From NCBI RefSeq assembly GCF_001048695.1, contig NZ_CVRB01000004.1, positions 310,001 to 374,000 of the forward strand: 64,000 nt of DNA, read 5' to 3'. Source of the DNA: Neobacillus massiliamazoniensis. GTDB lineage: Bacteria > Bacillota > Bacilli > Bacillales > Cytobacillaceae. Of the stretch, positions 1-64,000 are shown piece by piece (positions within the stretch are counted from its first letter, which is position 1; each line of letters opens with the position of its first letter). The notes below the pieces were generated by a model. That model worked only from the letters and a program-made list of their open reading frames with translations, was not told the DNA's origin and made no database searches. A program made the position numbers and the translations under genes.

Positions 1-73
1 CCTTTTTTAAATATAGACGTTATCTTGAAAAAAAGGAAGAAATTTTTGGAAGGGTTCTTCATTCTTCCATAAG

Positions 74-103
74 AAAAACCCATCTGAATTTAGATGAGTT
101 TTA
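74..103 (-). terminator. Intrinsic terminator after resE
   Basis: Read on the minus strand, a hairpin with CATCT/AGATG arms is followed by a T-rich run. It lies about 45 bases past the resE stop and would end the resDE transcript. Positions 1-73 show nothing recognisable. Confidence 0.7.
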
Positions 104-144
104 AAATGTTTCCCGTGTATCAAGAACATTCGGCATAATCATTT

Positions 145-1941
145 TTATTTTTCTGTTTTTCGAGGGATCATAAAGGTAAATGTCGTTCCTTGGCCAATTT
201 TACTTTGAACAGAAAGATACCCTCGATGTGCTTCGATAATATTCTTCGCAATGGCAAGACCTAATCCTGTTCCGGCTCTACTTCTTGTGCGAGCTTTATC
301 TGCTTTATAAAAACGTTCAAAGACGAACGGTAAATCCTCTTCTGAAATTCCTGAACCAGAATCTGTTACTTCCACAATAATTCCTTTTTCTTCGCTTGCT
401 ACATTTAATTGAACAGTTCCACCAATTGGAGTATGTCGAATCGCATTATCAATTAAGTTAGTCAAAACCTGTTCAATTCGATCAGGATCAAAGGAAACAG
501 GTGTCATTTCGGCCTCAATTCCTAAATTTAACTGGATTCCATTGTCACGTGCAAGCCCTTGAAATTTACGGATAATTCGATTCATAAAGGATGAAAGCTC
601 AACTTTTTCAAGCGTCAAATGGATATGCCCTGATTCCATTCTTGCTAAATCAAGAAGTTCATTTACAAGCCGGCCCATTCTTAGAGACTCATCATATATA
701 ACCTTAGCCATTTCTTTTTTATCTTCCTGTGTTTCTGCAATATCATCAACAATTGCTTCACTATAACCTTGCAGCATGGATATAGGCGTTCTCAGTTCAT
801 GGGATACATTGGCAATAAAATCCTTCCTCATCTTCTCCAGTTGTCTATCCTCCGTCATATCCCTTAAGACTGCTACAGCACCACGAATAAAACGATTACT
901 GTATAGAGGACTTACTAATATCACCCAATGACGCCCCTGTAAGGAAATCTCACCCATTCGTTCTTTTTCCGTGTCGACTACCTGTTGAAATAAGTCCATA
1001 ACTTTTGATGGAATGGCCTCCGAAGTGGAACCTTGTTCACCTTGTTCATAGTACCAATACTGAAGAAACCGATCAGCTGGAGGATTGGTAATTAGGATCG
1101 TTCCATCACGATTAAAGGTGATGACACCATCAGCCATACTGCTAAGGATACTAGAAAGCAGTTCCTTTTCCTGATTTAGGGCATTCATGTTAAATTTCAA
1201 TTGTCTTCCCATTTGATTAAAGGCGGTAGCCAGTTCACCTATTTCATCATGAGTAAGCATTGGAACTTTTGTATCAAACTTTCCCCTTGCAACTTCAAAG
1301 GCTGCCTCTCTCATTTTTCTTAACGGTGCTGTGATTCTTGTTGATAAAAAGAAAGCAAAAATGGTTGTTAGAATGATGGCAACACCGGCTACAAGTAGAA
1401 TGAACATCGTTGTTGAATGGGTGGTTTCTTGTGTGACTTTTAATGATTGATAAATAAATACGGCACCGTTTACTCCCGAAGAAAAATGTATAGGGACACC
1501 ACTTATGGAATAGGTGCTGGTATCCTTTATTTTTCCGGTCTTGTGAGTAGGCAGGATCAATAATTTTTCCACGGTCTTATTTTTTGCTAAAACCTTTGAT
1601 AAATCAGGATCATTTTTAATATCAGAAATCGTTAATCCCTTTTCTTTATCTGTGTTTGGAGAGTAATAAACTTCATTATTATTTTTTATGATCACCACTT
1701 TGGTAACATCATCGACCATGTGCCATGATATTTCTAAACTAAGTGGAAACTGTTCATCAGAGTGATTTTCCATAACATACGCAATTTTTTTTGCTGAATT
1801 TGTTAAATCCTTTTTCGTTTCATCAATACTGTAGTTTTGGAAATATTCTAGAAGCATGACTGTTAATATGAACAGTACAAATGATACTAGCAATAAAATG
1901 GTAAACCATAGCTTACCAACTACACTTCTCAGGAAGGTCAT
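145..1941 (-). CDS. resE: Sensor histidine kinase ResE
   Basis: This is a membrane histidine kinase of 598 residues, the usual size for ResE, which pairs with ResD to control respiration and anaerobic genes. The order seen is an N-terminal membrane segment (about 10-32), an extracytoplasmic sensor region, a second membrane segment (about 178-200), a HAMP linker (about 200-250), a PAS domain (about 257-360), and a HisKA domain with the phospho-acceptor His381 in SHELRTP. The HATPase N-box has N495 and N499, and a G-box DSGSGIS follows. Its ATG overlaps the resD stop by 4 bases, so the two genes are translationally coupled. The res neighbourhood makes ResE rather than PhoR the right name. Confidence 0.95.
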
Positions 1942-2654
1942 TCATTTATAACCTCAAATTTGTAACCCACTCCCCATACTGTTACAATCATTCTTGCAGC
2001 TTCTTCCGATACCTTGTTTAATTTCTCACGGAGCCGCTTTACATGAGTGTCAACTGTACGCAGGTCTCCAAAGAACTCATAATGCCAAACTTCTTTTAAT
2101 AATTGCTCACGATCAAATACCTTATCTGGTGCTTTTGCAAGAAAATAAAGCAATTCATATTCTTTTGGCGTTAAGCTGACCTCTTTCCCATCAGCTGTTA
2201 CACGATGGGCATCATTATCAATGGTTAGATGCGGAAAAACAATAACATCTTTCGTTGTTGTTTCCGTTTGTAAGTAACTCGTTTGCGAGGATCTTCTTAG
2301 TAACGCTTTTACACGGAGGACAACTTCCCTTGGACTGAAAGGCTTGACAATATAATCGTCTGTTCCTACTTCAAAGCCTTGAACGCGATTCACTTCTTCC
2401 CCTTTAGCCGTTAACATAATGACAGGAGTCGCTTTTTTGTCACGCAATTCCCGACAAACTTCAATGCCATCCTTACCAGGCATCATAAGGTCTAGAAGAA
2501 TCACGTCATAATCATTGGCAAGTGCCTTTGATAAAGCTTCATTTCCATCTTCTGCCTCATCAATATAATAATCTTCCCGCTCCAAATACATTTTCAATAA
2601 GCGGCGAATTCTTTCTTCATCATCAACTACTAAAATTTTCACGTCTTTTTCCAT
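1938..2654 (-). CDS. resD: Response regulator ResD
   Basis: This is an OmpR/PhoB-family response regulator of 238 residues. The receiver domain shows the acidic pair D11-D12, phospho-acceptor D55 in [10 protein letters not shown] and the conserved Lys in the KPF motif. The C-terminal half is a winged-helix DNA-binding domain ending in the typical VWGVGYKF motif. The start is supported by a GGAGGG ribosome site. In B. subtilis ResD activates resA, cytochrome genes and anaerobic respiration genes. Here resDE follows resABC but is separated from it by a terminator, so it probably also has its own promoter in positions 2655-2780. Confidence 0.96.
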
Positions 2655-2785
2655 TTAATAATCCCTCCATGTGGTTATTGTACAAAATGGTATCGCTTTT
2701 TGCTATATTTTCAGAGAATTAGCCCTGCAAAATGTGTCGAAAATTTGACAAAAAACGATATCCCCCAGATATTAACTTGATCTTT

Positions 2786-2818
2786 TAAAAAGCCTTCACT
2801 CCTTAAATAGTGAAGGCA
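2786..2818 (-). terminator. Terminator between resC and resD
   Basis: On the minus strand GCCTTCACT pairs with AGTGAAGGC, followed by TTTTT. It lies just after the resC stop and separates resABC from resDE. As in B. subtilis it may be partly read through. Confidence 0.8.
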
Positions 2819-2825
2819 AGATTGA

Positions 2826-4013
2826 TTAAGAACCAGCATATGAATGAAGACCTGCGATTACTAGGTTTACGGCAACTAGGTTAAACATGATAATGACAAA
2901 ACCGATGACGGCAAGCCATGCTGATTTTTCACCATGCCATCCTTTTGACATTCTAAGATGTAAAAAGGCTGCATAGAATAAAAATGTAATTAATGCCCAG
3001 TCCTCCTTGGGATCCCAGCTCCAAAATTTTGTCCAAGCCAACTGGGCCCAAATCATCGCAAAAATCAAAGCACCCAATGTAAAAACAGGGAAACCAATTA
3101 ACACCGAGCGATAGCTTATTTCGTCAACAAAATCAAGTTTAATATTTTTAACAAAAGGTTGGAGTGCTGCAGCAATCCGCTTTCTGATGATCAATCTTAT
3201 GATCCCGTATAATAAGATTCCACCCACTAATGACCATATGACCGTATTCAATTTCTTAGCGTTTATAACTGTAGGTACTGAGACAAGTGGTTTAAAGGCA
3301 CCTTTTGTTGTTAACTCTCCAGCATGCGGGCCAACAAGAGCCGGCATCGTATATTCAACAACTGCTTCATTATTATTTTTGTCGATCCATTTAAATTTCT
3401 CATGATAGCCAGCTGCTGAAAATCCGACAGAAACGGCAACAAATCCAAGAACCGTGACCATGGAAAACATCACCATTTCAAGCCAAAAGGTACGCTTATT
3501 TGTTTTGGTTTGGTCAATTACCTTCACAAGATAAATGAGTCCCGCTGCAAAGCTTACAGACAAGATCCCTTCCCCAATTGCTGCAGTCGTAACATGGATA
3601 CTTAACCAATAGCTTTGTAATGCCGGAATTAATGGAGTTATATCTGACGGAAACATACTTGCATATGCAATGACTAATATTGCCACAGGCATAGTGAATA
3701 ATCCTAGCAAAGTTGTCTTATAAATAAAATATATCACAATAAATGCACCCACAAGAGCCATGGAGAAAAAAGTGGTATATTCAAACATATTACTAACTGG
3801 TGTGTGTCCTGCTGCAATCCATCTTGTAAAAAAATAACCTAGCTGTGAAATAAAACCTACAACCGTTAAAAAAACTGCTATTTTCCCCCATTTGTTTGCG
3901 CCTTTCTGTTCCTTGGATTCCTTTTTCGATTTAATGGATCCGCCGTAAAAGAGGATAGATGCTAGATAGAGAATAAAAGCGATAAACAGTAAATTACTAC
4001 TAATTGATACCAA
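2826..4013 (-). CDS. resC: Cytochrome c biogenesis protein ResC (CcsA/CcsB type)
   Basis: This polytopic membrane protein of 395 residues belongs to the CcsA heme-handling family, which works with ResB in system II cytochrome c maturation by delivering heme to apocytochromes outside the membrane. The tryptophan-rich motif, with [13 protein letters not shown], is present near residue 330, and about eight hydrophobic segments are visible. The start is a TTG placed directly after the resB TAG stop, with GGAGG upstream; this zero-gap junction implies coupled translation. I see no truncation. Confidence 0.93.
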
Positions 4014-5657
4014 CTAAATTTCCTCCTTCTCCGTGTTTTCTCTTTGGAGCTTATCAACAGGCATGTGAATGTTTGTACCTGAAAAAACAGCTTCCATTTC
4101 ACGTTTCAGACCATACCAATTTTTGTTCGTATGGGCAGCTACCCAAATCTCCCCTTGTTTATGTTGAATCCAAATTCGACGATGATTCCAATATGCACCT
4201 TGTACGACACCAATCATAAAAACAATTCCACCTAATATTATTAACCACAGCGTAGAATCCTTACGAAGTGTTAATCCGGAGACATTTTTTGTTTCAATTC
4301 CTTTAAATGCCATTTTATATTCATTATTTCCAAAAGGTTCAATCGTCTGCTTGATGGCTACAAAACTAGTATCTCCTTTAGGCTTATCCGGGGCTATCAT
4401 CCGAAAGACAAAAGCTGGATTGTTCGGAATACGTGATTTTGTCGATGGTTCCCCGCTTTTGGAAAACTCAAAATCTGGAAAATAGCTCAAGAGTTCTACA
4501 GAATATCCATTTCCTAAATCATATTTTGACTTCGGATCAAAGAGATTGATTGTGAGATCTCCGTAGGATTGCCCTGTATTTTTGTTCGTTAAGGAAAATG
4601 ACATCGCATTTAGTTCGTTTGGCTTGTAATCTACCTGATATACAGAATAACCATTAAAGGTTAGAGGATCGTTTACACGGATTTTATAGTCTTTCACCTT
4701 CGTTAATTTTGGTGTTTCCCCTGGAATTCTATGTTCATCCTGCTTATAAAGGACCACATTAGATTGGTAGTTTTTGACGACATTCCCAACCCGGTTAATG
4801 GCATGCTCAAAGTTTTTATCTTTATTTTTATCATAGTTTTGCAGAATAAATTCATTATTTTTCAGATAATATTGGCCATTAGTTTCCGGTATCTCTACGG
4901 TTTCCCCTTCACGAACCCACATGACTTTATTAATGTACATTCCCGGGATAAAACGAAGCATGCATCCGATTAGAAAGATGATTAAGCCAATGTGGTTTAC
5001 ATACGGACCCCAGCGTGAGAAACGCCCCTTTTCTGCTAATAAATCCCCATTTTCTTCACGAACATGGTAGCGCTTTCTCTCTAAATGCTGTTTAATCACT
5101 TTAAGTTCATCATTATGAACATTCTGATTTACTCCAAATAAACGCTGCCGTTGTAAAAATCCTTCATGCCTTGTTACTCGCTGTGCTTTTAATGCTTTAT
5201 ACAATGGGACAACCCGGTCAAGGCTGCAGATCACAAGTGAAATCCCAATCATGGCAATCAATAATAAATACCACCAGGAGTTATATAAATCACTTAAGCC
5301 TAGTTGATAATATATCTTGCCTAACCAGCCATATTGTTGCTGATAAAACTGATCTGCTGGCATAGAAGGTGGAATAGAAATAGAGTTTTCTTGAGGAAAT
5401 ATGGTCCCGATTGCTGAAGCGATGAGGGTTAGAACAATAAGCCAAACCCCGACCTTAACAGATGAAAAGAAATTCCAAATTTTATCAACAATCGTTTTTT
5501 GATAGGTTTGAGAGCGGCGCGCACTGCCTTCATAGCGCATATCGAGAAGCTCTTTGTCATTCTCCTTTTCATCAAGCACTTTTCCACAGGCTTCGCACAA
5601 AATAGTGCCATGTGGATTCACATGCCCACATTCACATTTAACATCATTCATTGCCAA
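4014..5657 (-). CDS. resB: Cytochrome c biogenesis protein ResB
   Basis: This is a 547-residue ResB-family membrane protein, the partner of ResC in the heme lyase complex. Three transmembrane helices sit in the N-terminal half (about 70-90, 130-150, 220-240). A large extracytoplasmic region follows, and a last helix is near residue 480. The N-terminus carries a small zinc-ribbon-like motif with C8, C10, C21 and C24, as in other bacillar ResB proteins. It is the second gene of resABC, starting 15 bases after resA. Confidence 0.93.
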   Translation of the reverse strand: MAMNDVKCECGHVNPHGTILCEACGKVLDEKENDKELLDMRYEGSARRSQTYQKTIVDKIWNFFSSVKVGVWLIVLTLIASAIGTIFPQENSISIPPSMPADQFYQQQYGWLGKIYYQLGLSDLYNSWWYLLLIAMIGISLVICSLDRVVPLYKALKAQRVTRHEGFLQRQRLFGVNQNVHNDELKVIKQHLERKRYHVREENGDLLAEKGRFSRWGPYVNHIGLIIFLIGCMLRFIPGMYINKVMWVREGETVEIPETNGQYYLKNNEFILQNYDKNKDKNFEHAINRVGNVVKNYQSNVVLYKQDEHRIPGETPKLTKVKDYKIRVNDPLTFNGYSVYQVDYKPNELNAMSFSLTNKNTGQSYGDLTINLFDPKSKYDLGNGYSVELLSYFPDFEFSKSGEPSTKSRIPNNPAFVFRMIAPDKPKGDTSFVAIKQTIEPFGNNEYKMAFKGIETKNVSGLTLRKDSTLWLIILGGIVFMIGVVQGAYWNHRRIWIQHKQGEIWVAAHTNKNWYGLKREMEAVFSGTNIHMPVDKLQRENTEKEEI

Positions 5658-5672
5658 AACTCCCTAATAACC

Positions 5673-6197
5673 TTAAGGTTTAATTTTCTCCATAAATTCC
5701 CTTATTGTATTTTCATCCATCTGGCCAGTATGATATTGAACCACTTTTCCATTTTTATCAATTAAAAACGTAGCAGGCAGCGGGTCAATCCCATATGCAT
5801 ACATGACTTGTTTATCTTTATCAATCATAATGGGAAAATCAAGCTTGTATCTTTCAGCAAATTGGTTTACAGCGATATTCGATTCATTGATATCCACTGC
5901 AAGTACCTGTACCCCTTTATCTTTAAATTGGTGATATTGGTTATTTATGTATGGCATTTCCTTCTGACAGGGCTGGCACCATGTCCCCCAAAAGTTAAGA
6001 AATACTCCTTGACCTTTGTAATCCGAAAGATGATGTTTATGACCTTGCATATCGGTCAAAATAAAATCAGGAGCCGTTGAACCAACGGCAACCTTTTGGG
6101 TATGATCCTTTGTAAAATTAGCATATAGCGTATAAGCAACGGCTGCGCCTAGAACAAGCAAAATCATTGTTCTCATTACTCCTCGCCGTTTTTTCAT
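5673..6197 (-). CDS. resA: Thiol-disulfide oxidoreductase ResA
   Basis: This is a membrane-anchored thioredoxin-like protein of 174 residues. An N-terminal signal anchor (about 8-26) is followed by a TlpA/ResA fold with the redox motif C74-Q-P-C77 preceded by FWGTW. ResA reduces the CXXCH cysteines of apocytochrome c before heme attachment. The start is supported by GGGAGGG eight bases upstream. It is the first gene of resABC. The motif CQPC differs slightly from the CEPC of B. subtilis ResA; the Glu that tunes the active site is replaced by Gln. Confidence 0.95.
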   Translation of the reverse strand: MKKRRGVMRTMILLVLGAAVAYTLYANFTKDHTQKVAVGSTAPDFILTDMQGHKHHLSDYKGQGVFLNFWGTWCQPCQKEMPYINNQYHQFKDKGVQVLAVDINESNIAVNQFAERYKLDFPIMIDKDKQVMYAYGIDPLPATFLIDKNGKVVQYHTGQMDENTIREFMEKIKP

Positions 6198-6293
6198 ATG
6201 GAACCCTCCCGAAATCTTCCATCACAATTGTTTAAATTATAGCACTTCCAACCATTGCCATAGTGTTTATACACAAAATAAATTGTGACAGTT

Positions 6294-7031
6294 TTATGAA
6301 TTTTTTGAGGAAGATTCTAATGCCAGCACCCTCATCTGTTTTACTTCATGAGGTGTTAGCTCTCTTGCCTCCCCAGCTTTTAATCCACCCAGTGTTAACA
6401 TGCCATATCGCTCACGCTTTAATTTCACCACTTCATGTCCAATCGCCTCAAACATTCTTCTAACCTGACGATTGCGGCCCTCGTGAATAGTCAACTCAAC
6501 AATGGTCGTTTGTTTTTTCTTATCGAATGAGAGCATTTTCACTTTTGCTGGTGCTGTTTTCCCATCTTCTAAGCGAATCCCCTTTTCTAGCTTCTTTAGA
6601 TTCTCTTTTGTTGGAATGCCCTTAATTTTTGCAACGTACACTTTTTCAATTTCACGGCTTGGATGCATTAATAGGTTGGCAAATTCTCCATCGTTTGTTA
6701 AGAGGATGAGTCCGGACGTGTCATAATCAAGCCGTCCAACAGGGTATACTCTTTCTTTATATGCCTGAAAAAAATCAGTCACTACTTTTCTCCCTTTATC
6801 ATCATTAACACTTGAAATAACTCCCCGTGGTTTATATAAAAGGAAATACACAGGTTCTTCTCTTTCGATTTGAATTTCATTTACTTCAATCTTATCGGAA
6901 GAAGACACCTTTACTCCAAGCTCCTTCACTACTTTTCCGTTTACCTTTACTTTACCTGCTTGAATTAATTCTTCAGATTTTCTTCTTGAAGCAACGCCCG
7001 CTTGGGCCATTATTTTTTGTAATCTCTCCAT
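6294..7031 (-). CDS. rluB: 23S rRNA pseudouridine synthase RluB
   Basis: This 245-residue enzyme has an N-terminal S4 RNA-binding domain (residues 1-60) and a RluB/RsuA pseudouridine synthase domain with the catalytic Asp102 in GRLDYDTSGL. RluB modifies a uridine in helix 89 of 23S rRNA. The chosen start (MERLQK) has GAGGTGG eight bases upstream and matches the family; an in-frame ATG 45 bases further upstream has no such site. It lies between the sporulation genes spmAB and the res operon, as in B. subtilis (ypuL). Confidence 0.94.
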   Translation of the reverse strand: MERLQKIMAQAGVASRRKSEELIQAGKVKVNGKVVKELGVKVSSSDKIEVNEIQIEREEPVYFLLYKPRGVISSVNDDKGRKVVTDFFQAYKERVYPVGRLDYDTSGLILLTNDGEFANLLMHPSREIEKVYVAKIKGIPTKENLKKLEKGIRLEDGKTAPAKVKMLSFDKKKQTTIVELTIHEGRNRQVRRMFEAIGHEVVKLKRERYGMLTLGGLKAGEARELTPHEVKQMRVLALESSSKNS

Positions 7032-7151
7032 AAAATTCTCCACCTCATGATTCCTTTTATAAGGAAACGAATACATTATTCTATCCTAATGAATTATGAC
7101 ACAAAACCTTCACTTTTCAAAGTCATGGATTCACATGTTAACAGAAAAAAA

Positions 7152-7276
7152 TAAGAGGTTGACCTAAAATAATGTGTTAACCCCCTCGGCCTACAATTTA
7201 TAGCTAAACATTGCTTAAAAACCGACTATAAATTGTATGATATGCGAGAGGTCAGACCCTTTAGGACATCCTCTTA
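7152..7276. repeat. Long imperfect hairpin element A
   Basis: Two arms of about 45 bases pair imperfectly, with outer ends TAAGAGG and CCTCTTA and inner arms CTACAATTTATAG and CTATAAATTGTA. The right arm holds GAGGTCAGACCC. On the minus strand it is followed by a T-rich run, so it may terminate spmB transcription. A relative lies at 13715-13836. Confidence 0.7.
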
Positions 7277-7289
7277 TCTTTATGCTATT

Positions 7290-7826
7290 CTATTTGGCAC
7301 CGAAAAAAAAGGCGACTACCACTATGGCTGCGATAATTCCAACTACGTCTGCAAGGAGACCAACCTTAAGGGCATCTCCCATTTTCTTAATTCCAACCGC
7401 ACCGAAATAAACGGTTAATACATAAAAGGTCGTATCAGTACTCCCTTGTAATACTGAAGCAAGTCTGCCAATAAATGAATCAGGACCGTACACTGAGATT
7501 AAATCACTTGTCATACCCAGTGCTGCGGTTCCTGAGATAGGTCTAATAATAATTAACGGGATAATTTCTGCCGGAATTCCGATTGATTTCAATGCCGGTC
7601 GGATCCAGTTCACCATGGCTTCTAATGCACCAGAAGCCCGAAACACAGAGATAGCCACAAGCATTCCAACTAAAAAGGGAATAATAGAAACAGCGATTTT
7701 AATCCCTTCTTTTCCACCTTCTACAAAGCTTTCATAAGTTTGAACTTGTTTAAATGTCCCATATAGCAGGATAAAACCTATTAATACTGGAATAAATAAA
7801 AGTGATATTGCTGAGAGGATCTCCAT
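7290..7826 (-). CDS. spmB: Spore maturation protein SpmB
   Basis: This 178-residue integral membrane protein has the nucleoside-recognition (Gate) domain fold and several hydrophobic helices. Together with SpmA it is needed for full dehydration of the spore core in B. subtilis, acting during cortex formation. It is the third gene of dacB-spmA-spmB, starting 6 bases after spmA. The length matches the family. Confidence 0.93.
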   Translation of the reverse strand: MEILSAISLLFIPVLIGFILLYGTFKQVQTYESFVEGGKEGIKIAVSIIPFLVGMLVAISVFRASGALEAMVNWIRPALKSIGIPAEIIPLIIIRPISGTAALGMTSDLISVYGPDSFIGRLASVLQGSTDTTFYVLTVYFGAVGIKKMGDALKVGLLADVVGIIAAIVVVAFFFGAK

Positions 7827-7832
7827 ATTTAT

Positions 7833-8420
7833 TCATCCTTTTCTGCTTCTTCGATAATAAAAATAGCGATCAATCATGACAGCACCAATTGCGGAAATAA
7901 GGGTGGCGATTAATGTCGGAACAACAATATCGGTTGGGGAAACAGATTTATAATTCATTCGAATAGCAATTACCGTTGTCGGGATAATCGTAATGCTTGC
8001 CGTGTTAATTGCTAAAAAAGTAACCATTGATCGGCTGGCCGAATTCTTTCCTCCATTTAATTTTTTTAACTCTTCCATTGCTTTAATTCCAAGGGGGGTC
8101 GCTGCATTACCTAATCCAAACATATTTGCAATCATATTTGACAGCATATACCCCATAGCAGGATGGCTAGCAGGTACTTCAGGAAATAACCGTTTTACCA
8201 ATGGACGAAATAATTTTGACAACCGATCAAGAAGCCCCGATTCTTGCGCAATCCGCATCATCCCCAACCAAAAAACAAGGATACTAATAAGGCCTATACA
8301 TAACGTTACAGCTTCCTTCGCCCCCACAAAGATAGCTTTGTTTACATCCTCCATTGTCCCGTTAAACATCCCAAATACAATTCCGACTACAAACAAGAAC
8401 ACCCAGATATAATTAACCAT
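7833..8420 (-). CDS. spmA: Spore maturation protein SpmA
   Basis: This 195-residue membrane protein is the SpmA partner of SpmB and carries the same Gate-type fold, with the motif GLGNAATPLGIKAM near residue 100. It overlaps the end of dacB by 8 bases, which indicates coupled translation of a mother-cell sporulation operon. The exact transported or recognised compound is not known for this family. Confidence 0.93.
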   Translation of the reverse strand: MVNYIWVFLFVVGIVFGMFNGTMEDVNKAIFVGAKEAVTLCIGLISILVFWLGMMRIAQESGLLDRLSKLFRPLVKRLFPEVPASHPAMGYMLSNMIANMFGLGNAATPLGIKAMEELKKLNGGKNSASRSMVTFLAINTASITIIPTTVIAIRMNYKSVSPTDIVVPTLIATLISAIGAVMIDRYFYYRRSRKG

Positions 8421-9558
8421 TTGATCTCACACCTAAAACCGTTAAAAATATTTCCTTTATAAAATCAAATAAACCCTTCTTCTTCTCCGGAATTCTATAG
8501 TAATAAATAGGCTCTTCCTCTACGACTTTTCCATCTAAGTACACGGAGGCTTTTCCTACGATTCTCTCCGTCTTATTTGAATCATCTCCCTGGGGGTCAG
8601 GCCGATCCAGTTTATATTTAACTGAAAATAAGTTCATTTCCTCACTTGTGGCTGGGTATACGATTGAATTTTTTAAAAACAAATGGTTCTTGTAATATTT
8701 ATTATTCACGATATCAACTTCCCCCTTTGGCACCACCTCAGCCATATCAAACCCCTTAAATCCACTTTCATACATGGCTATATGATCATTCCAATCATCT
8801 GAATCATTCAACGTAACAGCAATTAGTGACATATCACCTTTTTGGGCGGTGGTAACAAGCGTTCTTTTTGCCAATTTCGTGAACCCCGTTTTCCCACCAG
8901 TGCAATATTTATATTTGGAAAGTAACCGATTTTTGTTTTTCCAGACACGATCCCAATTTTCTGTTGGATTTGGTGCTTTATAAACTTTCGTCCCTGAAAT
9001 TTCTTGAAAGGTTTTATTTTGCATGGCATAACGCATTAAAAGGGCCATATCATATGCAGTTGAATAATGATTATTACTGTCATCCAAGCCGTGAGGGTTC
9101 GTAAAATGAGAATTAAGCATTCCAATTTCTCTTGCCTTTTGATTCATTAAATAAGCAAAACCATCCACACTTCCTCCAATATATTCGGCTATCGCTACCG
9201 CTGCATCATTACCCGACCTTAACATAAGTCCATAAACTAATTCTTTGAGTTTGATTTTTTCACCAGGTTTTAGGTAAACCGATGAACCTTCTGCTCGTGT
9301 TGCTCGTTCACTTACTGTCACATATTGATTCATTTTTCCCGATTCAACGGCAAGAATCGCAGTCATGATTTTCGTTATGCTCGCAATTCTTCTTTTTGTA
9401 TAAGCATCTTTCTCATAAAGGACACGGCCTGTCTTCTGCTCTATTAGCACAGCACTTTGTGCACTAACTGAAACGGAAGCACCCGCCTTTTGAGGAATGG
9501 CTGCAACGGTTAGTGTAACTAGGCAAATAAATATGACTAGCTTCCAAATCATTCTCAT
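8413..9558 (-). CDS. dacB: D-alanyl-D-alanine carboxypeptidase DacB (PBP5*)
   Basis: This 381-residue S11-family penicillin-binding protein carries a signal peptide (about 1-27). Its motifs are S60-I-T-K63, S115-G-N117 and KTG in GGKTGFT. The sporulation-specific DacB trims peptide side chains of cortex peptidoglycan and so limits cross-linking. The start at MRMIWK is chosen because GAGG lies ten bases upstream; the longer frame adds seven residues before the signal peptide. The operon with spmAB supports DacB rather than DacA. Confidence 0.92.
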   Translation of the reverse strand: MRMIWKLVIFICLVTLTVAAIPQKAGASVSVSAQSAVLIEQKTGRVLYEKDAYTKRRIASITKIMTAILAVESGKMNQYVTVSERATRAEGSSVYLKPGEKIKLKELVYGLMLRSGNDAAVAIAEYIGGSVDGFAYLMNQKAREIGMLNSHFTNPHGLDDSNNHYSTAYDMALLMRYAMQNKTFQEISGTKVYKAPNPTENWDRVWKNKNRLLSKYKYCTGGKTGFTKLAKRTLVTTAQKGDMSLIAVTLNDSDDWNDHIAMYESGFKGFDMAEVVPKGEVDIVNNKYYKNHLFLKNSIVYPATSEEMNLFSVKYKLDRPDPQGDDSNKTERIVGKASVYLDGKVVEEEPIYYYRIPEKKKGLFDFIKEIFLTVLGVRSNG

Positions 9559-9634
9559 TTGATCTATACCTCGTCCCATACTTTAATAATAAAATTTTAT
9601 GCAGGACAAGGATTGTTATGACTCAAAGAGATAT

Positions 9635-9667
9635 AAAAAGGCAATCAACAATTTGTCGATTGCCTTT
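9635..9667 (-). terminator. Terminator after sodF
   Basis: On the minus strand AAAGGCAATC pairs with GATTGCCTTT and is followed by a short T-rich tract. It lies immediately after the sodF stop and separates it from dacB. Confidence 0.75.
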
Positions 9668-9670
9668 CAA

Positions 9671-10561
9671 CTAAACAGCGGGCCACCTTATTTCTGCTGC
9701 TTTCTCATAACGAATTTCCACATCACGCCAATTCACGATATTCCACCAATTATCCACGTAATCAGCGCGCTTATTCTTGTACTGAAGATAGTAGGCATGC
9801 TCCCAAACATCCAGAACCATAAGCGGAATGGTATCCCATTGCGTTAACAGCATATGCCTTTCTGATTGTAATATTTCTAAATGTTTCGCTTTTGGCGACC
9901 AAACCAACAAAGCCCAGCCAACTCCTTCTACTTGTTTTGCAGCCTCAGAGAAGTGTCTTTTGAATGCTTCAAAGCTTCCAAAATAGCTATCTATTTCATT
10001 TTTTAGAAGCCCTTGAGGTTTGCCTCCACCGTGGGGACTCATGTTTTTCCAAAATATCATGTGAAGATAATGCCCTGATCCATGGAAAGCTAGCTCTCGA
10101 GACCAATGCTTAACAAGGGAAAAATCATTTTTCTCCCTAGCCATTTTCAGATTTTGCTCCGCCTTATTTAACCCATCGACATAGGTTTGGTGGTGCTTTT
10201 GGTGGTGTAGCCTCATGATTTCTTCTGAAATATAGGGTTCTAAAGCATTATAGGGATAGGGAAGCTTAGGAAGGGTGTGTCCACCAGGGGAAACCACTCT
10301 CTCCACTACCCAAATTTCCCCAACCTCTTGTTTTCTATTAAAATAGTATTCCATTTGTTCATGAATATTTTCTGCTTTCGCTTGAAGACTGAGAAGCTCT
10401 TCATTAGATAATTCTCGATTCGTTCCTTCAATTAATTCGGTAAAATCGTCCAACTTTTCCCAAAGCTCTGAGTCTTCTCCAACCTTTTCTGATTGTAAAA
10501 ATTGTTTCATTTGTTCATTCCATTTAAACAAATCATTTACATATTGACTAAAGCGGTCCAT
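9671..10561 (-). CDS. sodF: Iron/manganese superoxide dismutase with N-terminal extension (SodF type)
   Basis: This 296-residue protein has about 90 extra helical residues before the Fe/Mn superoxide dismutase fold, as B. subtilis SodF does. Metal ligands are visible as the His in the HHQKHHQTYV region, the His in HGSGHYLHMIFW, and the Asp and His of DVWEHAYYLQY. The start (MDRFSQ) is favoured by GAGGG seven bases upstream. No secretion signal is seen, so it should be cytoplasmic. The gene sits alone between the dacB operon and a MITE-like repeat. Confidence 0.85.
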   Translation of the reverse strand: MDRFSQYVNDLFKWNEQMKQFLQSEKVGEDSELWEKLDDFTELIEGTNRELSNEELLSLQAKAENIHEQMEYYFNRKQEVGEIWVVERVVSPGGHTLPKLPYPYNALEPYISEEIMRLHHQKHHQTYVDGLNKAEQNLKMAREKNDFSLVKHWSRELAFHGSGHYLHMIFWKNMSPHGGGKPQGLLKNEIDSYFGSFEAFKRHFSEAAKQVEGVGWALLVWSPKAKHLEILQSERHMLLTQWDTIPLMVLDVWEHAYYLQYKNKRADYVDNWWNIVNWRDVEIRYEKAAEIRWPAV

Positions 10562-10596
10562 TATATCCCTCATTCCCGGACTGTTTTTATGAGATA

Positions 10597-10839
10597 GGCT
10601 GTGTTAAACTCGCCTGTTGATTTGCGCTCAAGAAGCGAGCATCCGCGTGCGTTCCGGGGAGCCTCCTCGGCGCTTAAGCGCCTGTGGGGTCTCCCCTGCC
10701 CCGTACTCCCGCAGGACGTTGAATCTGCTTCCATGAATCATCACCGCACGAAGGAAATGCGTTAGCATTCTCGAGGATCTCGCGCCTTCCGCTCCAATCA
10801 ACATAGATTCAAAAATCAACAATGACCTTTAACACAGCC
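10597..10839. mobile_element. MITE-like element, copy 1 (full length, 243 bp)
   Basis: The ends are GGCTGTGTTAAA and its near complement TTTAACACAGCC, with further paired ends around TGTTGATTT. The interior is GC-rich and hairpin-forming, with the core GGCGCTTAAGCGCC. Flanking octamers ATGAGATA and ATTAGATA match at 7 of 8 positions, which suggests a target-site duplication. Open frames inside are not considered genes. It lies upstream of sodF. Confidence 0.85.
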
Positions 10840-10902
10840 ATTAGATAAAAAGCACTCAAGTAAATGGTATGAGGGACTCATCATAATAAGAACAAACAGT
10901 GA

Positions 10903-10951
10903 AAAAGAAAAGGCCGCTCAAAAGGTTAAAGTCTCTAACCATAGAGCAGCC
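10903..10951 (-). terminator. Terminator after ypuI
   Basis: On the minus strand GGCTGCTC pairs with GAGCGGCC, with an inner GGTTA/TTAACC stem, followed by TTTTCTTTTTC. It lies 11 bases past the ypuI stop. Confidence 0.75.
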
Positions 10952-10962
10952 AAAAGGATGAA

Positions 10963-11451
10963 TTATTTTGATTGAATCATTTTTGTTCGATAATCTGTTT
11001 CATAAAACTCAAGTTCTTCTCTCATTCTCTGAAAATCCCCTTCTAAACCCTTAACGAGTTGAAGAAGGCTTTCAGGGACATTTTTATAAAATTTAATCGA
11101 ATTCTTTCCTGTATAGGCAGACCTGCTATCCTCATACCAGGCATCGTTCTTCGGAGCAAAAAACTCTTCAATGCATTGATGATAAATCCGGTAAAGGGTT
11201 TTTTCAGCCGCCGCTTTTTGGAAGGAGTCATTCTGTAAAATTACCATACAAGCCTCTAACCCTTCTTCACTAAAAACGATCAGCCTTCTTAAATTAGAGA
11301 AAATAATCTTATAATAAGGAAGGTCGTCTTCATTTACCAAAGTTAAATTTGAAACAGTCGTGTCATTTAAAAATGATTCAAGTGAACTGATCGTTTTCCT
11401 TAAAAAGTCCTTCACATCACGAAGCTGTGACTCCACTAATGTATTCCCCAT
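10963..11451 (-). CDS. ypuI: YpuI family protein (DUF3907)
   Basis: This 162-residue soluble, largely helical protein is recognisable as YpuI from its N-terminal LRDVKDFLRKTISSLESFL segment and from its position downstream of scpAB. No catalytic motif or membrane segment is visible, and no function is established for the family. The gene has its own ribosome site and ends at a strong terminator. Confidence 0.8.
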   Translation of the reverse strand: MGNTLVESQLRDVKDFLRKTISSLESFLNDTTVSNLTLVNEDDLPYYKIIFSNLRRLIVFSEEGLEACMVILQNDSFQKAAAEKTLYRIYHQCIEEFFAPKNDAWYEDSRSAYTGKNSIKFYKNVPESLLQLVKGLEGDFQRMREELEFYETDYRTKMIQSK

Positions 11452-11480
11452 TACCCCATCCCCTTTACAAACTATTGGAA

Positions 11481-11906
11481 TTAATTTGGCTGCAAAATAA
11501 AATCTTGAGGTGAACTCACTACATAACCTTTTCTTTGCTTTATAGACATAAAGACTTCAGGTAATTTAGAAAAGTCAACATTTTGGAAATAAGCGGCAAA
11601 TTCTTGCTTTGAATTAATATATAAGCGCTTCCGATGTTGCAGATCAGGATTTTTTAACAAACAAATAAGGGCGACAACATCTTTAAAATTTACATCCCTA
11701 CCTTCGTGCACAAAAATAGGATCTTGGTCTGAAGTCATAAATTCACTGCGAATTTCTTCAAAATACCTTAGATACAAAACATGAAGCGTTCTTTCTTCAG
11801 CTTCTTCAGTAAAAGTAACCTCACTTCTATTAAAGAAATCTTCCGAGGTATTCGATTTTTCTTTTTCCAATTCATATCCAACGCATTCTCTAATAATCAA
11901 TCTCAT
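11481..11906 (-). CDS. Hypothetical protein between scpB and ypuI
   Basis: I do not recognise this 141-residue protein. It is hydrophilic, with a highly charged N-terminal part (residues 10-45) and a C-terminal part rich in aromatic and basic residues. It has no signal peptide, membrane helix or cysteine pair. The start is well supported by AAGGAG eight bases upstream. It lies 29 bases before ypuI in the same direction, so the two may be cotranscribed. B. subtilis has no extra gene that I know of at this position. Confidence 0.7.
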   Translation of the reverse strand: MRLIIRECVGYELEKEKSNTSEDFFNRSEVTFTEEAEERTLHVLYLRYFEEIRSEFMTSDQDPIFVHEGRDVNFKDVVALICLLKNPDLQHRKRLYINSKQEFAAYFQNVDFSKLPEVFMSIKQRKGYVVSSPQDFILQPN

Positions 11907-12013
11907 TCAGCTCCTTAGCCTGTCAAATAACCTAACAAAAGAATGTTATAAAGAACAAATTTCTTAAAAACGTACTTTTATTCTAGCATATATATGAATG
12001 AAGAGGTGTATGA

Positions 12014-12601
12014 TTAGGAGTTAATCGTTTCCTGAAATTTTTCAAAAAATAAATCTGCTTCCTCTTGAACAAATTCTTCATTCACTTTTTCAGGGAGCTG
12101 TGGTAATTCTTCAATATTTTTTAGACCAAAATAATCAAGAAACTCTTTGGTTGTACCATATAAATATGCTCTTCCTGTTCCTTCTGCACGACCAACCTCT
12201 TTAATAAGGGCTTTTGCCATTAGCGTTTGCAGCGGCCGCTCAGTCTTAACACCACGAATTTCCTCTATTTCCGTACGAGTAATCGGCTGTTTGTAAGCAA
12301 TAATTGCTAGTGTTTCAAGAGCAGCCTGTGAGAGGGTAGAGGTATTGGGGGAATCAACAAGTTTCTTTAAATAGATGGCATTTTCTTTCTTTGTAGCCAA
12401 CTGATAAGTATTTGCCATTAGTACAATCTTTATTCCTCTTTTTTTGTCCTGGTCATACCCTTGTCTTAGTTCCTCGACAATTTCATTTGCCTTGTGTTCC
12501 TCAACTTCTAGAACCTCTGCAATTTGTTTTAATGAAAGTCCTTCATCACCTGCAGCAAACAAAAGACTTTCTAATATACTACTCCAATTAATAAGATTCA
12601 A
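12014..12601 (-). CDS. scpB: Segregation and condensation protein ScpB
   Basis: This 195-residue winged-helix kleisin-associated protein forms the SMC-ScpA-ScpB condensin with ScpA and SMC. Family motifs include [20 protein letters not shown] and [14 protein letters not shown] place the start at a TTG (position 12601) with AAAGGAG nine bases upstream, which gives the usual family length and N-terminus. A longer open frame reaching 12667 starts with a sequence not seen in the family and lies inside scpA. With this start the gene overlaps the scpA stop by 14 bases. Confidence 0.92.
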
Positions 12602-13358
12602 CCACCTGGACTCCTTTCTCTGCAGCAGCAACAAAAATCTCCCCGAAGTTTTCTTGTTGGTCCACATTAATCTCTTTTCTTTTAATCAGTTCTAAAATAG
12701 CCAAGAATGTCACAACAATATGTTCCTTTGCAGGTAAAGGGAATAAATCATGAAAGTTCACTCGTAAATGTTGCTGTTTTAAGCATTCCATAATCTCAGA
12801 CATTCTTTTCTCAATGGATACCTCTTGTCGGGTAATTTTCGTCGCCATTGGCCGCTGCAGTTTTTTTCTTCTCATTAATTTTTGAAATGCTGCTAGCATG
12901 TCATAGAGAGAAACATTCAGTTCTGTTCTTTCCGACTGTCTTTCTTTAGCAAAATCCGAGAGATCGCTGGGCGGCTTGGTATATAATAAGCCCCTTTCCT
13001 CCTCAAGCGTCTTCAGATCAAGTGCTGCTTCCTTATACTTTCGATATTCAATTAAGCGCTCAACAAGCTCATCGCGCGGGTCTTCCTCAAATGTAAAGTC
13101 AGTTTCCTGTTCATCTACTATCTCTTCATGCTTAGGTAACAGCATCTTACTCTTAATTGCAAGCAGGGTTGCAGCCATTACCAAAAATTCACTAGCTACA
13201 TCGAGCTTTAGTTCATTCATTGTTTTTATATACATTAAGTATTGCTCTGTAATCTGAGCTACAGGAATATCATATATATCAATTTCAAGCCGATTAATTA
13301 AATGGAGAAGTAAGTCTAAAGGTCCTTCAAATGCATCAATTTTTACCTGATATGGCAT
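12588..13358 (-). CDS. scpA: Segregation and condensation protein ScpA
   Basis: This 256-residue kleisin links the SMC heads with ScpB in the chromosome condensin complex. The N-terminal signature [12 protein letters not shown] and the C-terminal winged-helix ([14 protein letters not shown]) are clear. It is the first gene of the scpAB pair, with overlap into scpB indicating coupling. Confidence 0.95.
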
Positions 13359-13563
13359 TAAATTTCACCAAATTCCTAAAAGTTTCACCTATTCTTTAAC
13401 ATGAATATTAATATTATAGAGGATTCTAAAGACTTATCCAATAGAAAAGTCAACCTGTTTGCGACCATGATGGTGAAAATCATGACGATGGCCCATAACA
13501 ATGGACAACTACACCACATATGATGACATAGAAAAACCAATTATTTTATAGGAGGTATTCAAT

Positions 13564-13656
13564 ATGTCTGATGGTGTAGGCTTTGGTGGCGGATTTGCGT
13601 TAATCGTAGTTTTATTCATTTTGTTGATTATTGTTGGTGCCGCTTGGATTTGGTAA
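13564..13656 (+). CDS. YjcZ-family sporulation micropeptide
   Basis: A 30-residue protein starts MSDGVGFGGGFALIVVLFIL and ends in a hydrophobic segment, closing with AAWIW. Glycine-rich N-termini followed by a single membrane helix of this exact style define the YjcZ family of sporulation micropeptides. A perfect AGGAGGT lies seven bases before the ATG. The gene stands alone between scpA and ypuF, and a hairpin repeat lies downstream. Confidence 0.88.
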   Translation: MSDGVGFGGGFALIVVLFILLIIVGAAWIW

Positions 13657-13714
13657 AATAAGTTTATTTACCAATTAAAAAGCGTACTAGTTCTTCATGA
13701 ACTGGACATAAATG

Positions 13715-13836
13715 AAAAAGGATGTCCCAAACAAAGTGTCAGACCCCTCAATGTACAATTCATAGCTGAACTTTTTTTATGATGCGACTATATATTGTTA
13801 AGCGAGGGGTCAAACCATTGAGGGACATCCTCTTTT
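13715..13836. repeat. Long imperfect hairpin element B
   Basis: Outer arms GGATGTCCC and GGGACATCC, middle arms with GACCCCTC and GAGGGGTC, and inner arms around ACAATTCATAG form a long hairpin. It resembles element A at 7152-7276 in size, arm order and the motif GTCAGACCCCTC. A T-rich tract follows on the plus strand after a short spacer, so it can act as terminator for the YjcZ-type gene. Confidence 0.7.
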
Positions 13837-13914
13837 ATATAAAAGAGTTTTTTTTTCAAGCAATCATCCTATTATGTTAAACTATACATAAAAATTATGA
13901 CATGGAGGGATTCC

Positions 13915-14436
13915 TTGTACCCGCATGAGTATATTCAGTATTTAGTTCATTTTCATGGTGACCGAGATTATTTTGAGTGCCATGAAATACTTGAGGAGTA
14001 TTGGAAAAAAAACGATCCCGGTAATAAAGATTCAATATGGGTTGGTCTTATTCTACTGTCGGTATCAAATTATCATCACCGAAGAGCGAATTTTAATGGT
14101 GCCAAGAGAACATTAAAAAAAGCAATAAAAATCTTTCTCTTACAGGAGAAATCCTTGAAATCATTAAGATTAAATCAAGAACAGTTGATGTCCTTGTTAC
14201 AACAACGATTAGATATGATGGAAAAGGAAATAGCCTATAATAACTTTGATTTACCCATTTACGATTCAAGTCTTATTGATGCTTGTAAAAAGACAGCCAG
14301 TAAAATGGGAATAAAGCGGGGAAGTGAAAGTGACCTTATGAACATGGACATCATTCACAAGCATCTTGTAAGAGATAGAACGAGCGTGATTGAGGAACGA
14401 AATCGGGCAGTAAAATTCAGAAAAGGCAACAAATAA
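13915..14436 (+). CDS. ypuF: DUF309 family protein YpuF
   Basis: This 173-residue protein has the DUF309 signature HFHGDRDYFECHEILEEYWK near its N-terminus, a helical fold in which conserved His and Glu residues could bind metal. Function is not established. I choose the TTG at 13915 because GGAGGG lies five bases upstream and the resulting N-terminus (YPHEYIQYLVHF) fits the family; the alternative is an ATG at 13897. It is convergent with ribT. Confidence 0.82.
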   Translation: MYPHEYIQYLVHFHGDRDYFECHEILEEYWKKNDPGNKDSIWVGLILLSVSNYHHRRANFNGAKRTLKKAIKIFLLQEKSLKSLRLNQEQLMSLLQQRLDMMEKEIAYNNFDLPIYDSSLIDACKKTASKMGIKRGSESDLMNMDIIHKHLVRDRTSVIEERNRAVKFRKGNK

Positions 14437-14463
14437 CTCATTCGTTGCCTTTTCAATCACAGC

Positions 14464-14832
<369 letters not shown>

Positions 14833-14972
14833 TTAAATAACCCCATAAAATTAACGGTTTAATAATCGTCTATTTTTTAAAGCAATCCTTCTATTTATGT
14901 TATGTAGTAAAATGAATTATGTTTCACTTACACCATCATACATAAATAACATTTATTCAGCAATGATAAATA

Positions 14973-15071
14973 TTACGAATGTCTAGTGGCAAAAAAAAAG
15001 CAATAAATAATCCCCCAGATAATGGACAATCCCACAAGTATACCAAATAAGGCCCCATTTCTCTTTTTCAT
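14973..15071 (-). CDS. Putative small membrane protein (32 residues)
   Basis: This short frame begins MKKRNGALFGILVGLSIIWG and continues as one hydrophobic helix with a short basic tail ending in TRHS. GGAGGAAG lies seven bases before the ATG, which is much better than expected by chance. I do not recognise a family. It is the only coding candidate in the 616-base gap between ribT and lysA. Confidence 0.55.
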   Translation of the reverse strand: MKKRNGALFGILVGLSIIWGIIYCFFFATRHS

Positions 15072-15167
15072 CAAAATCTTCCTCCAAAAGCAGGTAATGA
15101 TTGTCCTTATCTATATTTTACACTAAATAACAAAATTAAGCCATTTTCCTTCTGATCAGTATAATTT

Positions 15168-15400
15168 AGAAAAGCGCAAGCGCCTTTGTCAGCCTGCCAG
15201 CATCGTTGAATAATCTTCCTTGCAGGCATGCGACTAGCTGAACATTAACTTCCTCGAATAAGCTGTGGCGCAAGAGCAGCGACAGTGGCTAGGCGCTCCG
15301 CCGAAAAACTCACGTTTTTCGGCGCGCGAGGTATCGCTTTCGAAGCTTACTCTTTTGGAGCTGGACAATTCTCAAGGTCAAATTTAATACTTTCTTATCC
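15168..15400. repeat. GAAAAGCG-type modular repeat (long variant)
   Basis: The element begins AGAAAAGCGCAAGCGCC and ends GGAGCTGGACAATTCTC followed by a TTTCTTATCC tail. It contains a CCGAAAAAC/GTTTTTCGG hairpin. It shares both ends with 62077-62373 and the tail with 44442-44515. No gene is inside. Confidence 0.75.
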
Positions 15401-15403
15401 TAT

Positions 15404-15433
15404 AAATAAAGCTGCCACAAAAATGGCAGCTTA
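15404..15433 (-). terminator. Terminator after lysA
   Basis: On the minus strand AAGCTGCCA pairs with TGGCAGCTT, followed by a T-rich run. The hairpin overlaps the lysA stop codon. Confidence 0.85.
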
Positions 15434-16735
15434 ATAAAGCGGCAGATCTAGCTTTATCAAATCCTCATACGATTCCCTTTTAACTACAAGAGTTGATTTC
15501 CCATTTTCCACAAAAACTACTGCTGGTCTGGGGAGACGGTTATAGTTATTAGCCATAGAATAGCCGTAAGCCCCTGTACAAAATACAGCAAGTATATCTT
15601 CATCATCAATTTCCGGTAATGGCAAATCCCAAATCAACATATCGCCTGATTCACAGCATTTCCCTGCGATTGAGACTACTTCTTTTACTTTCTCAAGCGG
15701 CTTATTTGCTAAGACAGCTTCATATTTTGCTTGATAGAGAGCGGGCCTAATATTATCACTCATACCACCATCTACCGCTAAATATTTTCTTACTCTAGGT
15801 ACTTCTTTGGACGACCCAACTTGATATAAGGTGATTCCGGCATCCCCAACAAGAGATCGTCCCGGTTCTATCCAAATTTCTGGAAGTTTTAAGGAATGCT
15901 GTTCCGTCAATTTTTTAACCTCTTTAAGCATCTCACTTACATACTGGTATGGGGAGATGGGTTCATCTTCTTTTGTATATCTGATTCCAAAGCCCCCACC
16001 AAGGTTTAAAACTGTTGCTTCAAAAGAATATTTATTTTTCCAATGCAGCATTTGCTCTATTATTTTTTTAGCGGCTAATAGAACGCCCGTCGTTTCAAAA
16101 ATTTGTGAACCAATATGGCAGTGAAGTCCCAATACCACAAAATTTTTAACATCAAGAACAGTTCTTAATGCTTCTTCCGCTTGGCCATTCTGTAAATCGA
16201 AACCAAATTTTGAATCCTCTTGACCTGTTAAAATATAATCATGTGTATGGGCTTCAACCCCAGGTGTAACCCTTAATAATATATTGATCGTTGCATTTTT
16301 TTCGCTGCAAATCGCTTTTAAAAGTTCAATTTCATAAAAATTATCGATGACAATGCAACCTATCCCAGACTCTACTGCCATCTCCAATTCTTGTTTGCTT
16401 TTATTATTTCCGTGAAAATGAATTCGTTCAACGGGGAAGCCTGCTTTAATAGCTGTATACAATTCACCGCCTGAGACGACGTCAAGGGATAATCCTTCTT
16501 CTTCTGCTAATTGAATCATAGCAATTGCCGAAAAAGCTTTGCTAGCATAAGCAACTTGAGATTTTACCTTTTGATCTTCAAAAGCCAACTTAAATCCTCT
16601 AGCCCGCTCTCTGATAAAAGCAACATCGTAGACATATAGCGGGGTTCCAAATTGCTTCGCTAAATCAATCGTATCTACATCGCCTATCGCCAGATTCCCT
16701 TTATTATTTATACTAGTCGATCCATAGGTATACAT
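15431..16735 (-). CDS. lysA: Diaminopimelate decarboxylase
   Basis: This 434-residue PLP enzyme converts meso-diaminopimelate to lysine, the last step of lysine synthesis. The PLP lysine is K66 in AYASKAFS. The glycine-rich phosphate-binding loop is NLGGGFGI and the substrate-contacting CESGD motif is present in the C-terminal half. Length and position next to the spoVA operon match B. subtilis. I see no lysine riboswitch in the 172 bases upstream, so expression may depend on a short promoter there or on read-through from spoVA. Confidence 0.96.
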   Translation of the reverse strand: MYTYGSTSINNKGNLAIGDVDTIDLAKQFGTPLYVYDVAFIRERARGFKLAFEDQKVKSQVAYASKAFSAIAMIQLAEEEGLSLDVVSGGELYTAIKAGFPVERIHFHGNNKSKQELEMAVESGIGCIVIDNFYEIELLKAICSEKNATINILLRVTPGVEAHTHDYILTGQEDSKFGFDLQNGQAEEALRTVLDVKNFVVLGLHCHIGSQIFETTGVLLAAKKIIEQMLHWKNKYSFEATVLNLGGGFGIRYTKEDEPISPYQYVSEMLKEVKKLTEQHSLKLPEIWIEPGRSLVGDAGITLYQVGSSKEVPRVRKYLAVDGGMSDNIRPALYQAKYEAVLANKPLEKVKEVVSIAGKCCESGDMLIWDLPLPEIDDEDILAVFCTGAYGYSMANNYNRLPRPAVVFVENGKSTLVVKRESYEDLIKLDLPLY

Positions 16736-16765
16736 TCCCTTCCATCTCCCCGTACAGTACTTTAC

Positions 16766-16808
16766 TAAAAAACAAATAGACAGAATTCATTAAAGAAACT
16801 GCCTATTT
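16766..16808 (-). terminator. Terminator between spoVAF and lysA
   Basis: On the minus strand AAATAGGCAG and CTGTCTATTT form arms around a 15-base loop, followed by GTTTTTT. It would end the spoVA transcript before lysA. Confidence 0.6.
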
Positions 16809-16850
16809 ATATCTTTATAAAAATTAAATTTACTTTAGCATAACTACAAG

Positions 16851-16903
16851 AAAAGCGCAAGACGCCCGTATAGCGCCGTATGGACTGGAGCGCTTCGACT
16901 TCT
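16851..16903. repeat. Short GAAAAGCG-type repeat remnant
   Basis: The segment contains AAGAAAAGCGCAAG, followed by paired GC-rich stretches around TAGCGCC and GGAGCGCTT. It looks like a reduced copy of the modular repeat family and lies just past the spoVAF stop. Confidence 0.5.
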
Positions 16904-16907
16904 TTTT

Positions 16908-18389
16908 TTATTCTTTAGGATTCTGACGGTAACGATTACGAGGATGAACAATGCTCGGTCTAAGTACCGAGCCAGGAATAGCTCTTCGAAAGATAATATG
17001 CAGGATCGCTTTTGGTTCAAAAGGAAGAAATGGCCAAAAATAGGGCGTATTTAATGCTCGCATACTTACAAGGAATATGAAAAATAAGGTGGATCCAATA
17101 ACAAAACCGGCTGTGTGAAAGAAAGAAACCAAAAGCATTAATGATAATCTCGCAATTTTGTTGGCTATGCTTAATTCATAACTAGGCGTGGTAAACGTTC
17201 CAATCCCCGCAACTGCCGTATATAGGATAACCTCAGGCACGAATAGACCGACACTGATCGCAATTTGCCCAATCAATACAGCAGCGATTAAGCCCATGGC
17301 GGTTGATAATGGGCTTGGGGTATGTATGGCCGCAATCCTTAAAAATTCAATTCCAAAATCCGCTAAAAATAGTTGGACTATGATTGGTATATTGGTTTGT
17401 GCATTTGGCCCTATAAAGGAAAGCTTTTCAGGTAACAAAGACGGTTCTAATACAAACAAAAGCCACAAAGGAGTTAAGAAAATAGACGTAAAGACACCTA
17501 AAAAACGAGTCCAACGGACAAATGTCCCCATCGCTGGTGATTCCCGAAATTCTTCAGCGTGCTGCAAATGATGAAAAAAAGTAGCAGGCGTTATGATTAC
17601 ACTTGGCGATGTATCACAAACGATTATTACGTGACCTTCTAAAATATGAGCAGCAGCCACATCTGCTCTTTCAGTATACCTTATACGCGGATAGGGGTTA
17701 AAACCTTGTTTAATAATAAACTCTTCAATCGTTTTATCAGCCATTGGAATACCATCAATATTTATTTCATTTATTTCTTTTCTGATAATATTTAATAAAT
17801 CCGGGTCTGCCACATCTTCCAAATAGGTTATTGCAACATCTGTTTTCGAACGTTTTCCAACCCTGATCAATTCAAATCGAAGTCTTTCGTCTCTTATTCT
17901 CCTTCTAATTAAAGCTGTATTCATTATGATATTTTCGACAAAGCCGTCACGTGCACCGCGGACTACCTTTTCAGTATCTGGCTCTTGCGGCGTGCGTCCA
18001 GGATAGTTTCTTACATCAACGATAAATGCTCTATCTGCACCATCAATTACCACTGCAGTTTGTCCAGAAAATAAGAAAGTGACCAGATCAGATAATGTGT
18101 AAATAGGTAAAACAGATTGATTGACAAGCCGATTTTCAATGATTTTAAATACATCTGCTGACCTTTTTTCATGGTCATTAATCTCCACTAACTCTTCAAT
18201 CAGTTCAATAAGAAATCGAGTATCACATAAGCCACTGACAGAATAGATATGGACATCTGTATTTAATATCTTTAACTTTCGTAGATTTAAATCAAAGCTA
18301 ATTCCAAGCCCTACCCTTTGCTTCATATAATGTTCAATTTCAGTTACCGATTGGGGGATTGGCCATTTTTGATCCTCTGATATTACCAT
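16908..18389 (-). CDS. spoVAF: Stage V sporulation protein AF
   Basis: This 493-residue membrane protein belongs to the GerA/SpoVAF family and has the same length as B. subtilis SpoVAF. A soluble N-terminal half (about 1-290) is followed by several membrane helices. It is made in the forespore and lies in the spore inner membrane, where SpoVAF is thought to support the dipicolinate channel and germination. The ATG at 18389 has AAAGGAG eight bases upstream and lies inside the end of spoVAEA, so the genes overlap by 50 bases. Confidence 0.93.
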
Positions 18390-18951
18390 GGAAACCACTC
18401 CTTTCGAGGATAAGTTCTACTGCTTTTTTCGTAACAGGCGATCCGATTTTATAGTCGTCTCGTCTAGCCATTTTGCCAATATCACCAATTCCAACGATTA
18501 ATGGGACATCTAATTCATCGAGGCAGTAAACCGTATCTCCATTTATTCTCCCAATTTCCATCTCAGGTATACCTAATTTATCTACACCATATGAAGTTAA
18601 CTCCCCTTCACAGTCGATGCTAACATCCACCCTTGCCCATTCCTCATGTCTTGATTTTGCTGCAACTGCAATAATACCCAAGACCTCTATATCCTGATGG
18701 TTGGCTACATATTTCAAAGCACTTTCTCCCGCACCTTCTCCAACAATCCCACTGTCATCAAACATCACAAGTACAGGATCATGACGGGCTTTTTTAATCA
18801 ATTGAACCAACTCAGGTCCTGTTACTTTTGTTGGATTCCCTTTGGAAGCAGAAATACACCTTCCGCCAATTTCCTTTGCTACCTGTTGGACTGCCTTATT
18901 CGCGTACTCATCACCATCCGTGATTAAGATAACGCTTCTCCTTGTACTCAT
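18340..18951 (-). CDS. spoVAEA: Stage V sporulation protein AEA
   Basis: This 203-residue protein is the soluble SpoVAEa type, starting [20 protein letters not shown]; it contains [16 protein letters not shown] and has no membrane helix. The chosen ATG has AAAGGA about nine bases upstream. In B. subtilis it follows spoVAC, spoVAD and spoVAEB. Here it follows spoVAB directly, with a 26-base gap that leaves no room for those three genes. Confidence 0.92.
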
Positions 18952-18977
18952 ACTGTGATGTCCTTTCATTTATGGGT

Positions 18978-19406
18978 TTAACTATGATGAATAAAATAAA
19001 CCCATTGAAAAATCGATCCGCATATTTTTCCTAAGACAATTGCCATGATTAAGATAATGATTTTACCATCCAAATGAATCCTTTTTGCTAAAATGGGAAT
19101 GACATTCAAAACCTCAGTCAGAGCGGCAGCCAGCATCCCTACAAAGACACCATCTGTTAATCCAAGCGGTATGAGAAAGTAAGCTGAAATTCCTATAATT
19201 GGATCCCACAAACTTGCCCAGACCCCCGTAAGTGCACCTATGATGACTGTCCACTCGTAATGATGAATTAATTTCATTGTTTTAGTGAGTTGCGTTAGTC
19301 TTGGAATGATCCCAAGAACGGTTAGGAATGCGACAAATCCTGAGCCTACGGCCAATCCGCTTGCAAAACCTAGAAACATGACAGCGATAATTTTAATCGT
19401 CAACAA
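18978..19406 (-). CDS. spoVAB: Stage V sporulation protein AB
   Basis: This 142-residue protein consists almost entirely of membrane helices and matches SpoVAB in length and sequence character, with GFASGLAVGSGFVAFLTVLG near the start. It overlaps the end of spoVAA by 14 bases. SpoVA proteins move dipicolinic acid into the forespore and out at germination. Confidence 0.92.
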   Translation of the reverse strand: MLTIKIIAVMFLGFASGLAVGSGFVAFLTVLGIIPRLTQLTKTMKLIHHYEWTVIIGALTGVWASLWDPIIGISAYFLIPLGLTDGVFVGMLAAALTEVLNVIPILAKRIHLDGKIIILIMAIVLGKICGSIFQWVYFIHHS

Positions 19407-20028
19407 GATTTTTCATACTTTCTTTATTTTCATGGATAATCACATAATTATCTAAATCCATTTGATAATTAAACATTTCTACTTCTAGCGGACTAGGTTC
19501 TTCATTGAAACGTTTTTGAAAAAAATGATTAAAAAATAAAATCATTCCAAGCCCTAATCCTAGTGAATAAGGAATTTGAAATAGCAGTGGCTTTGGATCT
19601 ACCTTACCAGTAATAATCGTGTAAATTTTTTCATGAACATTTTTCATACTAACATCGTCATGAAAATTCATAATCGCCATCATCGAACCAAAAAATAGTA
19701 AAAACCATATTAAAAGAAAAAAAACTGTAGAAACTTTTTTTTTCTTTTCCATCACTTCGATGATCGTTTGTGCCGGGCCTATGGTTTGAATGTCCATTTC
19801 AGCAAATAGCTCTGTAATGTGATGGATAACTTTCATGACATCAATAATGGCAATATTTCGATCCATTTGTGAAAGATGATAAATTTTTAAATTTTGCAAT
19901 GTTGGCAAGCAGATTTCAGGAGCAATGATTTGGGCAACATCTTTTAATAAAATTATTTGATTAGGACGGGCTTGAACACGATTCCGCATTCGGATGTAAA
20001 TTGATTTTTCCAAAACATTCTCCCCCAT
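19393..20028 (-). CDS. spoVAA: Stage V sporulation protein AA
   Basis: This 211-residue protein has a soluble N-terminal domain of about 100 residues followed by two membrane helices (about 100-122 and 150-170). It is the first gene of a forespore operon; a sigma-G-like promoter is visible upstream. Length and order match B. subtilis spoVAA-spoVAB. Confidence 0.92.
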   Translation of the reverse strand: MGENVLEKSIYIRMRNRVQARPNQIILLKDVAQIIAPEICLPTLQNLKIYHLSQMDRNIAIIDVMKVIHHITELFAEMDIQTIGPAQTIIEVMEKKKKVSTVFFLLIWFLLFFGSMMAIMNFHDDVSMKNVHEKIYTIITGKVDPKPLLFQIPYSLGLGLGMILFFNHFFQKRFNEEPSPLEVEMFNYQMDLDNYVIIHENKESMKNLVDD

Positions 20029-20048
20029 ACTTAGATTTCATGTGTAAT

Positions 20049-20078
20049 TAGTATGAGTAAAACTCATTCTTTTCATGA
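20049..20078 (-). promoter_or_regulatory. Sigma-G-type promoter for the spoVA operon
   Basis: On the minus strand TCATG (-35 like) and CATACTA (-10) are separated by 18 bases. CATACTA matches the sigma-G -10 consensus, and the spoVA operon is a known sigma-G target. Confidence 0.65.
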
Positions 20079-20120
20079 ATTCGTGCAATAAATTTATCGT
20101 TTTCAAATGTTTAGAAATAA

Positions 20121-20305
20121 GGCTGTGTTAAACTTGCTTGTTGATTTGCGCTCCAGGCGCTTCGCTTTCCGCGGGCGTTCCGGGGAGCCTCCTCGGCGCT
20201 TAAGCGCCTGTGGGGTCTCCCCTGCCCCGTACTCCCGCAGGAGTCTCGCTCCTTCCGCTCCAATCAACATAGTTTCAAAAATCAACAATGACCTTTAACA
20301 TAGCC
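20121..20305. mobile_element. MITE-like element, copy 2 (185 bp)
   Basis: The left end GGCTGTGTTAAA and the right end TTTAACATAGCC frame a GC-rich interior with GGCGCTTAAGCGCC. About 60 bp of the long form is missing near the right end. Flanking octamers AGAAATAA and AAAAATTA match at only 6 of 8 positions. It lies between the spoVA promoter and the sigF terminator. Confidence 0.8.
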
Positions 20306-20313
20306 AAAAATTA

Positions 20314-20350
20314 AAAAGACCGAATGGATTTATAAATCCATTCGGTCTTT
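20314..20350 (-). terminator. Terminator overlapping the sigF stop codon
   Basis: AAAGACCGAATGGATT pairs with AATCCATTCGGTCTTT on the minus strand, followed by a T-rich run. The sigF stop codon lies in the loop, so the last codons of sigF form one arm. Confidence 0.88.
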
Positions 20351-21094
20351 CATTTGCTGTAAAATCTTTTTTTCCAGTCTTGACACCTGAACTTGGGAAA
20401 TACCAAGCCGAAGTGCTACTTCAGATTGGGTTTGGTCTTTATAATATCTTAAATAGACAATGAGTCTTTCGCGCTCATCCAATTCACGGATTGCTTCTTT
20501 TAAAGCGATTTTATCAAACCATTTTCCTTCATTACCGTCATCAATCTGATCTAATAACGTAATCGGATCGCCATCGTTTTCATAAACGGTTTCATGAATA
20601 GATGAGGGTGTCCGGCTTGCTTCCTGGGCGAGAACAACATCCTCTGAAGAGACTCCAAGATGCTCAGCTATTTCTCCCACAGTTGGAACCCTTCCAAAGG
20701 TCTTCGATAATTCATCCTTTGCTTTTCGGATTCGGTTCCCCATCTCTTTCAATGATCGGCTTACCTTTACCGTTCCATCATCACGGATAAATCTTTGAAT
20801 TTCACCTATTATCATCGGAACAGCATAAGTAGAAAACTTTACATCGTAGGAAAGGTCGAACTTATCTACAGATTTTAACAGTCCGATACAGCCAATTTGA
20901 AAGAGATCATCGGGATCATAGCCCCGATTAAGAAAACGTTGGACAACTGACCATACGAGGCGCATATTTTTTTCAACGATTAAATCCCTCGATTCTTGGC
21001 TTCCTTCTTGACTCTTTTTAATAAGCTCCTTTACCTCATGATCCTTTAAAAACGGTTGGTTTTTTTCGTTCTTGACCTCCACATCCATCGGCAA
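20330..21094 (-). CDS. sigF: Forespore sigma factor SigF (SpoIIAC)
   Basis: This 254-residue sigma-70 family factor is the first forespore-specific sigma. Region 2 is visible as DLFQIGCIGLLKSVDKFD and STYAVPMIIGEIQRFIRDDG, and region 4 as RLGISQVQVSRLEKKIL near the C-terminus. It is the last gene of spoIIAA-spoIIAB-sigF and is held inactive by SpoIIAB. A GGAGACTTGCCG-type ribosome site precedes it. Confidence 0.97.
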   Translation of the reverse strand: MPMDVEVKNEKNQPFLKDHEVKELIKKSQEGSQESRDLIVEKNMRLVWSVVQRFLNRGYDPDDLFQIGCIGLLKSVDKFDLSYDVKFSTYAVPMIIGEIQRFIRDDGTVKVSRSLKEMGNRIRKAKDELSKTFGRVPTVGEIAEHLGVSSEDVVLAQEASRTPSSIHETVYENDGDPITLLDQIDDGNEGKWFDKIALKEAIRELDERERLIVYLRYYKDQTQSEVALRLGISQVQVSRLEKKILQQMKDRMDL

Positions 21095-21100
21095 GTCTCC

Positions 21101-21541
21101 TTAATTGCAAAGCATTTTGTGCATTTTTAAATGCTTTCGTAGTCTCACTTCGGTGCCTCTACCTGGCTGCGTAAGAACCTCTACCTCATCCATGAAATTC
21201 TCCATGATGGTAAAACCCATTCCGGATCTCTCCAAATCCGGTTTTGTTGTAAATAATGGCTGACGAGCTTCCTCTACATCTACAATTCCCAAGCCCTCAT
21301 CTTTAATTAACATTTCAATTAAATGATCTTCAATAGACACCTCAATATAGACAATTCCACTAGGATCATTTTCATAACCATGTATGATTGCATTGGTTAC
21401 AGCTTCTGATACTACGGTTTTAATTTCTGTCAGCTCATCCAATGTCGGATCAAGCTGGGCAATAAATGCGGCTACTGTAACACGAGCAAAGGATTCATTT
21501 CGGCTTAAAGCGCTGAACTGAAGCTTCATTACATTCTTCAT
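21101..21541 (-). CDS. spoIIAB: Anti-sigma F factor SpoIIAB
   Basis: This 146-residue GHKL-type serine kinase binds SigF and phosphorylates SpoIIAA. The N-box [11 protein letters not shown] and the G-box KDEGLGI with GMGFTIM are clear. It sits between spoIIAA and sigF with one-base and six-base gaps, as expected for a stoichiometric regulatory operon. Confidence 0.97.
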
Positions 21542-21542
21542 C

Positions 21543-21899
21543 TCAAGCTACCCCCAATCTTTGCAATGCATATTCTTCTGTCGGCTCTATTTTAATAATT
21601 TTAAACAAACCTGACATGTCGAATAATCTATCAATTGCTGGGGATATTGCACAAACAACCATTTCACCATGGACTTGCTTGATTTGTTTATATCTACCTA
21701 AAATCACTCCTAGTCCAGAGCTATCCATAAAGTGCAGATGTTCAAGATTTAAGACAATATGCAGAACATTATTCTTCTCCATCATGTTTGTGACCTGGTC
21801 ACGGAGTTGATCGGCTGTATGATGATCCAATTCACCACTCAAGCGAATACATAAAACGTCTTGTATCATTTCCAACTCAATGTGTAGACTCACTATCAC
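21543..21899 (-). CDS. spoIIAA: Anti-sigma F factor antagonist SpoIIAA
   Basis: This 118-residue STAS-domain protein releases SigF from SpoIIAB when unphosphorylated. The regulatory serine is S60 in [11 protein letters not shown], equivalent to Ser58 of B. subtilis. It is the first gene of the spoIIA operon, and a sigma-H promoter is recognisable upstream. Confidence 0.97.
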
Positions 21900-21928
21900 T
21901 AGCCTCCTTAAACTGGTATAGTGAGTCT

Positions 21929-21956
21929 ATTCGCTTCTTAAACGATAATTTCCTTC
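21929..21956 (-). promoter_or_regulatory. Sigma-H promoter for the spoIIA operon
   Basis: On the minus strand GAAGGAAAT (-35) and AGCGAAT (-10) are separated by 12 bases, matching the sigma-H consensus RnAGGAwWW and RnnGAAT. B. subtilis spoIIA is transcribed from a sigma-H promoter that is activated by Spo0A. Confidence 0.75.
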
Positions 21957-22028
21957 TGGAGGGACAAAACTAGTCGTGATTCGCTAAAAGAAGTGTTTAT
22001 TTTTGGCATTCGACATCATGGTGCCTTC

Positions 22029-22161
22029 CGCTTTTCTTTTGTCCAGCATCAGCGCCTAGGGGCTCGGGGTCATAAGCCGTTCCGTCATGAAGGTTAAAAA
22101 CCAACCTTCAAGCCGGCTCGTCTTATGCCAGTCGCCCCTGACCAAGGCGCTTCCGCTTTTC
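22029..22161. repeat. GAAAAGCGGAAGCGCC hairpin repeat
   Basis: Read on the minus strand the element starts directly at the dacF TAA with GAAAAGCGGAAGCGCC. It runs through a long imperfect hairpin containing CAGGGGCGACTGGCATAAG and its counterpart CTTATGACCCCGAGCCCCT. Related copies lie at 46843-47112 and 49104-49246. It is inserted between dacF and spoIIAA. Confidence 0.8.
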
Positions 22162-23331
22162 TTATTCACCTGCTTTTGTAAACATGCCAAATGCACGTTT
22201 ATAAAGGGTCCACCATCCTGCCTCTTTAACTTCCTTATTTGCAACTAATGGACTTTCAAGGATTACTTTTCCATTCTTAATTAGCTTAATCGTACCAACG
22301 CGGTCTCCCTTGTTTACAGGAGCATTTATATTCTTATTCAGTATGACCTTTTGTTTTACATCCTCAGTCTTTTCACCTTTTTTGGTAAGCAATGAGAGAT
22401 GCTCACTCGTGACAACTTGAACGGTCTTTTCTTTGCCTTTGCTTACTTTAGCACTGCCAATCACTTGATTTCGCTTAAGTATTGGATGTGTTTGGTATTG
22501 GCTAAATGCATAGTTTAGCATTTTCGTGACCTGTGCATTTCTCTCTTTTGATGTTGGAGCGCCAAATACTACTGCAATCACACGCATTCCGTTCTTCTGG
22601 GCCGTTGCAGTCAAGCAGTATTTTGCTTCAGCGGTAAATCCCGTTTTTAATCCATCTACTCCAGGATAAAATCGCACTAATTTATTTGTGTTAACAAGCC
22701 AGAATTTTTTGTCAGTATTTTCGCGTAAATACGATTCATACATTCCGGTGAATTTTGTAATTTCATCATATTTTAAAAGTTCCTTTGCCATGATAGCCAT
22801 ATCGTATGCACAGCTATAGTGACCTTTTTCCGGCAATCCTGTTGTGTTCTTAAAATGGGTATGCTTTAAGCCTAGTTCTTTTGCTTTTTCATTCATTTTG
22901 TCGACAAACGCTTCCTCTGATCCGGCAATTCTCTCAGCCATTGCTACAGAAGCATCATTTCCGGAACCTATCGCAATTCCTTTTAACATTTCTCTTGTTG
23001 TCATTTCTTCCCCTGGTTCAAGAAATATTTGTGACCCCCCCATTGAAGCAGCATATTCACTTGTGCGGACTTTTTCATTCCAAGTAAGCTTCCCTTGATC
23101 AATGGCTTCCATGATTAATAGCATTGTCATAATTTTGGTCATACTTGCAGGTGGAAGCTCTTCCTTACTATTTTTATCGTAGAGAATTGTACCCGTATCA
23201 CGTTCAATTAAGATTGCTGAACTAACGTTATCTACAAGATCAGTAGTCGTTTTTTCCTCAGCAAATGCGGAAGGAAGACTAATGCTTGTTACCATAAAGA
23301 GTAATATCATTAAAGAGACAAATCGTTTCAT
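22162..23331 (-). CDS. dacF: D-alanyl-D-alanine carboxypeptidase DacF
   Basis: This 389-residue S11-family penicillin-binding protein has a signal peptide (1-24), the active-site motif S63-M-T-K66, an SGN motif and KTG in GLKTGFTAEA. DacF is made in the forespore of B. subtilis and, with DacB, sets cortex cross-linking. Its place directly before spoIIA is conserved. A GC-rich hairpin repeat begins at its stop codon. Confidence 0.94.
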   Translation of the reverse strand: MKRFVSLMILLFMVTSISLPSAFAEEKTTTDLVDNVSSAILIERDTGTILYDKNSKEELPPASMTKIMTMLLIMEAIDQGKLTWNEKVRTSEYAASMGGSQIFLEPGEEMTTREMLKGIAIGSGNDASVAMAERIAGSEEAFVDKMNEKAKELGLKHTHFKNTTGLPEKGHYSCAYDMAIMAKELLKYDEITKFTGMYESYLRENTDKKFWLVNTNKLVRFYPGVDGLKTGFTAEAKYCLTATAQKNGMRVIAVVFGAPTSKERNAQVTKMLNYAFSQYQTHPILKRNQVIGSAKVSKGKEKTVQVVTSEHLSLLTKKGEKTEDVKQKVILNKNINAPVNKGDRVGTIKLIKNGKVILESPLVANKEVKEAGWWTLYKRAFGMFTKAGE

Positions 23332-23360
23332 TCACATAACCCTCCATTCTTTATAATCTC

Positions 23361-23389
23361 CATTTTTTCCAAATTAAACAACTTTATAC
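23361..23389 (-). promoter_or_regulatory. Possible sigma-F/sigma-G promoter for dacF
   Basis: On the minus strand GTATA and GGAAAAAATG are separated by 14 bases, close to the sigma-F consensus. dacF is a known forespore gene. The -10 match is imperfect at the last base. Confidence 0.45.
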
Positions 23390-23411
23390 AGCTTTTTCCG
23401 CCTGAAGACAT

Positions 23412-23442
23412 AAAAAAAGCCTGGGACAGTTCCCAGGCTTTC
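23412..23442 (-). terminator. Terminator after pdp
   Basis: On the minus strand AAAGCCTGGGA pairs with TCCCAGGCTTT, followed by TTTT. It separates the nucleoside operon from dacF. Confidence 0.9.
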
Positions 23443-23450
23443 TTAAATTA

Positions 23451-24758
23451 TTATTCAGTTATTTCGCCATGAATAAGGATTGGTGCATCCACTTTGGCGG
23501 ATGAAATTTTTATATTTTCATAAAGCTTTTCTTTTACTTCAGCAACATCCTCAAAATTACTGTAAATTGTCACTAAAGACTCACCTTTTTTCACATGGTC
23601 ACCAATTTTCTTTCTTAAAACAAGACCGACTGCTAAATCAATAACAGATTCCTTTGTCGCCCGGCCTGCTCCTAAGATCATCGCTGCAGTTCCAACTTCA
23701 TCCGCAACGATTTCGGCTACATAGCCGTCTTCCTTCGCTTCAAGTTCGAACGTGAATTTCGCTTGTGGTAATTTAGAAGGATCATCAACAATAGAAGCAT
23801 CCCCACCTTGAGAGCTTAAGAATACCTTTAATTTATCCAAAGCTGAACCATCATTGATTGCTTTTTCAAGCATAGCTCGAGCCTCTTTAAGAGAAGAAGC
23901 CTTATTAGCCAAATATACCATATGGCTTCCAAGTGTTAAACAGAGTTCTGTTAAATCCTCTGGACCTTCCCCTTTTAATGTGTCGATCGCTTCTTTCACT
24001 TCAAGTGCATTACCAATCGCATATCCAAGCGGTTGACCCATATCCGATATGACAGCCATCGTTCTTCTGCCAACATTATTACCAATTCGAACCATTGCCT
24101 TTGCCAATTCCTTGGAATCTTCGAGTGTCTTCATGAACGCACCAGCACCCGTTTTTACATCAAGAACAATCGCATCTGCACCAGCAGCAATCTTCTTGCT
24201 CATAATTGAGCTTGCAATTAAAGGAATGCTGTCTACTGTTGCCGTAACATCTCTTAAGGCATATAGTTTCTTATCTGCAGGAGTTAAGTTTCCGCTCTGT
24301 CCAATGACAGCGATTTTATTTTTATTAACTAATTCTATAAATTCATTATTTTCAATTTCAACATGGAAGCCCTTGACTGATTCAAGTTTATCAATGGTGC
24401 CACCGGTATGGCCCAAGCCACGTCCAGACATTTTTGCAACAGGTACACCTACTGCAGCTACTAACGGACCAAGGACAAGAGTCGTCGTGTCACCTACTCC
24501 ACCAGTCGAGTGTTTGTCTACTTTGATCCCTTCGATTTGTGATAAATCAATTTGATCGCCTGATTTCACCATTGCCATTGTTAAATCTGCGCGCTCTTTT
24601 TCCGTCATCCCTTTAAAAAAGATCGCCATTGTAAGGGCGCTAATTTGGTAATCTGGAATGGTGCCATCCGTATAGCCATTGATAATAAAATTAATTTCTT
24701 CCGTTGATAATTCGTGCCCATCTCTTTTCTTCTCAATTAAATCAACCATTCTCATCAT
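23451..24758 (-). CDS. pdp: Pyrimidine-nucleoside phosphorylase
   Basis: This 435-residue thymidine/pyrimidine phosphorylase cleaves uridine or thymidine with phosphate. The family signature [19 protein letters not shown] is intact, and the glycine-rich C-terminal domain ends with the [13 protein letters not shown] barrel-sandwich segment. It follows pupG by 10 bases in a deoB-pupG-pdp operon. In B. subtilis pdp lies with dra-nupC instead, so this is a different arrangement. Confidence 0.94.
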
Positions 24759-24768
24759 ATATCACCAC

Positions 24769-25587
24769 TTATCCAATTGATTTAACAATTTCCTTAATAT
24801 AGCGTAGGAAATTGGCTTTTACTTTTTCAGTTGTTTCAATGACTTCTACATGTGACAACGGCTGATCGAGAATGCCTGCTGCCATATTGGTGATACAAGA
24901 AATTCCAAGAACCTTTAAACCACCATGTTGGGCTACGATAACCTCTGCAACAGTTGACATCCCAACTGCATCACCACCCAAGGTCCTCACCATCCGAATT
25001 TCAGCCGGTGTTTCATAAGTTGGGCCAGAAAATCCAACATAAACGCCTTCTTTAACATCGATATTTAGGCGGCTGGCAATTTCTTTTGCAGTAGAACGTA
25101 AATCTTTTGAATACGCTTCGGACATATCTGGGAAACGAGCTCCGAGACGAGAATCATTTGGTCCAATTAACGGGTTATTACCGGTAAAATTAATATGATC
25201 AGTAATAATCATTAAATCTCCAGGTACATAGCTTTCATTTACCCCTCCGGCTGCATTGGTAACAATTAACGTATCAACGCCTAATTCCTTCATAACACGA
25301 ACTGGAAAAGTAACTTTATCGAAGCTATAGCCTTCATAGTAGTGAAAGCGACCTTGCATTGCAACAACTTCAACTCCATTAAGTAGACCAAAGACAAGCT
25401 GTCCTGCATGTCCTTCAACCGTTGAAACAGGAAAATCAGGGATTTGATTGTAAGGAATCTTTACCGGATTCTCAATTTCATCCGCTAAAACACCTAGTCC
25501 AGAGCCTAAGATGAGGCCTAGTTTAGGGGTTTTAGAATATTTTTCTTTTAAAAACGAAGCAGCATTTTGTATTTTTTCAAAATCCAT
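24769..25587 (-). CDS. pupG: Purine-nucleoside phosphorylase (PupG/PunA)
   Basis: This 272-residue trimeric-type enzyme cleaves guanosine or inosine to base and ribose 1-phosphate. Motifs include [27 protein letters not shown] and the substrate-specificity loop around [11 protein letters not shown]. The start (MDFEKI) has GAGGAG eight bases upstream. It lies just after deoB, whose product handles the sugar phosphate released by this enzyme. Confidence 0.94.
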
Positions 25588-25604
25588 TGTAAATTCTCCT
25601 CTCA

Positions 25605-26789
25605 TTATAACAAATCCTTCAAGAAACTTTTTCCATATTTAGGCATATTCACATTGAAATTTTCAGCAACTGTTGCACCAAGGTCTGCAAAGGTTTCTCT
25701 TAAAGGTAGTTCCTTACCTTCTTGCATTTGCTTTGAGTAAACGAGCAATGGTACATATTCACGTGTATGGTCAGTACCAGGTGCAATTGGGTCATTACCG
25801 TGGTCGGCTGTAATCATTAATAAATCGTCATCTTTCATTTTTGCAAAGAATTCAGGCAGACGAGCATCATATTCTTCAAGGGCCTTTCCGTATCCAATCG
25901 GATCACGACGGTGTCCGTAAAGAGCATCGAAATCAACTAAGTTTACGAAGCTGATTCCTGTGAAGTCCATGTCTTGGGTTTGAATAAGCTTATCCATACC
26001 ATCCATATTAGAGACGGTTCTTAATGCTTTCGTTACACCTTCTCCGTCATAAATGTCGGATATTTTCCCAATAGCTATAACATCAAAGCCAGAATCCTTT
26101 AATTCACTCATGACTGTACGATCAAATGGCTTTAACGCATAGTCATGGCGATTGGAAGTCCGCTTAAAGTTTCCTGGTTCGCCTAAGAATGGACGGGCAA
26201 TAACGCGTCCTACCATATATTTTTCATCAAGAGTTACCTCTCGGGCAATTTTACAAATTTTATATAACTCATCTAGTGGAACAATCTCTTCATGTGCGGC
26301 AATTTGCAAAACGGAATCTGCAGATGTATAAACAATGAGAGCACCTGTTTTCATATGCTCTTCTCCTAGTTCAACGAGAATTTCCGTTCCACTAGCAGGT
26401 TTATTTCCGATAATCTTTCTTCCACTTCGTTTTTCTAATTCAGAAATAAGCTCTTCCGGAAAACCTTCAGGGAAGACACGGAAAGGAGTTTGAATGTTTA
26501 AACCCATAATCTCCCAATGTCCAGTCATCGTATCTTTTCCGTTTGATGCTTCCTGCATTTTAGTATAAAAAGCTAATGGTTTTCCAGCTTTTGGAACCCC
26601 TTTTATTTCACGAATATTACTTAATCCTAGTTTTGCCATATTCGGCATATTAAGTCCATTCATTTTCTCAGCAATATGACCGTAAGTATCGGCACCCTTG
26701 TCGCCAAACTTTTCTGCATCAGGCGCTTCTCCGATACCGACCGAGTCCATTACGATAATAAATACGCGTTTATATGTAGTTACAGTCAT
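25605..26789 (-). CDS. deoB: Phosphopentomutase
   Basis: This 394-residue alkaline-phosphatase superfamily enzyme interconverts ribose 1-phosphate and ribose 5-phosphate (also the deoxy forms). Metal-binding motifs are visible as [13 protein letters not shown] at the start and TADHGNDP with TDHTREYVP near the C-terminus. It is first in deoB-pupG-pdp. A catabolite-response-like site lies just upstream. It is called drm in B. subtilis. Confidence 0.95.
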
Positions 26790-26811
26790 TCAGTTTTCCT
26801 CCCAATCTAAT

Positions 26812-26825
26812 GGTAACGATTACAA
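26812..26825. promoter_or_regulatory. Candidate CcpA catabolite response element before deoB
   Basis: TGGTAACGATTACA matches the cre consensus TGWNANCGNTNWCA at all but the third position. It lies 23 bases upstream of the deoB start, where CcpA binding could block expression when glucose is present. Confidence 0.55.
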
Positions 26826-26934
26826 AAAATAGACATAAATAGGTTGCCCTGTTCCTAATGAATTAATCTAAAAAAATATAAATATTCGTCAGAAGTCTGA
26901 CATCTATATTTTACTATTTGTTTTCAAAAATACA

Positions 26935-26968
26935 AGAAAAAAGCCCCCAAATTTTTTGGCAGCTTTTT
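26935..26968 (-). terminator. Terminator after xerD
   Basis: On the minus strand AAAGCTGCC pairs with GGGGGCTTT around an AT loop and is followed by TTT. It lies 28 bases past the xerD stop. Confidence 0.7.
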
Positions 26969-26995
26969 GAACTTTTTCTTTATACTATTATTCTA

Positions 26996-27889
26996 TTAAG
27001 CTCGAGGATGAAATTTACTATAGACATCCTTTAACCTTGTTTTCGATAGATTTGTATACATTTGCGTTGTTGAAATATCCGCATGACCAAGCATTTCCTG
27101 AACCGCCCGAAGATCAGCACCATTTTCTACTAGATGGGTAGCGAAAGAATGGCGAAGTGTATGTGGTGTCAGTTCTTTTTTAATTCCAGCTTCCTTCACC
27201 AGCTTTTTTAAAATCTTCCAAAACCCTTGACGAGTTAAGCGTTTACCCTGATGGTTTAAGAACAGAGCATCATCACGATACTTTTTAGATACAAAATGGG
27301 GTCTCCCTTGCTCTAAATAGTTTTTTATCGATTCTGCAGCTTTTTTTCCTAGTGGAATAATTCGCTCTTTATTCCCTTTTCCAATGACCCGAATCAATCC
27401 CATTTCTAAATGTAGGTTATCTAAATCAAGGCTAACTAACTCACTGACACGAATCCCTGTTGCATAAAGGAGCTCGAGCATAGCCTTGTCCCTTAAACCA
27501 TAATGATCATGGGATTTGGGCGAATCCAAAAGTATTTCTACTTCCTGTAGGCTTAAAACCTTTGGTATCGACCTCTCAAGCCTCGGTGATTCAATGTGAA
27601 CCGATGGATCATGGTCAGTTGCTTTAGCCCTTAATAAAAATTGATGAAAAGCACGAACAGAAGCCACATGCCTTGCCAAGGTTTTTGACGATTTCCCCTG
27701 TTCTTTTAATGACGCAAGAAAATGGACAATATGAATACGCTGTACTTCATTTAAGGAGTGAATAGACTCGACATTTTTCAAATAATGCAGATAGCTTTTT
27801 AAATCGCGTTCATATGACAATATGGTATTATTGGAAAGTCCTTTTTCAACGATTAAAAAGCGCATAAAATCCTTTAATTGATCTTCCAT
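26996..27889 (-). CDS. xerD: Tyrosine recombinase XerD
   Basis: This 297-residue tyrosine recombinase has an N-terminal SAM-like core-binding domain (about 1-85) and a catalytic domain with Arg in ATGIRVSEL, HxxR in [13 protein letters not shown] and the nucleophile Tyr in TTQMYTNLS. XerD (RipX) resolves chromosome dimers at dif with CodV. Its place between yqzK and deoB is conserved. Confidence 0.95.
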
Positions 27890-27894
27890 ACTCT

Positions 27895-28122
27895 CTACTC
27901 CCCATTTAAATAAAACAGTTTCAGCCGGTCCAGCATGGAAGAGGCCTCTTCTTCCACTGCATTGGAAACCTTTACTGCATCCCCTCGCGGCTTATCATAT
28001 TGATGATAGTTTTGATATTCTTCATTTACCCACATGATACCATAATAAAAGAGGATCGTGCACCCAGTGAATATAATAAAAACCTTTATGGTTTGAAACA
28101 CAACTTGAAAAAAAGAAAACAT
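27895..28122 (-). CDS. yqzK: YqzK family protein (DUF4227)
   Basis: This 75-residue protein has one N-terminal membrane helix (about 8-28) followed by a charged tail. It matches YqzK by size and by its place between fur and xerD. The function is unknown. It starts 5 bases from xerD and is probably cotranscribed with it. Confidence 0.8.
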
Positions 28123-28213
28123 CCTTCTTCCCCCAAACTAGAGATCATTCTAGTAAAGGGTATGCCAGATTGTCCATGTTTTATACCTGAACTGTCGGAC
28201 TATTTTAAAAAAA

Positions 28214-28321
28214 GGCTATATTAGACTTGCCTGTTGATTTGCGCTCAGGAAGCGAGCATCCGCGGCCGTTCCGCTCCAATCAACATAGTTTCAAAAATCA
28301 ACAATGACCTTTAACACAGAC
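28214..28321. mobile_element. MITE-like element, copy 3 (internally deleted, 108 bp)
   Basis: The left end (GGCTATATTAGACTTGCCTG) and the right end (TGACCTTTAACACAGAC) are those of the longer copies, but most of the GC-rich middle is missing. Flanking octamers are both TAAAAAAA, although the A-rich context weakens this evidence. It lies between yqzK and fur. Confidence 0.75.
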
Positions 28322-28366
28322 TAAAAAAAAGAAAAAGCCCTTTTCAGCCAAAAGGACCTTTGTTTA

Positions 28367-28831
28367 CTATGCGTTTTTTTCTACGACCTCCGCTTTATCC
28401 TTGCAGCGATGACAAATGCCATGAAAGGTTAGACGATGATCTTTTATTATAAAATTCCATCTAGCTTCTACGACTGCCTCAACATCCTCAAGTAGGTCTT
28501 CTTGAATTTCATCAACTGCACCACATTCAATACAGACAAGATGATGGTGAAAATGGGCGGCACCTTCCTGACGAAGATCGTATCTTGATACACCATCACC
28601 AAAATTAATTTTATCGACGATTTTTAATTCAGTTAACAACTCCAATGTACGATAAACAGTTGCTAAACCGATTTCAGGCGACGTTTCCTTTACGAGGAGG
28701 TATACATCTTCTGCGCTTAAATGATCCTCTTCATTCTCCAGCAAAACACGAACTGTTGCTTCACGCTGTGGTGTCAGCTTATAGCTCGATGAATGCAACT
28801 GTTTCTTAATTCTCTCAATCCTAGTTTCCAT
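28367..28831 (-). CDS. fur: Ferric uptake regulator Fur
   Basis: This 154-residue Fur-family repressor has the DNA-binding half (LTPQREATVRVLLENEEDHL) and the metal-binding core HFHHHLVCIECGAVDEI. A second zinc pair, CHRCKD, is at the end. The context spoIIM-fur-yqzK-xerD is that of Fur rather than PerR or Zur. A PerR-box-like site is visible upstream, as in B. subtilis where PerR controls fur. Confidence 0.95.
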   Translation of the reverse strand: METRIERIKKQLHSSSYKLTPQREATVRVLLENEEDHLSAEDVYLLVKETSPEIGLATVYRTLELLTELKIVDKINFGDGVSRYDLRQEGAAHFHHHLVCIECGAVDEIQEDLLEDVEAVVEARWNFIIKDHRLTFHGICHRCKDKAEVVEKNA

Positions 28832-28893
28832 TCCGAAGTTCCTCCCTCGCCACTGTTAATTCTCATTATAACAGATGGCAATAAGGTGTCAAA

Positions 28894-28908
28894 ATAAAAT
28901 CATTATAA
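28894..28908 (-). promoter_or_regulatory. PerR-box-like site upstream of fur
   Basis: On the minus strand TTATAATGATTTTAT matches the PerR box TTATAATNATTATAA at 12 of the 14 defined positions. It lies 63 bases before the fur start. Confidence 0.45.
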
Positions 28909-28931
28909 ATTAATTTCCTATTAAATAAGAA

Positions 28932-29579
28932 TTATTTTAGATTGGCAGAAGTAATCAACATTTTCATCAGCCAAGGTGATAAAAACGCCTCAATCCCAGA
29001 AGCTGCTGAGATAAAGACTATGGAGATCAGAAGTACAAAAATGTATTTTTTAAAATATGGGAGGACCGGCTGGGCATATTTTTTCATAAATTGCTTTTTA
29101 ATCATTCTCATTGAGAAAATGACTGAAAAGGCAGCCATCATGATAAATACAGGGATGGTAATCAAATTTTGCGGCAGGATGGATACAAAAGCTAGCAAAA
29201 ATCCTTTCATCCCCATTTGATTTACCAGAAAGCCAACGGTAAACCCAACAACCATTCCTTTTATAAATAAGAGAATAAGAATCACGGGCAGGCCGATGAT
29301 TGAAATCCCTAGGATCCACATTAAACCAATAAATTTACTGTTGTGAAGGAAGCTTTGCGTAAATAAATCATTATTGTCAGCTACTTTCCCATTAGAAATT
29401 TGGCCAAAAAATTGTGATAAATAATAGAATAAATCCTCCTTTTGGGTAATGCTCATGCTGTTGACGACAATGGCCCCAAAAATCACACCCATTAGGAACA
29501 GAACAACAATAAATAAAAAAATTGAGGAATGCTCACGGAAATAACTAGCGGCATTGGACTGGTACAATCGTTTCTTCAT
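28932..29579 (-). CDS. spoIIM: Stage II sporulation protein M
   Basis: This 215-residue integral membrane protein with about five helices is the SpoIIM subunit of the SpoIIDMP complex. That complex removes septal peptidoglycan and drives engulfment in the mother cell. Sequence character and position next to fur match B. subtilis. A possible sigma-E promoter lies upstream. Confidence 0.94.
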   Translation of the reverse strand: MKKRLYQSNAASYFREHSSIFLFIVVLFLMGVIFGAIVVNSMSITQKEDLFYYLSQFFGQISNGKVADNNDLFTQSFLHNSKFIGLMWILGISIIGLPVILILLFIKGMVVGFTVGFLVNQMGMKGFLLAFVSILPQNLITIPVFIMMAAFSVIFSMRMIKKQFMKKYAQPVLPYFKKYIFVLLISIVFISAASGIEAFLSPWLMKMLITSANLK

Positions 29580-29616
29580 TTGCGTTTCCTCCTATTTCCT
29601 TCAATCAGTTACTACA

Positions 29617-29641
29617 TCATATGCCAGTCTAGTTATTCTAT
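29617..29641 (-). promoter_or_regulatory. Possible sigma-E promoter for spoIIM
   Basis: On the minus strand ATAGAATA and CATATGAT are separated by about 12-13 bases. CATATGAT fits the sigma-E -10, and spoIIM is a known sigma-E gene. The -35 match is weak. Confidence 0.4.
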
Positions 29642-29767
29642 GACCAAAATTTAATAGATTATAGAGAAATGATTTCGGGGGCAAACAGACATGTAGAAAT
29701 GATCTTTGGAAAAGGTAGTGAGGAAAAGAAATATAAAAGATGGCTAATTATTCTTTATTTTGAAAAA

Positions 29768-30011
29768 GGCTGTGTTAAACTTGCCTGTTGATTTGCGCTC
29801 AAGAAGCGAGCATCCGCGGGCGTTCCGGGGAGCATCCGCGGCGCTTAAGCGCCTGTGGGGTCTCCCCTGCCCCGAACTCCCGCAGGACATTGAATCAGCA
29901 TCTTTGAATCTACACCGCACGAAGGAAATGCGATAGCATTTTCGAGGATCTCGCGCCTTCCGCTCCCAATCAATTTAGTTTCAAAAATCAACAATGAACT
30001 TTAATACAGCC
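29768..30011. mobile_element. MITE-like element, copy 4 (full length, 244 bp)
   Basis: The ends are GGCTGTGTTAAA and TTTAATACAGCC. The interior has the same GC-rich hairpin (GGCGCTTAAGCGCC) and the ACCGCACGAAGGAAATGCGA segment seen in copies 1 and 5. It is flanked by exact 8-bp direct repeats TTGAAAAA, the clearest duplication in the family together with copy 5. Confidence 0.9.
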
Positions 30012-30050
30012 TTGAAAAAAAGAATGTGTTTAACTCTGCTTATAGGCGGG

Positions 30051-30357
30051 ATACGTGGACAGTTTCCAGGATAGAGTGTGTTTTCGTTCATTTGAAGGGT
30101 GTACGTGGCCGGTTTCGGGAATAATGTTTTGCTTTGGGCTCGTATACTTTTTCTACTTGCACACGTTTAGAAAAATAGTATATTTCCGTCCACGTAGATG
30201 CAGTCTACGTGCACGTTTTAAGTGAAATAGTATGATTTCGTGCACGTAAGGTTGTCAATGTTCACGATTTTCCGAAAACAGACGGCATACGTCCACGCAG
30301 AAGCCCTCTACATGGACTGTTTAGGAATAATGAGTAAATTCGTTCACGTAGAGGGCT
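30051..30357. repeat. Degenerate array of six ~50-bp palindromic repeats
   Basis: Six units start near 30051, 30101, 30155, 30205, 30256 and 30308. The typical unit has TACGTGnACG, then an AT-rich centre such as GAAATAGTATGATTT, then CGTnCACGTA, so each unit can fold on itself. Units are diverged from one another. No gene is present; the array ends 20 bases past the yqxK stop (on the minus strand). Confidence 0.75.
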
Positions 30358-30376
30358 TATAAAATATACATTTTCA

Positions 30377-31543
30377 CTATTGATCCGCAATTTTTCCGTA
30401 TTTGCCCCCGCCGCCAGCTGCTAGATTCACTTTACCTTCTCTAGCTTTCATAATTAGGTCGGCGATTTTCTCTGGGACTACTTCTTTTAATGCTTCAAAA
30501 TGAACCACATGTAAAATTGCCATTTCACTTCCGAAGTGATTGACTAATTTCTCAAGCATCCGTGCACCTAAGCCAGGAATGAATTCTAGCGGCACTTGAT
30601 GAACATATGGAGGACGTCCTGCAGCACCATGTTCAGCTGTTTTCAGTTCCAGAATCCTGTCGGCAACACCTTTTATGATTTTGCTGCTTCCACATAAATC
30701 GCATAATTGGTCATCGTTTGCTACCTGATGTAAACACTCCGCACAAACGGTTTTGTGATACTTGCCAAGTAATGGATCAAGACCGTAGTTCGCTATGATC
30801 TTTCGTCCAGCTTCCCCTTTTAATGCTTTTTGTAATTCTTTAAACGTTGGTGCCTCCATGGCCATCACTTGATACTCACGAGCAATTTTTGCTAGGGAGT
30901 GAGCATCTGAGTTCGTGACAAAAGGATAGGAATGTAATTCTTTCAATTGATCGGCCATATCAGTGTCTGAGCTAAGCCCCAGTTCAATGCCATCAATTAA
31001 GCTAGGATCAAGTACTTCCGCTAAAGATTGATTGACTCCTTTTCCATACAAGCTTTTAAATGGGGTAAAAACATGGGCGGGAATGAATATTCCGCCTAGG
31101 TCTTTTACTTTTTTTTGCAAAACCCGGCCTGTTACGTACACCCGCTGCGAGCTTAATTGGATATTTTTTAGATTTCCGGAAAGCCATTCAGAGAATTCTT
31201 TCATGATGGCGAGGGTTGGAAAATAACAAAGTAGATGAATAGGCCCGTTGCACTGTTCATCATAGATTTCCAGCTCAGACCCAAGTATGACGGTTAAATC
31301 ACCAAATACTAGGCCGCCGTCTGGGTGCTCATAGATGGCACCGCTCTTAATCAGGCTCTCCATTTCGTGAATGACTTCCGGCGAATGGCTGTCAATAATA
31401 CCTACCATATTCAGCCCTTTTTCATGGCGTGCATGCTCGATGATATTCGTAAACGTTAATGATTTCGCACCGGTAATCTTAACCGGTTTGCCTGTCCACG
31501 TACTACCGATATGGATATGCAAATCGACATAATAGCGGTTCAC
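30377..31543 (-). CDS. yqxK: PHP-domain endonuclease Q-like protein (YqxK)
   Basis: This 388-residue protein has an N-terminal PHP phosphoesterase domain with DLHIHIG and later metal ligands (HSPEVIHEM, PAHVFTPF, TNSDAHSL). A zinc finger CAECLHQ...CDLCGSS follows near residue 270. A C-terminal helix-hairpin-like region (EFIPGLGARMLEKL) completes it. This order is that of EndoQ, which nicks DNA 5' of deaminated bases and is characterised in some bacilli and archaea. It overlaps nudF by 4 bases. The enzyme function is inferred from family features. Confidence 0.8.
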   Translation of the reverse strand: MNRYYVDLHIHIGSTWTGKPVKITGAKSLTFTNIIEHARHEKGLNMVGIIDSHSPEVIHEMESLIKSGAIYEHPDGGLVFGDLTVILGSELEIYDEQCNGPIHLLCYFPTLAIMKEFSEWLSGNLKNIQLSSQRVYVTGRVLQKKVKDLGGIFIPAHVFTPFKSLYGKGVNQSLAEVLDPSLIDGIELGLSSDTDMADQLKELHSYPFVTNSDAHSLAKIAREYQVMAMEAPTFKELQKALKGEAGRKIIANYGLDPLLGKYHKTVCAECLHQVANDDQLCDLCGSSKIIKGVADRILELKTAEHGAAGRPPYVHQVPLEFIPGLGARMLEKLVNHFGSEMAILHVVHFEALKEVVPEKIADLIMKAREGKVNLAAGGGGKYGKIADQ

Positions 31544-32091
31544 TTATGTAACGCCTCTTGTAATTGCAAGTATTGAACAGCGTAAATTGTTTTAGCATCA
31601 TAAATTTTTTGTTCCTTAACATATTGAAGAGCTTCCTCAAGTGTCAATTCCTCAAGATTCACAAATTCATCTTCATCAAGGGCAGCTGGATTTTCTTTTT
31701 TTGTCAGTCCTTTAGCCAAAAATACATGAATAATTTCGTCGGCAAATCCAGGTGACGTGTAGAAAGAGGTTAACAGCTCCAAGCTTTCACACTCATAACT
31801 TGTTTCCTCTTCTAATTCTCTTCGGGCACAAAGAGCAGGCTCTTCCCCTTTTTCCAGTTTTCCTGCAGGGATTTCTACAATAGTGCGTTCCAATGCCTTC
31901 CTATATTGCTCGACCAATACGATTTTATTGTCATCAGTAAGGGCAATAATCGCAACTGCACCTGGATGTTTTATAATTTCTCGTTTCGATTGCTTGCCAT
32001 TTGGAAGTTCAACATCCTGCAAATGTAAACTGATTACTTTTCCTGAAAAAATCTCTTCACTTTTGAGTGTTTTTTCTTCAAGACCTGTCAT
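31540..32091 (-). CDS. nudF: ADP-ribose pyrophosphatase (Nudix hydrolase)
   Basis: This 183-residue Nudix enzyme carries the box GKLEKGEEPALCARRELEEE, matching GX5EX7REUXEEXGU apart from the last Gly. It hydrolyses ADP-ribose to AMP and ribose 5-phosphate. The start MTGLEEK is chosen because AGGAG lies nine bases upstream. It overlaps the downstream EndoQ-like gene and is divergent from mciZ. Confidence 0.9.
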   Translation of the reverse strand: MTGLEEKTLKSEEIFSGKVISLHLQDVELPNGKQSKREIIKHPGAVAIIALTDDNKIVLVEQYRKALERTIVEIPAGKLEKGEEPALCARRELEEETSYECESLELLTSFYTSPGFADEIIHVFLAKGLTKKENPAALDEDEFVNLEELTLEEALQYVKEQKIYDAKTIYAVQYLQLQEALHK

Positions 32092-32165
32092 TTTTGTCAA
32101 CTCCTGTTCTAATCCGCTATCTCATGCTCATACATTTTATCATACTTTATTTGGAGGGATATGGG

Positions 32166-32297
32166 ATGAAGTTATTCGTACATGAGAAAGGAATCGTTCT
32201 AGTCGGAAAAGGCTGGGAAGTGCTGCAAAAATTAAAAGAATATAATAAGGATTATCTCAATGTTTCCGATTGGGTTCAAAATGTTAAGCAAAAATAA
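32166..32297 (+). CDS. mciZ: Mother cell inhibitor of FtsZ, MciZ
   Basis: A 43-residue peptide contains GIVLVGKGWEVLQKLKEYNK, close to the B. subtilis MciZ core, and lies at the same place between nudF and yqkF. MciZ is made in the mother cell under sigma-E and caps FtsZ filaments to stop further Z rings. GGAGGG precedes the ATG by seven bases. The gene is easily missed because of its size. Confidence 0.9.
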   Translation: MKLFVHEKGIVLVGKGWEVLQKLKEYNKDYLNVSDWVQNVKQK

Positions 32298-32363
32298 GTT
32301 CTTCCGATTGTAGTCTTCCCCGAATTTTTTGTAAAATGATAGAAAAAGAACGGGGGGATTTTT

Positions 32364-33275
32364 TTGAAAAAAAGAAGACTCGGAAATTCAGATTTGCTTG
32401 TGACCGAGTTAGGGCTCGGCTGTATGTCAATTGGAACAGAGGAAAAAACGGCTCGGAATATCATCGAGGCTGCTCTTGAGGAAGGCATCAATTATTTTGA
32501 TACAGCCGATTTATACGATTTTGGTGAGAATGAAAAAATAGTAGGACAGGCCCTAAAAGGGGTCCGTGAAAATGTGATTATTGCTACAAAAGTAGGTAAT
32601 CGTTGGAATCACGATCGGACAGGCTGGTCATGGGACCCTTCGAAGGAGTACATAAAAGAAGCGGTAAAAAACAGCCTGAAACGACTTGGTACTGATTATA
32701 TTGATCTCTATCAGCTCCACGGCGGCACCATCGAGGACCCAATTGAAGACACAATTGAAGCTTTTGAAGAATTAAAAGCGGAAGGATTAATTCGCTATTA
32801 TGGCATCTCTTCAATTCGCCCGAATGTCATTCATGAATTTGTGGGCAAGTCTTCGATTGTTTCGGTCATGATGCAATACAGTATTTTAGATCGCAGACCT
32901 GAGGAAGAGGCATTGCCGCTGCTTCACAAACATGGTATTGGTGTTGTAACCCGTGGACCTGTGGCGAAGGGGTTATTAAGTGATAAAATGCTGGAAAAGA
33001 TTTCGGAAAAAGGGTATTTAGATTATAGTGCCAATGAATTACGTACAATTTTGCCGTCATTAAAGGAAAGGGTTGCCTCTTTGCGCCCATTTACCGAAAT
33101 AGCACTTCAGTATAATTTAGCAAACCCGGCTGTTGCTTCAGTTGTGTCCGGGGTCAGCAGCCCGGAACAGGTAAAGAGTAACGCCGCAGCAGTCAGAAGC
33201 AATCCGCTGACTAATGATGAGATTGCCATGATTAAAAAGCTGACAAATGCAAATGTTTATATCGAGCATCGTTGA
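32364..33275 (+). CDS. yqkF: Aldo/keto reductase YqkF
   Basis: This 303-residue NADPH-dependent oxidoreductase has the catalytic set expected in aldo/keto reductases: Asp and Tyr in DTADLYDFGENE, Lys in IIATKVGNRW and His in LYQLHGG. The start is a TTG with a GGGGGG ribosome site. Position and length match YqkF. The physiological substrate is not known. Confidence 0.9.
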   Translation: MKKRRLGNSDLLVTELGLGCMSIGTEEKTARNIIEAALEEGINYFDTADLYDFGENEKIVGQALKGVRENVIIATKVGNRWNHDRTGWSWDPSKEYIKEAVKNSLKRLGTDYIDLYQLHGGTIEDPIEDTIEAFEELKAEGLIRYYGISSIRPNVIHEFVGKSSIVSVMMQYSILDRRPEEEALPLLHKHGIGVVTRGPVAKGLLSDKMLEKISEKGYLDYSANELRTILPSLKERVASLRPFTEIALQYNLANPAVASVVSGVSSPEQVKSNAAAVRSNPLTNDEIAMIKKLTNANVYIEHR

Positions 33276-33298
33276 TAGAGATGGACAGAAAAATAGGA

Positions 33299-33333
33299 AC
33301 AGCACCCAGCGTATTTGGGTGCTGTACTTTTTA
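33299..33333. terminator. Terminator between yqkF and dltD
   Basis: AGCACCCA and TGGGTGCT form a stem followed by ACTTTTT on the plus strand. It ends yqkF, and could serve the convergent dlt operon if it acts in both directions. Confidence 0.8.
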
Positions 33334-33348
33334 GGTTTCGTTTCTTAT

Positions 33349-34536
33349 TCATGTGCCTTTGTCTGCTTTATAAAAATCATTAATTGCCTTATCAACATAT
33401 ACCCATCCTTTCCAGCCAATATGAAGTGTATCCTTCATGAAATAAGGATCATATTCATGGCCGGAGAAATCAGCAACCGGATACCCTGCTGCTTCGATTT
33501 GCTGTTTGATCCGCTTGTAATAAGTTGTTCGTCCGCTCTTAGGAAAGCCAATATAATCATACCATCTTCCATTGACGGGAATCGAAACGAATAATGGTTT
33601 TGCATCCGCCTGCTTTAAAACATCAAGCATGAGCTGAAAGTCATAGTATTCTACAGATTTCCCATAAGAACGGCCCTTGTTGGTGCCTCTATATGAACGC
33701 ACTCGATTTTTAAATTTATTGTATTTAGAATCAATAATTAAAAATGGATTATTCGTCGACTGCCGTCGCCCCATTCGATCTGCTTCACTCTTTAATTCCG
33801 ACCATGATTTATTGCGCACCTCTGGATTGATTTGCCGAGGATAATGAGGTTTACCTCCATACCATGCGTAATATAAATCCTTTTTCCCCAATACGCCTTT
33901 GTACATATAGGCAAATGGACGAACCAATGCTGCTTTTCTCTTTTCCCAAGGATTATTAGAAATTTCCCCGTTATAAAGTGTTGAGAGCATAAGATCGTCT
34001 CTAACCGGCCTCATATGTAACAATCGCTTCATCGCCATCTTTTTCACGTTTGGGTCAAGCTCCTTGTTAAAAGCAAGATCATACGCTTGGAGAGAAGAAT
34101 AATTCGGAACAAAGTGGGACGGATCAGCCCCTTGCAGCTGAAACCATTGCGGTGACACGATAAAAACAAGCTTCTTCTCTTTAAGCCCGTCGATATGCTC
34201 AGCAAAGTTAAGAAAATGAATCAAAGAAATCGAGCCGCCCTGACCAATTAGAAAAGGTGTAAAGCCAATATTATTTTCTTTAAAGTAATTGGATGGATGG
34301 AATTCATCAAGCCTGTTTAACTCAGATGAACCGTATATGGGCAAATAGCGCGGATCTTGAAGCATATTTGTCTGGATATACTTTCCTTGAAACATTAATG
34401 GATTCAACTGGGTCGCAGCCTGGCTTACTCTTTGTTTCGTCGGGATCAAACCCTCTATCCAACCATTCGGAACAATAACCAGTAGTAATAAAGTAAGAAA
34501 TGCAGCGATTATCGGTGAAAATAAAGCTTTTTTCAT
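33349..34536 (-). CDS. dltD: D-alanyl-lipoteichoic acid biosynthesis protein DltD
   Basis: This 395-residue protein has an N-terminal signal anchor (about 5-25) and an extracytoplasmic SGNH-like domain with the early motif YGSSELNRLDEFHPS and a late catalytic region around DTLHIGWKGW. DltD completes transfer of D-alanine to teichoic acids outside the membrane. It is the last gene of dltXABCD and overlaps dltC by 4 bases. Confidence 0.94.
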   Translation of the reverse strand: MKKALFSPIIAAFLTLLLLVIVPNGWIEGLIPTKQRVSQAATQLNPLMFQGKYIQTNMLQDPRYLPIYGSSELNRLDEFHPSNYFKENNIGFTPFLIGQGGSISLIHFLNFAEHIDGLKEKKLVFIVSPQWFQLQGADPSHFVPNYSSLQAYDLAFNKELDPNVKKMAMKRLLHMRPVRDDLMLSTLYNGEISNNPWEKRKAALVRPFAYMYKGVLGKKDLYYAWYGGKPHYPRQINPEVRNKSWSELKSEADRMGRRQSTNNPFLIIDSKYNKFKNRVRSYRGTNKGRSYGKSVEYYDFQLMLDVLKQADAKPLFVSIPVNGRWYDYIGFPKSGRTTYYKRIKQQIEAAGYPVADFSGHEYDPYFMKDTLHIGWKGWVYVDKAINDFYKADKGT

Positions 34537-34778
34537 TTTAGATTAGCCAGCTGCTGAGCGATTTTTCTGGGAGTATTCCAAGTTTCTCGGTCGAATTCTG
34601 TGATTGGAACGGTAATCCCGAAACGTTCTTCTATTTGGACCAGCAGTTCTACCGTTCCAAAGGAATCAAGAAGTCCGGTTTCAAATAAATCAATATTGGG
34701 ATCTTCCTTTACAACATCATCCTGGCATATTTCCGTCACAAGCTCAATCACCTGTTGTTCAAATTCCATTTGTGTCAT
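34533..34778 (-). CDS. dltC: D-alanyl carrier protein DltC
   Basis: This 81-residue acyl-carrier-type protein carries the phosphopantetheine site S39 in GLLDSFGTVELL. DltA loads it with D-alanine and DltB uses it. It overlaps dltD by 4 bases and follows dltB by 6. Confidence 0.96.
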   Translation of the reverse strand: MTQMEFEQQVIELVTEICQDDVVKEDPNIDLFETGLLDSFGTVELLVQIEERFGITVPITEFDRETWNTPRKIAQQLANLK

Positions 34779-34784
34779 CCCCCT

Positions 34785-35945
34785 TTATGAATGAATGAAA
34801 TGTCCTGAAAAAATATAAAATCCAAAACAAACAAAGTGGAACGTGATAATGACAGCGGCGACATGTGTCCATTTGTTTTGCGGCCACCATTTATGCTTTT
34901 TATTAAAATTCTCAAATGAATTATAACCAACCATTAAAAGGGCGTGGTAAATTCCGTAAAGAATATATTGAACCGCTAATCCATGCCAAAAGCCCATCAG
35001 CAAAAATAACAAAATATAACCTAGGTTGGAAATAACAATTCGGTTTTTAATCCATTTTTTCTTATGAATCCAAAAGACAAAGCGCATAAATACATAATCT
35101 CTAAACCAAAAAGAAAGTGTCATATGCCAGCGATTCCAGAAGTCCTTCATATTACGGCTGATAAATGGTTTATTAAAGTTTTCCGGTGTCTTAATGCCCA
35201 TAATATAGCTGACACCAATTGCAAACGCACTATAGCCCGCAAAATCAAAAAACAAATAGAAGCTGTAGGTATACATATAAAAAAGATGCTGCTGGAAAGC
35301 GCTGTGAGCGATAGAGCCGAGATTAGCAATAATATAATGATTAATTGAATAACCAATGATGAATTTATAGAGAAAACCAAGAAATATTTTGTTTATTCCT
35401 TCATATAGAAAAAGTTTATATTGTTCCTTTGTAATATCTGTGTGTAAATCCTTCTCAAAGCGACGATAGCGGTCAATTGGCCCGGAAGATATCGTTGGAA
35501 AGAAAAGGAGAAAATAGAGCAGGCGAACAAGAGGAATATTGGTTTTAATAAGGCCATCCCTTGTTTCCATAATCATTTGCACGCCTTTAAAGGTTAAATA
35601 CGAAATTCCAAGAAAACCCCACCAATTCTGTATTAACAAGAAAGGTGACAGCTTGGATAACAACAAGGGAACTATTGACAGGATGACGGCTAAGCAAAAA
35701 ATAATCCCGTTGTTTGCCCTTTTTCGGTAGGCAAGATAGCCCTTTATTAATAACACCTGCCAAACCGTAAATAAGAGAAGTGCATAGGTTTCCCTGACAT
35801 GCGATGAAAAGATAAACGCCAGCACAATAATCGTTATGATGATGTTATAGGTTTGAAACCTTTTCCCATATAAACCAAGAATAACAGTGGGCGCTAACAG
35901 AATTGCTAATATAAAAAAGAATAGAAAGCTGCCATATGGTGTCAT
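34785..35945 (-). CDS. dltB: D-alanyl transfer protein DltB (MBOAT)
   Basis: This 386-residue polytopic MBOAT-family protein moves D-alanine from DltC across the membrane. The family region FWNRWHMTLSFWFRDYVFMR and the conserved His in GFWHGLAVQYILYG (the probable catalytic residue) are present. It overlaps dltA by 4 bases. Confidence 0.95.
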   Translation of the reverse strand: MTPYGSFLFFFILAILLAPTVILGLYGKRFQTYNIIITIIVLAFIFSSHVRETYALLLFTVWQVLLIKGYLAYRKRANNGIIFCLAVILSIVPLLLSKLSPFLLIQNWWGFLGISYLTFKGVQMIMETRDGLIKTNIPLVRLLYFLLFFPTISSGPIDRYRRFEKDLHTDITKEQYKLFLYEGINKIFLGFLYKFIIGYSINHYIIANLGSIAHSAFQQHLFYMYTYSFYLFFDFAGYSAFAIGVSYIMGIKTPENFNKPFISRNMKDFWNRWHMTLSFWFRDYVFMRFVFWIHKKKWIKNRIVISNLGYILLFLLMGFWHGLAVQYILYGIYHALLMVGYNSFENFNKKHKWWPQNKWTHVAAVIITFHFVCFGFYIFSGHFIHS

Positions 35946-37456
35946 AGGATTACCTTTTCTCGTATTTGTTTTCGATCAATTTTCCCATTAGGGGTCATCG
36001 GCAGTTCTTGATAAAACGTAAACCTCTTTGGAATCATATAAGCTGGAAGTTTTTCAGCAAGTTCTTTTTTTATCACCCCGGTAAGCTGATATTCTTTTTC
36101 AAAATCGTGTTTAGCCGGTACAATCGCAGCGGTTAACGATTCAATCTTATCCCCTTTATAAACGGGAATAACCACTACCGCTTTCACTAATGATGATTTG
36201 GCAATATGTTGTTCAATTTCTTCTAATTCCATTCGGTAACCGTGTAATTTAATTTGAAAATCCCTTCTGCCCTTATAGAAAAGAAGTTCTTTTTCCAAGT
36301 AACCTTCATCGCCGGTCCTGTAGGCCCTTTCGCCGTTAATGGTAGTAAAGGCCTTCTCCGTTAACTCTGGCTGGCCCAAATACCCTTTGCTGACACTTGG
36401 ACCGATAATAATGATTTCCCCTTTTTCCCCTTCCGGCACTTCCCTCCCGTCTTCATTTAGCAGCAGCAATTTGATATCCTTTTTGGCTTTACCGACTGGA
36501 AGAGCTTCATACTGAGTTAGCATTTCTTTAGTTACTTCTACAAAGGTGATTGCCACTGTCGCCTCAGTCGGACCATACGTATTATAAACTTTCGCCTTCG
36601 GGAACCTTTCCATGAGCTGGTGTGCAATTCGTACCGGCAAAACCTCGCCGCAAAATAAGAAAACCGTTAAATTTGGCAATAATTCATCCTTAAAGGATGG
36701 GTCCATTAAGCACATTTGCACAAATGACGGGGTGGAAGTCCACACTTGAGTGTCCGATTTTTTTAAGGCTTCAAACAAAATTTTCGGTCTTGCAATCATC
36801 TCCTTTGTAATCGCAAACAGACTGCCACCAGTCGCGAGACTTGGAAAGAGATCCATCACCGAAAGATCGAAGGAGAACGGTGCTTGATTTAAAAAGCGAA
36901 GTCCCCCCGTAATCGGAAAATCCTCTGTCATCCAATCGACGAAGCTTTGAAGATTATTGACCGAAATTTGCACACCCTTTGGATTGCCAGTGCTGCCAGA
37001 AGTATAAATTATATAAAAATTTTCATCCTCTTTTACCCATTTCTCTGCGTCTGTGTCTTCCGAATCAACAGCCATTGCTTCCACATCTTCAAATGTAATC
37101 ATTCGAATTGACGAATTTTCTAGCGGCATTGGCTGACCGGAAACATTGATAAGTAATTCCGCTTCAGAGCTTTTGCAGATTCGGTCGATTCTCTCGAAAG
37201 GAATGGAGATATCTATCGGTATATAAGCATGCCCTGACTTAACACTTCCCAAAAAACAGACAAGTATTTCCGGTTCCATATGCCCGTAAACTATTATAGG
37301 CGAACCTGAGCCAATGTTTTGCTTCAGTATATACCTGGCCACTTGTTCAGATTGCCGCCAAAGGTCGCCATATGTGATTTCCTTGTTTGGGGAAATAAAA
37401 GCATTTGCTTCTGGGTGTGTGAAGGCAAAGTCTTTTATTTTAGATAACATTCTCAT
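35942..37456 (-). CDS. dltA: D-alanine--D-alanyl carrier protein ligase DltA
   Basis: This 504-residue adenylating enzyme activates D-alanine with ATP and loads it on DltC. The phosphate-loop motif YTSGSTGNPKG, the YNTYGPTEATVAITF motif, YRTGDEG and the C-terminal catalytic Lys in TPNGKIDRKQI are all visible. GGAGGT precedes the ATG. It follows the micropeptide dltX. Confidence 0.96.
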   Translation of the reverse strand: MRMLSKIKDFAFTHPEANAFISPNKEITYGDLWRQSEQVARYILKQNIGSGSPIIVYGHMEPEILVCFLGSVKSGHAYIPIDISIPFERIDRICKSSEAELLINVSGQPMPLENSSIRMITFEDVEAMAVDSEDTDAEKWVKEDENFYIIYTSGSTGNPKGVQISVNNLQSFVDWMTEDFPITGGLRFLNQAPFSFDLSVMDLFPSLATGGSLFAITKEMIARPKILFEALKKSDTQVWTSTPSFVQMCLMDPSFKDELLPNLTVFLFCGEVLPVRIAHQLMERFPKAKVYNTYGPTEATVAITFVEVTKEMLTQYEALPVGKAKKDIKLLLLNEDGREVPEGEKGEIIIIGPSVSKGYLGQPELTEKAFTTINGERAYRTGDEGYLEKELLFYKGRRDFQIKLHGYRMELEEIEQHIAKSSLVKAVVVIPVYKGDKIESLTAAIVPAKHDFEKEYQLTGVIKKELAEKLPAYMIPKRFTFYQELPMTPNGKIDRKQIREKVIL

Positions 37457-37475
37457 TTAAAAGCTACCTCCACAA

Positions 37476-37607
37476 TTAAAATTCAGTGTAAATATAGGCT
37501 CCGGCATTTGCATTATTGAATCCATACATGAAGAATAGGAAAAGCAAAATCAACAGGTAATATAAATAAAGTACAATCCAATTTACTCGTGTATTGCGGT
37601 TAATCAT
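37476..37607 (-). CDS. dltX: Teichoic acid D-Ala incorporation micropeptide DltX
   Basis: A 43-residue single-helix membrane peptide begins MINRNTRVNWIVLYLYYLLI and ends with a polar tail, as DltX does. It precedes dltA and has AAGGTGG upstream. The conserved C-terminal end of DltX interacts with the DltB/DltD machinery and is required for D-alanylation in studied species. Confidence 0.88.
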   Translation of the reverse strand: MINRNTRVNWIVLYLYYLLILLFLFFMYGFNNANAGAYIYTEF

Positions 37608-37734
37608 GGCTACCACCTTATTTTAAAAATTTTTGAGAACAAGTTGGTGTAATTTTATTATCAAGCTAAAACAAGGGCAGGATTCAAAAGATTCGTTGAA
37701 AAAATGTGGAAAAAAGAAAATTTATTACTTAACA

Positions 37735-37773
37735 TAAAAAAGCTGCCTTTGCTTATGAAAGCAAAGGCAGCTT
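37735..37773 (-). terminator. Terminator after yqkE
   Basis: AAAGCTGCCTTTGCTT pairs with AAGCAAAGGCAGCTTT on the minus strand, followed by TTT. It is a very stable hairpin adjacent to the yqkE stop. Confidence 0.9.
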
Positions 37774-37779
37774 TATAAT

Positions 37780-38037
37780 TTATTTAAACTCCTGCCAATT
37801 CATCCCACTCTCATTTAAGAGCTCTTCGAATGATTTGTTTTTTTCCTTTAATCTTCTCTCTTCCCGTTTTCTTCGCTCCTCTTCTTCCTTCCGCTTTTCT
37901 TCTGCTGCTTTAAGCTGATCCTGCTGTTCTTTTAATTGTTTCATTAACTCGGGATTGATCATATCTTTAAGCGTAACCGCCGATTCGTCTTTTTTCGGTT
38001 TAGTTGGTTGATGTTTTTGCTTTGAATGTTTTTTCAT
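37780..38037 (-). CDS. yqkE: YqkE family protein (DUF3886)
   Basis: This 85-residue, highly charged protein has a long predicted coiled coil of Lys/Glu/Arg repeats (about residues 30-65) and the conserved C-terminal FEELLNESGMNWQEFK. The start at 38037 has AAGGAG eight bases upstream. The function is unknown. In B. subtilis yqkE lies between yqkD and yqkF; here the dlt operon on one side and an efflux/CoA-transferase block on the other separate them. Confidence 0.85.
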   Translation of the reverse strand: MKKHSKQKHQPTKPKKDESAVTLKDMINPELMKQLKEQQDQLKAAEEKRKEEEERRKREERRLKEKNKSFEELLNESGMNWQEFK

Positions 38038-38144
38038 TCTCGCCACTCCTTATTACAATTTCTCATCCTATTATATCATGGACCGCTCTCCACTCAGCAA
38101 ATAGTAGGCAAACGCACAATTTGGAAAAATTTATATTTTTTATA

Positions 38145-38173
38145 TTGACGTACGCGTCAAAATAACATATATT
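38145..38173 (+). promoter_or_regulatory. Promoter with overlapping TetR operator 1
   Basis: TTGACG (38145-38150) and TATATT (38168-38173) are separated by 17 bases. The -35 box lies in the perfect palindrome TTGACGTACGCGTCAA (38145-38160), so a bound repressor would block RNA polymerase. Confidence 0.75.
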
Positions 38174-38178
38174 TTAAA

Positions 38179-38194
38179 TTGACAAGAACGTCAA
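38179..38194. promoter_or_regulatory. TetR operator 2
   Basis: TTGACAAGAACGTCAA repeats the half-sites of operator 1 and lies just downstream of the -10 box and upstream of the TetR gene start, consistent with autoregulation. Confidence 0.7.
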
Positions 38195-38213
38195 TTTAAA
38201 AGGAGTGATAAAA

Positions 38214-38840
38214 GTGTCACCGAGAACACCTGAACAAAATGAGGAAATTAGGCAGCAACGAATACAGCAAATTCTCGATGCAGCCCGTGAAGTGTATATA
38301 GAAAAAGGATTTTTAGCAACCGAAATTGGCGAAATAGCGAAAAAGGCAGGGATTGCCCGTGGGCTCGTCTATTACTACTACAAAGATAAACATGAGTTAT
38401 TTCAAACATTGTTTGAAGGTGCGCTAGCGGCAGCGATCCAATTTGTCAGTGCTAGATTAAAAACGAACCAGCCACCACTTGAAAAATTACAATTGTACGC
38501 CCTTCACTATTTGAACACAGCTGTACGCAACCCGAAAATGGTTTTTTTCTTCCGCGATCTGTATCAGGACATACCCGCAGTTTTTGGAGAGAGAGCCGAT
38601 AAAATTTCTAAAAACTTTGTCCTTAATATCTTTCAGCCTCTAGCCGACACGTTTGGAGAGGCCATGGACCAAGGAATGATTCGAACTGGAGATTCTTTTT
38701 TATTTTCACAAATTTTTTGGGGTGGAATCTCAGGAGCCATGTTCACTATTACTGAAAAAGGAATCGGACCTGAGGATCCGGCAACGGAAGAATACATTCA
38801 ACAAACAATGGATGTTTTGTTTAAAGGCCTTTTAATTTAA
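38214..38840 (+). CDS. TetR-family transcriptional regulator
   Basis: This 208-residue regulator has an N-terminal helix-turn-helix (residues 12-58, with ATEIGEIAKKAGIARGLVYYYY) and a helical ligand-binding domain. The start is a GTG with AAAGGAG eight bases upstream; another GTG nine bases earlier has no room for a ribosome site. It is followed by an MFS efflux gene 17 bases on, and two matching palindromes lie upstream, so it most likely represses its own operon. The inducer is unknown. Confidence 0.88.
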   Translation: MSPRTPEQNEEIRQQRIQQILDAAREVYIEKGFLATEIGEIAKKAGIARGLVYYYYKDKHELFQTLFEGALAAAIQFVSARLKTNQPPLEKLQLYALHYLNTAVRNPKMVFFFRDLYQDIPAVFGERADKISKNFVLNIFQPLADTFGEAMDQGMIRTGDSFLFSQIFWGGISGAMFTITEKGIGPEDPATEEYIQQTMDVLFKGLLI

Positions 38841-38857
38841 TGAAGGGGAGATGAGCG

Positions 38858-40408
38858 ATGGAGAAATCAGTTCAAAAAAATCGCGTTAACTGGATCATGG
38901 GGGCTTTGCTGCTCAGTATGTTTTTATCTTCACTTGATCAAACAATTGTCACAACAGCACTACCAACGATTGTGGAAAAATTAGGGGGGCTTGATCTGAT
39001 CTCCTGGGTATTTACTATCTACATGCTTGCTTCAACGGCGGTCATGCCGATTGTTGGGAAGCTCTCTGATATGTACGGGAGAAAACGATTTTATCTGACA
39101 GGTCTTTTATTGTTCCTCGGAGGTTCCGCTTTGTGTGGAGCGGCTTCCACGATGGAGCAGCTTATCATTTTTCGAGGTATTCAAGGAATTGGTGCAGGCT
39201 TTCTGATGCCGATTACGTTTACGTTAATTTTTGGTTTAATGCCGCAGGATAAAGCTGGAAGATTCCAAGCATTGTTTATGAGTGTCTTTGCCTTAAGTTC
39301 GGTTATTGGACCGACATTAGGATCATTCATTACGACACATCTAAACTGGCGCTGGAATTTTTATATCAATCTGCCGCTCGGAATTGTCTCATTCATCATT
39401 CTTTCAATGGCATTATTTGAACAGAAAAATGAGGAAAAGAAACATATTGATTATCTAGGTTCGATTCTTTTAGTTGTTTCAACGATTTCGATTTTACTTG
39501 CGCTAAAAATGGGTGGCGTAGACTATGGCTGGTTGTCTTGGCAGATTCTTGGCTTGTTCACAATCGGGGTAATCAGTATCATTTCATTCTTCGTGACAGA
39601 AATGAAAGTAAAAGAACCGATTTTACCGCTGGGCTTGTTTAAAAATCGTGTCATCGCTTCCTCAAGTTTGGTGACTTTTATTCAAGGTGTCGTGATGTTT
39701 GGCTCCCTTTTATATATCCCCATTTTTGTCCAAGGGGGCTTGGGTGGCAATGTTAGTGATGCAGGAAATGCCGTTACACCGATGATGTTCTCCGTTATGA
39801 TCGGAGCATCGATCAGCAGTTTTACAATGACAAAATTAAGCTGGCGCATCAATATGCTTGCTTCGATGCTGATAACTGGAGTTGGATTGTTTTTCATGAC
39901 AAATATGCCTTTAGACGCGAATAAATGGATTGTCCGTTTGGATATGGTAGTCATTGGGGCCGGGATCGGTATATTGATGCCTATTGCCCAAACCGCAGTG
40001 ACAGTATCGGCTGCAGAGCGATATCAAGGAATTGCCACTTCGACGGTTACTTTCTTCCGGGCCATTGGCGGCGTTTTTGGTACGGCTATCATGGCAGCTT
40101 TAGTAAATAGGCACATGGAAACAGCCATTCAAAGCGGAGCTCCAAAGCTGGGCGTTCCAGCGGAAAAATTAGAGATGTTCACGAATCCGCAAGTCCTGCT
40201 GCGTGCTGGCGGACAGATCCCAGAGCAAGTTTTGACCATGTTAAAAAATGCTCTGGGTGATTCGATTCATCTTGGCTTCTGGTTCTTAGTCGGTGCTGCC
40301 GTGATTGGTTTTCTTTCAGCATGCTTTGCAGGTTCATCACGATTTGACCCAGTTGCCTACAAGAAAAAACAGGCTGCAAAGCAACAGACCGTTGAGATGC
40401 CTAATTAA
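38858..40408 (+). CDS. MFS efflux transporter, DHA2 (EmrB/QacA) family
   Basis: This 516-residue transporter has about 14 membrane helices. Motifs include LDQTIVTTALPTI in helix 1, the loop motif GKLSDMYGRKRF and the antiporter motif C region ALSSVIGPTLGSFIT. It should export a drug or toxic compound using the proton gradient. It is cotranscribed with the TetR gene. The substrate cannot be read from the sequence. Confidence 0.92.
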   Translation: MEKSVQKNRVNWIMGALLLSMFLSSLDQTIVTTALPTIVEKLGGLDLISWVFTIYMLASTAVMPIVGKLSDMYGRKRFYLTGLLLFLGGSALCGAASTMEQLIIFRGIQGIGAGFLMPITFTLIFGLMPQDKAGRFQALFMSVFALSSVIGPTLGSFITTHLNWRWNFYINLPLGIVSFIILSMALFEQKNEEKKHIDYLGSILLVVSTISILLALKMGGVDYGWLSWQILGLFTIGVISIISFFVTEMKVKEPILPLGLFKNRVIASSSLVTFIQGVVMFGSLLYIPIFVQGGLGGNVSDAGNAVTPMMFSVMIGASISSFTMTKLSWRINMLASMLITGVGLFFMTNMPLDANKWIVRLDMVVIGAGIGILMPIAQTAVTVSAAERYQGIATSTVTFFRAIGGVFGTAIMAALVNRHMETAIQSGAPKLGVPAEKLEMFTNPQVLLRAGGQIPEQVLTMLKNALGDSIHLGFWFLVGAAVIGFLSACFAGSSRFDPVAYKKKQAAKQQTVEMPN

Positions 40409-40432
40409 TTTGATTGGAAAACAGGCTATTGC

Positions 40433-40475
40433 TGGTCACCAAGTACCCTCTTGGTGACTGTTTTTGTTTTTTTTT
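40433..40475 (+). terminator. Terminator after the MFS gene
   Basis: GTCACCAAG pairs with CTTGGTGAC and is followed by a long T-rich run. A second, related hairpin with CGGTCAC and GTGACCG arms lies just downstream at 40485-40513. Confidence 0.85.
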
Positions 40476-40547
40476 CTAAATTTCGGTCACTAAAACACTT
40501 TATTGGTGACCGCTTTTCCTCTTAAATGGAATCTTTATAACATAAAT

Positions 40548-40578
40548 AACAGACCAACACGAGTCATATTGGTCTGTT
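40548..40578 (-). terminator. Terminator after scoB
   Basis: AACAGACCAA and TTGGTCTGTT form a stem with an 11-base loop. It lies 32 bases past the scoB stop. The T-run is short, so confidence is moderate. Confidence 0.6.
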
Positions 40579-40610
40579 ACTAAATTCCTTTTTAAAAATA
40601 CAAATCCTAT

Positions 40611-41282
40611 TTAATAAGCCTCTATTAACACATTCTCATCAACAGTCAATGCCGCTTCAGTTGAATTTACAACCTCTTCAACCGTAAATCCTTTTGCTAC
40701 CTCAACGAGCTTTAACCCGGAATCGGTTACATCCATTACGGCTCGTTCGGTGATGATGCGGTTGACGACGCCCTTTCCTGTTAGCGGAAGCGTACAATTT
40801 TTCAATATTTTCGACTCACCGCTTTTATTCACATGCTCCATGATGACAATAATTTTCCGAGCTCCGTGAACAAGGTCCATGGCACCGCCCATTCCTTTAA
40901 TCATTTTTCCTGGGATCATCCAGTTAGCAAGGTCGCCCGTTTCGGATACTTCCATTCCGCCGAGGATTGCGAGATCAATATGTCCACCCCGGATCATCGC
41001 AAAAGATTCAGCGCTATCAAAGTAGGCCGCACCGCTGATCGCTGTTACCGTTTCTTTTCCAGCATTGATTAAATCCGGGTCCACCTCTCCTTCATGAGGA
41101 TAGGGTCCGATACCGAGCAGGCCGTTTTCCGATTGCAAGACAACCTGTTTATTTCCCGAAATATAATTGGCTACAAGGGTTGGCATACCAATCCCTAAGT
41201 TTACATAAAAACCGTCTTCGATTTCCTTCTCTGCCCTTATCGCAATTCTTTCTCTGACCGTAGCTTTGTCAATCACCATCAC
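40611..41282 (-). CDS. scoB: 3-oxoacid CoA-transferase subunit B
   Basis: This 223-residue class I CoA-transferase beta subunit has the catalytic Glu in [12 protein letters not shown] and the glycine-rich [14 protein letters not shown] segment. With ScoA it moves CoA between succinyl-CoA and acetoacetate. It is the last gene of thl-scoA-scoB. The choice between the names ScoB and AtoA/CtfB depends on substrate, which is not known. Confidence 0.9.
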
Positions 41283-41296
41283 TTCTTCTCCTTTCT

Positions 41297-41992
41297 CTAT
41301 TTTCTAACTGTCAACCGTTCAATCCGCTTTTCCTGTTTTCCTTCCACGATTGCTTGAACATATACACTAGGCGTGTGAATGAAATTCGGGTCCAATTCGC
41401 CGATTTCATATAGAGCTTCCACTTCTGCAATCGTTACTCTCCCGGCGGCGGCAATCATCGGATTAAAATTTCTTGCCGTTTTGTGATAGACAAGATTCCC
41501 CATCCTGTCGCCTTTCCAGGCCCTGACGAGACTAAAATCTGCTGTCAGCGCTTCTTCGAGCAGATATTCTTTCCCGTTAAACATCTTTGTTTCTTTGCCT
41601 TCAGCTATCGGTGTGCCAACCCCGGCCGGAGTATAAAATGCAGGAATACCCGCTCCGCCAGCTCGAATTTTTTCAGACAATGTTCCTTGTGGTGTCAGTT
41701 CGACTTCGAGTTCACCTGATAAAACTTGTCTTTCAAACTCTTTATTTTCACCGACATAGGAGCCGATCATTTTTTTTATTTGTTTATTGTTTAATAGTAA
41801 TCCTAACCCCCACTCGTCAATCCCGCAGTTATTAGAGATGACCGTTAGATCCTTTACCCCTTTTTCTGCTAAAGCTAAAATAAGATTTTCCGGAATTCCA
41901 CACAACCCGAAGCCCCCCACCATTAAGGTTGCTCCGTCATGAATATCGGCAACTGCTTCCTGAAAAGAAGTACAAATTTTTTTCATGCTCAT
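41297..41992 (-). CDS. scoA: 3-oxoacid CoA-transferase subunit A
   Basis: This 231-residue CoA-transferase alpha subunit has the CoA-binding motif [13 protein letters not shown] and the GTPIAEGKE segment. It pairs with ScoB, which starts 14 bases downstream. The gene starts 7 bases after the thiolase gene, indicating a single operon for acetoacetate or ketone body metabolism. Confidence 0.92.
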
Positions 41993-41999
41993 ATCTCCC

Positions 42000-43187
42000 T
42001 TACATTAATTCAACAACCGTTGCTACTCCTTGGCCCCCGCCAATACAGAGGGCAGCTAAGCCTAGTTTCGCCTGTCTGCGCTTCATTTCGTGAATTAAGG
42101 TGACAAGAATTCTTGCCCCGCTTGCACCAATTGGATGACCAAGCGCGATGGCGCCGCCATTTACGTTTAAAATTTCTTTATTAAAATGAAGTTCACGATC
42201 AACTGCTAAAGATTGTGCTGCAAATGCTTCGTTTGCTTCAATTAATTCGATGTCTTCCATTGAAAGTGAAGCTTTCTCAAGAACTTTTCGTATGGCAGGC
42301 ACTGGACCGATTCCCATGATGCTTGGGTCTACACCGGCACTAGCATTCGCTTTGATGGTCACCAATGGTTTAATACCTAGTTGATCCGCCTTTTTCTTAC
42401 TCATCACTACGACAGCAGCCGCCCCGTCATTGATCCCCGAAGCATTTCCTGCTGTTACCGTACCGTCCTTTTTAAACGCTGGACGCATTCCCGCCAATTT
42501 TTCAGCCGTCATCCCTTTTTTCGGATATTCATCCGTTTCAAACACGATTGGTTCACCTTTTCGCTGCGGAATAATAACCGGGACAATTTCCTCATTTAAT
42601 TTTCCTGCTTCGATTGCAGTCACGGCCTTGTCCTGGCTCCATGCTGAAAATTCATCCTGTTCCTCTCTAGTGATTGAATATTTTTCTACTAGATTTTCTG
42701 CAGTAATTCCCATATGATAGCCATTAAACACACAGGTTAGGCCATCTGATATTAAGGTATCTATTAACTTTTGGTCGCCCATTTTAAAGCCTTCTCGGGC
42801 ATTTTTTAATATATAAGGGGCCTGGCTCATATTTTCCATCCCACCGGCTACGACGATTTCTGCCTCCCCTGCTAAAATCGCCTGCATGGCAAGATGAACG
42901 GCCTTTAATCCTGAACCACATACTTTATTAATTGTCATTGAGGAAACGCTTTCAGGAATACCCGCGTTTATTGCCGCCTGCCGTGCCGGATTTTGACCTA
43001 TGCCTGCCTGCAAAACATTACCCATGATGACTTCATCCACTTGTTCTGATTTTACTCCCGCTTGCTCAAGTGCCCCCTTTATGACAATTGCTCCTAAATC
43101 AGGTGTAGATACGTTTTTCAAGCTGCCATTAAAGTTTCCAATTGCAGTACGAACAGCGCTGACAATGACTACTTCTGTTTGGCTCAT
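42000..43187 (-). CDS. Acetyl-CoA C-acetyltransferase (thiolase)
   Basis: This 395-residue thiolase has the acylation Cys90 in [12 protein letters not shown], the active-site [11 protein letters not shown] His, and the C-terminal CIGGGQG cysteine. It splits acetoacetyl-CoA to two acetyl-CoA or makes it. With the CoA-transferase genes and a divergent HMG-CoA lyase it completes a route from HMG-CoA through acetoacetate to acetyl-CoA. Biosynthetic and degradative thiolases cannot be separated by sequence reading. Confidence 0.93.
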
Positions 43188-43221
43188 TGAATTTCTCCCC
43201 TTCCACCTTTTTCACCTTAAT

Positions 43222-43238
43222 TACTTCTATTAGAAGTA
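43222..43238. promoter_or_regulatory. Perfect dyad between thiolase and HMG-CoA lyase genes
   Basis: TACTTCTATTAGAAGTA is a perfect 8+1+8 palindrome in the 145-base divergent promoter region, 35 bases upstream of the thiolase start. It is a plausible operator for a regulator of both directions. Confidence 0.45.
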
Positions 43239-43332
43239 TTAAAAATCCTTTAATTTTGTCAAAATTCTATTTATTCTTGATTTTTTAAAATTAATACCTC
43301 TACAATGAAGGTATGAATAGTGGGAGGGGAAC

Positions 43333-44241
43333 ATGATGATGAATTTACCTCAACAAGTAACAATAATCGAAGTTGGCCCGCGCGATGGACTGCAAAATGA
43401 AAAACTTTTTGTACCTACTGCTGTAAAAAAACAATTTATCTCCGGGTTAAAGAATGCGGGGCTTAAGGAAATGGAATTAACATCATTTGTGTCGCCGAAA
43501 TGGGTGCCGCAAATGGGGGATGCTGCGGAAATCGTGGCAGAATGTCTCAATCCAAATGAAAGAAACATTGTGCTTGCACCTAACCGAAAAGGAATTGACC
43601 GTGTTTACATGACCGATTGCAAGGCTGTTGCCGTATTTGTTGGTGTAAGCAACACCTTTAATCAAAAAAATATTAATAAAACGACGAAGGACAGCATGGA
43701 GGAACTGAGGCCGATCATAAGAGAGTTAAAAGAAAAAGAATACTTCGTTCGTGCCTGTATTTCTACTTCTTTCTACTGCCCTTATGAAGGAAAAATCAGT
43801 GAAACGGACACGATTCAGCTTTGTCGTGAATTTGTCGCGGCAGGTGTGGATGAATTAAGCGTTGCCGATACGATCGGGATGGCCGCACCAACTGAAGCCT
43901 ATCCCTTGTTTTCACAATTAAAAGCGCTCTTCCCTGAAACATTATTAACAGCCCATTTTCACGATACCCGCAAGCTTGCCCTTGCAAATATACTCGCTTC
44001 TCTTCAGGCAGGTATTGATCGCTTTGATACGTCTGCCGGTGGTCTTGGAGGCTGCCCGTTTGCACCGGGGGCAGCGGGAAATGCTGCCACAGAGGATGTC
44101 GTTTATATGCTTGATCGAATGGGAATTCAAACGGGTGTTGATTTACAAAAATTAGTTGCTGCGATTGAAATTGTTCGTCCTCATCTATCTCGGACGATTG
44201 ACAGTGGCTATTATAGGCTTTCTGCTCAATCTAATGTATAA
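43333..44241 (+). CDS. mvaB: Hydroxymethylglutaryl-CoA lyase
   Basis: This 302-residue TIM-barrel lyase of the HMGL-like family splits HMG-CoA to acetoacetate and acetyl-CoA. The motif EVGPRDGLQNE, the metal-binding HFHDTRKLALAN and the catalytic cysteine loop GGLGGCPFAPGAAGNAATED are all intact. GGGAGGGG precedes the ATG. It is divergent from thl-scoAB. It may serve leucine breakdown, as YngG does, but no other leucine-degradation genes are in the window. Confidence 0.93.
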   Translation: MMMNLPQQVTIIEVGPRDGLQNEKLFVPTAVKKQFISGLKNAGLKEMELTSFVSPKWVPQMGDAAEIVAECLNPNERNIVLAPNRKGIDRVYMTDCKAVAVFVGVSNTFNQKNINKTTKDSMEELRPIIRELKEKEYFVRACISTSFYCPYEGKISETDTIQLCREFVAAGVDELSVADTIGMAAPTEAYPLFSQLKALFPETLLTAHFHDTRKLALANILASLQAGIDRFDTSAGGLGGCPFAPGAAGNAATEDVVYMLDRMGIQTGVDLQKLVAAIEIVRPHLSRTIDSGYYRLSAQSNV

Positions 44242-44297
44242 AACTCTCCCATTAATACATCTTATTAGGTGATACTACCTTGAAGGGAGATTTTTTC

Positions 44298-44441
44298 ATG
44301 AGTCAGAAACGAGATAAAGGAAACAGCCAAATGGGAAAGAATTATGCCGAATCAGCAGGTACCGGTAGCCGGATGATGGCGGTTGAAGAGGTAAAAAAAG
44401 CTATTCACCCGACGAAACGACAAAACTCTGAACAATCATAA
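44298..44441 (+). CDS. Hypothetical hydrophilic 47-residue protein
   Basis: This short protein, starting MSQKRDKGNSQMGKNYAESA, has GAAGGGAG upstream. It has no hydrophobic segment and resembles small basic spore-type or stress-type peptides only in general composition; I do not recognise a family. It follows mvaB by 56 bases and a GAAAAGCGG repeat begins immediately after its stop codon. Confidence 0.6.
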   Translation: MSQKRDKGNSQMGKNYAESAGTGSRMMAVEEVKKAIHPTKRQNSEQS

Positions 44442-44515
44442 GAAAAGCGGAAGCGCCTTGGTCATGGGTTAGAGCTAGACAATTCTCGAAGTCAATTTTT
44501 TGTTCTTTCTTATCC
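44442..44515. repeat. Short GAAAAGCGGAAGCGCC repeat
   Basis: It begins directly after a TAA stop with GAAAAGCGGAAGCGCC and ends with AGAGCTAGACAATTCTCGAA and a TTTCTTATCC tail, the same ends as the long copies at 15168 and 62077. The middle is missing. Confidence 0.75.
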
Positions 44516-44520
44516 AGTGA

Positions 44521-44553
44521 AAAAAAGCCGCAATGATTCTAGCGGCTTTTTTT
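44521..44553 (+). terminator. Terminator after the 47-residue ORF
   Basis: AAAAAAGCCGC and GCGGCTTTTTTT form a stem with a T-run on both strands. It lies past the short GAAAAGCGG repeat. Confidence 0.85.
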
Positions 44554-44681
44554 CATATGATATATTGCAAAAGACTTGGAAATATAACATCTTGTACTTT
44601 TCTTACCTACTAATTTATAATCTTAATCCGCCAATCTACGAGTTGCATTTATATTAACTTTATCGTTCGGAGGTACCACTT

Positions 44682-45599
44682 ATGAAGAAGACATTTCGAA
44701 CCTTATTTATCATTTTATTTTTCTGGCTGGCTCTCGCTTTATACTTAACAAACCGAATCATGTATATGAAAAAGAAGGATGAGAAGTTTATTTTACAACG
44801 GGAAACAGAAGCAGGCAGGTACCATCCTGAAGAATTTATGCAGCTTCCGAAACGAGAAGTAATCATTCCTTCTTCCTTTGGTTATAACATTAAAGCGGTA
44901 ATTGCAGAGCCGCACCAAACTAACCGTTATATTATTATTGCTCATGGCGTCACGGAAACAAAATTCAATTCAATTAAATATATGAATCTTTTCTTAGAGC
45001 GCGGTTTTAATGCTCTCATTTATGACCATCGCCGCCATGGGGAATCCGGCGGAAAAACAACAAGCTATGGCTACTATGAAAAATTCGACTTAAAGTCGGT
45101 TGTTGACTGGCTAAAAGAAGAAAAAGGACCGGATCTTGAACTCGGGATTCATGGTGAATCGATGGGAGCTGCTACCATGCTGTTGTATGCGGGGATGCTC
45201 GAGGATGGTGCCGATTTTTACATCGCTGATTGCCCATTTTCTGATTTTCAAGAACAGCTTGCCTATCTCCTAAAAAAAGATTTCAAACTTCCGCCTAAGC
45301 TGTTGATTCCCATTGCTGATCTTATTTTGCGCTTGCGCGACAATTATTCACTTCAGTATGTCTCACCCATATCGGTGATTAAAAATATTAAAAAACCCAT
45401 TTTGTTTATCCATAGTAAAGACGATGATTTTATTCCGCCTGCAATGACGCAAGCCTTATTTAAGCAAAAAAAGGGCCCGAAAATGCTTTTTCTTGCTACT
45501 CATGGCCGTCACGCTGAGTCCATTAATGAAAATCGCGCCGACTATGAACGAATAATTGATGAATTTTTGCAAAAATACGTTGTCCATGCCCCTGCTTAA
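44682..45599 (+). CDS. yqkD: Alpha/beta hydrolase YqkD
   Basis: This 305-residue protein has an N-terminal membrane anchor (about 7-27) and an alpha/beta hydrolase fold. The nucleophile Ser is in GIHGESMGAAT, a catalytic Asp is in IHSKDDDFIPP and the His is in ATHGRHAES. A typical GGAGG site precedes the ATG. It matches YqkD by position between yqkE and yqkB. The substrate is unknown. Confidence 0.88.
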   Translation: MKKTFRTLFIILFFWLALALYLTNRIMYMKKKDEKFILQRETEAGRYHPEEFMQLPKREVIIPSSFGYNIKAVIAEPHQTNRYIIIAHGVTETKFNSIKYMNLFLERGFNALIYDHRRHGESGGKTTSYGYYEKFDLKSVVDWLKEEKGPDLELGIHGESMGAATMLLYAGMLEDGADFYIADCPFSDFQEQLAYLLKKDFKLPPKLLIPIADLILRLRDNYSLQYVSPISVIKNIKKPILFIHSKDDDFIPPAMTQALFKQKKGPKMLFLATHGRHAESINENRADYERIIDEFLQKYVVHAPA

Positions 45600-45602
45600 A
45601 TC

Positions 45603-45700
45603 TTTATCTGCGGAAAATTACAGGAAATCTGCGAATTTTTCAATTTATCTGTGATTCTACCTAATATATCTGCGAATATTGAATTTTATCTGCGTATCCT
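45603..45700. repeat. Five direct repeats with 20-21 bp spacing
   Basis: ATCTGCG or ATCTGTG occurs at 45606, 45627, 45647, 45668 and 45688, spacing 21, 20, 21 and 20 bases. The units resemble TTATCTGCGAATTTT. They lie between the convergent yqkD and yqkB genes. Confidence 0.75.
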
Positions 45701-45701
45701 T

Positions 45702-45739
45702 AAAAACAGACGATCCGAGTTGGATTAGTCTGTTTTTTC
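45702..45739. terminator. Bidirectional terminator between yqkD and yqkB
   Basis: AAAAACAGAC and GTCTGTTTTTT form a stem with T-runs on both strands and serve both convergent genes. Confidence 0.8.
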
Positions 45740-46060
45740 TGTCGTTATGACTAAACTCATGTGTCCGTTTAAGATTTGCCCCGGACTTTTTAATTGGAAA
45801 CAATTAGTTGCTTTTGAAAAGTCAATTTTCATTTGTTCGTCGAAAAAAACGACCTTTGATTTTTCGAGATAAATCGTCCGATCATTCGTTTCAATTGCGA
45901 TGTCATCATCATTCAATTTCGATACAAACCACATTGCAATAACACCATTTACCGCACAGCCGCAGCCGTCTGTATCGTATTTTAGCTTTAGGTAACCTTC
46001 TTGGCCTGCTACTTTCTCGGTTATTTTCTTAGCTGCTATCTCCGTTATTGTGATTTCCAT
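45725..46060 (-). CDS. yqkB: YqkB family protein (HesB-like iron-sulfur fold)
   Basis: This 111-residue protein has the HesB/IscA-like fold, with ITEIAAKKITEKV at the start and a CGC motif in DTDGCGCAVNG. It lacks the usual second C-terminal cysteine cluster of A-type carriers (CGCG), so iron-sulfur transfer is uncertain. Position and length match YqkB. Confidence 0.85.
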   Translation of the reverse strand: MEITITEIAAKKITEKVAGQEGYLKLKYDTDGCGCAVNGVIAMWFVSKLNDDDIAIETNDRTIYLEKSKVVFFDEQMKIDFSKATNCFQLKSPGQILNGHMSLVITTEKTD

Positions 46061-46213
46061 GTTTAAAGCCCCCTCTTATTGGCATATGATGATTGTATCA
46101 CATGTTTTTTTAGCTTCTTGTTTTTTTGCTTACTGAAAGCTTTTTAATTGCATTTTCCTTTTATTCCATTTAGTCTCAAATGGAGGATTCACTTTTTGAA
46201 GGGGGTGTTAGTT

Positions 46214-46420
46214 ATGTCAAAGGTTCAAATTAAAGTAAACGACAATGGTTCGCTTAGAATTACTGGCGATGTGGAGCTTCTTGACGGAGAAGGCAATGTT
46301 TATGAAACAAAGCCATCCTTTTCCCTCTGCCGCTGTGGGCTCTCTAAAAACAAACCTTTTTGCGACGGCTCGCATAAAGGAAATTTTGACTCTCAAGTTC
46401 GGGTTCCTAAAGCAGAATAA
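46214..46420 (+). CDS. CDGSH iron-sulfur domain protein
   Basis: This 68-residue protein contains the complete CDGSH iron-sulfur motif CRCGLSKNKPFCDGSH, with three cysteines and one histidine expected to hold a 2Fe-2S cluster. The start at 46214 has GAAGGGGG upstream, and the longer frame begins with an unrelated hydrophobic stretch. The gene is monocistronic. The precise role of bacterial CDGSH proteins is not settled. Confidence 0.92.
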   Translation: MSKVQIKVNDNGSLRITGDVELLDGEGNVYETKPSFSLCRCGLSKNKPFCDGSHKGNFDSQVRVPKAE

Positions 46421-46423
46421 GTT

Positions 46424-46456
46424 AAAAGGAGCGGTTTCCCTTATGGAGACCGCTTA
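46424..46456. terminator. Hairpin between CDGSH gene and yolD-like gene
   Basis: GAGCGGTTTCC and GGAGACCGCTT form a stem between convergent genes. The following T-runs are short. Confidence 0.55.
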
Positions 46457-46460
46457 AATT

Positions 46461-46796
46461 TTATCTATCTGTTATCCGGATATCAACGATATCACCCATC
46501 GAAATGCCATGCACCTCTTCAAATCGGTCGACTATATGAAGCTTTTGCGACAATTCATCCCAGTAATGGATTTTGCCAATAACAATTTCGTAATTCCGAT
46601 TGTGATAATGCGTAATTGTGACAAGCTGATCAAATTCCATTGCTTCAGACAGGGTGTCGTTCATAAGTTCCAGCTGCTGTTCGTCCATTTCACTTTTCTC
46701 TTTGTACTGGTCTTCTTTGACCCAGTCCCTGAGTAATTTCACATGCTCAGGAAGCATCATCGACGTCCATTTGATTCCTCCACGGTCGCGGATCAT
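46461..46796 (-). CDS. yqjX: YolD-like family protein (YqjX)
   Basis: This 111-residue protein has the YolD-like signature RDRGGIKWTSMMLPEHVKLL at the start and a small beta-rich C-terminus. YolD-like proteins accompany SOS Y-family polymerases in Bacillus and have been compared with UmuD partners. It lies downstream of uvrX in the same direction, though two hairpin repeats (46843-47112) now separate the genes. The start is at 46796 because MIRDRGG is the family N-terminus. Confidence 0.88.
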   Translation of the reverse strand: MIRDRGGIKWTSMMLPEHVKLLRDWVKEDQYKEKSEMDEQQLELMNDTLSEAMEFDQLVTITHYHNRNYEIVIGKIHYWDELSQKLHIVDRFEEVHGISMGDIVDIRITDR

Positions 46797-46842
46797 ATGC
46801 TTTTCCTTCTTTCTATGATAACTGTCTAGCTTCAGCACCACG

Positions 46843-47112
46843 GCGCTTCCACTTTTCTTATTGTCTAGCTCCAGCGCCTAGCCCCTCGAGGTCATAAGCC
46901 ACCTCCAAAATGAAGGCAAAAAACGCCTTCTTTTTGGAAGCGTCTTATGCTTGTCGGGGCTGATCAAGGCGCTTCCACTTTTCTTATTGTCTAGCTCCAG
47001 CGCCTAGGGGCTCGGGGTCATAAGCCAATCCGTCCTGAAGGTTAAAGAACAACCTTCATGCCGGCTCGTCTTATGCCTGTCGCCCCTGACCAAGGCGCTT
47101 CCGCTTTTCGTA
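46843..47112. repeat. Two tandem GAAAAGCGG hairpin repeats
   Basis: Two related hairpins of about 135 bases stand side by side. On the minus strand each starts with AAGTGGAAGCGCC or AAGCGGAAGCGCC and contains a GGGGC...GCCCC-type stem with CTTATGACC. The right copy begins 3 bases after the uvrX stop. The left copy has changed both arms (CCCCGACAAGC and GCTTATGACCTCGAGGGG), so pairing is retained. Confidence 0.8.
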
Positions 47113-48372
47113 TTACATTTTATGCCCGCCAACTAGTGTTGCTCGGTGCTTGGCTGTTCCCGCAGCGGTATAAGAAACGGCTCGCAATAAGGAGCCTGAA
47201 CCAAAACGTCTGCGAATAGAGTCGACCACATATCCGAGGTCCCTCCTTTTATAGGCACCCCTGTCAAAAAGGTCGAGCTGAAGCTCACGGTCATCGACAA
47301 TGTTTCCAAGGGAAAGCGAGATTTGCCTTACGGTCTTTCCGCTATAATGCTCGTGAAAAAGTTCTAAGCAAACTCGGTAAAGCTCCATCGTCACATTGGT
47401 CGGCTGCTGGATGGTTCTCGAGCGATGAAAGCCGCCGCCAAATTCATCCTGGCTGTAGCCGATGCCAAGACTAATCGTCCTTCCTGCTTTTCGATGTGTT
47501 CGTGCTCTTCGTGCTACCTCCTCACATATTTCTAAAATGACATGTTTGATTTCCTCCTCCTCTTTATAATCACGAAGAAGAATTTGACTTTTTCCAAAGC
47601 TGATTTGCCCTTGAATGATGGGTGCTCCCAAATCCGAAAGATCCACCCCCCAAGCATGGTAATAAAGCTGGTTTCCCATAATCCCAAATTTTTTCTCCAA
47701 TTTGTCCAAATCGTATCGAGCCAGCTGACCAACAGTAAAAATGCCCATGCCATTTAAGGTTTTTTCAACACGGCGACCGATTCCCCACATTTCCCTGAGC
47801 GGTGAAACACTCCAAAGCTTGTGTGGAACATCTTCATACGTCCACTCAGCAACCCCGTATTTTTTTGCTTCAAGGTCAAGGCATAGCTTTGCCATCAACA
47901 TGTTAGGGCCAATCCCAACGGCAGACGGAAGCTGGATTTCACGCTCAATATCATTTCTTATTTTCCGAGCGATAGTTTGTGCATCGCCCCATAAATGCAT
48001 GGCACCATCAACTTTAATAAAGCTTTCGTCGACACTATACACATGGATTGCTTCTTTTGGAACATAACGATTGAACACACGCGTTATTTCTGTTGAAATG
48101 CGTAAATAGGTAGCCATCTTCGGTTCAGCAATGATAATTCTGGAGTCTTTTGGAATCTCAAACAACCGGGACCCGGTTTTGATGCCAAATTCTTTTTTCA
48201 AACGCGGCGAAGCAGCAAGTACGATGCTTCCCTGCCGCTCCTTGTCGCCAACCACCGCTAAGTAGCAGTTCAACGGATCGAGGCCCTCCATAACAGCCGA
48301 ACAACTGGCATAGAAGCTCTTCATGTCGACACATAAAATTTTGTTTTGCGGCACTGTGCTGTAATCGACCAT
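47113..48372 (-). CDS. uvrX: SOS Y-family DNA polymerase UvrX/YqjW
   Basis: This 419-residue polymerase of the UmuC/DinB family has the palm motifs CVDMKSFYASC and VYSVDESFIKV (metal-binding Asp and Glu) and helix-hairpin-helix residues around GIGRRVEKTLNGMGIFTVGQL. The little-finger domain follows. The start has GGAGG upstream. Two LexA boxes lie directly upstream, so it is expected to be SOS-induced. It forms a pair with the YolD-like gene, as in B. subtilis yqjW-yqjX. Confidence 0.92.
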   Translation of the reverse strand: MVDYSTVPQNKILCVDMKSFYASCSAVMEGLDPLNCYLAVVGDKERQGSIVLAASPRLKKEFGIKTGSRLFEIPKDSRIIIAEPKMATYLRISTEITRVFNRYVPKEAIHVYSVDESFIKVDGAMHLWGDAQTIARKIRNDIEREIQLPSAVGIGPNMLMAKLCLDLEAKKYGVAEWTYEDVPHKLWSVSPLREMWGIGRRVEKTLNGMGIFTVGQLARYDLDKLEKKFGIMGNQLYYHAWGVDLSDLGAPIIQGQISFGKSQILLRDYKEEEEIKHVILEICEEVARRARTHRKAGRTISLGIGYSQDEFGGGFHRSRTIQQPTNVTMELYRVCLELFHEHYSGKTVRQISLSLGNIVDDRELQLDLFDRGAYKRRDLGYVVDSIRRRFGSGSLLRAVSYTAAGTAKHRATLVGGHKM

Positions 48373-48393
48373 ATCCTTTCCTCCAGTTTTACA

Positions 48394-48406
48394 CAAACAT
48401 TTGTTC
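48394..48406. promoter_or_regulatory. LexA (SOS) box 1 for uvrX
   Basis: On the minus strand GAACAAATGTTTG fits the bacillar SOS box CGAACRNRYGTTYC apart from the outer base. It lies 22 bases upstream of the uvrX start. Confidence 0.75.
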
Positions 48407-48431
48407 CCTAATAGTATATTCTTATCTTAAG

Positions 48432-48445
48432 CGAATATGCGTTCG
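48432..48445. promoter_or_regulatory. LexA (SOS) box 2 for uvrX
   Basis: On the minus strand CGAACGCATATTCG matches the SOS box with one change (ATTCG for GTTCG). It lies 38 bases from box 1. Confidence 0.6.
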
Positions 48446-48483
48446 TATTCAATGGGAATTTTATGGATTTTTCTAAATGCGGA

Positions 48484-48870
48484 TAAAGTGAAACTTCCAT
48501 CAGTGGGGGTTTTCTTCATCCCCCACTGATGGTTAGTCCCGTTCTACTATCTCTAATATCAAGGCTAACGCCTTGATAAAGAGATAGTACGAACTCGATT
48601 GGTTCAACTAGGCCGCTGAAGGACGCAGCGGCAAGTTTCACTGTATCTCACCAATCGGGCTTTTACTACAAAAAGCGAAAGGCGTTTGCTCAGGGGCGAC
48701 TAGCATAAGGCGAAGTCATGGTGAGGCGCTCCTTGCCTCAACATGACTTTGACTTATGACTCGAGCCCCTAACGCCTGCAGCTAGATTAGGCAGTTATCA
48801 CCCACCTATCTTCCTCGCTTCTCTCTTAATCTTGAGGTGGGGGTCTTACTGCCCGTTAATGCGGGATAAA
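48484..48870 (+). ncRNA. Multi-hairpin repeat element with pseudoknot, copy 1 (387 bp)
   Basis: No ORF fits this element, which has dense complementarity. GTGAAACTT (48488-48496) pairs with AAGTTTCAC (48633-48641). CGATTGGT (48596-48603) pairs with ACCAATCG (48650-48657); the two helices cross and form a pseudoknot. Hairpins are CCATCAGTGGGGG/CCCCCACTGATGG, ACTATCTC...GAGATAGT with TATCAAGGC/GCCTTGATA inside, GCCGCTG/CAGCGGC, and a long AGGCG...CGCCT stem that resembles the GAAAAGCG repeats. A CCCGTTAATGCGGG hairpin closes the element. Strand is inferred from copy arrangement only. The copy at 54542 is about 90 percent or more identical by eye. Confidence 0.65.
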
Positions 48871-48908
48871 AGATAAAAATGCGGTATAATCGGTGAGAGG
48901 TGCTTTAA

Positions 48909-49097
48909 ATGGAGAAAAAACTGATTGTCAAAATGATTAAAAAGTGTTTTAAGCAATATTGTGAAGCAGATTCTTTGCCGATAAGTGAAGTAGAACTAGA
49001 GGAACTGGCCCAACGAATTCTTTTGGCGAAGGAAAAAGAACAGACGGCGGATTTATATGAGTTAATAAACGATGCAGTTTACGAATTTTTAACTTAG
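48909..49097 (+). CDS. yqzH: YqzH-like small protein
   Basis: This 62-residue helical protein, starting MEKKLIVKMIKKCFKQYCEA and ending in ELINDAVYEFLT, matches YqzH in length and C-terminal pattern as far as I can recall. GAGAGGTG precedes the ATG, and a TATAAT box lies at 48885-48890. The function is unknown. The 387-bp repeat ends 38 bases upstream, so the insertion may have changed its promoter. Confidence 0.65.
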   Translation: MEKKLIVKMIKKCFKQYCEADSLPISEVELEELAQRILLAKEKEQTADLYELINDAVYEFLT

Positions 49098-49103
49098 AGA
49101 CAA

Positions 49104-49246
49104 TAGGAAAAGCGGAAGCGCCTTGATCAGGGGCGACAGGCATAAGACGAGCCGGCATGAAGGTTGCTTTTTAACCTTCAGGACGGATTGGCTTATGACC
49201 CCGAGCCCCTAGGCGCTAGAGCTAGACAATAAGAAAAGCGGAAGGC
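49104..49246. repeat. GAAAAGCGGAAGCGCC hairpin repeat after yqzH
   Basis: The element begins about 7 bases past the yqzH stop with AGGAAAAGCGGAAGCGCCTT and runs through GGCATAAGACGAGCCGGCAT to CTTATGACCCCGAGCCCCTA and GGCGCTAGAGCTAGACAA. It is nearly identical to the right-hand copy at 46980-47112 in inverse orientation. Confidence 0.8.
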
Positions 49247-49300
49247 GATTCTGGCAGTGTACCTGTTCCAATTGCCATGTCGTCTTCCTTCTTTTGTCTT

Positions 49301-50908
49301 TTAAATTTTTTGATATGGAATCGAAACAATAAACCTTGTCCCCTTGTTGCGCTCAGAATAAAGTTCAATCTCACCATGTATTTTTTCCAAGCTCTGTTTG
49401 ACTAGAAAAAGTCCTATCCCACGATTCTTTCCTTTGGTAGAGAAGCCTTTCGTAAATATTTCAGCAGCAATTGCTTCTTTCATTCCAGAACCATTATCAG
49501 CTACTTCCAATAAAAGTTTTTCATCATAAATTTCAAAATGAACTGATAGCTTTTTGTTAGCCTGTTCTGTTAACGCTTCTAAGGCGTTATCAATTAAATT
49601 TCCTAAAATCGTAATTAATTCATGAGTCATTTCCGGATTTCTTGGTTCAGGTAAAATTCCTTCCCCTGTAAAGGATAGTTCCGCACCTAGTTCCCTTGCA
49701 TAACTCATTTTTCCAAGAATAAATCCCGCTAAGGCTGGATCCTTTATTTTATTAACGATATAGCCGACCTCATTTTGAAGATGGGCTGAAATTTGGTTTA
49801 TGTAATCAGCAAGTTTATCATAATGCCGCAAATGAACAAGACCCAAAATAACGTGCAGCTTATTCATAAACTCATGAGACTGCGCCCTTAAAGCTTCTGC
49901 ATAGAGCTTTACGCCGGTAAGCTCTTCTGCTAACTGGTTAATTTCTGTCTTATTGCGAAACGTCGTAATGGTACCAACGATTTCGTTCTTTACAATGATT
50001 GGCACATGGTTCGATAACAGGGTAACACCTGATAAATTAACTTCTTCATTAATTCTTGGGCTTCTAGTTTCAAGCACATCCTTTAAATGCAACAGTGGAA
50101 TGAATTCTTCGACAAGATGCCCGACAGGATCATCCTTAATCCCTGCTTCTTCAAATAGCCTGATTGCTTCATTATTAATCAGCGTAATCCGGCCATCCTG
50201 GTCAACCGCCAGAATCCCTTCTTTCGTACACTGCAGCATGGCACTGCGTTCTTCAAGTAATTTTCCAATCTCAAAAGGTTCAAGTCCAAACATACTGCGT
50301 TTAATTTTTCGCGCTAACGTAATTGCACCTGCCACTCCCACCAGTACCCCGAAGATAACGGCTAAATAAATCACGTTTTTGCTGTTATTTACATCCTGCT
50401 TCACCTGATCAAGGGAGATCCCTACAGCAACAGCCCCAATTTGTTTTCCATCCTTAGAAAATACTGGGGTAAAGGCACGTAATGAATACCCTAACGTCCC
50501 TTTGGCAGTTGAAATATGTTCATGACCATGGAGAACAGGGCCTTCATCTCCCCCAACAAAATGTAAACCAACCTGCTGCGGATTAGGGTGAGATTTCCTT
50601 ATCCCCTGCATATCCATAACGACGATGAATTCTACCTTCGTTATTTTTGTCATTTCTTTTGAAAAGTCTTGAATATCATTCTCTGGCCTCTGCCCGCTAA
50701 GCGCTTCTACAATAATAGGGGAATGAGCCGTCATTCTGGCAATATTAAGAGCCTTATCCTCCTGCTGTTTTTGCGTAGAGCTGCCGACTTTCTCACTAAC
50801 TAGAAAGTCTGTTACAAATAAAGCCAAGGCAACAACGCCACAGACAAGTAAGGTAATGGTTGTTTGCAGACTAAATCGCGGCTTTTTTTTCGGCACAGCC
50901 TTCCCCAC
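49301..50908 (-). CDS. dctS: Sensor histidine kinase for dicarboxylates (DctS/DcuS/CitA type)
   Basis: This 535-residue kinase has two membrane helices (about 15-37 and 178-198) flanking an extracytoplasmic PDC/sCache sensor. A PAS domain (about 220-320) and a SpoOB-type dimerisation helix with the acceptor His in LRAQSHEFMNKLHVILGL follow. The HATPase carries NLIDNALEAL and GSGM with GIGLFLVKQ. This order is that of DcuS, CitA and Bacillus DctS, CitS and MalK. Its gene follows the regulator gene and is near a dicarboxylate transporter, which favours DctS. Confidence 0.82.
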   Translation of the reverse strand: MGKAVPKKKPRFSLQTTITLLVCGVVALALFVTDFLVSEKVGSSTQKQQEDKALNIARMTAHSPIIVEALSGQRPENDIQDFSKEMTKITKVEFIVVMDMQGIRKSHPNPQQVGLHFVGGDEGPVLHGHEHISTAKGTLGYSLRAFTPVFSKDGKQIGAVAVGISLDQVKQDVNNSKNVIYLAVIFGVLVGVAGAITLARKIKRSMFGLEPFEIGKLLEERSAMLQCTKEGILAVDQDGRITLINNEAIRLFEEAGIKDDPVGHLVEEFIPLLHLKDVLETRSPRINEEVNLSGVTLLSNHVPIIVKNEIVGTITTFRNKTEINQLAEELTGVKLYAEALRAQSHEFMNKLHVILGLVHLRHYDKLADYINQISAHLQNEVGYIVNKIKDPALAGFILGKMSYARELGAELSFTGEGILPEPRNPEMTHELITILGNLIDNALEALTEQANKKLSVHFEIYDEKLLLEVADNGSGMKEAIAAEIFTKGFSTKGKNRGIGLFLVKQSLEKIHGEIELYSERNKGTRFIVSIPYQKI

Positions 50909-50935
50909 TTTCCTAATGTTTTATCCGAGCAGTTC

Positions 50936-51619
50936 TCAGCGCCTGTACTTATTTATCGGACGGCCAACAGAGCCGTATTGAATTTCCAGAGCAATGTCGC
51001 CCTTTTTTTCGAGGTACTCCAAATAGCGACGGACGGTTACCCTTGCAAGTCCTGTACCGGATGCAACCTCTTCAGATGAAAGAGGTAAGGCTTGTCCTTC
51101 TAAAAATTGCAGGATTTGCTGCATCGTCCGATCGTTTAACCCCTTTGGAAGAAATTCTTCAAAAAATGACTCTGGCTTATTTAACTGAATTCCAGTTATT
51201 GCATCGATATCGGCCTGATCAAACTGCTTGTTTTCGTTATATTTTTTTACAGCTAGGCGATACTGCTCTAAGGTCGCTTGAAAACGATCAAAGTGAAAAG
51301 GCTTCACAATATAGTCAACAACCCCTGCCCGAAGCACTTCCTGGATATGGTGCGGCTCTCGATTCGCTGTAAGTAGAATCACGTCTATTGGTTGGTGCTC
51401 GGCCCGAATGGTATGTAAAAGGGAAAGCCCATTTGTGTCTGGTAAAAAATAATCTAATAGAACAAGATCTGGATGGAATTTGTTTATTAACGAGATTGCT
51501 TCCTTTCCATTGTAAGCTTTCCCGACTAACAAAAAGCCCGAAAGTTTGGAAACAAATTCAGTATTAATCTCCATGACCATGGGATCGTCTTCAACGATCA
51601 TTACACGGATTGGTTGCAT
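50936..51619 (-). CDS. dctR: Response regulator DctR/CitB type
   Basis: This 227-residue regulator has a receiver domain with D11, D12 and phospho-acceptor D56 and a Lys in KPFHFDRF. A DcuR/CitB-type C-terminal helix-turn-helix ends it (VASGTGLARVTVRRYLEYLE). It precedes the kinase by 27 bases; in the B. subtilis dctSR, citST and malKR pairs the kinase gene comes first. It probably activates the adjacent dctP gene, although a MITE-like repeat now lies between them. Confidence 0.82.
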   Translation of the reverse strand: MQPIRVMIVEDDPMVMEINTEFVSKLSGFLLVGKAYNGKEAISLINKFHPDLVLLDYFLPDTNGLSLLHTIRAEHQPIDVILLTANREPHHIQEVLRAGVVDYIVKPFHFDRFQATLEQYRLAVKKYNENKQFDQADIDAITGIQLNKPESFFEEFLPKGLNDRTMQQILQFLEGQALPLSSEEVASGTGLARVTVRRYLEYLEKKGDIALEIQYGSVGRPINKYRR

Positions 51620-51658
51620 TTGCTATCTCCTTCATTGTTTTCTTTCATTATAACATTA

Positions 51659-51903
51659 GGCTGTGTTAAACTTGCCTGTTGATTTGCACTTCAGGCGCTT
51701 CGCTTTCCGCGGGCGTTCCGGGGGGCATCCTCGGCGCTTTAGCGCCTGTGGGGTCTCCCCCTGCCCCGTACTCCCGCAGGACGTTGAATCAGCATCCTTG
51801 AATCAACACCGCACGAAGGAAATGCGATGGCATTTTCGAGGATCTCGCGCTTCCGCTCCAATCAACATAGTTTCAGAAATCAACAATGACCTTTAACACA
51901 ACC
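51659..51903. mobile_element. MITE-like element, copy 5 (full length, 245 bp)
   Basis: The left end GGCTGTGTTAAACTTGCCTG and the right end TGACCTTTAACACAACC pair in the outer 12 bases except one change. It has the GC-rich hairpin and the ACCGCACGAAGGAAATGCGA segment. It is flanked by exact 8-bp direct repeats TAACATTA. It lies between dctP and dctR. Confidence 0.9.
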
Positions 51904-51913
51904 TAACATTAAA

Positions 51914-51944
51914 GAAATAGCCACAGAATCCGTGGCTATTTCTA
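51914..51944 (-). terminator. Terminator after dctP
   Basis: AAATAGCCAC pairs with GTGGCTATTT on the minus strand, followed by CTTTAA. It lies about 28 bases past the dctP stop. Confidence 0.75.
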
Positions 51945-51971
51945 ATATTACTCTATTCACTTAAACGGTGG

Positions 51972-53225
51972 TTAAGCCGATACTTTATTAAATTGCTTGA
52001 TATTAACCTCCTCATCAAACTCATTTTCCATTTTAGAAACAACAACGGTTGCAACACCATTTCCTATAAGGTTTGTTAGCGCCCGAGCAGTAGACATAAA
52101 CCGGTCAACACCTAGAAGTAACGCAATCCCTTCAACAGGCACACTTGGGAAAGCTGCTAATGTTGCTGCTAAGGTAACAAATCCTGAACCAGTTACACCA
52201 GCAGCTCCTTTGGAGGTAAGCATCAAGACACCGAGAAGAGTGGCTTCTTGCCCAATGCTTAAATCGACTCCAAAGGCCTGAGCGATAAATAGGGCAGCCA
52301 TGGAAAGATAAATGGAGGTTCCGTCAAGGTTAAAGGAGTAACCAGTTGGAATAACCAGCCCCACAACTGACTTGGAACAGCCATAGTTTTCAAGCTTCTC
52401 AACCATTTTAGGAAGAGCCGATTCGGAAGAGGATGTACCAAGAACTAGGAAAATCTCATCTTTAATATAAGAGATAAATTTAAAGATGTTAAAACGACAA
52501 TATTTTGCAATCGAACCAAGGACGACAACGATGAATACAACCATTGCCAATACCGTTAAGCCGAACAATTTGCCCAAAGAAAGAAGGGAACCAATCCCAA
52601 ATTGACCGATCGTATAAGCCATTGCACCAAAAGCAGCAATAGGCGAGTAGTACATAATAATATTTACAATGCGGAAGAACGTATCAGAAAATTTCTCAAA
52701 TAACTCAAGAATTGGCTTTCCTTTCTCGCCAAGACCCGATAGGGCGATTCCAAACAGTACTGCTAAGAAAAGAACCGGAAGCAGCTGTCCACTAGCTAAA
52801 GCACCAAAAAAGTTATCAGGAATAATTCCTAAAATAAAATTCATCACACCGTGGTTTCCTTCTGCCGCTTGCTTGGTGAATTGTGTAATATTGCCAGTTG
52901 CACTATGAGCATTCACCCCTGCTCCTGGTTTAAAAATGGTCGCAAACAGAATACCAATTGCCAAAGAAATAGTGGAAACGATTTCAAAATAAAGGATCGC
53001 TTTACCGCCAATCCGGCCAACCTTCTTCATATCTCCCATACCCGCGATTCCTACGACAATCGTTAAAAAGATGATTGGTGAAATGACCATTTTGATCATT
53101 TTTACGAATATATCCGAAAGAACTTTTAAGTCTGCGCCTGTTTTTGGGAACACCGCACCAAAGATAATACCTACAATAATCCCAATGATTACTTGTGTTG
53201 TCATACTCTTAAATCTGATCTTCAT
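51972..53225 (-). CDS. dctP: C4-dicarboxylate/proton symporter DctP (DctA family)
   Basis: This 417-residue transporter of the dicarboxylate/amino acid:cation symporter family has about eight membrane helices. It carries the serine-rich hairpin motif LGTSSSESALPKM and the NLDGTSIY motif that bind substrate. It imports succinate, fumarate and malate. The adjacent dicarboxylate two-component pair supports DctP over the related glutamate carrier GltP. A cre-like site lies upstream. Confidence 0.9.
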   Translation of the reverse strand: MKIRFKSMTTQVIIGIIVGIIFGAVFPKTGADLKVLSDIFVKMIKMVISPIIFLTIVVGIAGMGDMKKVGRIGGKAILYFEIVSTISLAIGILFATIFKPGAGVNAHSATGNITQFTKQAAEGNHGVMNFILGIIPDNFFGALASGQLLPVLFLAVLFGIALSGLGEKGKPILELFEKFSDTFFRIVNIIMYYSPIAAFGAMAYTIGQFGIGSLLSLGKLFGLTVLAMVVFIVVVLGSIAKYCRFNIFKFISYIKDEIFLVLGTSSSESALPKMVEKLENYGCSKSVVGLVIPTGYSFNLDGTSIYLSMAALFIAQAFGVDLSIGQEATLLGVLMLTSKGAAGVTGSGFVTLAATLAAFPSVPVEGIALLLGVDRFMSTARALTNLIGNGVATVVVSKMENEFDEEVNIKQFNKVSA

Positions 53226-53272
53226 TCAACTCTCCCCTTTTATTTGCTTCGCAAATTTGTAAGACCTTCAAA

Positions 53273-53286
53273 AGAAAACGCTTACT
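53273..53286. promoter_or_regulatory. Candidate cre site before dctP
   Basis: AGAAAACGCTTACT agrees with the inner positions of the cre consensus but not with the outer T and A. It is 47 bases upstream of the dctP start. Confidence 0.4.
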
Positions 53287-53390
53287 TCCATCCCGAACTC
53301 AGTATAAAATTTTTAAAATTATCTGACAATGTTTTGGTTATATCGTTCTTTTTGGTGATTTTGGTCTTTATCCTTATATTTCCTCCTCAA

Positions 53391-53424
53391 AAAAAATAGA
53401 GCAACAATGAAGGCATGTCGCTCT
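53391..53424 (-). terminator. Terminator downstream of the DUF1062-like gene
   Basis: On the minus strand AGAGCGACA pairs with TGTTGCTCT and is followed by ATTTTTTTT. It lies about 250 bases past the stop of the gene at 53671; nothing recognisable fills the interval 53429-53670, and it may be 3' untranslated RNA. Confidence 0.7.
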
Positions 53425-53670
53425 AAATATTCACTAATATATTGGTCCTATAATTAGCGATGGTATGAATATTCGATACCTACTCCCAAATTGAAACTGA
53501 CCAGGATTTGTTTCTGCAATATGTGCTAGAAATATAAAAATTGGATTCGTAAATATAGACTAGTTTTTCGCAAATCAAGATTGAGGATAAGCCAAAGACA
53601 TCTAAGTTAGGAAAAAAACATAAATATTTTCGAGCCTGTAAAGTACAAACTACCTAACCTAAATCATTCA

Positions 53671-54174
53671 TTATTTTACCTTTATTAAGATAATGTCATG
53701 AATATACAGCTTTTGGCTTGGTTTCGATAAACAATTGTTTAATAAAATTGACCCGTTATTAATTTTTTGAGCAATTTCCGTCCGGCTTAAGCCATGTAAA
53801 TGACTTGCAAGTGCCTGATCAAGACGAAAGCTGCCATCAACAACTGTTACCTTAAATTCAATGACTTGTTGTTCTTCTATTCCATGTAGAGTGATTTTCT
53901 CCGTCTCAGTTATGGTTTCAAATTCTGTTGGAATAAGTGTTTTTGGATTAACATGTTCAGAAAAAGACTTATATATATCTAATTTATTGTTCCAGGAATG
54001 GTTTTTGGGACACTTATAAATTGCAAACTGATAAATGTTTTTACCATTGGCATTATGTCTCCGGATAGTTGTATCTGTAAAAACGGTTACCTTTCCGCAC
54101 ATTTTACAGTGCTTTACTAAATTATCAGCTTCACGTTTTTGACGTAAAACTAATGAATATGTTTGCTTTTTCAT
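53671..54174 (-). CDS. DUF1062-like zinc-ribbon protein with C-terminal S4 domain
   Basis: This 167-residue protein has a zinc-ribbon-like start with C23, C26, C55 and His59 (HCKMCGK ... KCPKNHSWN), resembling DUF1062 proteins as I recall them. A clear S4-type RNA-binding domain is at the C-terminus (about 115-167: RLDQALASHLHGLSRTEIAQ). The ATG has GAGGTGG seven bases upstream; a longer frame upstream is not supported. It stands alone behind a 280-base leader with a terminator. It could act on ribosomal or tRNA substrates. I would not assign an enzymatic role. Confidence 0.75.
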   Translation of the reverse strand: MKKQTYSLVLRQKREADNLVKHCKMCGKVTVFTDTTIRRHNANGKNIYQFAIYKCPKNHSWNNKLDIYKSFSEHVNPKTLIPTEFETITETEKITLHGIEEQQVIEFKVTVVDGSFRLDQALASHLHGLSRTEIAQKINNGSILLNNCLSKPSQKLYIHDIILIKVK

Positions 54175-54243
54175 CGTTTTCCACCTCGAAATGTTTATTC
54201 GAGGAATACAACATCTATTTGAAAATCTTGCAGTGCGCATAAC

Positions 54244-54273
54244 AAAAAAAGTTCCCCTAATCAGGAGAACTTT
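54244..54273 (-). terminator. Attenuator-like terminator in the leader of the DUF1062-like gene
   Basis: On the minus strand AAGTTCTCCT pairs with AGGGGAACTT around GATT and is followed by TTTTTTTG. It lies 70 bases before the start codon, so most transcripts would stop unless the hairpin is prevented. Confidence 0.8.
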
Positions 54274-54353
54274 GAACGCAATGTTAAACAACTAACAGGC
54301 TGCAGTTCGCTGTATTCCTTCTGTAATGGGTTGTAGACAGACTTCTCCCGTGA

Positions 54354-54404
54354 TCAAAAACTAATAAGTTTTTTAACATGAGAAGCGATCCAATTGTTTT
54401 CCAT
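54354..54404 (-). CDS. Possible leader peptide (16 residues)
   Basis: The frame reads MENNWIASHVKKLISF and ends before the attenuator. Its ATG overlaps the stop of an even shorter frame, MPTSTL (54404-54424), in a TAATG arrangement. The two frames lie in the arm that forms CTGTAATGG/CCATTACAG (54401-54409 with 54321-54329). No strong ribosome site is seen, so this is a weak candidate. Confidence 0.3.
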   Translation of the reverse strand: MENNWIASHVKKLISF

Positions 54405-54510
54405 TACAGAGTAGATGTTGGCATACAGGTCACAAGTTCCTTTCTTTCAAACAGATTATTAGTAGTTTACCATATTCAGAAAATTTTTACTACAATAATT
54501 CATATTTAAC

Positions 54511-54538
54511 AAAAATAAAAGCCTCTAAATGAGGCTTA
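54511..54538 (-). terminator. Terminator downstream of yqjQ
   Basis: On the minus strand AAGCCTC pairs with GAGGCTT, followed by TTATTTTTG. It lies just after the 387-bp repeat that separates it from yqjQ. Confidence 0.7.
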
Positions 54539-54541
54539 GTT

Positions 54542-54929
54542 ATAAAGTGAAACTTCCATCAGTGGAGGTGTCTTTCATCCCCCACTGATGGTTAGTCCCG
54601 TTCTACTATCTCTAATATCAAGGCTAACGCCTTTATAAAGAGATAGTACGAACCCGATTGGTTCAACTAGGCCGCTGAAGAACGCAGCGGCAAGTTTCAC
54701 TGTATCTCACCAATCGGGCTTTTACTACAAAAAGCGAAAGGCGTTTGCTCAGGGGTGACCAGCATAAAGTGAAGTCATGGTGAGGCGCATTTTGCCTCAA
54801 CATGACCTCACCTTATGACTCGAGCCCCTAACACCTGCAGCTAGATTAGGCAGTTATCCCCCATCTATCTTCTTCGCTTCTCTCTCAATCTTGAGGTGGG
54901 GATTTTACTGCCCGTTAATGCGGGATAAA
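54542..54929 (+). ncRNA. Multi-hairpin repeat element with pseudoknot, copy 2 (388 bp)
   Basis: Copy 2 keeps both crossing helices: GTGAAACTT (54547-54555) with AAGTTTCAC (54692-54700), and CGATTGGT (54655-54662) with ACCAATCG (54709-54716). The first hairpin has one mismatch (GTGGAGG) and the second has one (GCCTTTATA). It lies between the yqjQ stop (54931) and the yqjQ terminator. Direction is the same as copy 1, which is antisense to yqjQ. It may be a mobile non-coding element rather than an expressed RNA. Confidence 0.65.
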
Positions 54930-54930
54930 T

Positions 54931-55728
54931 TTATTTTTTATTTAAAACTCGTTTACCAATCCGCTCAAACAGCCGTGGAAAAAGAACATAAACAACGCTC
55001 CCCATATTCATCCAACGCGGCAAATTGATTTCACGCGTTTTGGTAAGCATGCTGTCAACAACCTTCTCAGCAACATATTCGGGCTTAAGCATAAATTTTT
55101 GAACGCTTTTTACGTAGGTGCCTTTTTCGTCGGCAATGTTAAAGAAATTGGTTGCAATCGGACCGGGATTTACCGACGTAACTTGTATATGATAGTCGAC
55201 TGCTTCCATTCTTAACGCATTGGTGTAGCCAAGAACAGCGTGTTTGCTGGCAGAATAGACACTGGATTTTGGCGTGGCAATCTTTCCTGCCTGTGAAGCA
55301 ATATTGATAATATGCCCAAAGCGTCTTTCGCGCATTTTCGGCAGCACCATGCTCGTACAGGCCATTAACCCGACCACATTCACATTAAACATCCCTTTGA
55401 TTTCATCAATGGTTGCCGCATGGGCTTCACGGAAAACGCCAAACCCGGCATTATTGACCAGAATATCAATTTGACCAATTGCCGCGAAAATCTGCTTGAA
55501 CACTTCCTGTACTTGATCTGTATTAGAAACGTCCAGTTGAAAAACGGACACATTCACTTGGTACTTTTGCTGTAAATCTTTTTGCAGGAGTTCAAGCTTA
55601 TCGATGCTTCTTGCTAGTAATACAAGATTCGCACCGCTCTCGGCACAAAGCTTAGCAATTTCCGCACCGATTCCCCCGGATGCACCGGTTATCACAATAT
55701 TTTTATCTTTTAGTCGCTCTCTCCCCAT
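54931..55728 (-). CDS. yqjQ: Short-chain dehydrogenase YqjQ
   Basis: This 265-residue SDR enzyme has the cofactor motif TGASGGIG, NNAG in ILVNNAGFG, and the catalytic Ser-Tyr-Lys set in NIASQAGKIATPKSSVYSASKHA. The C-terminus is basic and may contact the membrane. It follows yqjP by 19 bases, as in B. subtilis. The substrate is unknown. Confidence 0.92.
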   Translation of the reverse strand: MGRERLKDKNIVITGASGGIGAEIAKLCAESGANLVLLARSIDKLELLQKDLQQKYQVNVSVFQLDVSNTDQVQEVFKQIFAAIGQIDILVNNAGFGVFREAHAATIDEIKGMFNVNVVGLMACTSMVLPKMRERRFGHIINIASQAGKIATPKSSVYSASKHAVLGYTNALRMEAVDYHIQVTSVNPGPIATNFFNIADEKGTYVKSVQKFMLKPEYVAEKVVDSMLTKTREINLPRWMNMGSVVYVLFPRLFERIGKRVLNKK

Positions 55729-55747
55729 ATCATCACCTCATAAGAGC

Positions 55748-56710
55748 TTAGTTCACTGCTTTAAAAAGAGCAGGCTGAACATCGTTACTAATAATCTCTC
55801 CTATTGAGGCTAAATAGTCAAGTTGTCCGACAGTCTCAGAAATAGTCAGCATCAATTCGCGCTTATAAACAGACGGAAATAGACGCTTGCATATTTCAAA
55901 AACGGTCAGCTGCTCTTCTTTTAACCAATTACAAACTGTCATCGCCCGCTCGTGCTGGCGTGTAAGTCTCTTTTCAACCAGCTTCTCTAACTCATAAACC
56001 TCTTCACCATGACCTGTGTATACAAATGATATGGGGTAAGATAAAAGTTTCTTCATTGATTCATTATGCTGTAGCAATGGCTTTGGTCTTTCCTTTTCCC
56101 CTGGTACTGGGGGCTCAAGTAATGGATTTGGGGAAATATGAGCTAAAACGACATCCCCGCCAATTAAAACTCCGTCTTTTTCTCGAAAAAGAGCGATTTG
56201 ACTTTGAGCATGACCGGGTGTTTCAATGACCTGCCATTCGTTAAGCCCCGGCGGTCTCATTCCTTCGACTAAATGCCCTGTCAGTGGGCGGTTGCATAAA
56301 TACTTCTGGGATTTTCGATATTTAGAAAGGATCGGCAAATATTCCTCTGGTAGCCCAAACTCACGAAACAACGCACCAAAGAATTGCTCTTGTTCCTGAA
56401 AGAATGTTTCCGTAGGATAAATCCAGCGTTGATTCAGTGGATGTCCATATACTTCTATTGTTTCCGGAAAAAAGTCGAGCATAGCGGAATGATCTGGATG
56501 ATGATGGGTCAGAATGACTTGCTCAATATCTGCAGGTGTCAAATGTAAATCGGCCATTTGGGCATTTAATGCGTTCCACGATTCTTCCGTTTTCATCCCC
56601 GTATCTACAAGTGTTAATCGTTCTCCTCTGAGCAAATAAACATTTACATTACCAACTGCATAAGAAGTCGGCAGTATGATCTTCGCAACTCCGTCTTGCC
56701 AGTTTGTCAT
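55748..56710 (-). CDS. yqjP: Metallo-beta-lactamase fold hydrolase YqjP
   Basis: This 320-residue metallohydrolase carries the zinc motif THHHPDHSAMLDF, later ligands in TPGHAQSQIALF and GGDVVLAH, and a C-terminal winged-helix region typical of LACTB2-like proteins. The start (MTNWQD) has AGGGG upstream. It forms a pair with yqjQ. Substrate and role are not established. Confidence 0.9.
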   Translation of the reverse strand: MTNWQDGVAKIILPTSYAVGNVNVYLLRGERLTLVDTGMKTEESWNALNAQMADLHLTPADIEQVILTHHHPDHSAMLDFFPETIEVYGHPLNQRWIYPTETFFQEQEQFFGALFREFGLPEEYLPILSKYRKSQKYLCNRPLTGHLVEGMRPPGLNEWQVIETPGHAQSQIALFREKDGVLIGGDVVLAHISPNPLLEPPVPGEKERPKPLLQHNESMKKLLSYPISFVYTGHGEEVYELEKLVEKRLTRQHERAMTVCNWLKEEQLTVFEICKRLFPSVYKRELMLTISETVGQLDYLASIGEIISNDVQPALFKAVN

Positions 56711-56863
56711 TTTCACAGCCCCTAACATTATTGTTATATATTTAATAAATATAATAAAGCTGATTAAATTAGTATACAGAAATTAGTGTAGCTATTTTAT
56801 AGGAAAATGTCATTATTTTTGCATAATTTTTAGAAAAAATGAAAAATTACGTGAATTTACCTC

Positions 56864-56892
56864 TTGACAGCAACCGGTTTATCTTGCATAAT
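56864..56892 (+). promoter_or_regulatory. Sigma-A promoter for the proline T-box and proC
   Basis: TTGACA and CATAAT are separated by 17 bases, close to the consensus. It lies directly before the T-box leader. Confidence 0.8.
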
Positions 56893-56894
56893 CA

Positions 56895-57160
56895 CTATTA
56901 AAAATTTGTATCGAAACGCTATGACTAAGGCCAGTAAATGAAAAATGGCGAAAGAGAGTGAAGCTCGAACCGGCTGAAAGGCTTCACCGCCCTCTTAATC
57001 ATTGAACCTACCTTATGAGCATTTAGGAAAACCTAACGTATTTCCGGCGATAACGGAGTCGAGTGAACCCAGGCCATTTTTTTAGCCGGGGTAAATGAAG
57101 GTGGTACCGCGGAAGCTAAGACCTTTCGTCCTTTATGGATGAAGGGTCTTTTTGTTTTTT
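56895..57160 (+). ncRNA. T-box riboswitch (proline specifier) upstream of proC
   Basis: The conserved T-box AAGGTGGTACCGCGG lies at 57098-57112 and is followed by a terminator (AGACCTTTCGTCC with GGATGAAGGGTCT and a T-run, 57119-57160). Stem I has the AGAGAG apex and the GGCTGAAAGG-type loop. The specifier loop on its 3' side reads GAACCTACC, giving the Pro codon CCU. Uncharged tRNA-Pro should stabilise the antiterminator and turn on proC. Confidence 0.9.
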
Positions 57161-57170
57161 ATGATTCGCG

Positions 57171-57202
57171 CATAAATTTGTAAATTCGCGCATATCCCCT
57201 GA
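57171..57202. repeat. Two direct repeats ATTCGCGCATA, 20 bp apart
   Basis: ATTCGCGCATA occurs twice with a 20-base period, separated by AATTTGTAA, between the T-box terminator and the proC ribosome site. The spacing matches the 20-21 bp period at 45603-45700. Confidence 0.55.
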
Positions 57203-57247
57203 CTTGTGGCCAAAAAAATGTTTAAAAACCAAAAAGGAGGAATTAAG

Positions 57248-58087
57248 ATGAACAAAATAGCTATTATTGGTGCAGGTTCAATGGCAGAAGCATTCATTTC
57301 CGGAATTCTTGAAAATGGTTTAATGGATCGAAAAAATATATGGGTGACAAACCACTCAAATGAAGAAAGACTGTCCTATCTAAGAGGAACCTATGGAGTC
57401 GAGACAACCTATGACTTGAAAGCCCTTTTCGCAGGAGCAGATCTTGTCATGCTGGCAATGAAGCCAAAGGATGCTGCGTCTGCTATTCAATATATCCGTG
57501 AATATTTGACAGAACAAATGCTGATCATTTCTGTTCTTGCAGGAGTTTCAATGGGTACAATTGAGGCGATTGCAGAAAAACCCCTTGCCATCGTCAGATC
57601 TATGCCAAACACATCAGCAACTGTGGGAAAGTCAGCAACCGCCATTGCCGCTAACGCCCGCGTTTCACAAGAGCAAATTGAGAAAACCAAAAGGATTTTT
57701 GAAACCGTTGGATTAGCAAAATTTGTGAAGGAAGAGCATCTTGACGCCGTGACAGGACTGTCTGGAAGCGGCCCTGCCTATATCTATTATCTCATCGAAG
57801 CGATGGAAAAAAGCGCGGAGGAGATTGGACTGGAAAAACAAACAGCAAAAGAATTAATTGTGCAAACGTTAATCGGTGCTGCAGAGATGGTTAAAAAATC
57901 AACCAAAACATCTACCCAGTTGCGAAAAGATGTTACGAGCCCTGGCGGAACCACTGAAGCAGGAATTCGAGTTCTTGAAGAGAGTGGTGTTCAAGAAGCC
58001 TTTATTTCCTGCATTAAAGCGGCTACTGCCCAATCCGAAAAAATGGGCAAAGCATTATGTAAACAGCTTGAAGTAAAAAGAAGCTAA
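57248..58087 (+). CDS. proC: Pyrroline-5-carboxylate reductase
   Basis: This 279-residue enzyme makes proline from pyrroline-5-carboxylate using NADPH. The Rossmann motif is IIGAGSMAEAF; later motifs are RSMPNTSATVG and the signature GLSGSGPAYIYYLIEAM, and DVTSPGGTTEAGI is near the C-terminus. The ATG at 57248 has AAAGGAGG upstream. Control by the proline T-box fits this role. It corresponds to B. subtilis ProI at this locus. Confidence 0.95.
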   Translation: MNKIAIIGAGSMAEAFISGILENGLMDRKNIWVTNHSNEERLSYLRGTYGVETTYDLKALFAGADLVMLAMKPKDAASAIQYIREYLTEQMLIISVLAGVSMGTIEAIAEKPLAIVRSMPNTSATVGKSATAIAANARVSQEQIEKTKRIFETVGLAKFVKEEHLDAVTGLSGSGPAYIYYLIEAMEKSAEEIGLEKQTAKELIVQTLIGAAEMVKKSTKTSTQLRKDVTSPGGTTEAGIRVLEESGVQEAFISCIKAATAQSEKMGKALCKQLEVKRS

Positions 58088-58139
58088 TAAAATTGGTTTT
58101 TTTCCATCGTTCCTTTAAACTGGTGAAAAAGACTGGGAA

Positions 58140-59291
58140 GTGCAGCAGCATATGTTAACGATTTTATTTTCATTAGGTATACTTGTTTGGATTGTTTTTC
58201 TTGTTGATGCCTTAATGGGATTACGCCACTTAGATTCACTTGAAATAGAAGAAAATCTACAGAACGGGCCATTACTATCAGTAATTGTAGCTGCCAGAAA
58301 TGAAGAAAAACAAATCAAAGAAAGTATCCTAAGTCAGCTAAAACAAACTTACAAACAGGTTGAATGGATTCTTGTCAATGATCGCTCAACCGATGATACC
58401 GGAAAAATTATGGATGAACTCTCTAAAGAAGACTCACGCATAAAAGTGATCAACATACATGACCTGCCTGAGGGCTGGCTCGGGAAAAACCACGCCTTAT
58501 ATACAGGAGCAAAGACCGCTACGGGCAAATGGCTGCTGTTTACAGATGCAGATATTCACTATGAAAATGAAGCTTTCGCCAAAGCTCTGCATTATTTTGA
58601 AAGAAATCAGCTCGACCATTTAACCGCAGCTCCTAACCTGAATGCTGAAGGATTTTGGTTAAAAACTTTTGTCGCCTTTTTCCTGTTTGGATTTTCCTAT
58701 TTTAAGCGACCATGGATGGCGAATAATCCGAAGTCAAAAATTGGGACCGGGGTTGGTGCCTTTAACCTTGTCTCCAAAGAGGCTTATGAGAGATTTGGGA
58801 CACATGAAAGAATAAAAATGCGGCCGGATGATGATCTGCAGCTAGGAATGAAATTGAAAAAAGAAGGCTACAATCAAAGGATTGTTACCGCACTAAAACT
58901 GATTAAGGTGGAATGGTACAAAAGCTTAAAAGAAGCTTTTGTCGGCCTCGAAAAAAATACATTTGCGGGATTAAATTACCGAATCAGTATGGTGTTTTTC
59001 GCGATTTTTGGAGTCTTTAGCACTCATGTTCTTCCCTTTATTACTGTTTTTTCAACAAACAAAACGATTGCCCTGCTCAGCTTTGGAAATATTTTAGCAA
59101 GTGGAATTCTTTATGTGCTGATCATCAAAAGAATGACTCTATTTTCTCCTGCTTTGTTTCTTGTTTTTCCAATTACCGCGTTATTGTTTATCTACTCGAT
59201 TATCCGGGCCAGCCTTCTCACCTTTAAGCGGGGAGGAATTGTCTGGAGAGGCACGACATACCGATTAAATGAACTCAGAGAAAAAGAATAG
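58140..59291 (+). CDS. Family 2 glycosyltransferase (CrtQ/HpnB-like)
   Basis: This 383-residue membrane-linked glycosyltransferase has an N-terminal helix (about 5-25) and a GT-A domain with SVIVAARNEE, VNDRSTDDT, FTDADIHY and RPDDDLQLG. Three or four C-terminal helices follow. The segment LPEGWLGKNHALYTGA is typical of CrtQ and HpnB enzymes that act on carotenoid or hopanoid precursors, but this does not fix the substrate. The start may be the GTG given or an ATG at 58152. Confidence 0.82.
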   Translation: MQQHMLTILFSLGILVWIVFLVDALMGLRHLDSLEIEENLQNGPLLSVIVAARNEEKQIKESILSQLKQTYKQVEWILVNDRSTDDTGKIMDELSKEDSRIKVINIHDLPEGWLGKNHALYTGAKTATGKWLLFTDADIHYENEAFAKALHYFERNQLDHLTAAPNLNAEGFWLKTFVAFFLFGFSYFKRPWMANNPKSKIGTGVGAFNLVSKEAYERFGTHERIKMRPDDDLQLGMKLKKEGYNQRIVTALKLIKVEWYKSLKEAFVGLEKNTFAGLNYRISMVFFAIFGVFSTHVLPFITVFSTNKTIALLSFGNILASGILYVLIIKRMTLFSPALFLVFPITALLFIYSIIRASLLTFKRGGIVWRGTTYRLNELREKE

Positions 59292-59311
59292 GATATCCCA
59301 AAATAAAGTGA

Positions 59312-59358
59312 AAAAGGTTATTTGTTCATTATCCCAGTTAATGAACAAATAACCTTTA
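59312..59358. terminator. Strong hairpin between the glycosyltransferase gene and ytaF
   Basis: AAAGGTTATTTGTTCATTA and TTAATGAACAAATAACCTTT form a nearly perfect 18-bp stem between convergent genes. The minus-strand side has a T-rich continuation. Confidence 0.7.
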
Positions 59359-59500
59359 TATAATTTCCCCGACAGCAACAGACTAATTATACTCAGATTG
59401 ATTTTCTTAAAAAGTCGAAAAGAAAAATGATTATTATCTCCTTTTAACATACTGCTCTACTTTTTGTCGTAATATATAGAAACATTAATTTACTTCTACA

Positions 59501-60145
59501 CTAAAAAAATGCTGCAAAAGCGATCACTAAAATAATTACTCCACTCAATATCGTTCCAAATTGACCAACAGTAAATGAACCAATCCGAACATCGGCTAAT
59601 CTACTTCCCAACTTCACACCTGCCCATACACTGATGAAACTACCAAGGGCAGCCGTTAAAGAAATGGCAACTGGTGATAAACCAAGTAAACCTGCACCAA
59701 GTCCATTAGTAAGTGCATTCGCTGACAATGCAATTCCAAGAATCACTGCTTCCCCCCAACCAATTTCCCCAGATTTATCGACATCAGCTACCTCAGGATT
59801 ACTCAAAATACCTTTAATACTTTTGGACTGCTTACCTTGTTCCTTATTCACTACGGTTGAAGTCCCTTTTTTACGAGGAGTGGCCAATAAAATAATTCGA
59901 AGCCCGATAACAAATAGTAAGACCGCTCCGAAGATCATAGGAAGCATACCGGGAAGAATCTTTGATAGCCAAAGTCCAAAAGTAATACCTCCAAAACTCA
60001 TAAGAAAACAAATAACCGAAATCAAAATATTGGGACCTAATCGAATTTGTATCTTTCGAATACCATAAGAAATTCCTACTCCTAAATTATCTATACTTGA
60101 TGAAAAGGCAAAAGCCAAAATAATTAGCCAATTCAATGTAAACAC
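59501..60145 (-). CDS. ytaF: Sporulation membrane protein YtaF (MntP-like)
   Basis: This 214-residue protein has six membrane helices in two halves with the repeat motifs SSIDNLGVGISYG and SANALTNGLGAGLLG. An acidic, cytoplasmic middle loop contains DVDKSGEIGWGEA. This is the YtaF type within the MntP/cation efflux superfamily, reported as sporulation-linked in bacilli. Ion specificity cannot be read. Confidence 0.85.
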   Translation of the reverse strand: MFTLNWLIILAFAFSSSIDNLGVGISYGIRKIQIRLGPNILISVICFLMSFGGITFGLWLSKILPGMLPMIFGAVLLFVIGLRIILLATPRKKGTSTVVNKEQGKQSKSIKGILSNPEVADVDKSGEIGWGEAVILGIALSANALTNGLGAGLLGLSPVAISLTAALGSFISVWAGVKLGSRLADVRIGSFTVGQFGTILSGVIILVIAFAAFF

Positions 60146-60257
60146 TCCTTTATTTTTTTACATTGTATTGACAAAATCAACCGACAGTGCACGTCTATTT
60201 GTAAACTGTTGAGAAAAAATCAATATGTTATGAATATCCCTAAAGGAGAGAAAAGTG

Positions 60258-60920
60258 ATGCCCAATAAAAAAAGCGGAGAGCAAAACCTTGGTATAATGA
60301 TAAAAACATTGTTAAAAAATCGTTCGCTATCAATGCGAAAACTTAGTACGATAACAGGTATTGATACAGCAACGATTTCCCGAATAGTGAACAATAAACA
60401 ACAGGCAAAACCCTCTCATTTGCAGTTGTTTGCCGATCATTTGGGTGTTCCAGTAGCAATACTATTTCAGGCTGCAGGGTACGATCTTGAACTAAACGAA
60501 AAAAACACTCCATCTGATATTCTTGATTCAATCGATACGATTCAAGAAATTCTTGTGTCTTCCAATTTTTTGGATCATCAATTTAATTTGGAAAAAATTC
60601 ATCAGGAATTAGCTAAATATGAACAATTTGCTCTCACAAAAGAAGGGGAACAGAAGATACTTGAGGAGTTTGAAACGAAGGTGGAGCAAGTCAGAGGAGC
60701 AGGACCTTTTATTAATGAATTAAATGAAATGTACAAAAGCTTTTGTGAAGAAAATAATCCAATAGAAAAGCGCGCAATCCTAGGAAGTGTACTTTTATAT
60801 TTTATTTTATCAACGGATATAATTCCTGATTACGTTTTTCCGTTCGGTTATTTAGATGATTGCTTAGCAGTCCAAATTGGATTGGACCGACTTTCAAAAA
60901 TTAACAAAATGGAGGACTAA
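60258..60920 (+). CDS. XRE-type regulator with DUF1232 (YkvA-like) C-terminal domain
   Basis: This 220-residue protein has an N-terminal helix-turn-helix (about 15-70, with MRKLSTITGIDTATISRIVN). A helical middle follows. The C-terminal DUF1232 segment VLLYFILSTDIIPDYVFPFGYLDD forms a short membrane-associated hairpin. The ATG at 60258 is chosen because AAAGGAGAG lies seven bases upstream. It is divergent from ytaF. The target genes are unknown. Confidence 0.83.
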   Translation: MPNKKSGEQNLGIMIKTLLKNRSLSMRKLSTITGIDTATISRIVNNKQQAKPSHLQLFADHLGVPVAILFQAAGYDLELNEKNTPSDILDSIDTIQEILVSSNFLDHQFNLEKIHQELAKYEQFALTKEGEQKILEEFETKVEQVRGAGPFINELNEMYKSFCEENNPIEKRAILGSVLLYFILSTDIIPDYVFPFGYLDDCLAVQIGLDRLSKINKMED

Positions 60921-61054
60921 TCTCCAGCCTTAACTTGCAGAAAGTCAGTCCAGAATACTAAATGTGAAGTAAGACAAATACTGAATTTTTCAAAAAAACG
61001 CTGGTATTTGCTATACTATAGATTGATTAGATAATTGAAATGGAGGAATTCTCA

Positions 61055-62074
61055 ATGCCAGCAAAATTGTTTTCTCCCTATACAATTAAAGGGATCACGT
61101 TTAAAAATCGGATTGTCATGTCACCGATGTGCATGTATTCCAGTTATAATGAGGACGGTCATGTCCAGAACTGGCACAGGACACATTATACAAGTCGAGC
61201 AGTAGGACAAGTTGGTCTTATTATTGTTGAAGCAACGGCTGTCACCCCGCAAGGAAGAATTTCTCCGCAAGACTTAGGAATATGGAGCGATGAACACATT
61301 GAAGGCTTTGGAGAGCTCGCCGGACTTGTAAAGGAGCATGGAGCAAAAATAGGTATTCAACTTGCTCATGCTGGTAGAAAAGCGGTATTAGAAGGGGAAA
61401 TACTCGCGCCATCTGCCATTGCCTTCAATGAACAAATGAAAACGCCAAAGGAAATGACGAAAACGGAAATAGCAGAAACGGTGGAAGCCTTTAAAAAAGG
61501 AGCTGAACGGGCAGTAAAAGCCGGCTTTGATGTAATTGAAATTCACGGTGCACATGGGTATCTCATCAATGAATTTCTTTCACCGTTAACCAATAAGAGA
61601 ACAGATGAATATGGTGGAACGGCAGAAAATCGCTACCGTATCTTACGAGAAGTGATTGATGCTGTCAAAACAGTTTGGGATGGCCCGCTATTTGTAAGAG
61701 TTTCTGCCAATGATTATAATGAACATGGATTAACACCAGAAGATTACATACCATTCGCTAATTGGATGAAGGAGCAAGGCGTAGACTTAATCGATGTAAG
61801 TTCAGGTGCGGTTGTGCCTGCAAACATTCATACCTATCCAGGTTACCAGGTGAAATTTTCAGAAGCCATTAAGAATACAACTGGAATTGCAACAGGTGCT
61901 GTCGGTCTGATCACTTCTCCTATTCAAGCTGAAGAAATCATCCAAAACGAGCGAGCTGATTTAGTATTTTTAGCCCGTGAATTACTGCGTGACCCATACT
62001 GGCCACGCACCGCTTCTAAGGAGCTCGGAGTTAACATTGAAGCCCCAAAACAGTATGAGCGCGGCTGGAATTAA
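61055..62074 (+). CDS. namA: NADPH dehydrogenase NamA (old yellow enzyme, YqjM)
   Basis: This 339-residue flavin enzyme reduces activated carbon-carbon double bonds and nitro compounds. The key residues match YqjM: C26 and Y28 in [10 protein letters not shown], the His pair in [10 protein letters not shown], and the arginine-rich FMN region. The last residues YERGWN match the C-terminus that reaches the partner subunit in YqjM. GGAGGA lies eight bases before the ATG at 61055. In B. subtilis YqjM is induced by electrophiles. Confidence 0.95.
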
Positions 62075-62076
62075 CC

Positions 62077-62373
62077 AAGAAAAGCGTAAGCGCCTTGCTC
62101 AGCCCCGACAAGCATAAGACAAGCCGGCAGGATGCCGACATCACTGAATAGTCATCTTTGCAGGCATGCGACGAGGTGAACAATAAACTTCTCCGATTAT
62201 GCTTTGCCACAGGAGCAAGACTTAATTAATATGAAAAAATTAATTGTATTAGACCAGAGAGGGGCTAGGCGTTCCGTCGAAAAACTCTCGTTTATCGGCG
62301 TGCGATGTATCGCTTTCGAAGCTTACTCTTATGGAGCTGGACAATTCTCGAAGTCAATTTTACTTTCTTATCC
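62077..62373. repeat. GAAAAGCG-type modular repeat (longest variant)
   Basis: It begins AAGAAAAGCGTAAGCGCC 6 bases past the namA stop and ends GGAGCTGGACAATTCTCGAA with the TTTCTTATCC tail. The inner half, with GGCATGCGAC and GTATCGCTTTCGAAGCTTAC, parallels 15168-15400. The open frame inside is judged non-coding. Confidence 0.75.
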
Positions 62374-62379
62374 AACAAG

Positions 62380-62417
62380 AAAAGCACTCCCTCTTTATTA
62401 AGAGGAAGTGCTTTTTT
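62380..62417. terminator. Bidirectional terminator between namA and rnz
   Basis: AAAAGCACT...CTCTT pairs with AAGAG...AGTGCTTTT around TATT, with T-runs on both sides. It overlaps the rnz stop codon. Confidence 0.85.
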
Positions 62418-63340
62418 CATTTGGCTGGAAGGTGTATTTCTTTAAAGTCCTCAGCAATATCGGAATTAGGAAAAAGCTCCTTCGCTTCTGCTACTAATTC
62501 CAACCACGTATTTCGGTCGTATCTAGAGCTTATATGGGTCAGCCAAAGTTGCTGACAACCAGCTAGATTAGCAATTTCAGCGGCCTGCTGTGTAGTCGAA
62601 TGAAAATAGTCATAGGCAAGCCTTTCCTCTCCTTTTGAAAAGGTTGCTTCATGAATCAATAAATCCGCATTTTTTGCAAGTGAAATCGCGTTATTACAAT
62701 AACGCGTATCACCTAAGATGGTGACAATCCTCCCCTTTTGGGCCGGACCAAGAAATTCGGACGGTTCAATTGTTCTTCCGTCCTCAAGGGTAACGGCTTC
62801 ACCATTTTTTATTTTTTTATAAAGCGGTCCTGGCTGAATACCTAAATTCATTAATTTATCTGCCAACAATGTCCCCGGTTTGTCCTTTTCGACAATCCGA
62901 TATCCATAAGAAACAACACCATGCTCTAAAAGCCTTGCTTCGACAATAAACTGGTCATCCTCAAAAACAACACCCTCTTCAATTTCCACGATTTTCAGAG
63001 GATATTTTAAATAGGTTTGGCTAACCGATAAACTAATATGAATATACTCTTTCAATCCTTTCGGCCCGTAAACCGTTACCTCGGATTCCCCTCCTTGAAA
63101 TGAGCGGCTCGATAACAAACCCGGCAGTCCATAGATATGATCCCCATGAAGATGGGTAATAAAAATTTTTTCGATCCGCCGTGGCTTGATTGACGTATAT
63201 AAAATTTGATGCTGGGTGGCCTCTCCTGCATCAAATAGCCAAATAGCCCCTCGTTCCTCCAACAATTTTAGCGCAATTGAGGTGACATTCCTTTGTTTCG
63301 CAGGTATGCCTGCTCCTGTTCCTAAGAAAACAATATCCAT
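62417..63340 (-). CDS. rnz: Ribonuclease Z
   Basis: This 307-residue tRNA 3' endonuclease belongs to the metallo-beta-lactamase superfamily. The zinc motif [10 protein letters not shown], the ILGDTRYC motif and the C-terminal HISSRYD ligand motif are all present. The start ([11 protein letters not shown]) is that of the family; the longer frame adds 17 residues not seen elsewhere. It removes the 3' trailer from tRNA precursors lacking CCA. It is divergent from zwf, as in B. subtilis. Confidence 0.95.
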
Positions 63341-63535
63341 AAAAAACTCCCCGTTCCATACATAGATATTCATACTATAGCACAAACACATCGTATGTGC
63401 TCATTGCCATCTTTCCTCTTTTTGCATACATGTGTTGCATTATATTTGCGAAATCTAAAGAAAACCAATACAGTTATTAATTGTGAGTAATCTTAATAAA
63501 AATCAAACAAGCTACTAGAAAAGAGGACTTTAAAA

Positions 63536-64000
63536 GTGGAACAAAATATGAATTCCTTAATCATGATTTTTGGGGCAACTGGTGATTTAGCAAAACGGAA
63601 GTTGTTTCCCTCCCTTTATCGATTATTCGAACGAGGCAGACTAACAAACAAGTTCGCCGTTATTGGGGTAGCAAGAAGACCATTGTCAAACGATGAATTT
63701 CAGCAGTCTGTAAAAGACTCCGTTGTAGCTGCTTTAGGAAGAGATAAGAATATAGAAGAATTTATCTCGCATTTTTACTATCAATCACATGATGTAACCG
63801 ATTCAAACTCTTATATTTCATTGAAAAAATTCGCTGAGCAAATTGACTATCATTATAGCTTGGATGGCAACCGTATCTTTTATCTTGCGATGGCCCCAGA
63901 ATTTTTCGGTACCATTGCCCTTCATTTGAAATCCGACGGGTTAACGGATGTCAGTGGATATAAACGTCTAGTCATTGAAAAACCATTCGGACATGACTTG
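63536..64000 (+). CDS. zwf: Glucose-6-phosphate 1-dehydrogenase, 5' part
   Basis: The first 155 codons of Zwf are present and the gene runs off the window. The NADP-binding motif FGATGDLAKRK and the later RLVIEKPFGHDL match the family and end at the window edge. The start is a GTG with AGAGG about nine bases upstream; an ATG at 63548 is the alternative. Zwf catalyses the first step of the oxidative pentose phosphate pathway. Confidence 0.95.
   Translation, partial: MEQNMNSLIMIFGATGDLAKRKLFPSLYRLFERGRLTNKFAVIGVARRPLSNDEFQQSVKDSVVAALGRDKNIEEFISHFYYQSHDVTDSNSYISLKKFAEQIDYHYSLDGNRIFYLAMAPEFFGTIALHLKSDGLTDVSGYKRLVIEKPFGHDL

Follow-up and report, generated by a model that had tools for sequence, protein, structure and literature searches.

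Classical MITEs are short, non-autonomous elements of high copy number with a fixed target and terminal inverted repeats, and PATEs derived from IS200/IS605 carry hairpins near both ends and use a short fixed target but have no terminal inverted repeats. HEARO and the omega RNAs of IscB and TnpB, furthermore, represent a non-coding structured segment within a mobile element. In Bacillus cereus, small interspersed repeats of 100–400 bp called BCRs (bcr1–bcr18) have been described (PMC6542083). A movement like site-specific recombination was proposed there for the bcr repeats and tied to a TTTAT motif, and the first bcr element was described as restricted to the B. cereus group (PMC6542083).

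Here, we have analyzed a 387-base element that occurs twice in a 64,000-nucleotide stretch of the genome of Neobacillus massiliamazoniensis (hereafter, the window). We assign the element, as a composite form, to a non-coding, hairpin-rich family of mobile repeats in Bacillales. It is of the bcr/MITE/PATE type, modular and without a protein of its own, and a probable nested inverted copy within it mimics a pseudoknot. Like classical MITEs, the element is short, non-autonomous, and high in copy number with a fixed target, but it has no terminal inverted repeats, its ends GTGAAACTTC and TTAATGCGGG being different from each other. It is similar to PATEs in the hairpins near both ends, the lack of terminal inverted repeats, and the short fixed target, whereas ATAAA flanks it on both sides and no Y1 or TnpB gene with matching ends was found in its own genome. 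The element is also non-coding, structured, and mobile as are the segments encoding HEARO and omega RNAs; nonetheless, it matched no Rfam family, its crossing helices do not covary, and the TnpB loci of its own genome lack these ends. The likeness to BCRs, as compared by description, lies in the small size and in the target: TTTAT is the complement of ATAAA, which is present at both flanks in 108 of our 138 elements. No description of this repeat was found in a search of the open-access literature.

The two copies of the window (copy 1, 48484–48870; copy 2, 54542–54929) are identical in 361 of the 388 aligned columns, 2 of which are gap columns, and their identity by BLAST is 94%. Also, the longest ORF starting within copy 1 has at most 41 amino acids in a listing with a lower limit of 25 amino acids. 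A first-pass annotation of the window, which had reported two nearly identical copies with no plausible ORF, was hence correct on both points. It had further noticed two crossing helices, and these were indeed reproduced: GTGAAACTT/AAGTTTCAC and CGATTGGT/ACCAATCG in copy 1, with perfect pairing of at least 9 and at least 8 bp in both copies. The 13 perfect pairs claimed for the first hairpin of copy 1 were confirmed as well, and this hairpin is not due to chance, because none of 400 dinucleotide shuffles of copy 1 reached a perfect helix of at least 13 bp. Crossing perfect helices of at least 9 and at least 8 bp also appeared in 16 of the 400 shuffles, and the crossing by itself is only modestly unusual. 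Regarding their settings, copy 1 is located between two divergent genes, those of a Y-family DNA polymerase (47113–48396, minus strand) and of YqzH (48909–49097, plus strand), and copy 2 lies, as had been annotated, between the stop codon of a gene (an SDR gene at 54931–55728, minus strand) and a terminator-like hairpin (54537–54519, minus strand). The parts of the element are summarized in Table 1.

Table 1. Positions in the window of the parts of copy 1 and of copy 2, with the observations bearing on each.
Feature	Position	Strand	Observation
Left ATAAA flank; the TAA within it is the likely duplicated target	48483–48487	+	Left ATAAA in 124/138 elements; one ATAAA at each of two empty sites in a related genus
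Strand a, GTGAAACTT, conserved start of the left end	48488–48496	+	In minimal and full elements
Left-end hairpin hpA, 13-bp arms 48497–48509/48520–48532	48497–48532	+	Two-sided changes in 10/13 pairs
Inner module, resembling an inverted form of the left part	48538–48649	-	L068 antisense: ATACAGTGAAACTT-hairpin-TTAGTTGAACCAATCGGG-hairpin-CGGGA
P2 hairpin within the inner module	48545–48589	+	Covariation
Strand b', CGATTGGT	48596–48603	+	Near-invariant
hpB hairpin within the inner module	48612–48632	+	Two-sided changes in 4/6 pairs
Strand a', AAGTTTCAC, partner of a	48633–48641	+	No covariation
Strand b, ACCAATCG, partner of b'	48650–48657	+	No clear covariation
R2, second repeat family, CATAAG...CTTATG hairpin, inserted in the element	48667–48789	+	Not in the 264-nt copy (L006/L010); approximate borders
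Right end: hairpin closed by GGCAGT/ACTGCC (48790–48795/48848–48853), then CGTTAATGCGGG	48790–48865	+	
Right ATAAA flank	48866–48870	+	Right ATAAA in 119/138 elements
Second composite copy	54542–54929	+	Same orientation as copy 1; 3' region of the SDR gene

The forms of the family have their ends in common, ATAAA-GTGAAACTTC-hairpin at the left and hairpin-GTTAATGCGGG-ATAAA at the right, with exchangeable modules in between. In the own genome of the window, 43 matching pieces were found, with 40 of 62 candidates scored and more copies hence possible; the scored candidates include five elements of the 387 type, among them a shortened one, a single element of 264 nt, eleven minimal elements, a lone right end, and pieces of a second repeat, R2. 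The minimal elements (about 130–155 nt) consist of the left part (1–54), a short spacer, and the right part (307–387), and three of the eleven are arranged in tandem. In the genus, 34 of 60 genomes matched the left 177 nt, most of them only in the left 54 nt. The inner part (48537–48656) was detected in 25 of 193 genomes of the family Cytobacillaceae, corresponding to 3 of 25 genera, and a recognizable left end is present upstream in 29 of the 30 loci with the inner part and degenerate in the other (L251). The right-end pattern was found in at least 120 stretches from many genera of Bacillales; among the matches listed are Sporosarcina, Lysinibacillus, Psychrobacillus, Rummeliibacillus, Domibacillus, Cytobacillus, Peribacillus, Neobacillus, Priestia, Terrilactibacillus, and others, in contrast to the restriction to the B. 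cereus group stated for the first bcr element (PMC6542083). The sizes of the elements fall into classes near 150, 210, 260, and 310 nt: namely, among 138 two-ended elements, 65 have 125–170 nt, 23 have 185–225 nt, 26 have about 240–290 nt, 16 are longer, and 8 are shorter, where the 138 elements are a non-random sample and no census, taken from loci of several searches, some of which were aimed at the full form. No match to the element was obtained in phages, and a single plasmid record matched, with no annotated feature under the match. The family described here is widespread in Bacillales; its ends are fixed, its modules exchangeable, and its empty sites precise.

The family spreads, and its mobility is supported by the boundaries and by sites that are empty in a relative. 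Indeed, conservation ends at the ATAAA boundaries on both sides in 131 elements, and the 138 elements are flanked by ATAAA at the left in 124, at the right in 119, and at both in 108. In deviating flanks, the change is often at the outer base, giving NTAAA at the left and ATAAN at the right, for which reason a duplication of TAA within an ATAAA target would be the best fit. Both flanks were altered identically in one of 30 deviating elements, and the concordance of the flanks across copies gave no strong signal; joint alteration of the two flanks is rare, so the support for the duplication model comes from the flank pattern and from the two empty sites that are exact. The filled and empty sites come from a genus related to that of the window species: the sites of four Psychrobacillus lasiicapitis elements were looked up in a close relative (G197, the genome that contains L136), in which the flanks are 85–96% identical and three of the four sites are empty. 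Exactly one ATAAA is present at the empty sites of L143 element 1 (GCGAATAAAATTTTC) and L113 (AACAAATAAAAGC), and at that of L143 element 2 the relative has AAA with one T missing. One ATAAA in the two empty sites and two in the filled sites would fit a duplication and an element-borne copy alike. At the fourth site, where L139 has a mini-element of 49 bp, the relative holds a longer element, and the smallest forms can thus arise by internal deletion. For copy 2, a search of 13 genomes with its flanks never found them joined. Furthermore, 5 of the 138 elements run directly into another left end with ATAA(A) in common.

Hairpins at a distance of about 9–12 nt from either ATAAA, the absence of terminal inverted repeats, and the fixed target suit a trans-acting enzyme on single-stranded hairpin ends or a process like site-specific recombination. 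We propose that an enzyme acting in trans would recognize the two hairpin ends and insert the element at an ATAAA-like target; an empty site with one ATAAA would then become a filled site with ATAAA on both sides, the TAA being duplicated inside the target. A possible but rather doubtful version of this idea is that the element is of the PATE type of the IS200/IS605 kind, with a Y1 transposase reading the two hairpins on one DNA strand. The absence of terminal inverted repeats and of an ORF, the hairpin about 9–12 nt from each end, and the short fixed target are all consistent with this assignment, and Y1 genes are found in 57 of the 60 genomes of the genus. Nonetheless, Y1 genes are so nearly universal that they fail to tell the genomes that have the repeat (34 of 60) from those that lack it. 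Also, the 7 Y1 and 6 TnpB matches of the own genome, together with flanking sequence of up to 1.5 kb in both directions, as far as the contig reaches, have no similar ends at E values up to 10, as judged with end models that were built from a loose pattern and may include inner modules and whose antisense hits were left unused. An apparent duplication of TAA is not known to be typical of the IS200/IS605 family, either.

A partner that might supply the enzyme was sought at unpaired ends. Among 162 left-end matches in 120 loci, 144 have a right-end match within 420 nt, and in 7 of these the right-end match is 2–3 nt away and is read as belonging to an abutting neighbor element. Some of the 18 unpaired left-end matches are inner modules on the other strand, and the three that were inspected for an autonomous partner (L222, L140, and L120) are lone or decayed ends, with no enzyme gene at L222. 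Neither an enzyme nor an autonomous copy was found at the Y1 and TnpB loci of the own genome or at the inspected lone ends. A Y1 gene near the lone right end L280 in the own genome was considered as a partner but was dropped, as the two are separated by an unrelated gene. Apart from this, many genomes of the genus have a protein of about 200 amino acids with a Y1 domain (match near 5–119, about 40–60 bits), which is unlike the short IS200 transposases. In the own genome, this type is not recognizable among the 7 Y1 matches.

As to the crossing helices, they most likely arise from an upside-down copy of the left part nested in the element. The strands a (GTGAAACTT) and b (ACCAATCGGG) both belong to the left part and are also present in minimal elements, which have neither a' nor b'; in typical minimal elements, furthermore, a and its hairpin are followed by TTAGTTGAACCAATCGGG, exactly so in 16 of 33 clean ones. 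When the segment from TTAGT to CCAATCGGG in the 264-nt form is read in antisense in L068, a 264-nt relative, it runs ATACAGTGAAACTT-hairpin-TTAGTTGAACCAATCGGG-TTCGTAC-hairpin-GAACGGGA, which is the same plan as that of a minimal element including a right-end-like CGGGA. A profile of the 33 clean minimal elements, all lacking the inner module, matched the antisense of L068 over model positions 1–75 with 11.9 bits. With the inner modules alone, 39 of the 58 full elements gave a collinear antisense match (38 of them with a score of at least 5 bits) and 19 gave none, as compared with a match in 99 of 1160 controls in which the helix strands were kept and the other letters shuffled (40 of them with a score of at least 5 bits) and in none of 1160 modules that were shuffled throughout. 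TTAGTTGAACCAATCGGG is found in the inner antisense strands within two substitutions in 45 of the 58 and exactly in 22. TGAA, which precedes b in minimal elements, was found before the outer b in none of the 58 full elements, and the inner unit was never seen standing alone. On this comparison, the inner module resembles the inverted left part beyond the helix strands, the likeness being modest.

If a unit a...b is nested between a and b in the inverted orientation, the strands follow one another as a-b'-a'-b and thus form two crossing helices with no selection for a pseudoknot. The first-pass annotation had argued that crossing pairing is unexpected from a simple inverted repeat, but a nested inverted copy yields exactly this order, and the inner module resembles one. 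The 264-nt form would have been produced by a second, related short element (a left-type and a right-type hairpin) nested in the inverted orientation between TTAGT and CCAATCGGG, and this nested copy would have created the crossing helices; R2 would then have been inserted before the right hairpin in this genome to give the 387-bp form. We consider it probable that a protein-less mobile repeat of high copy number has given rise to the element as a composite copy, whose nested inverted copy makes the crossing helices. This explanation is at odds with some of the observations: a' and b' are among the most conserved parts, which is not required of a mere relic, the third empty site is off by one base, and the inverted similarity is modest. 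An inverted copy nested in its own kind would be a simple route to crossing complementary strands that needs no selection for a pseudoknot.

Covariation was then counted along the predicted helices, with no correction for the relatedness of the elements. In 32 aligned full elements, 108 cells were changed on both sides as compared with 32.2 after shuffling (0 of 500 shuffles as high), and 27 of the 28 pairs with two-sided changes are in local hairpins. In the crossing helices, for which compensatory changes had been proposed as a check, these were seen in 0 of 9 pairs of a/a' and 1 of 9 pairs of b/b' among the 32 elements, where the strands vary little. With 58 elements, the crossing helices stayed near the shuffled level (1 versus 0.8 and 4 versus 2.2 cells), and the local hairpins were far above it (46 versus 14.9 in hpA, 53 versus 13.2 in the outer P2 stem, and 35 versus 11.5 in hpB). 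Because the strands of the crossing helices hardly vary, the test on them is low in power. The set of 32 comprises 32 of the 58 rows; a 34-row set omitted 24 of the 58 rows judged to be decayed or partial (L076, L077, L079–L084, L088–L100, L248, L251, and L252), and the alignment is without L134 (no anchor), the truncated or contig-end elements L087/L250 and L239, and second entries of places already represented. In 17 rows from other genera, the mean majority frequency is 0.987 in a', 0.994 in b', 0.987 in a, 0.912 in b, and 0.985 in the linker TGTATCTC, and it is 0.84–0.89 in the hairpin arms. The strongest remaining case for a role of the inner module comes from the constancy of a' and b'.

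Such a role would be that of a pseudoknotted RNA (or single-stranded DNA) cofactor needed by the mobilizing enzyme, with the crossing helices under selection, which we regard as unlikely. In its favor, a' and b' are near-invariant in other genera while the hairpin arms change compensatorily, L068 (264 nt, without R2) folds with a z of about -10, and b'/b forms in the minimum-energy fold of L068. Neither crossing helix covaries beyond the shuffled level, however, and changes at the outer pairs of b are mostly unmatched in b'; a and b occur without their partners in minimal elements, and the class of 125–170 nt is the largest (65 of 138) although the sample is enriched for full elements. There is no G·U bias and no Rfam match, either. 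It would be similarly improbable that the nested inverted left part has been kept as a pseudoknotted single strand, RNA or DNA, guiding or licensing a recombinase. If a cofactor of this kind were real, protein-less elements would carry their own nucleic-acid cofactor as exchangeable modules.

With the nested inverted copy as the preferred origin, the element would need no role as RNA. The two strands of L068 fold equally well, both far better than their shuffles (z of -9.8 and -11.4). G·T and A·C mismatches are almost equal over all helices (124 versus 125) and number 47 and 35, respectively, in hpA (119 elements, of 135 distinct hpA); a hairpin whose importance lies in DNA, or in whichever strand, would be expected to show such parity. 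An Rfam scan matched no family, the window giving none at the gathering score. At E values up to 10, the element gave 5 Rfam matches, all far below gathering, and six element-bearing loci gave nothing but a T-box elsewhere in L135. The first-pass annotation had read the element as a structured RNA or an RNA-mobilized element; its non-coding, structured, and spreading nature stands, as seen from the empty sites and the covarying local hairpins, but the step from crossing helices to RNA is not supported, and a pseudoknot or RNA function of the element, while conceivable, is unsupported.

In terms of genes, none of the 74 elements classified between two ORFs lies inside an ORF. An element lies within 30 nt downstream of a stop codon in 26 of the 74, as compared with 217 of 1535 non-coding ATAAA control sites. 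An ORF of 80 or more amino acids has the left TAA as its stop codon in 18 of 98 elements, as compared with 116 of 5802 ATAAA sites, some of these ORFs being short and possibly not genes. Where the TAA of the left target is the stop codon of the upstream ORF (e.g., L113 at 4142–4454, L118, L139, and L115), the insertion keeps the stop. The excess just downstream of stop codons and the left TAA doubling as a stop would also be expected of a regulatory or terminator element of the host that is kept at gene ends. This is nonetheless very improbable, as copy 1 is between divergent genes, copy 2 precedes an existing terminator-like hairpin, and three of the four sites are empty in the relative; avoidance of ORFs and promoters can, furthermore, account for the excess.

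In copies of the 387 type, R2 is bordered by CTTTTAC and GGCAGT; the 264-nt copy does not contain it. It is a separate hairpin repeat with the plan GGGGCGAC..GCATAAG...CTTATG..CGAGCCCC, and elsewhere in the window there is a copy at about 49108–49230 and copies or pieces near 47066–47115 and 22118–22160. An identification of R2 as "bcr1" was considered but was dropped, as no plasmid match was obtained. By eye, R2-like sequence is also seen inside the element family in other genera, at the same place in L238, and an R2-like repeat interrupts the element at another place and in another orientation in L247. Modules of other kinds were noticed as well. In Psychrobacillus and Filibacter (L113, L118, L123, and L143), an extra hairpin module with CAGGACG motifs is placed in the loop of the left hairpin, and modules with CGTCCTG follow the left hairpin in other genera; these complementary motifs suggest possible loop–loop contacts. 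Finally, L110 and L173 (contigs of Heyndrickxia and Caldibacillus) have an almost identical sequence in common that finishes with the right end, and they differ in their left parts, which is perhaps a case of a captured right end.
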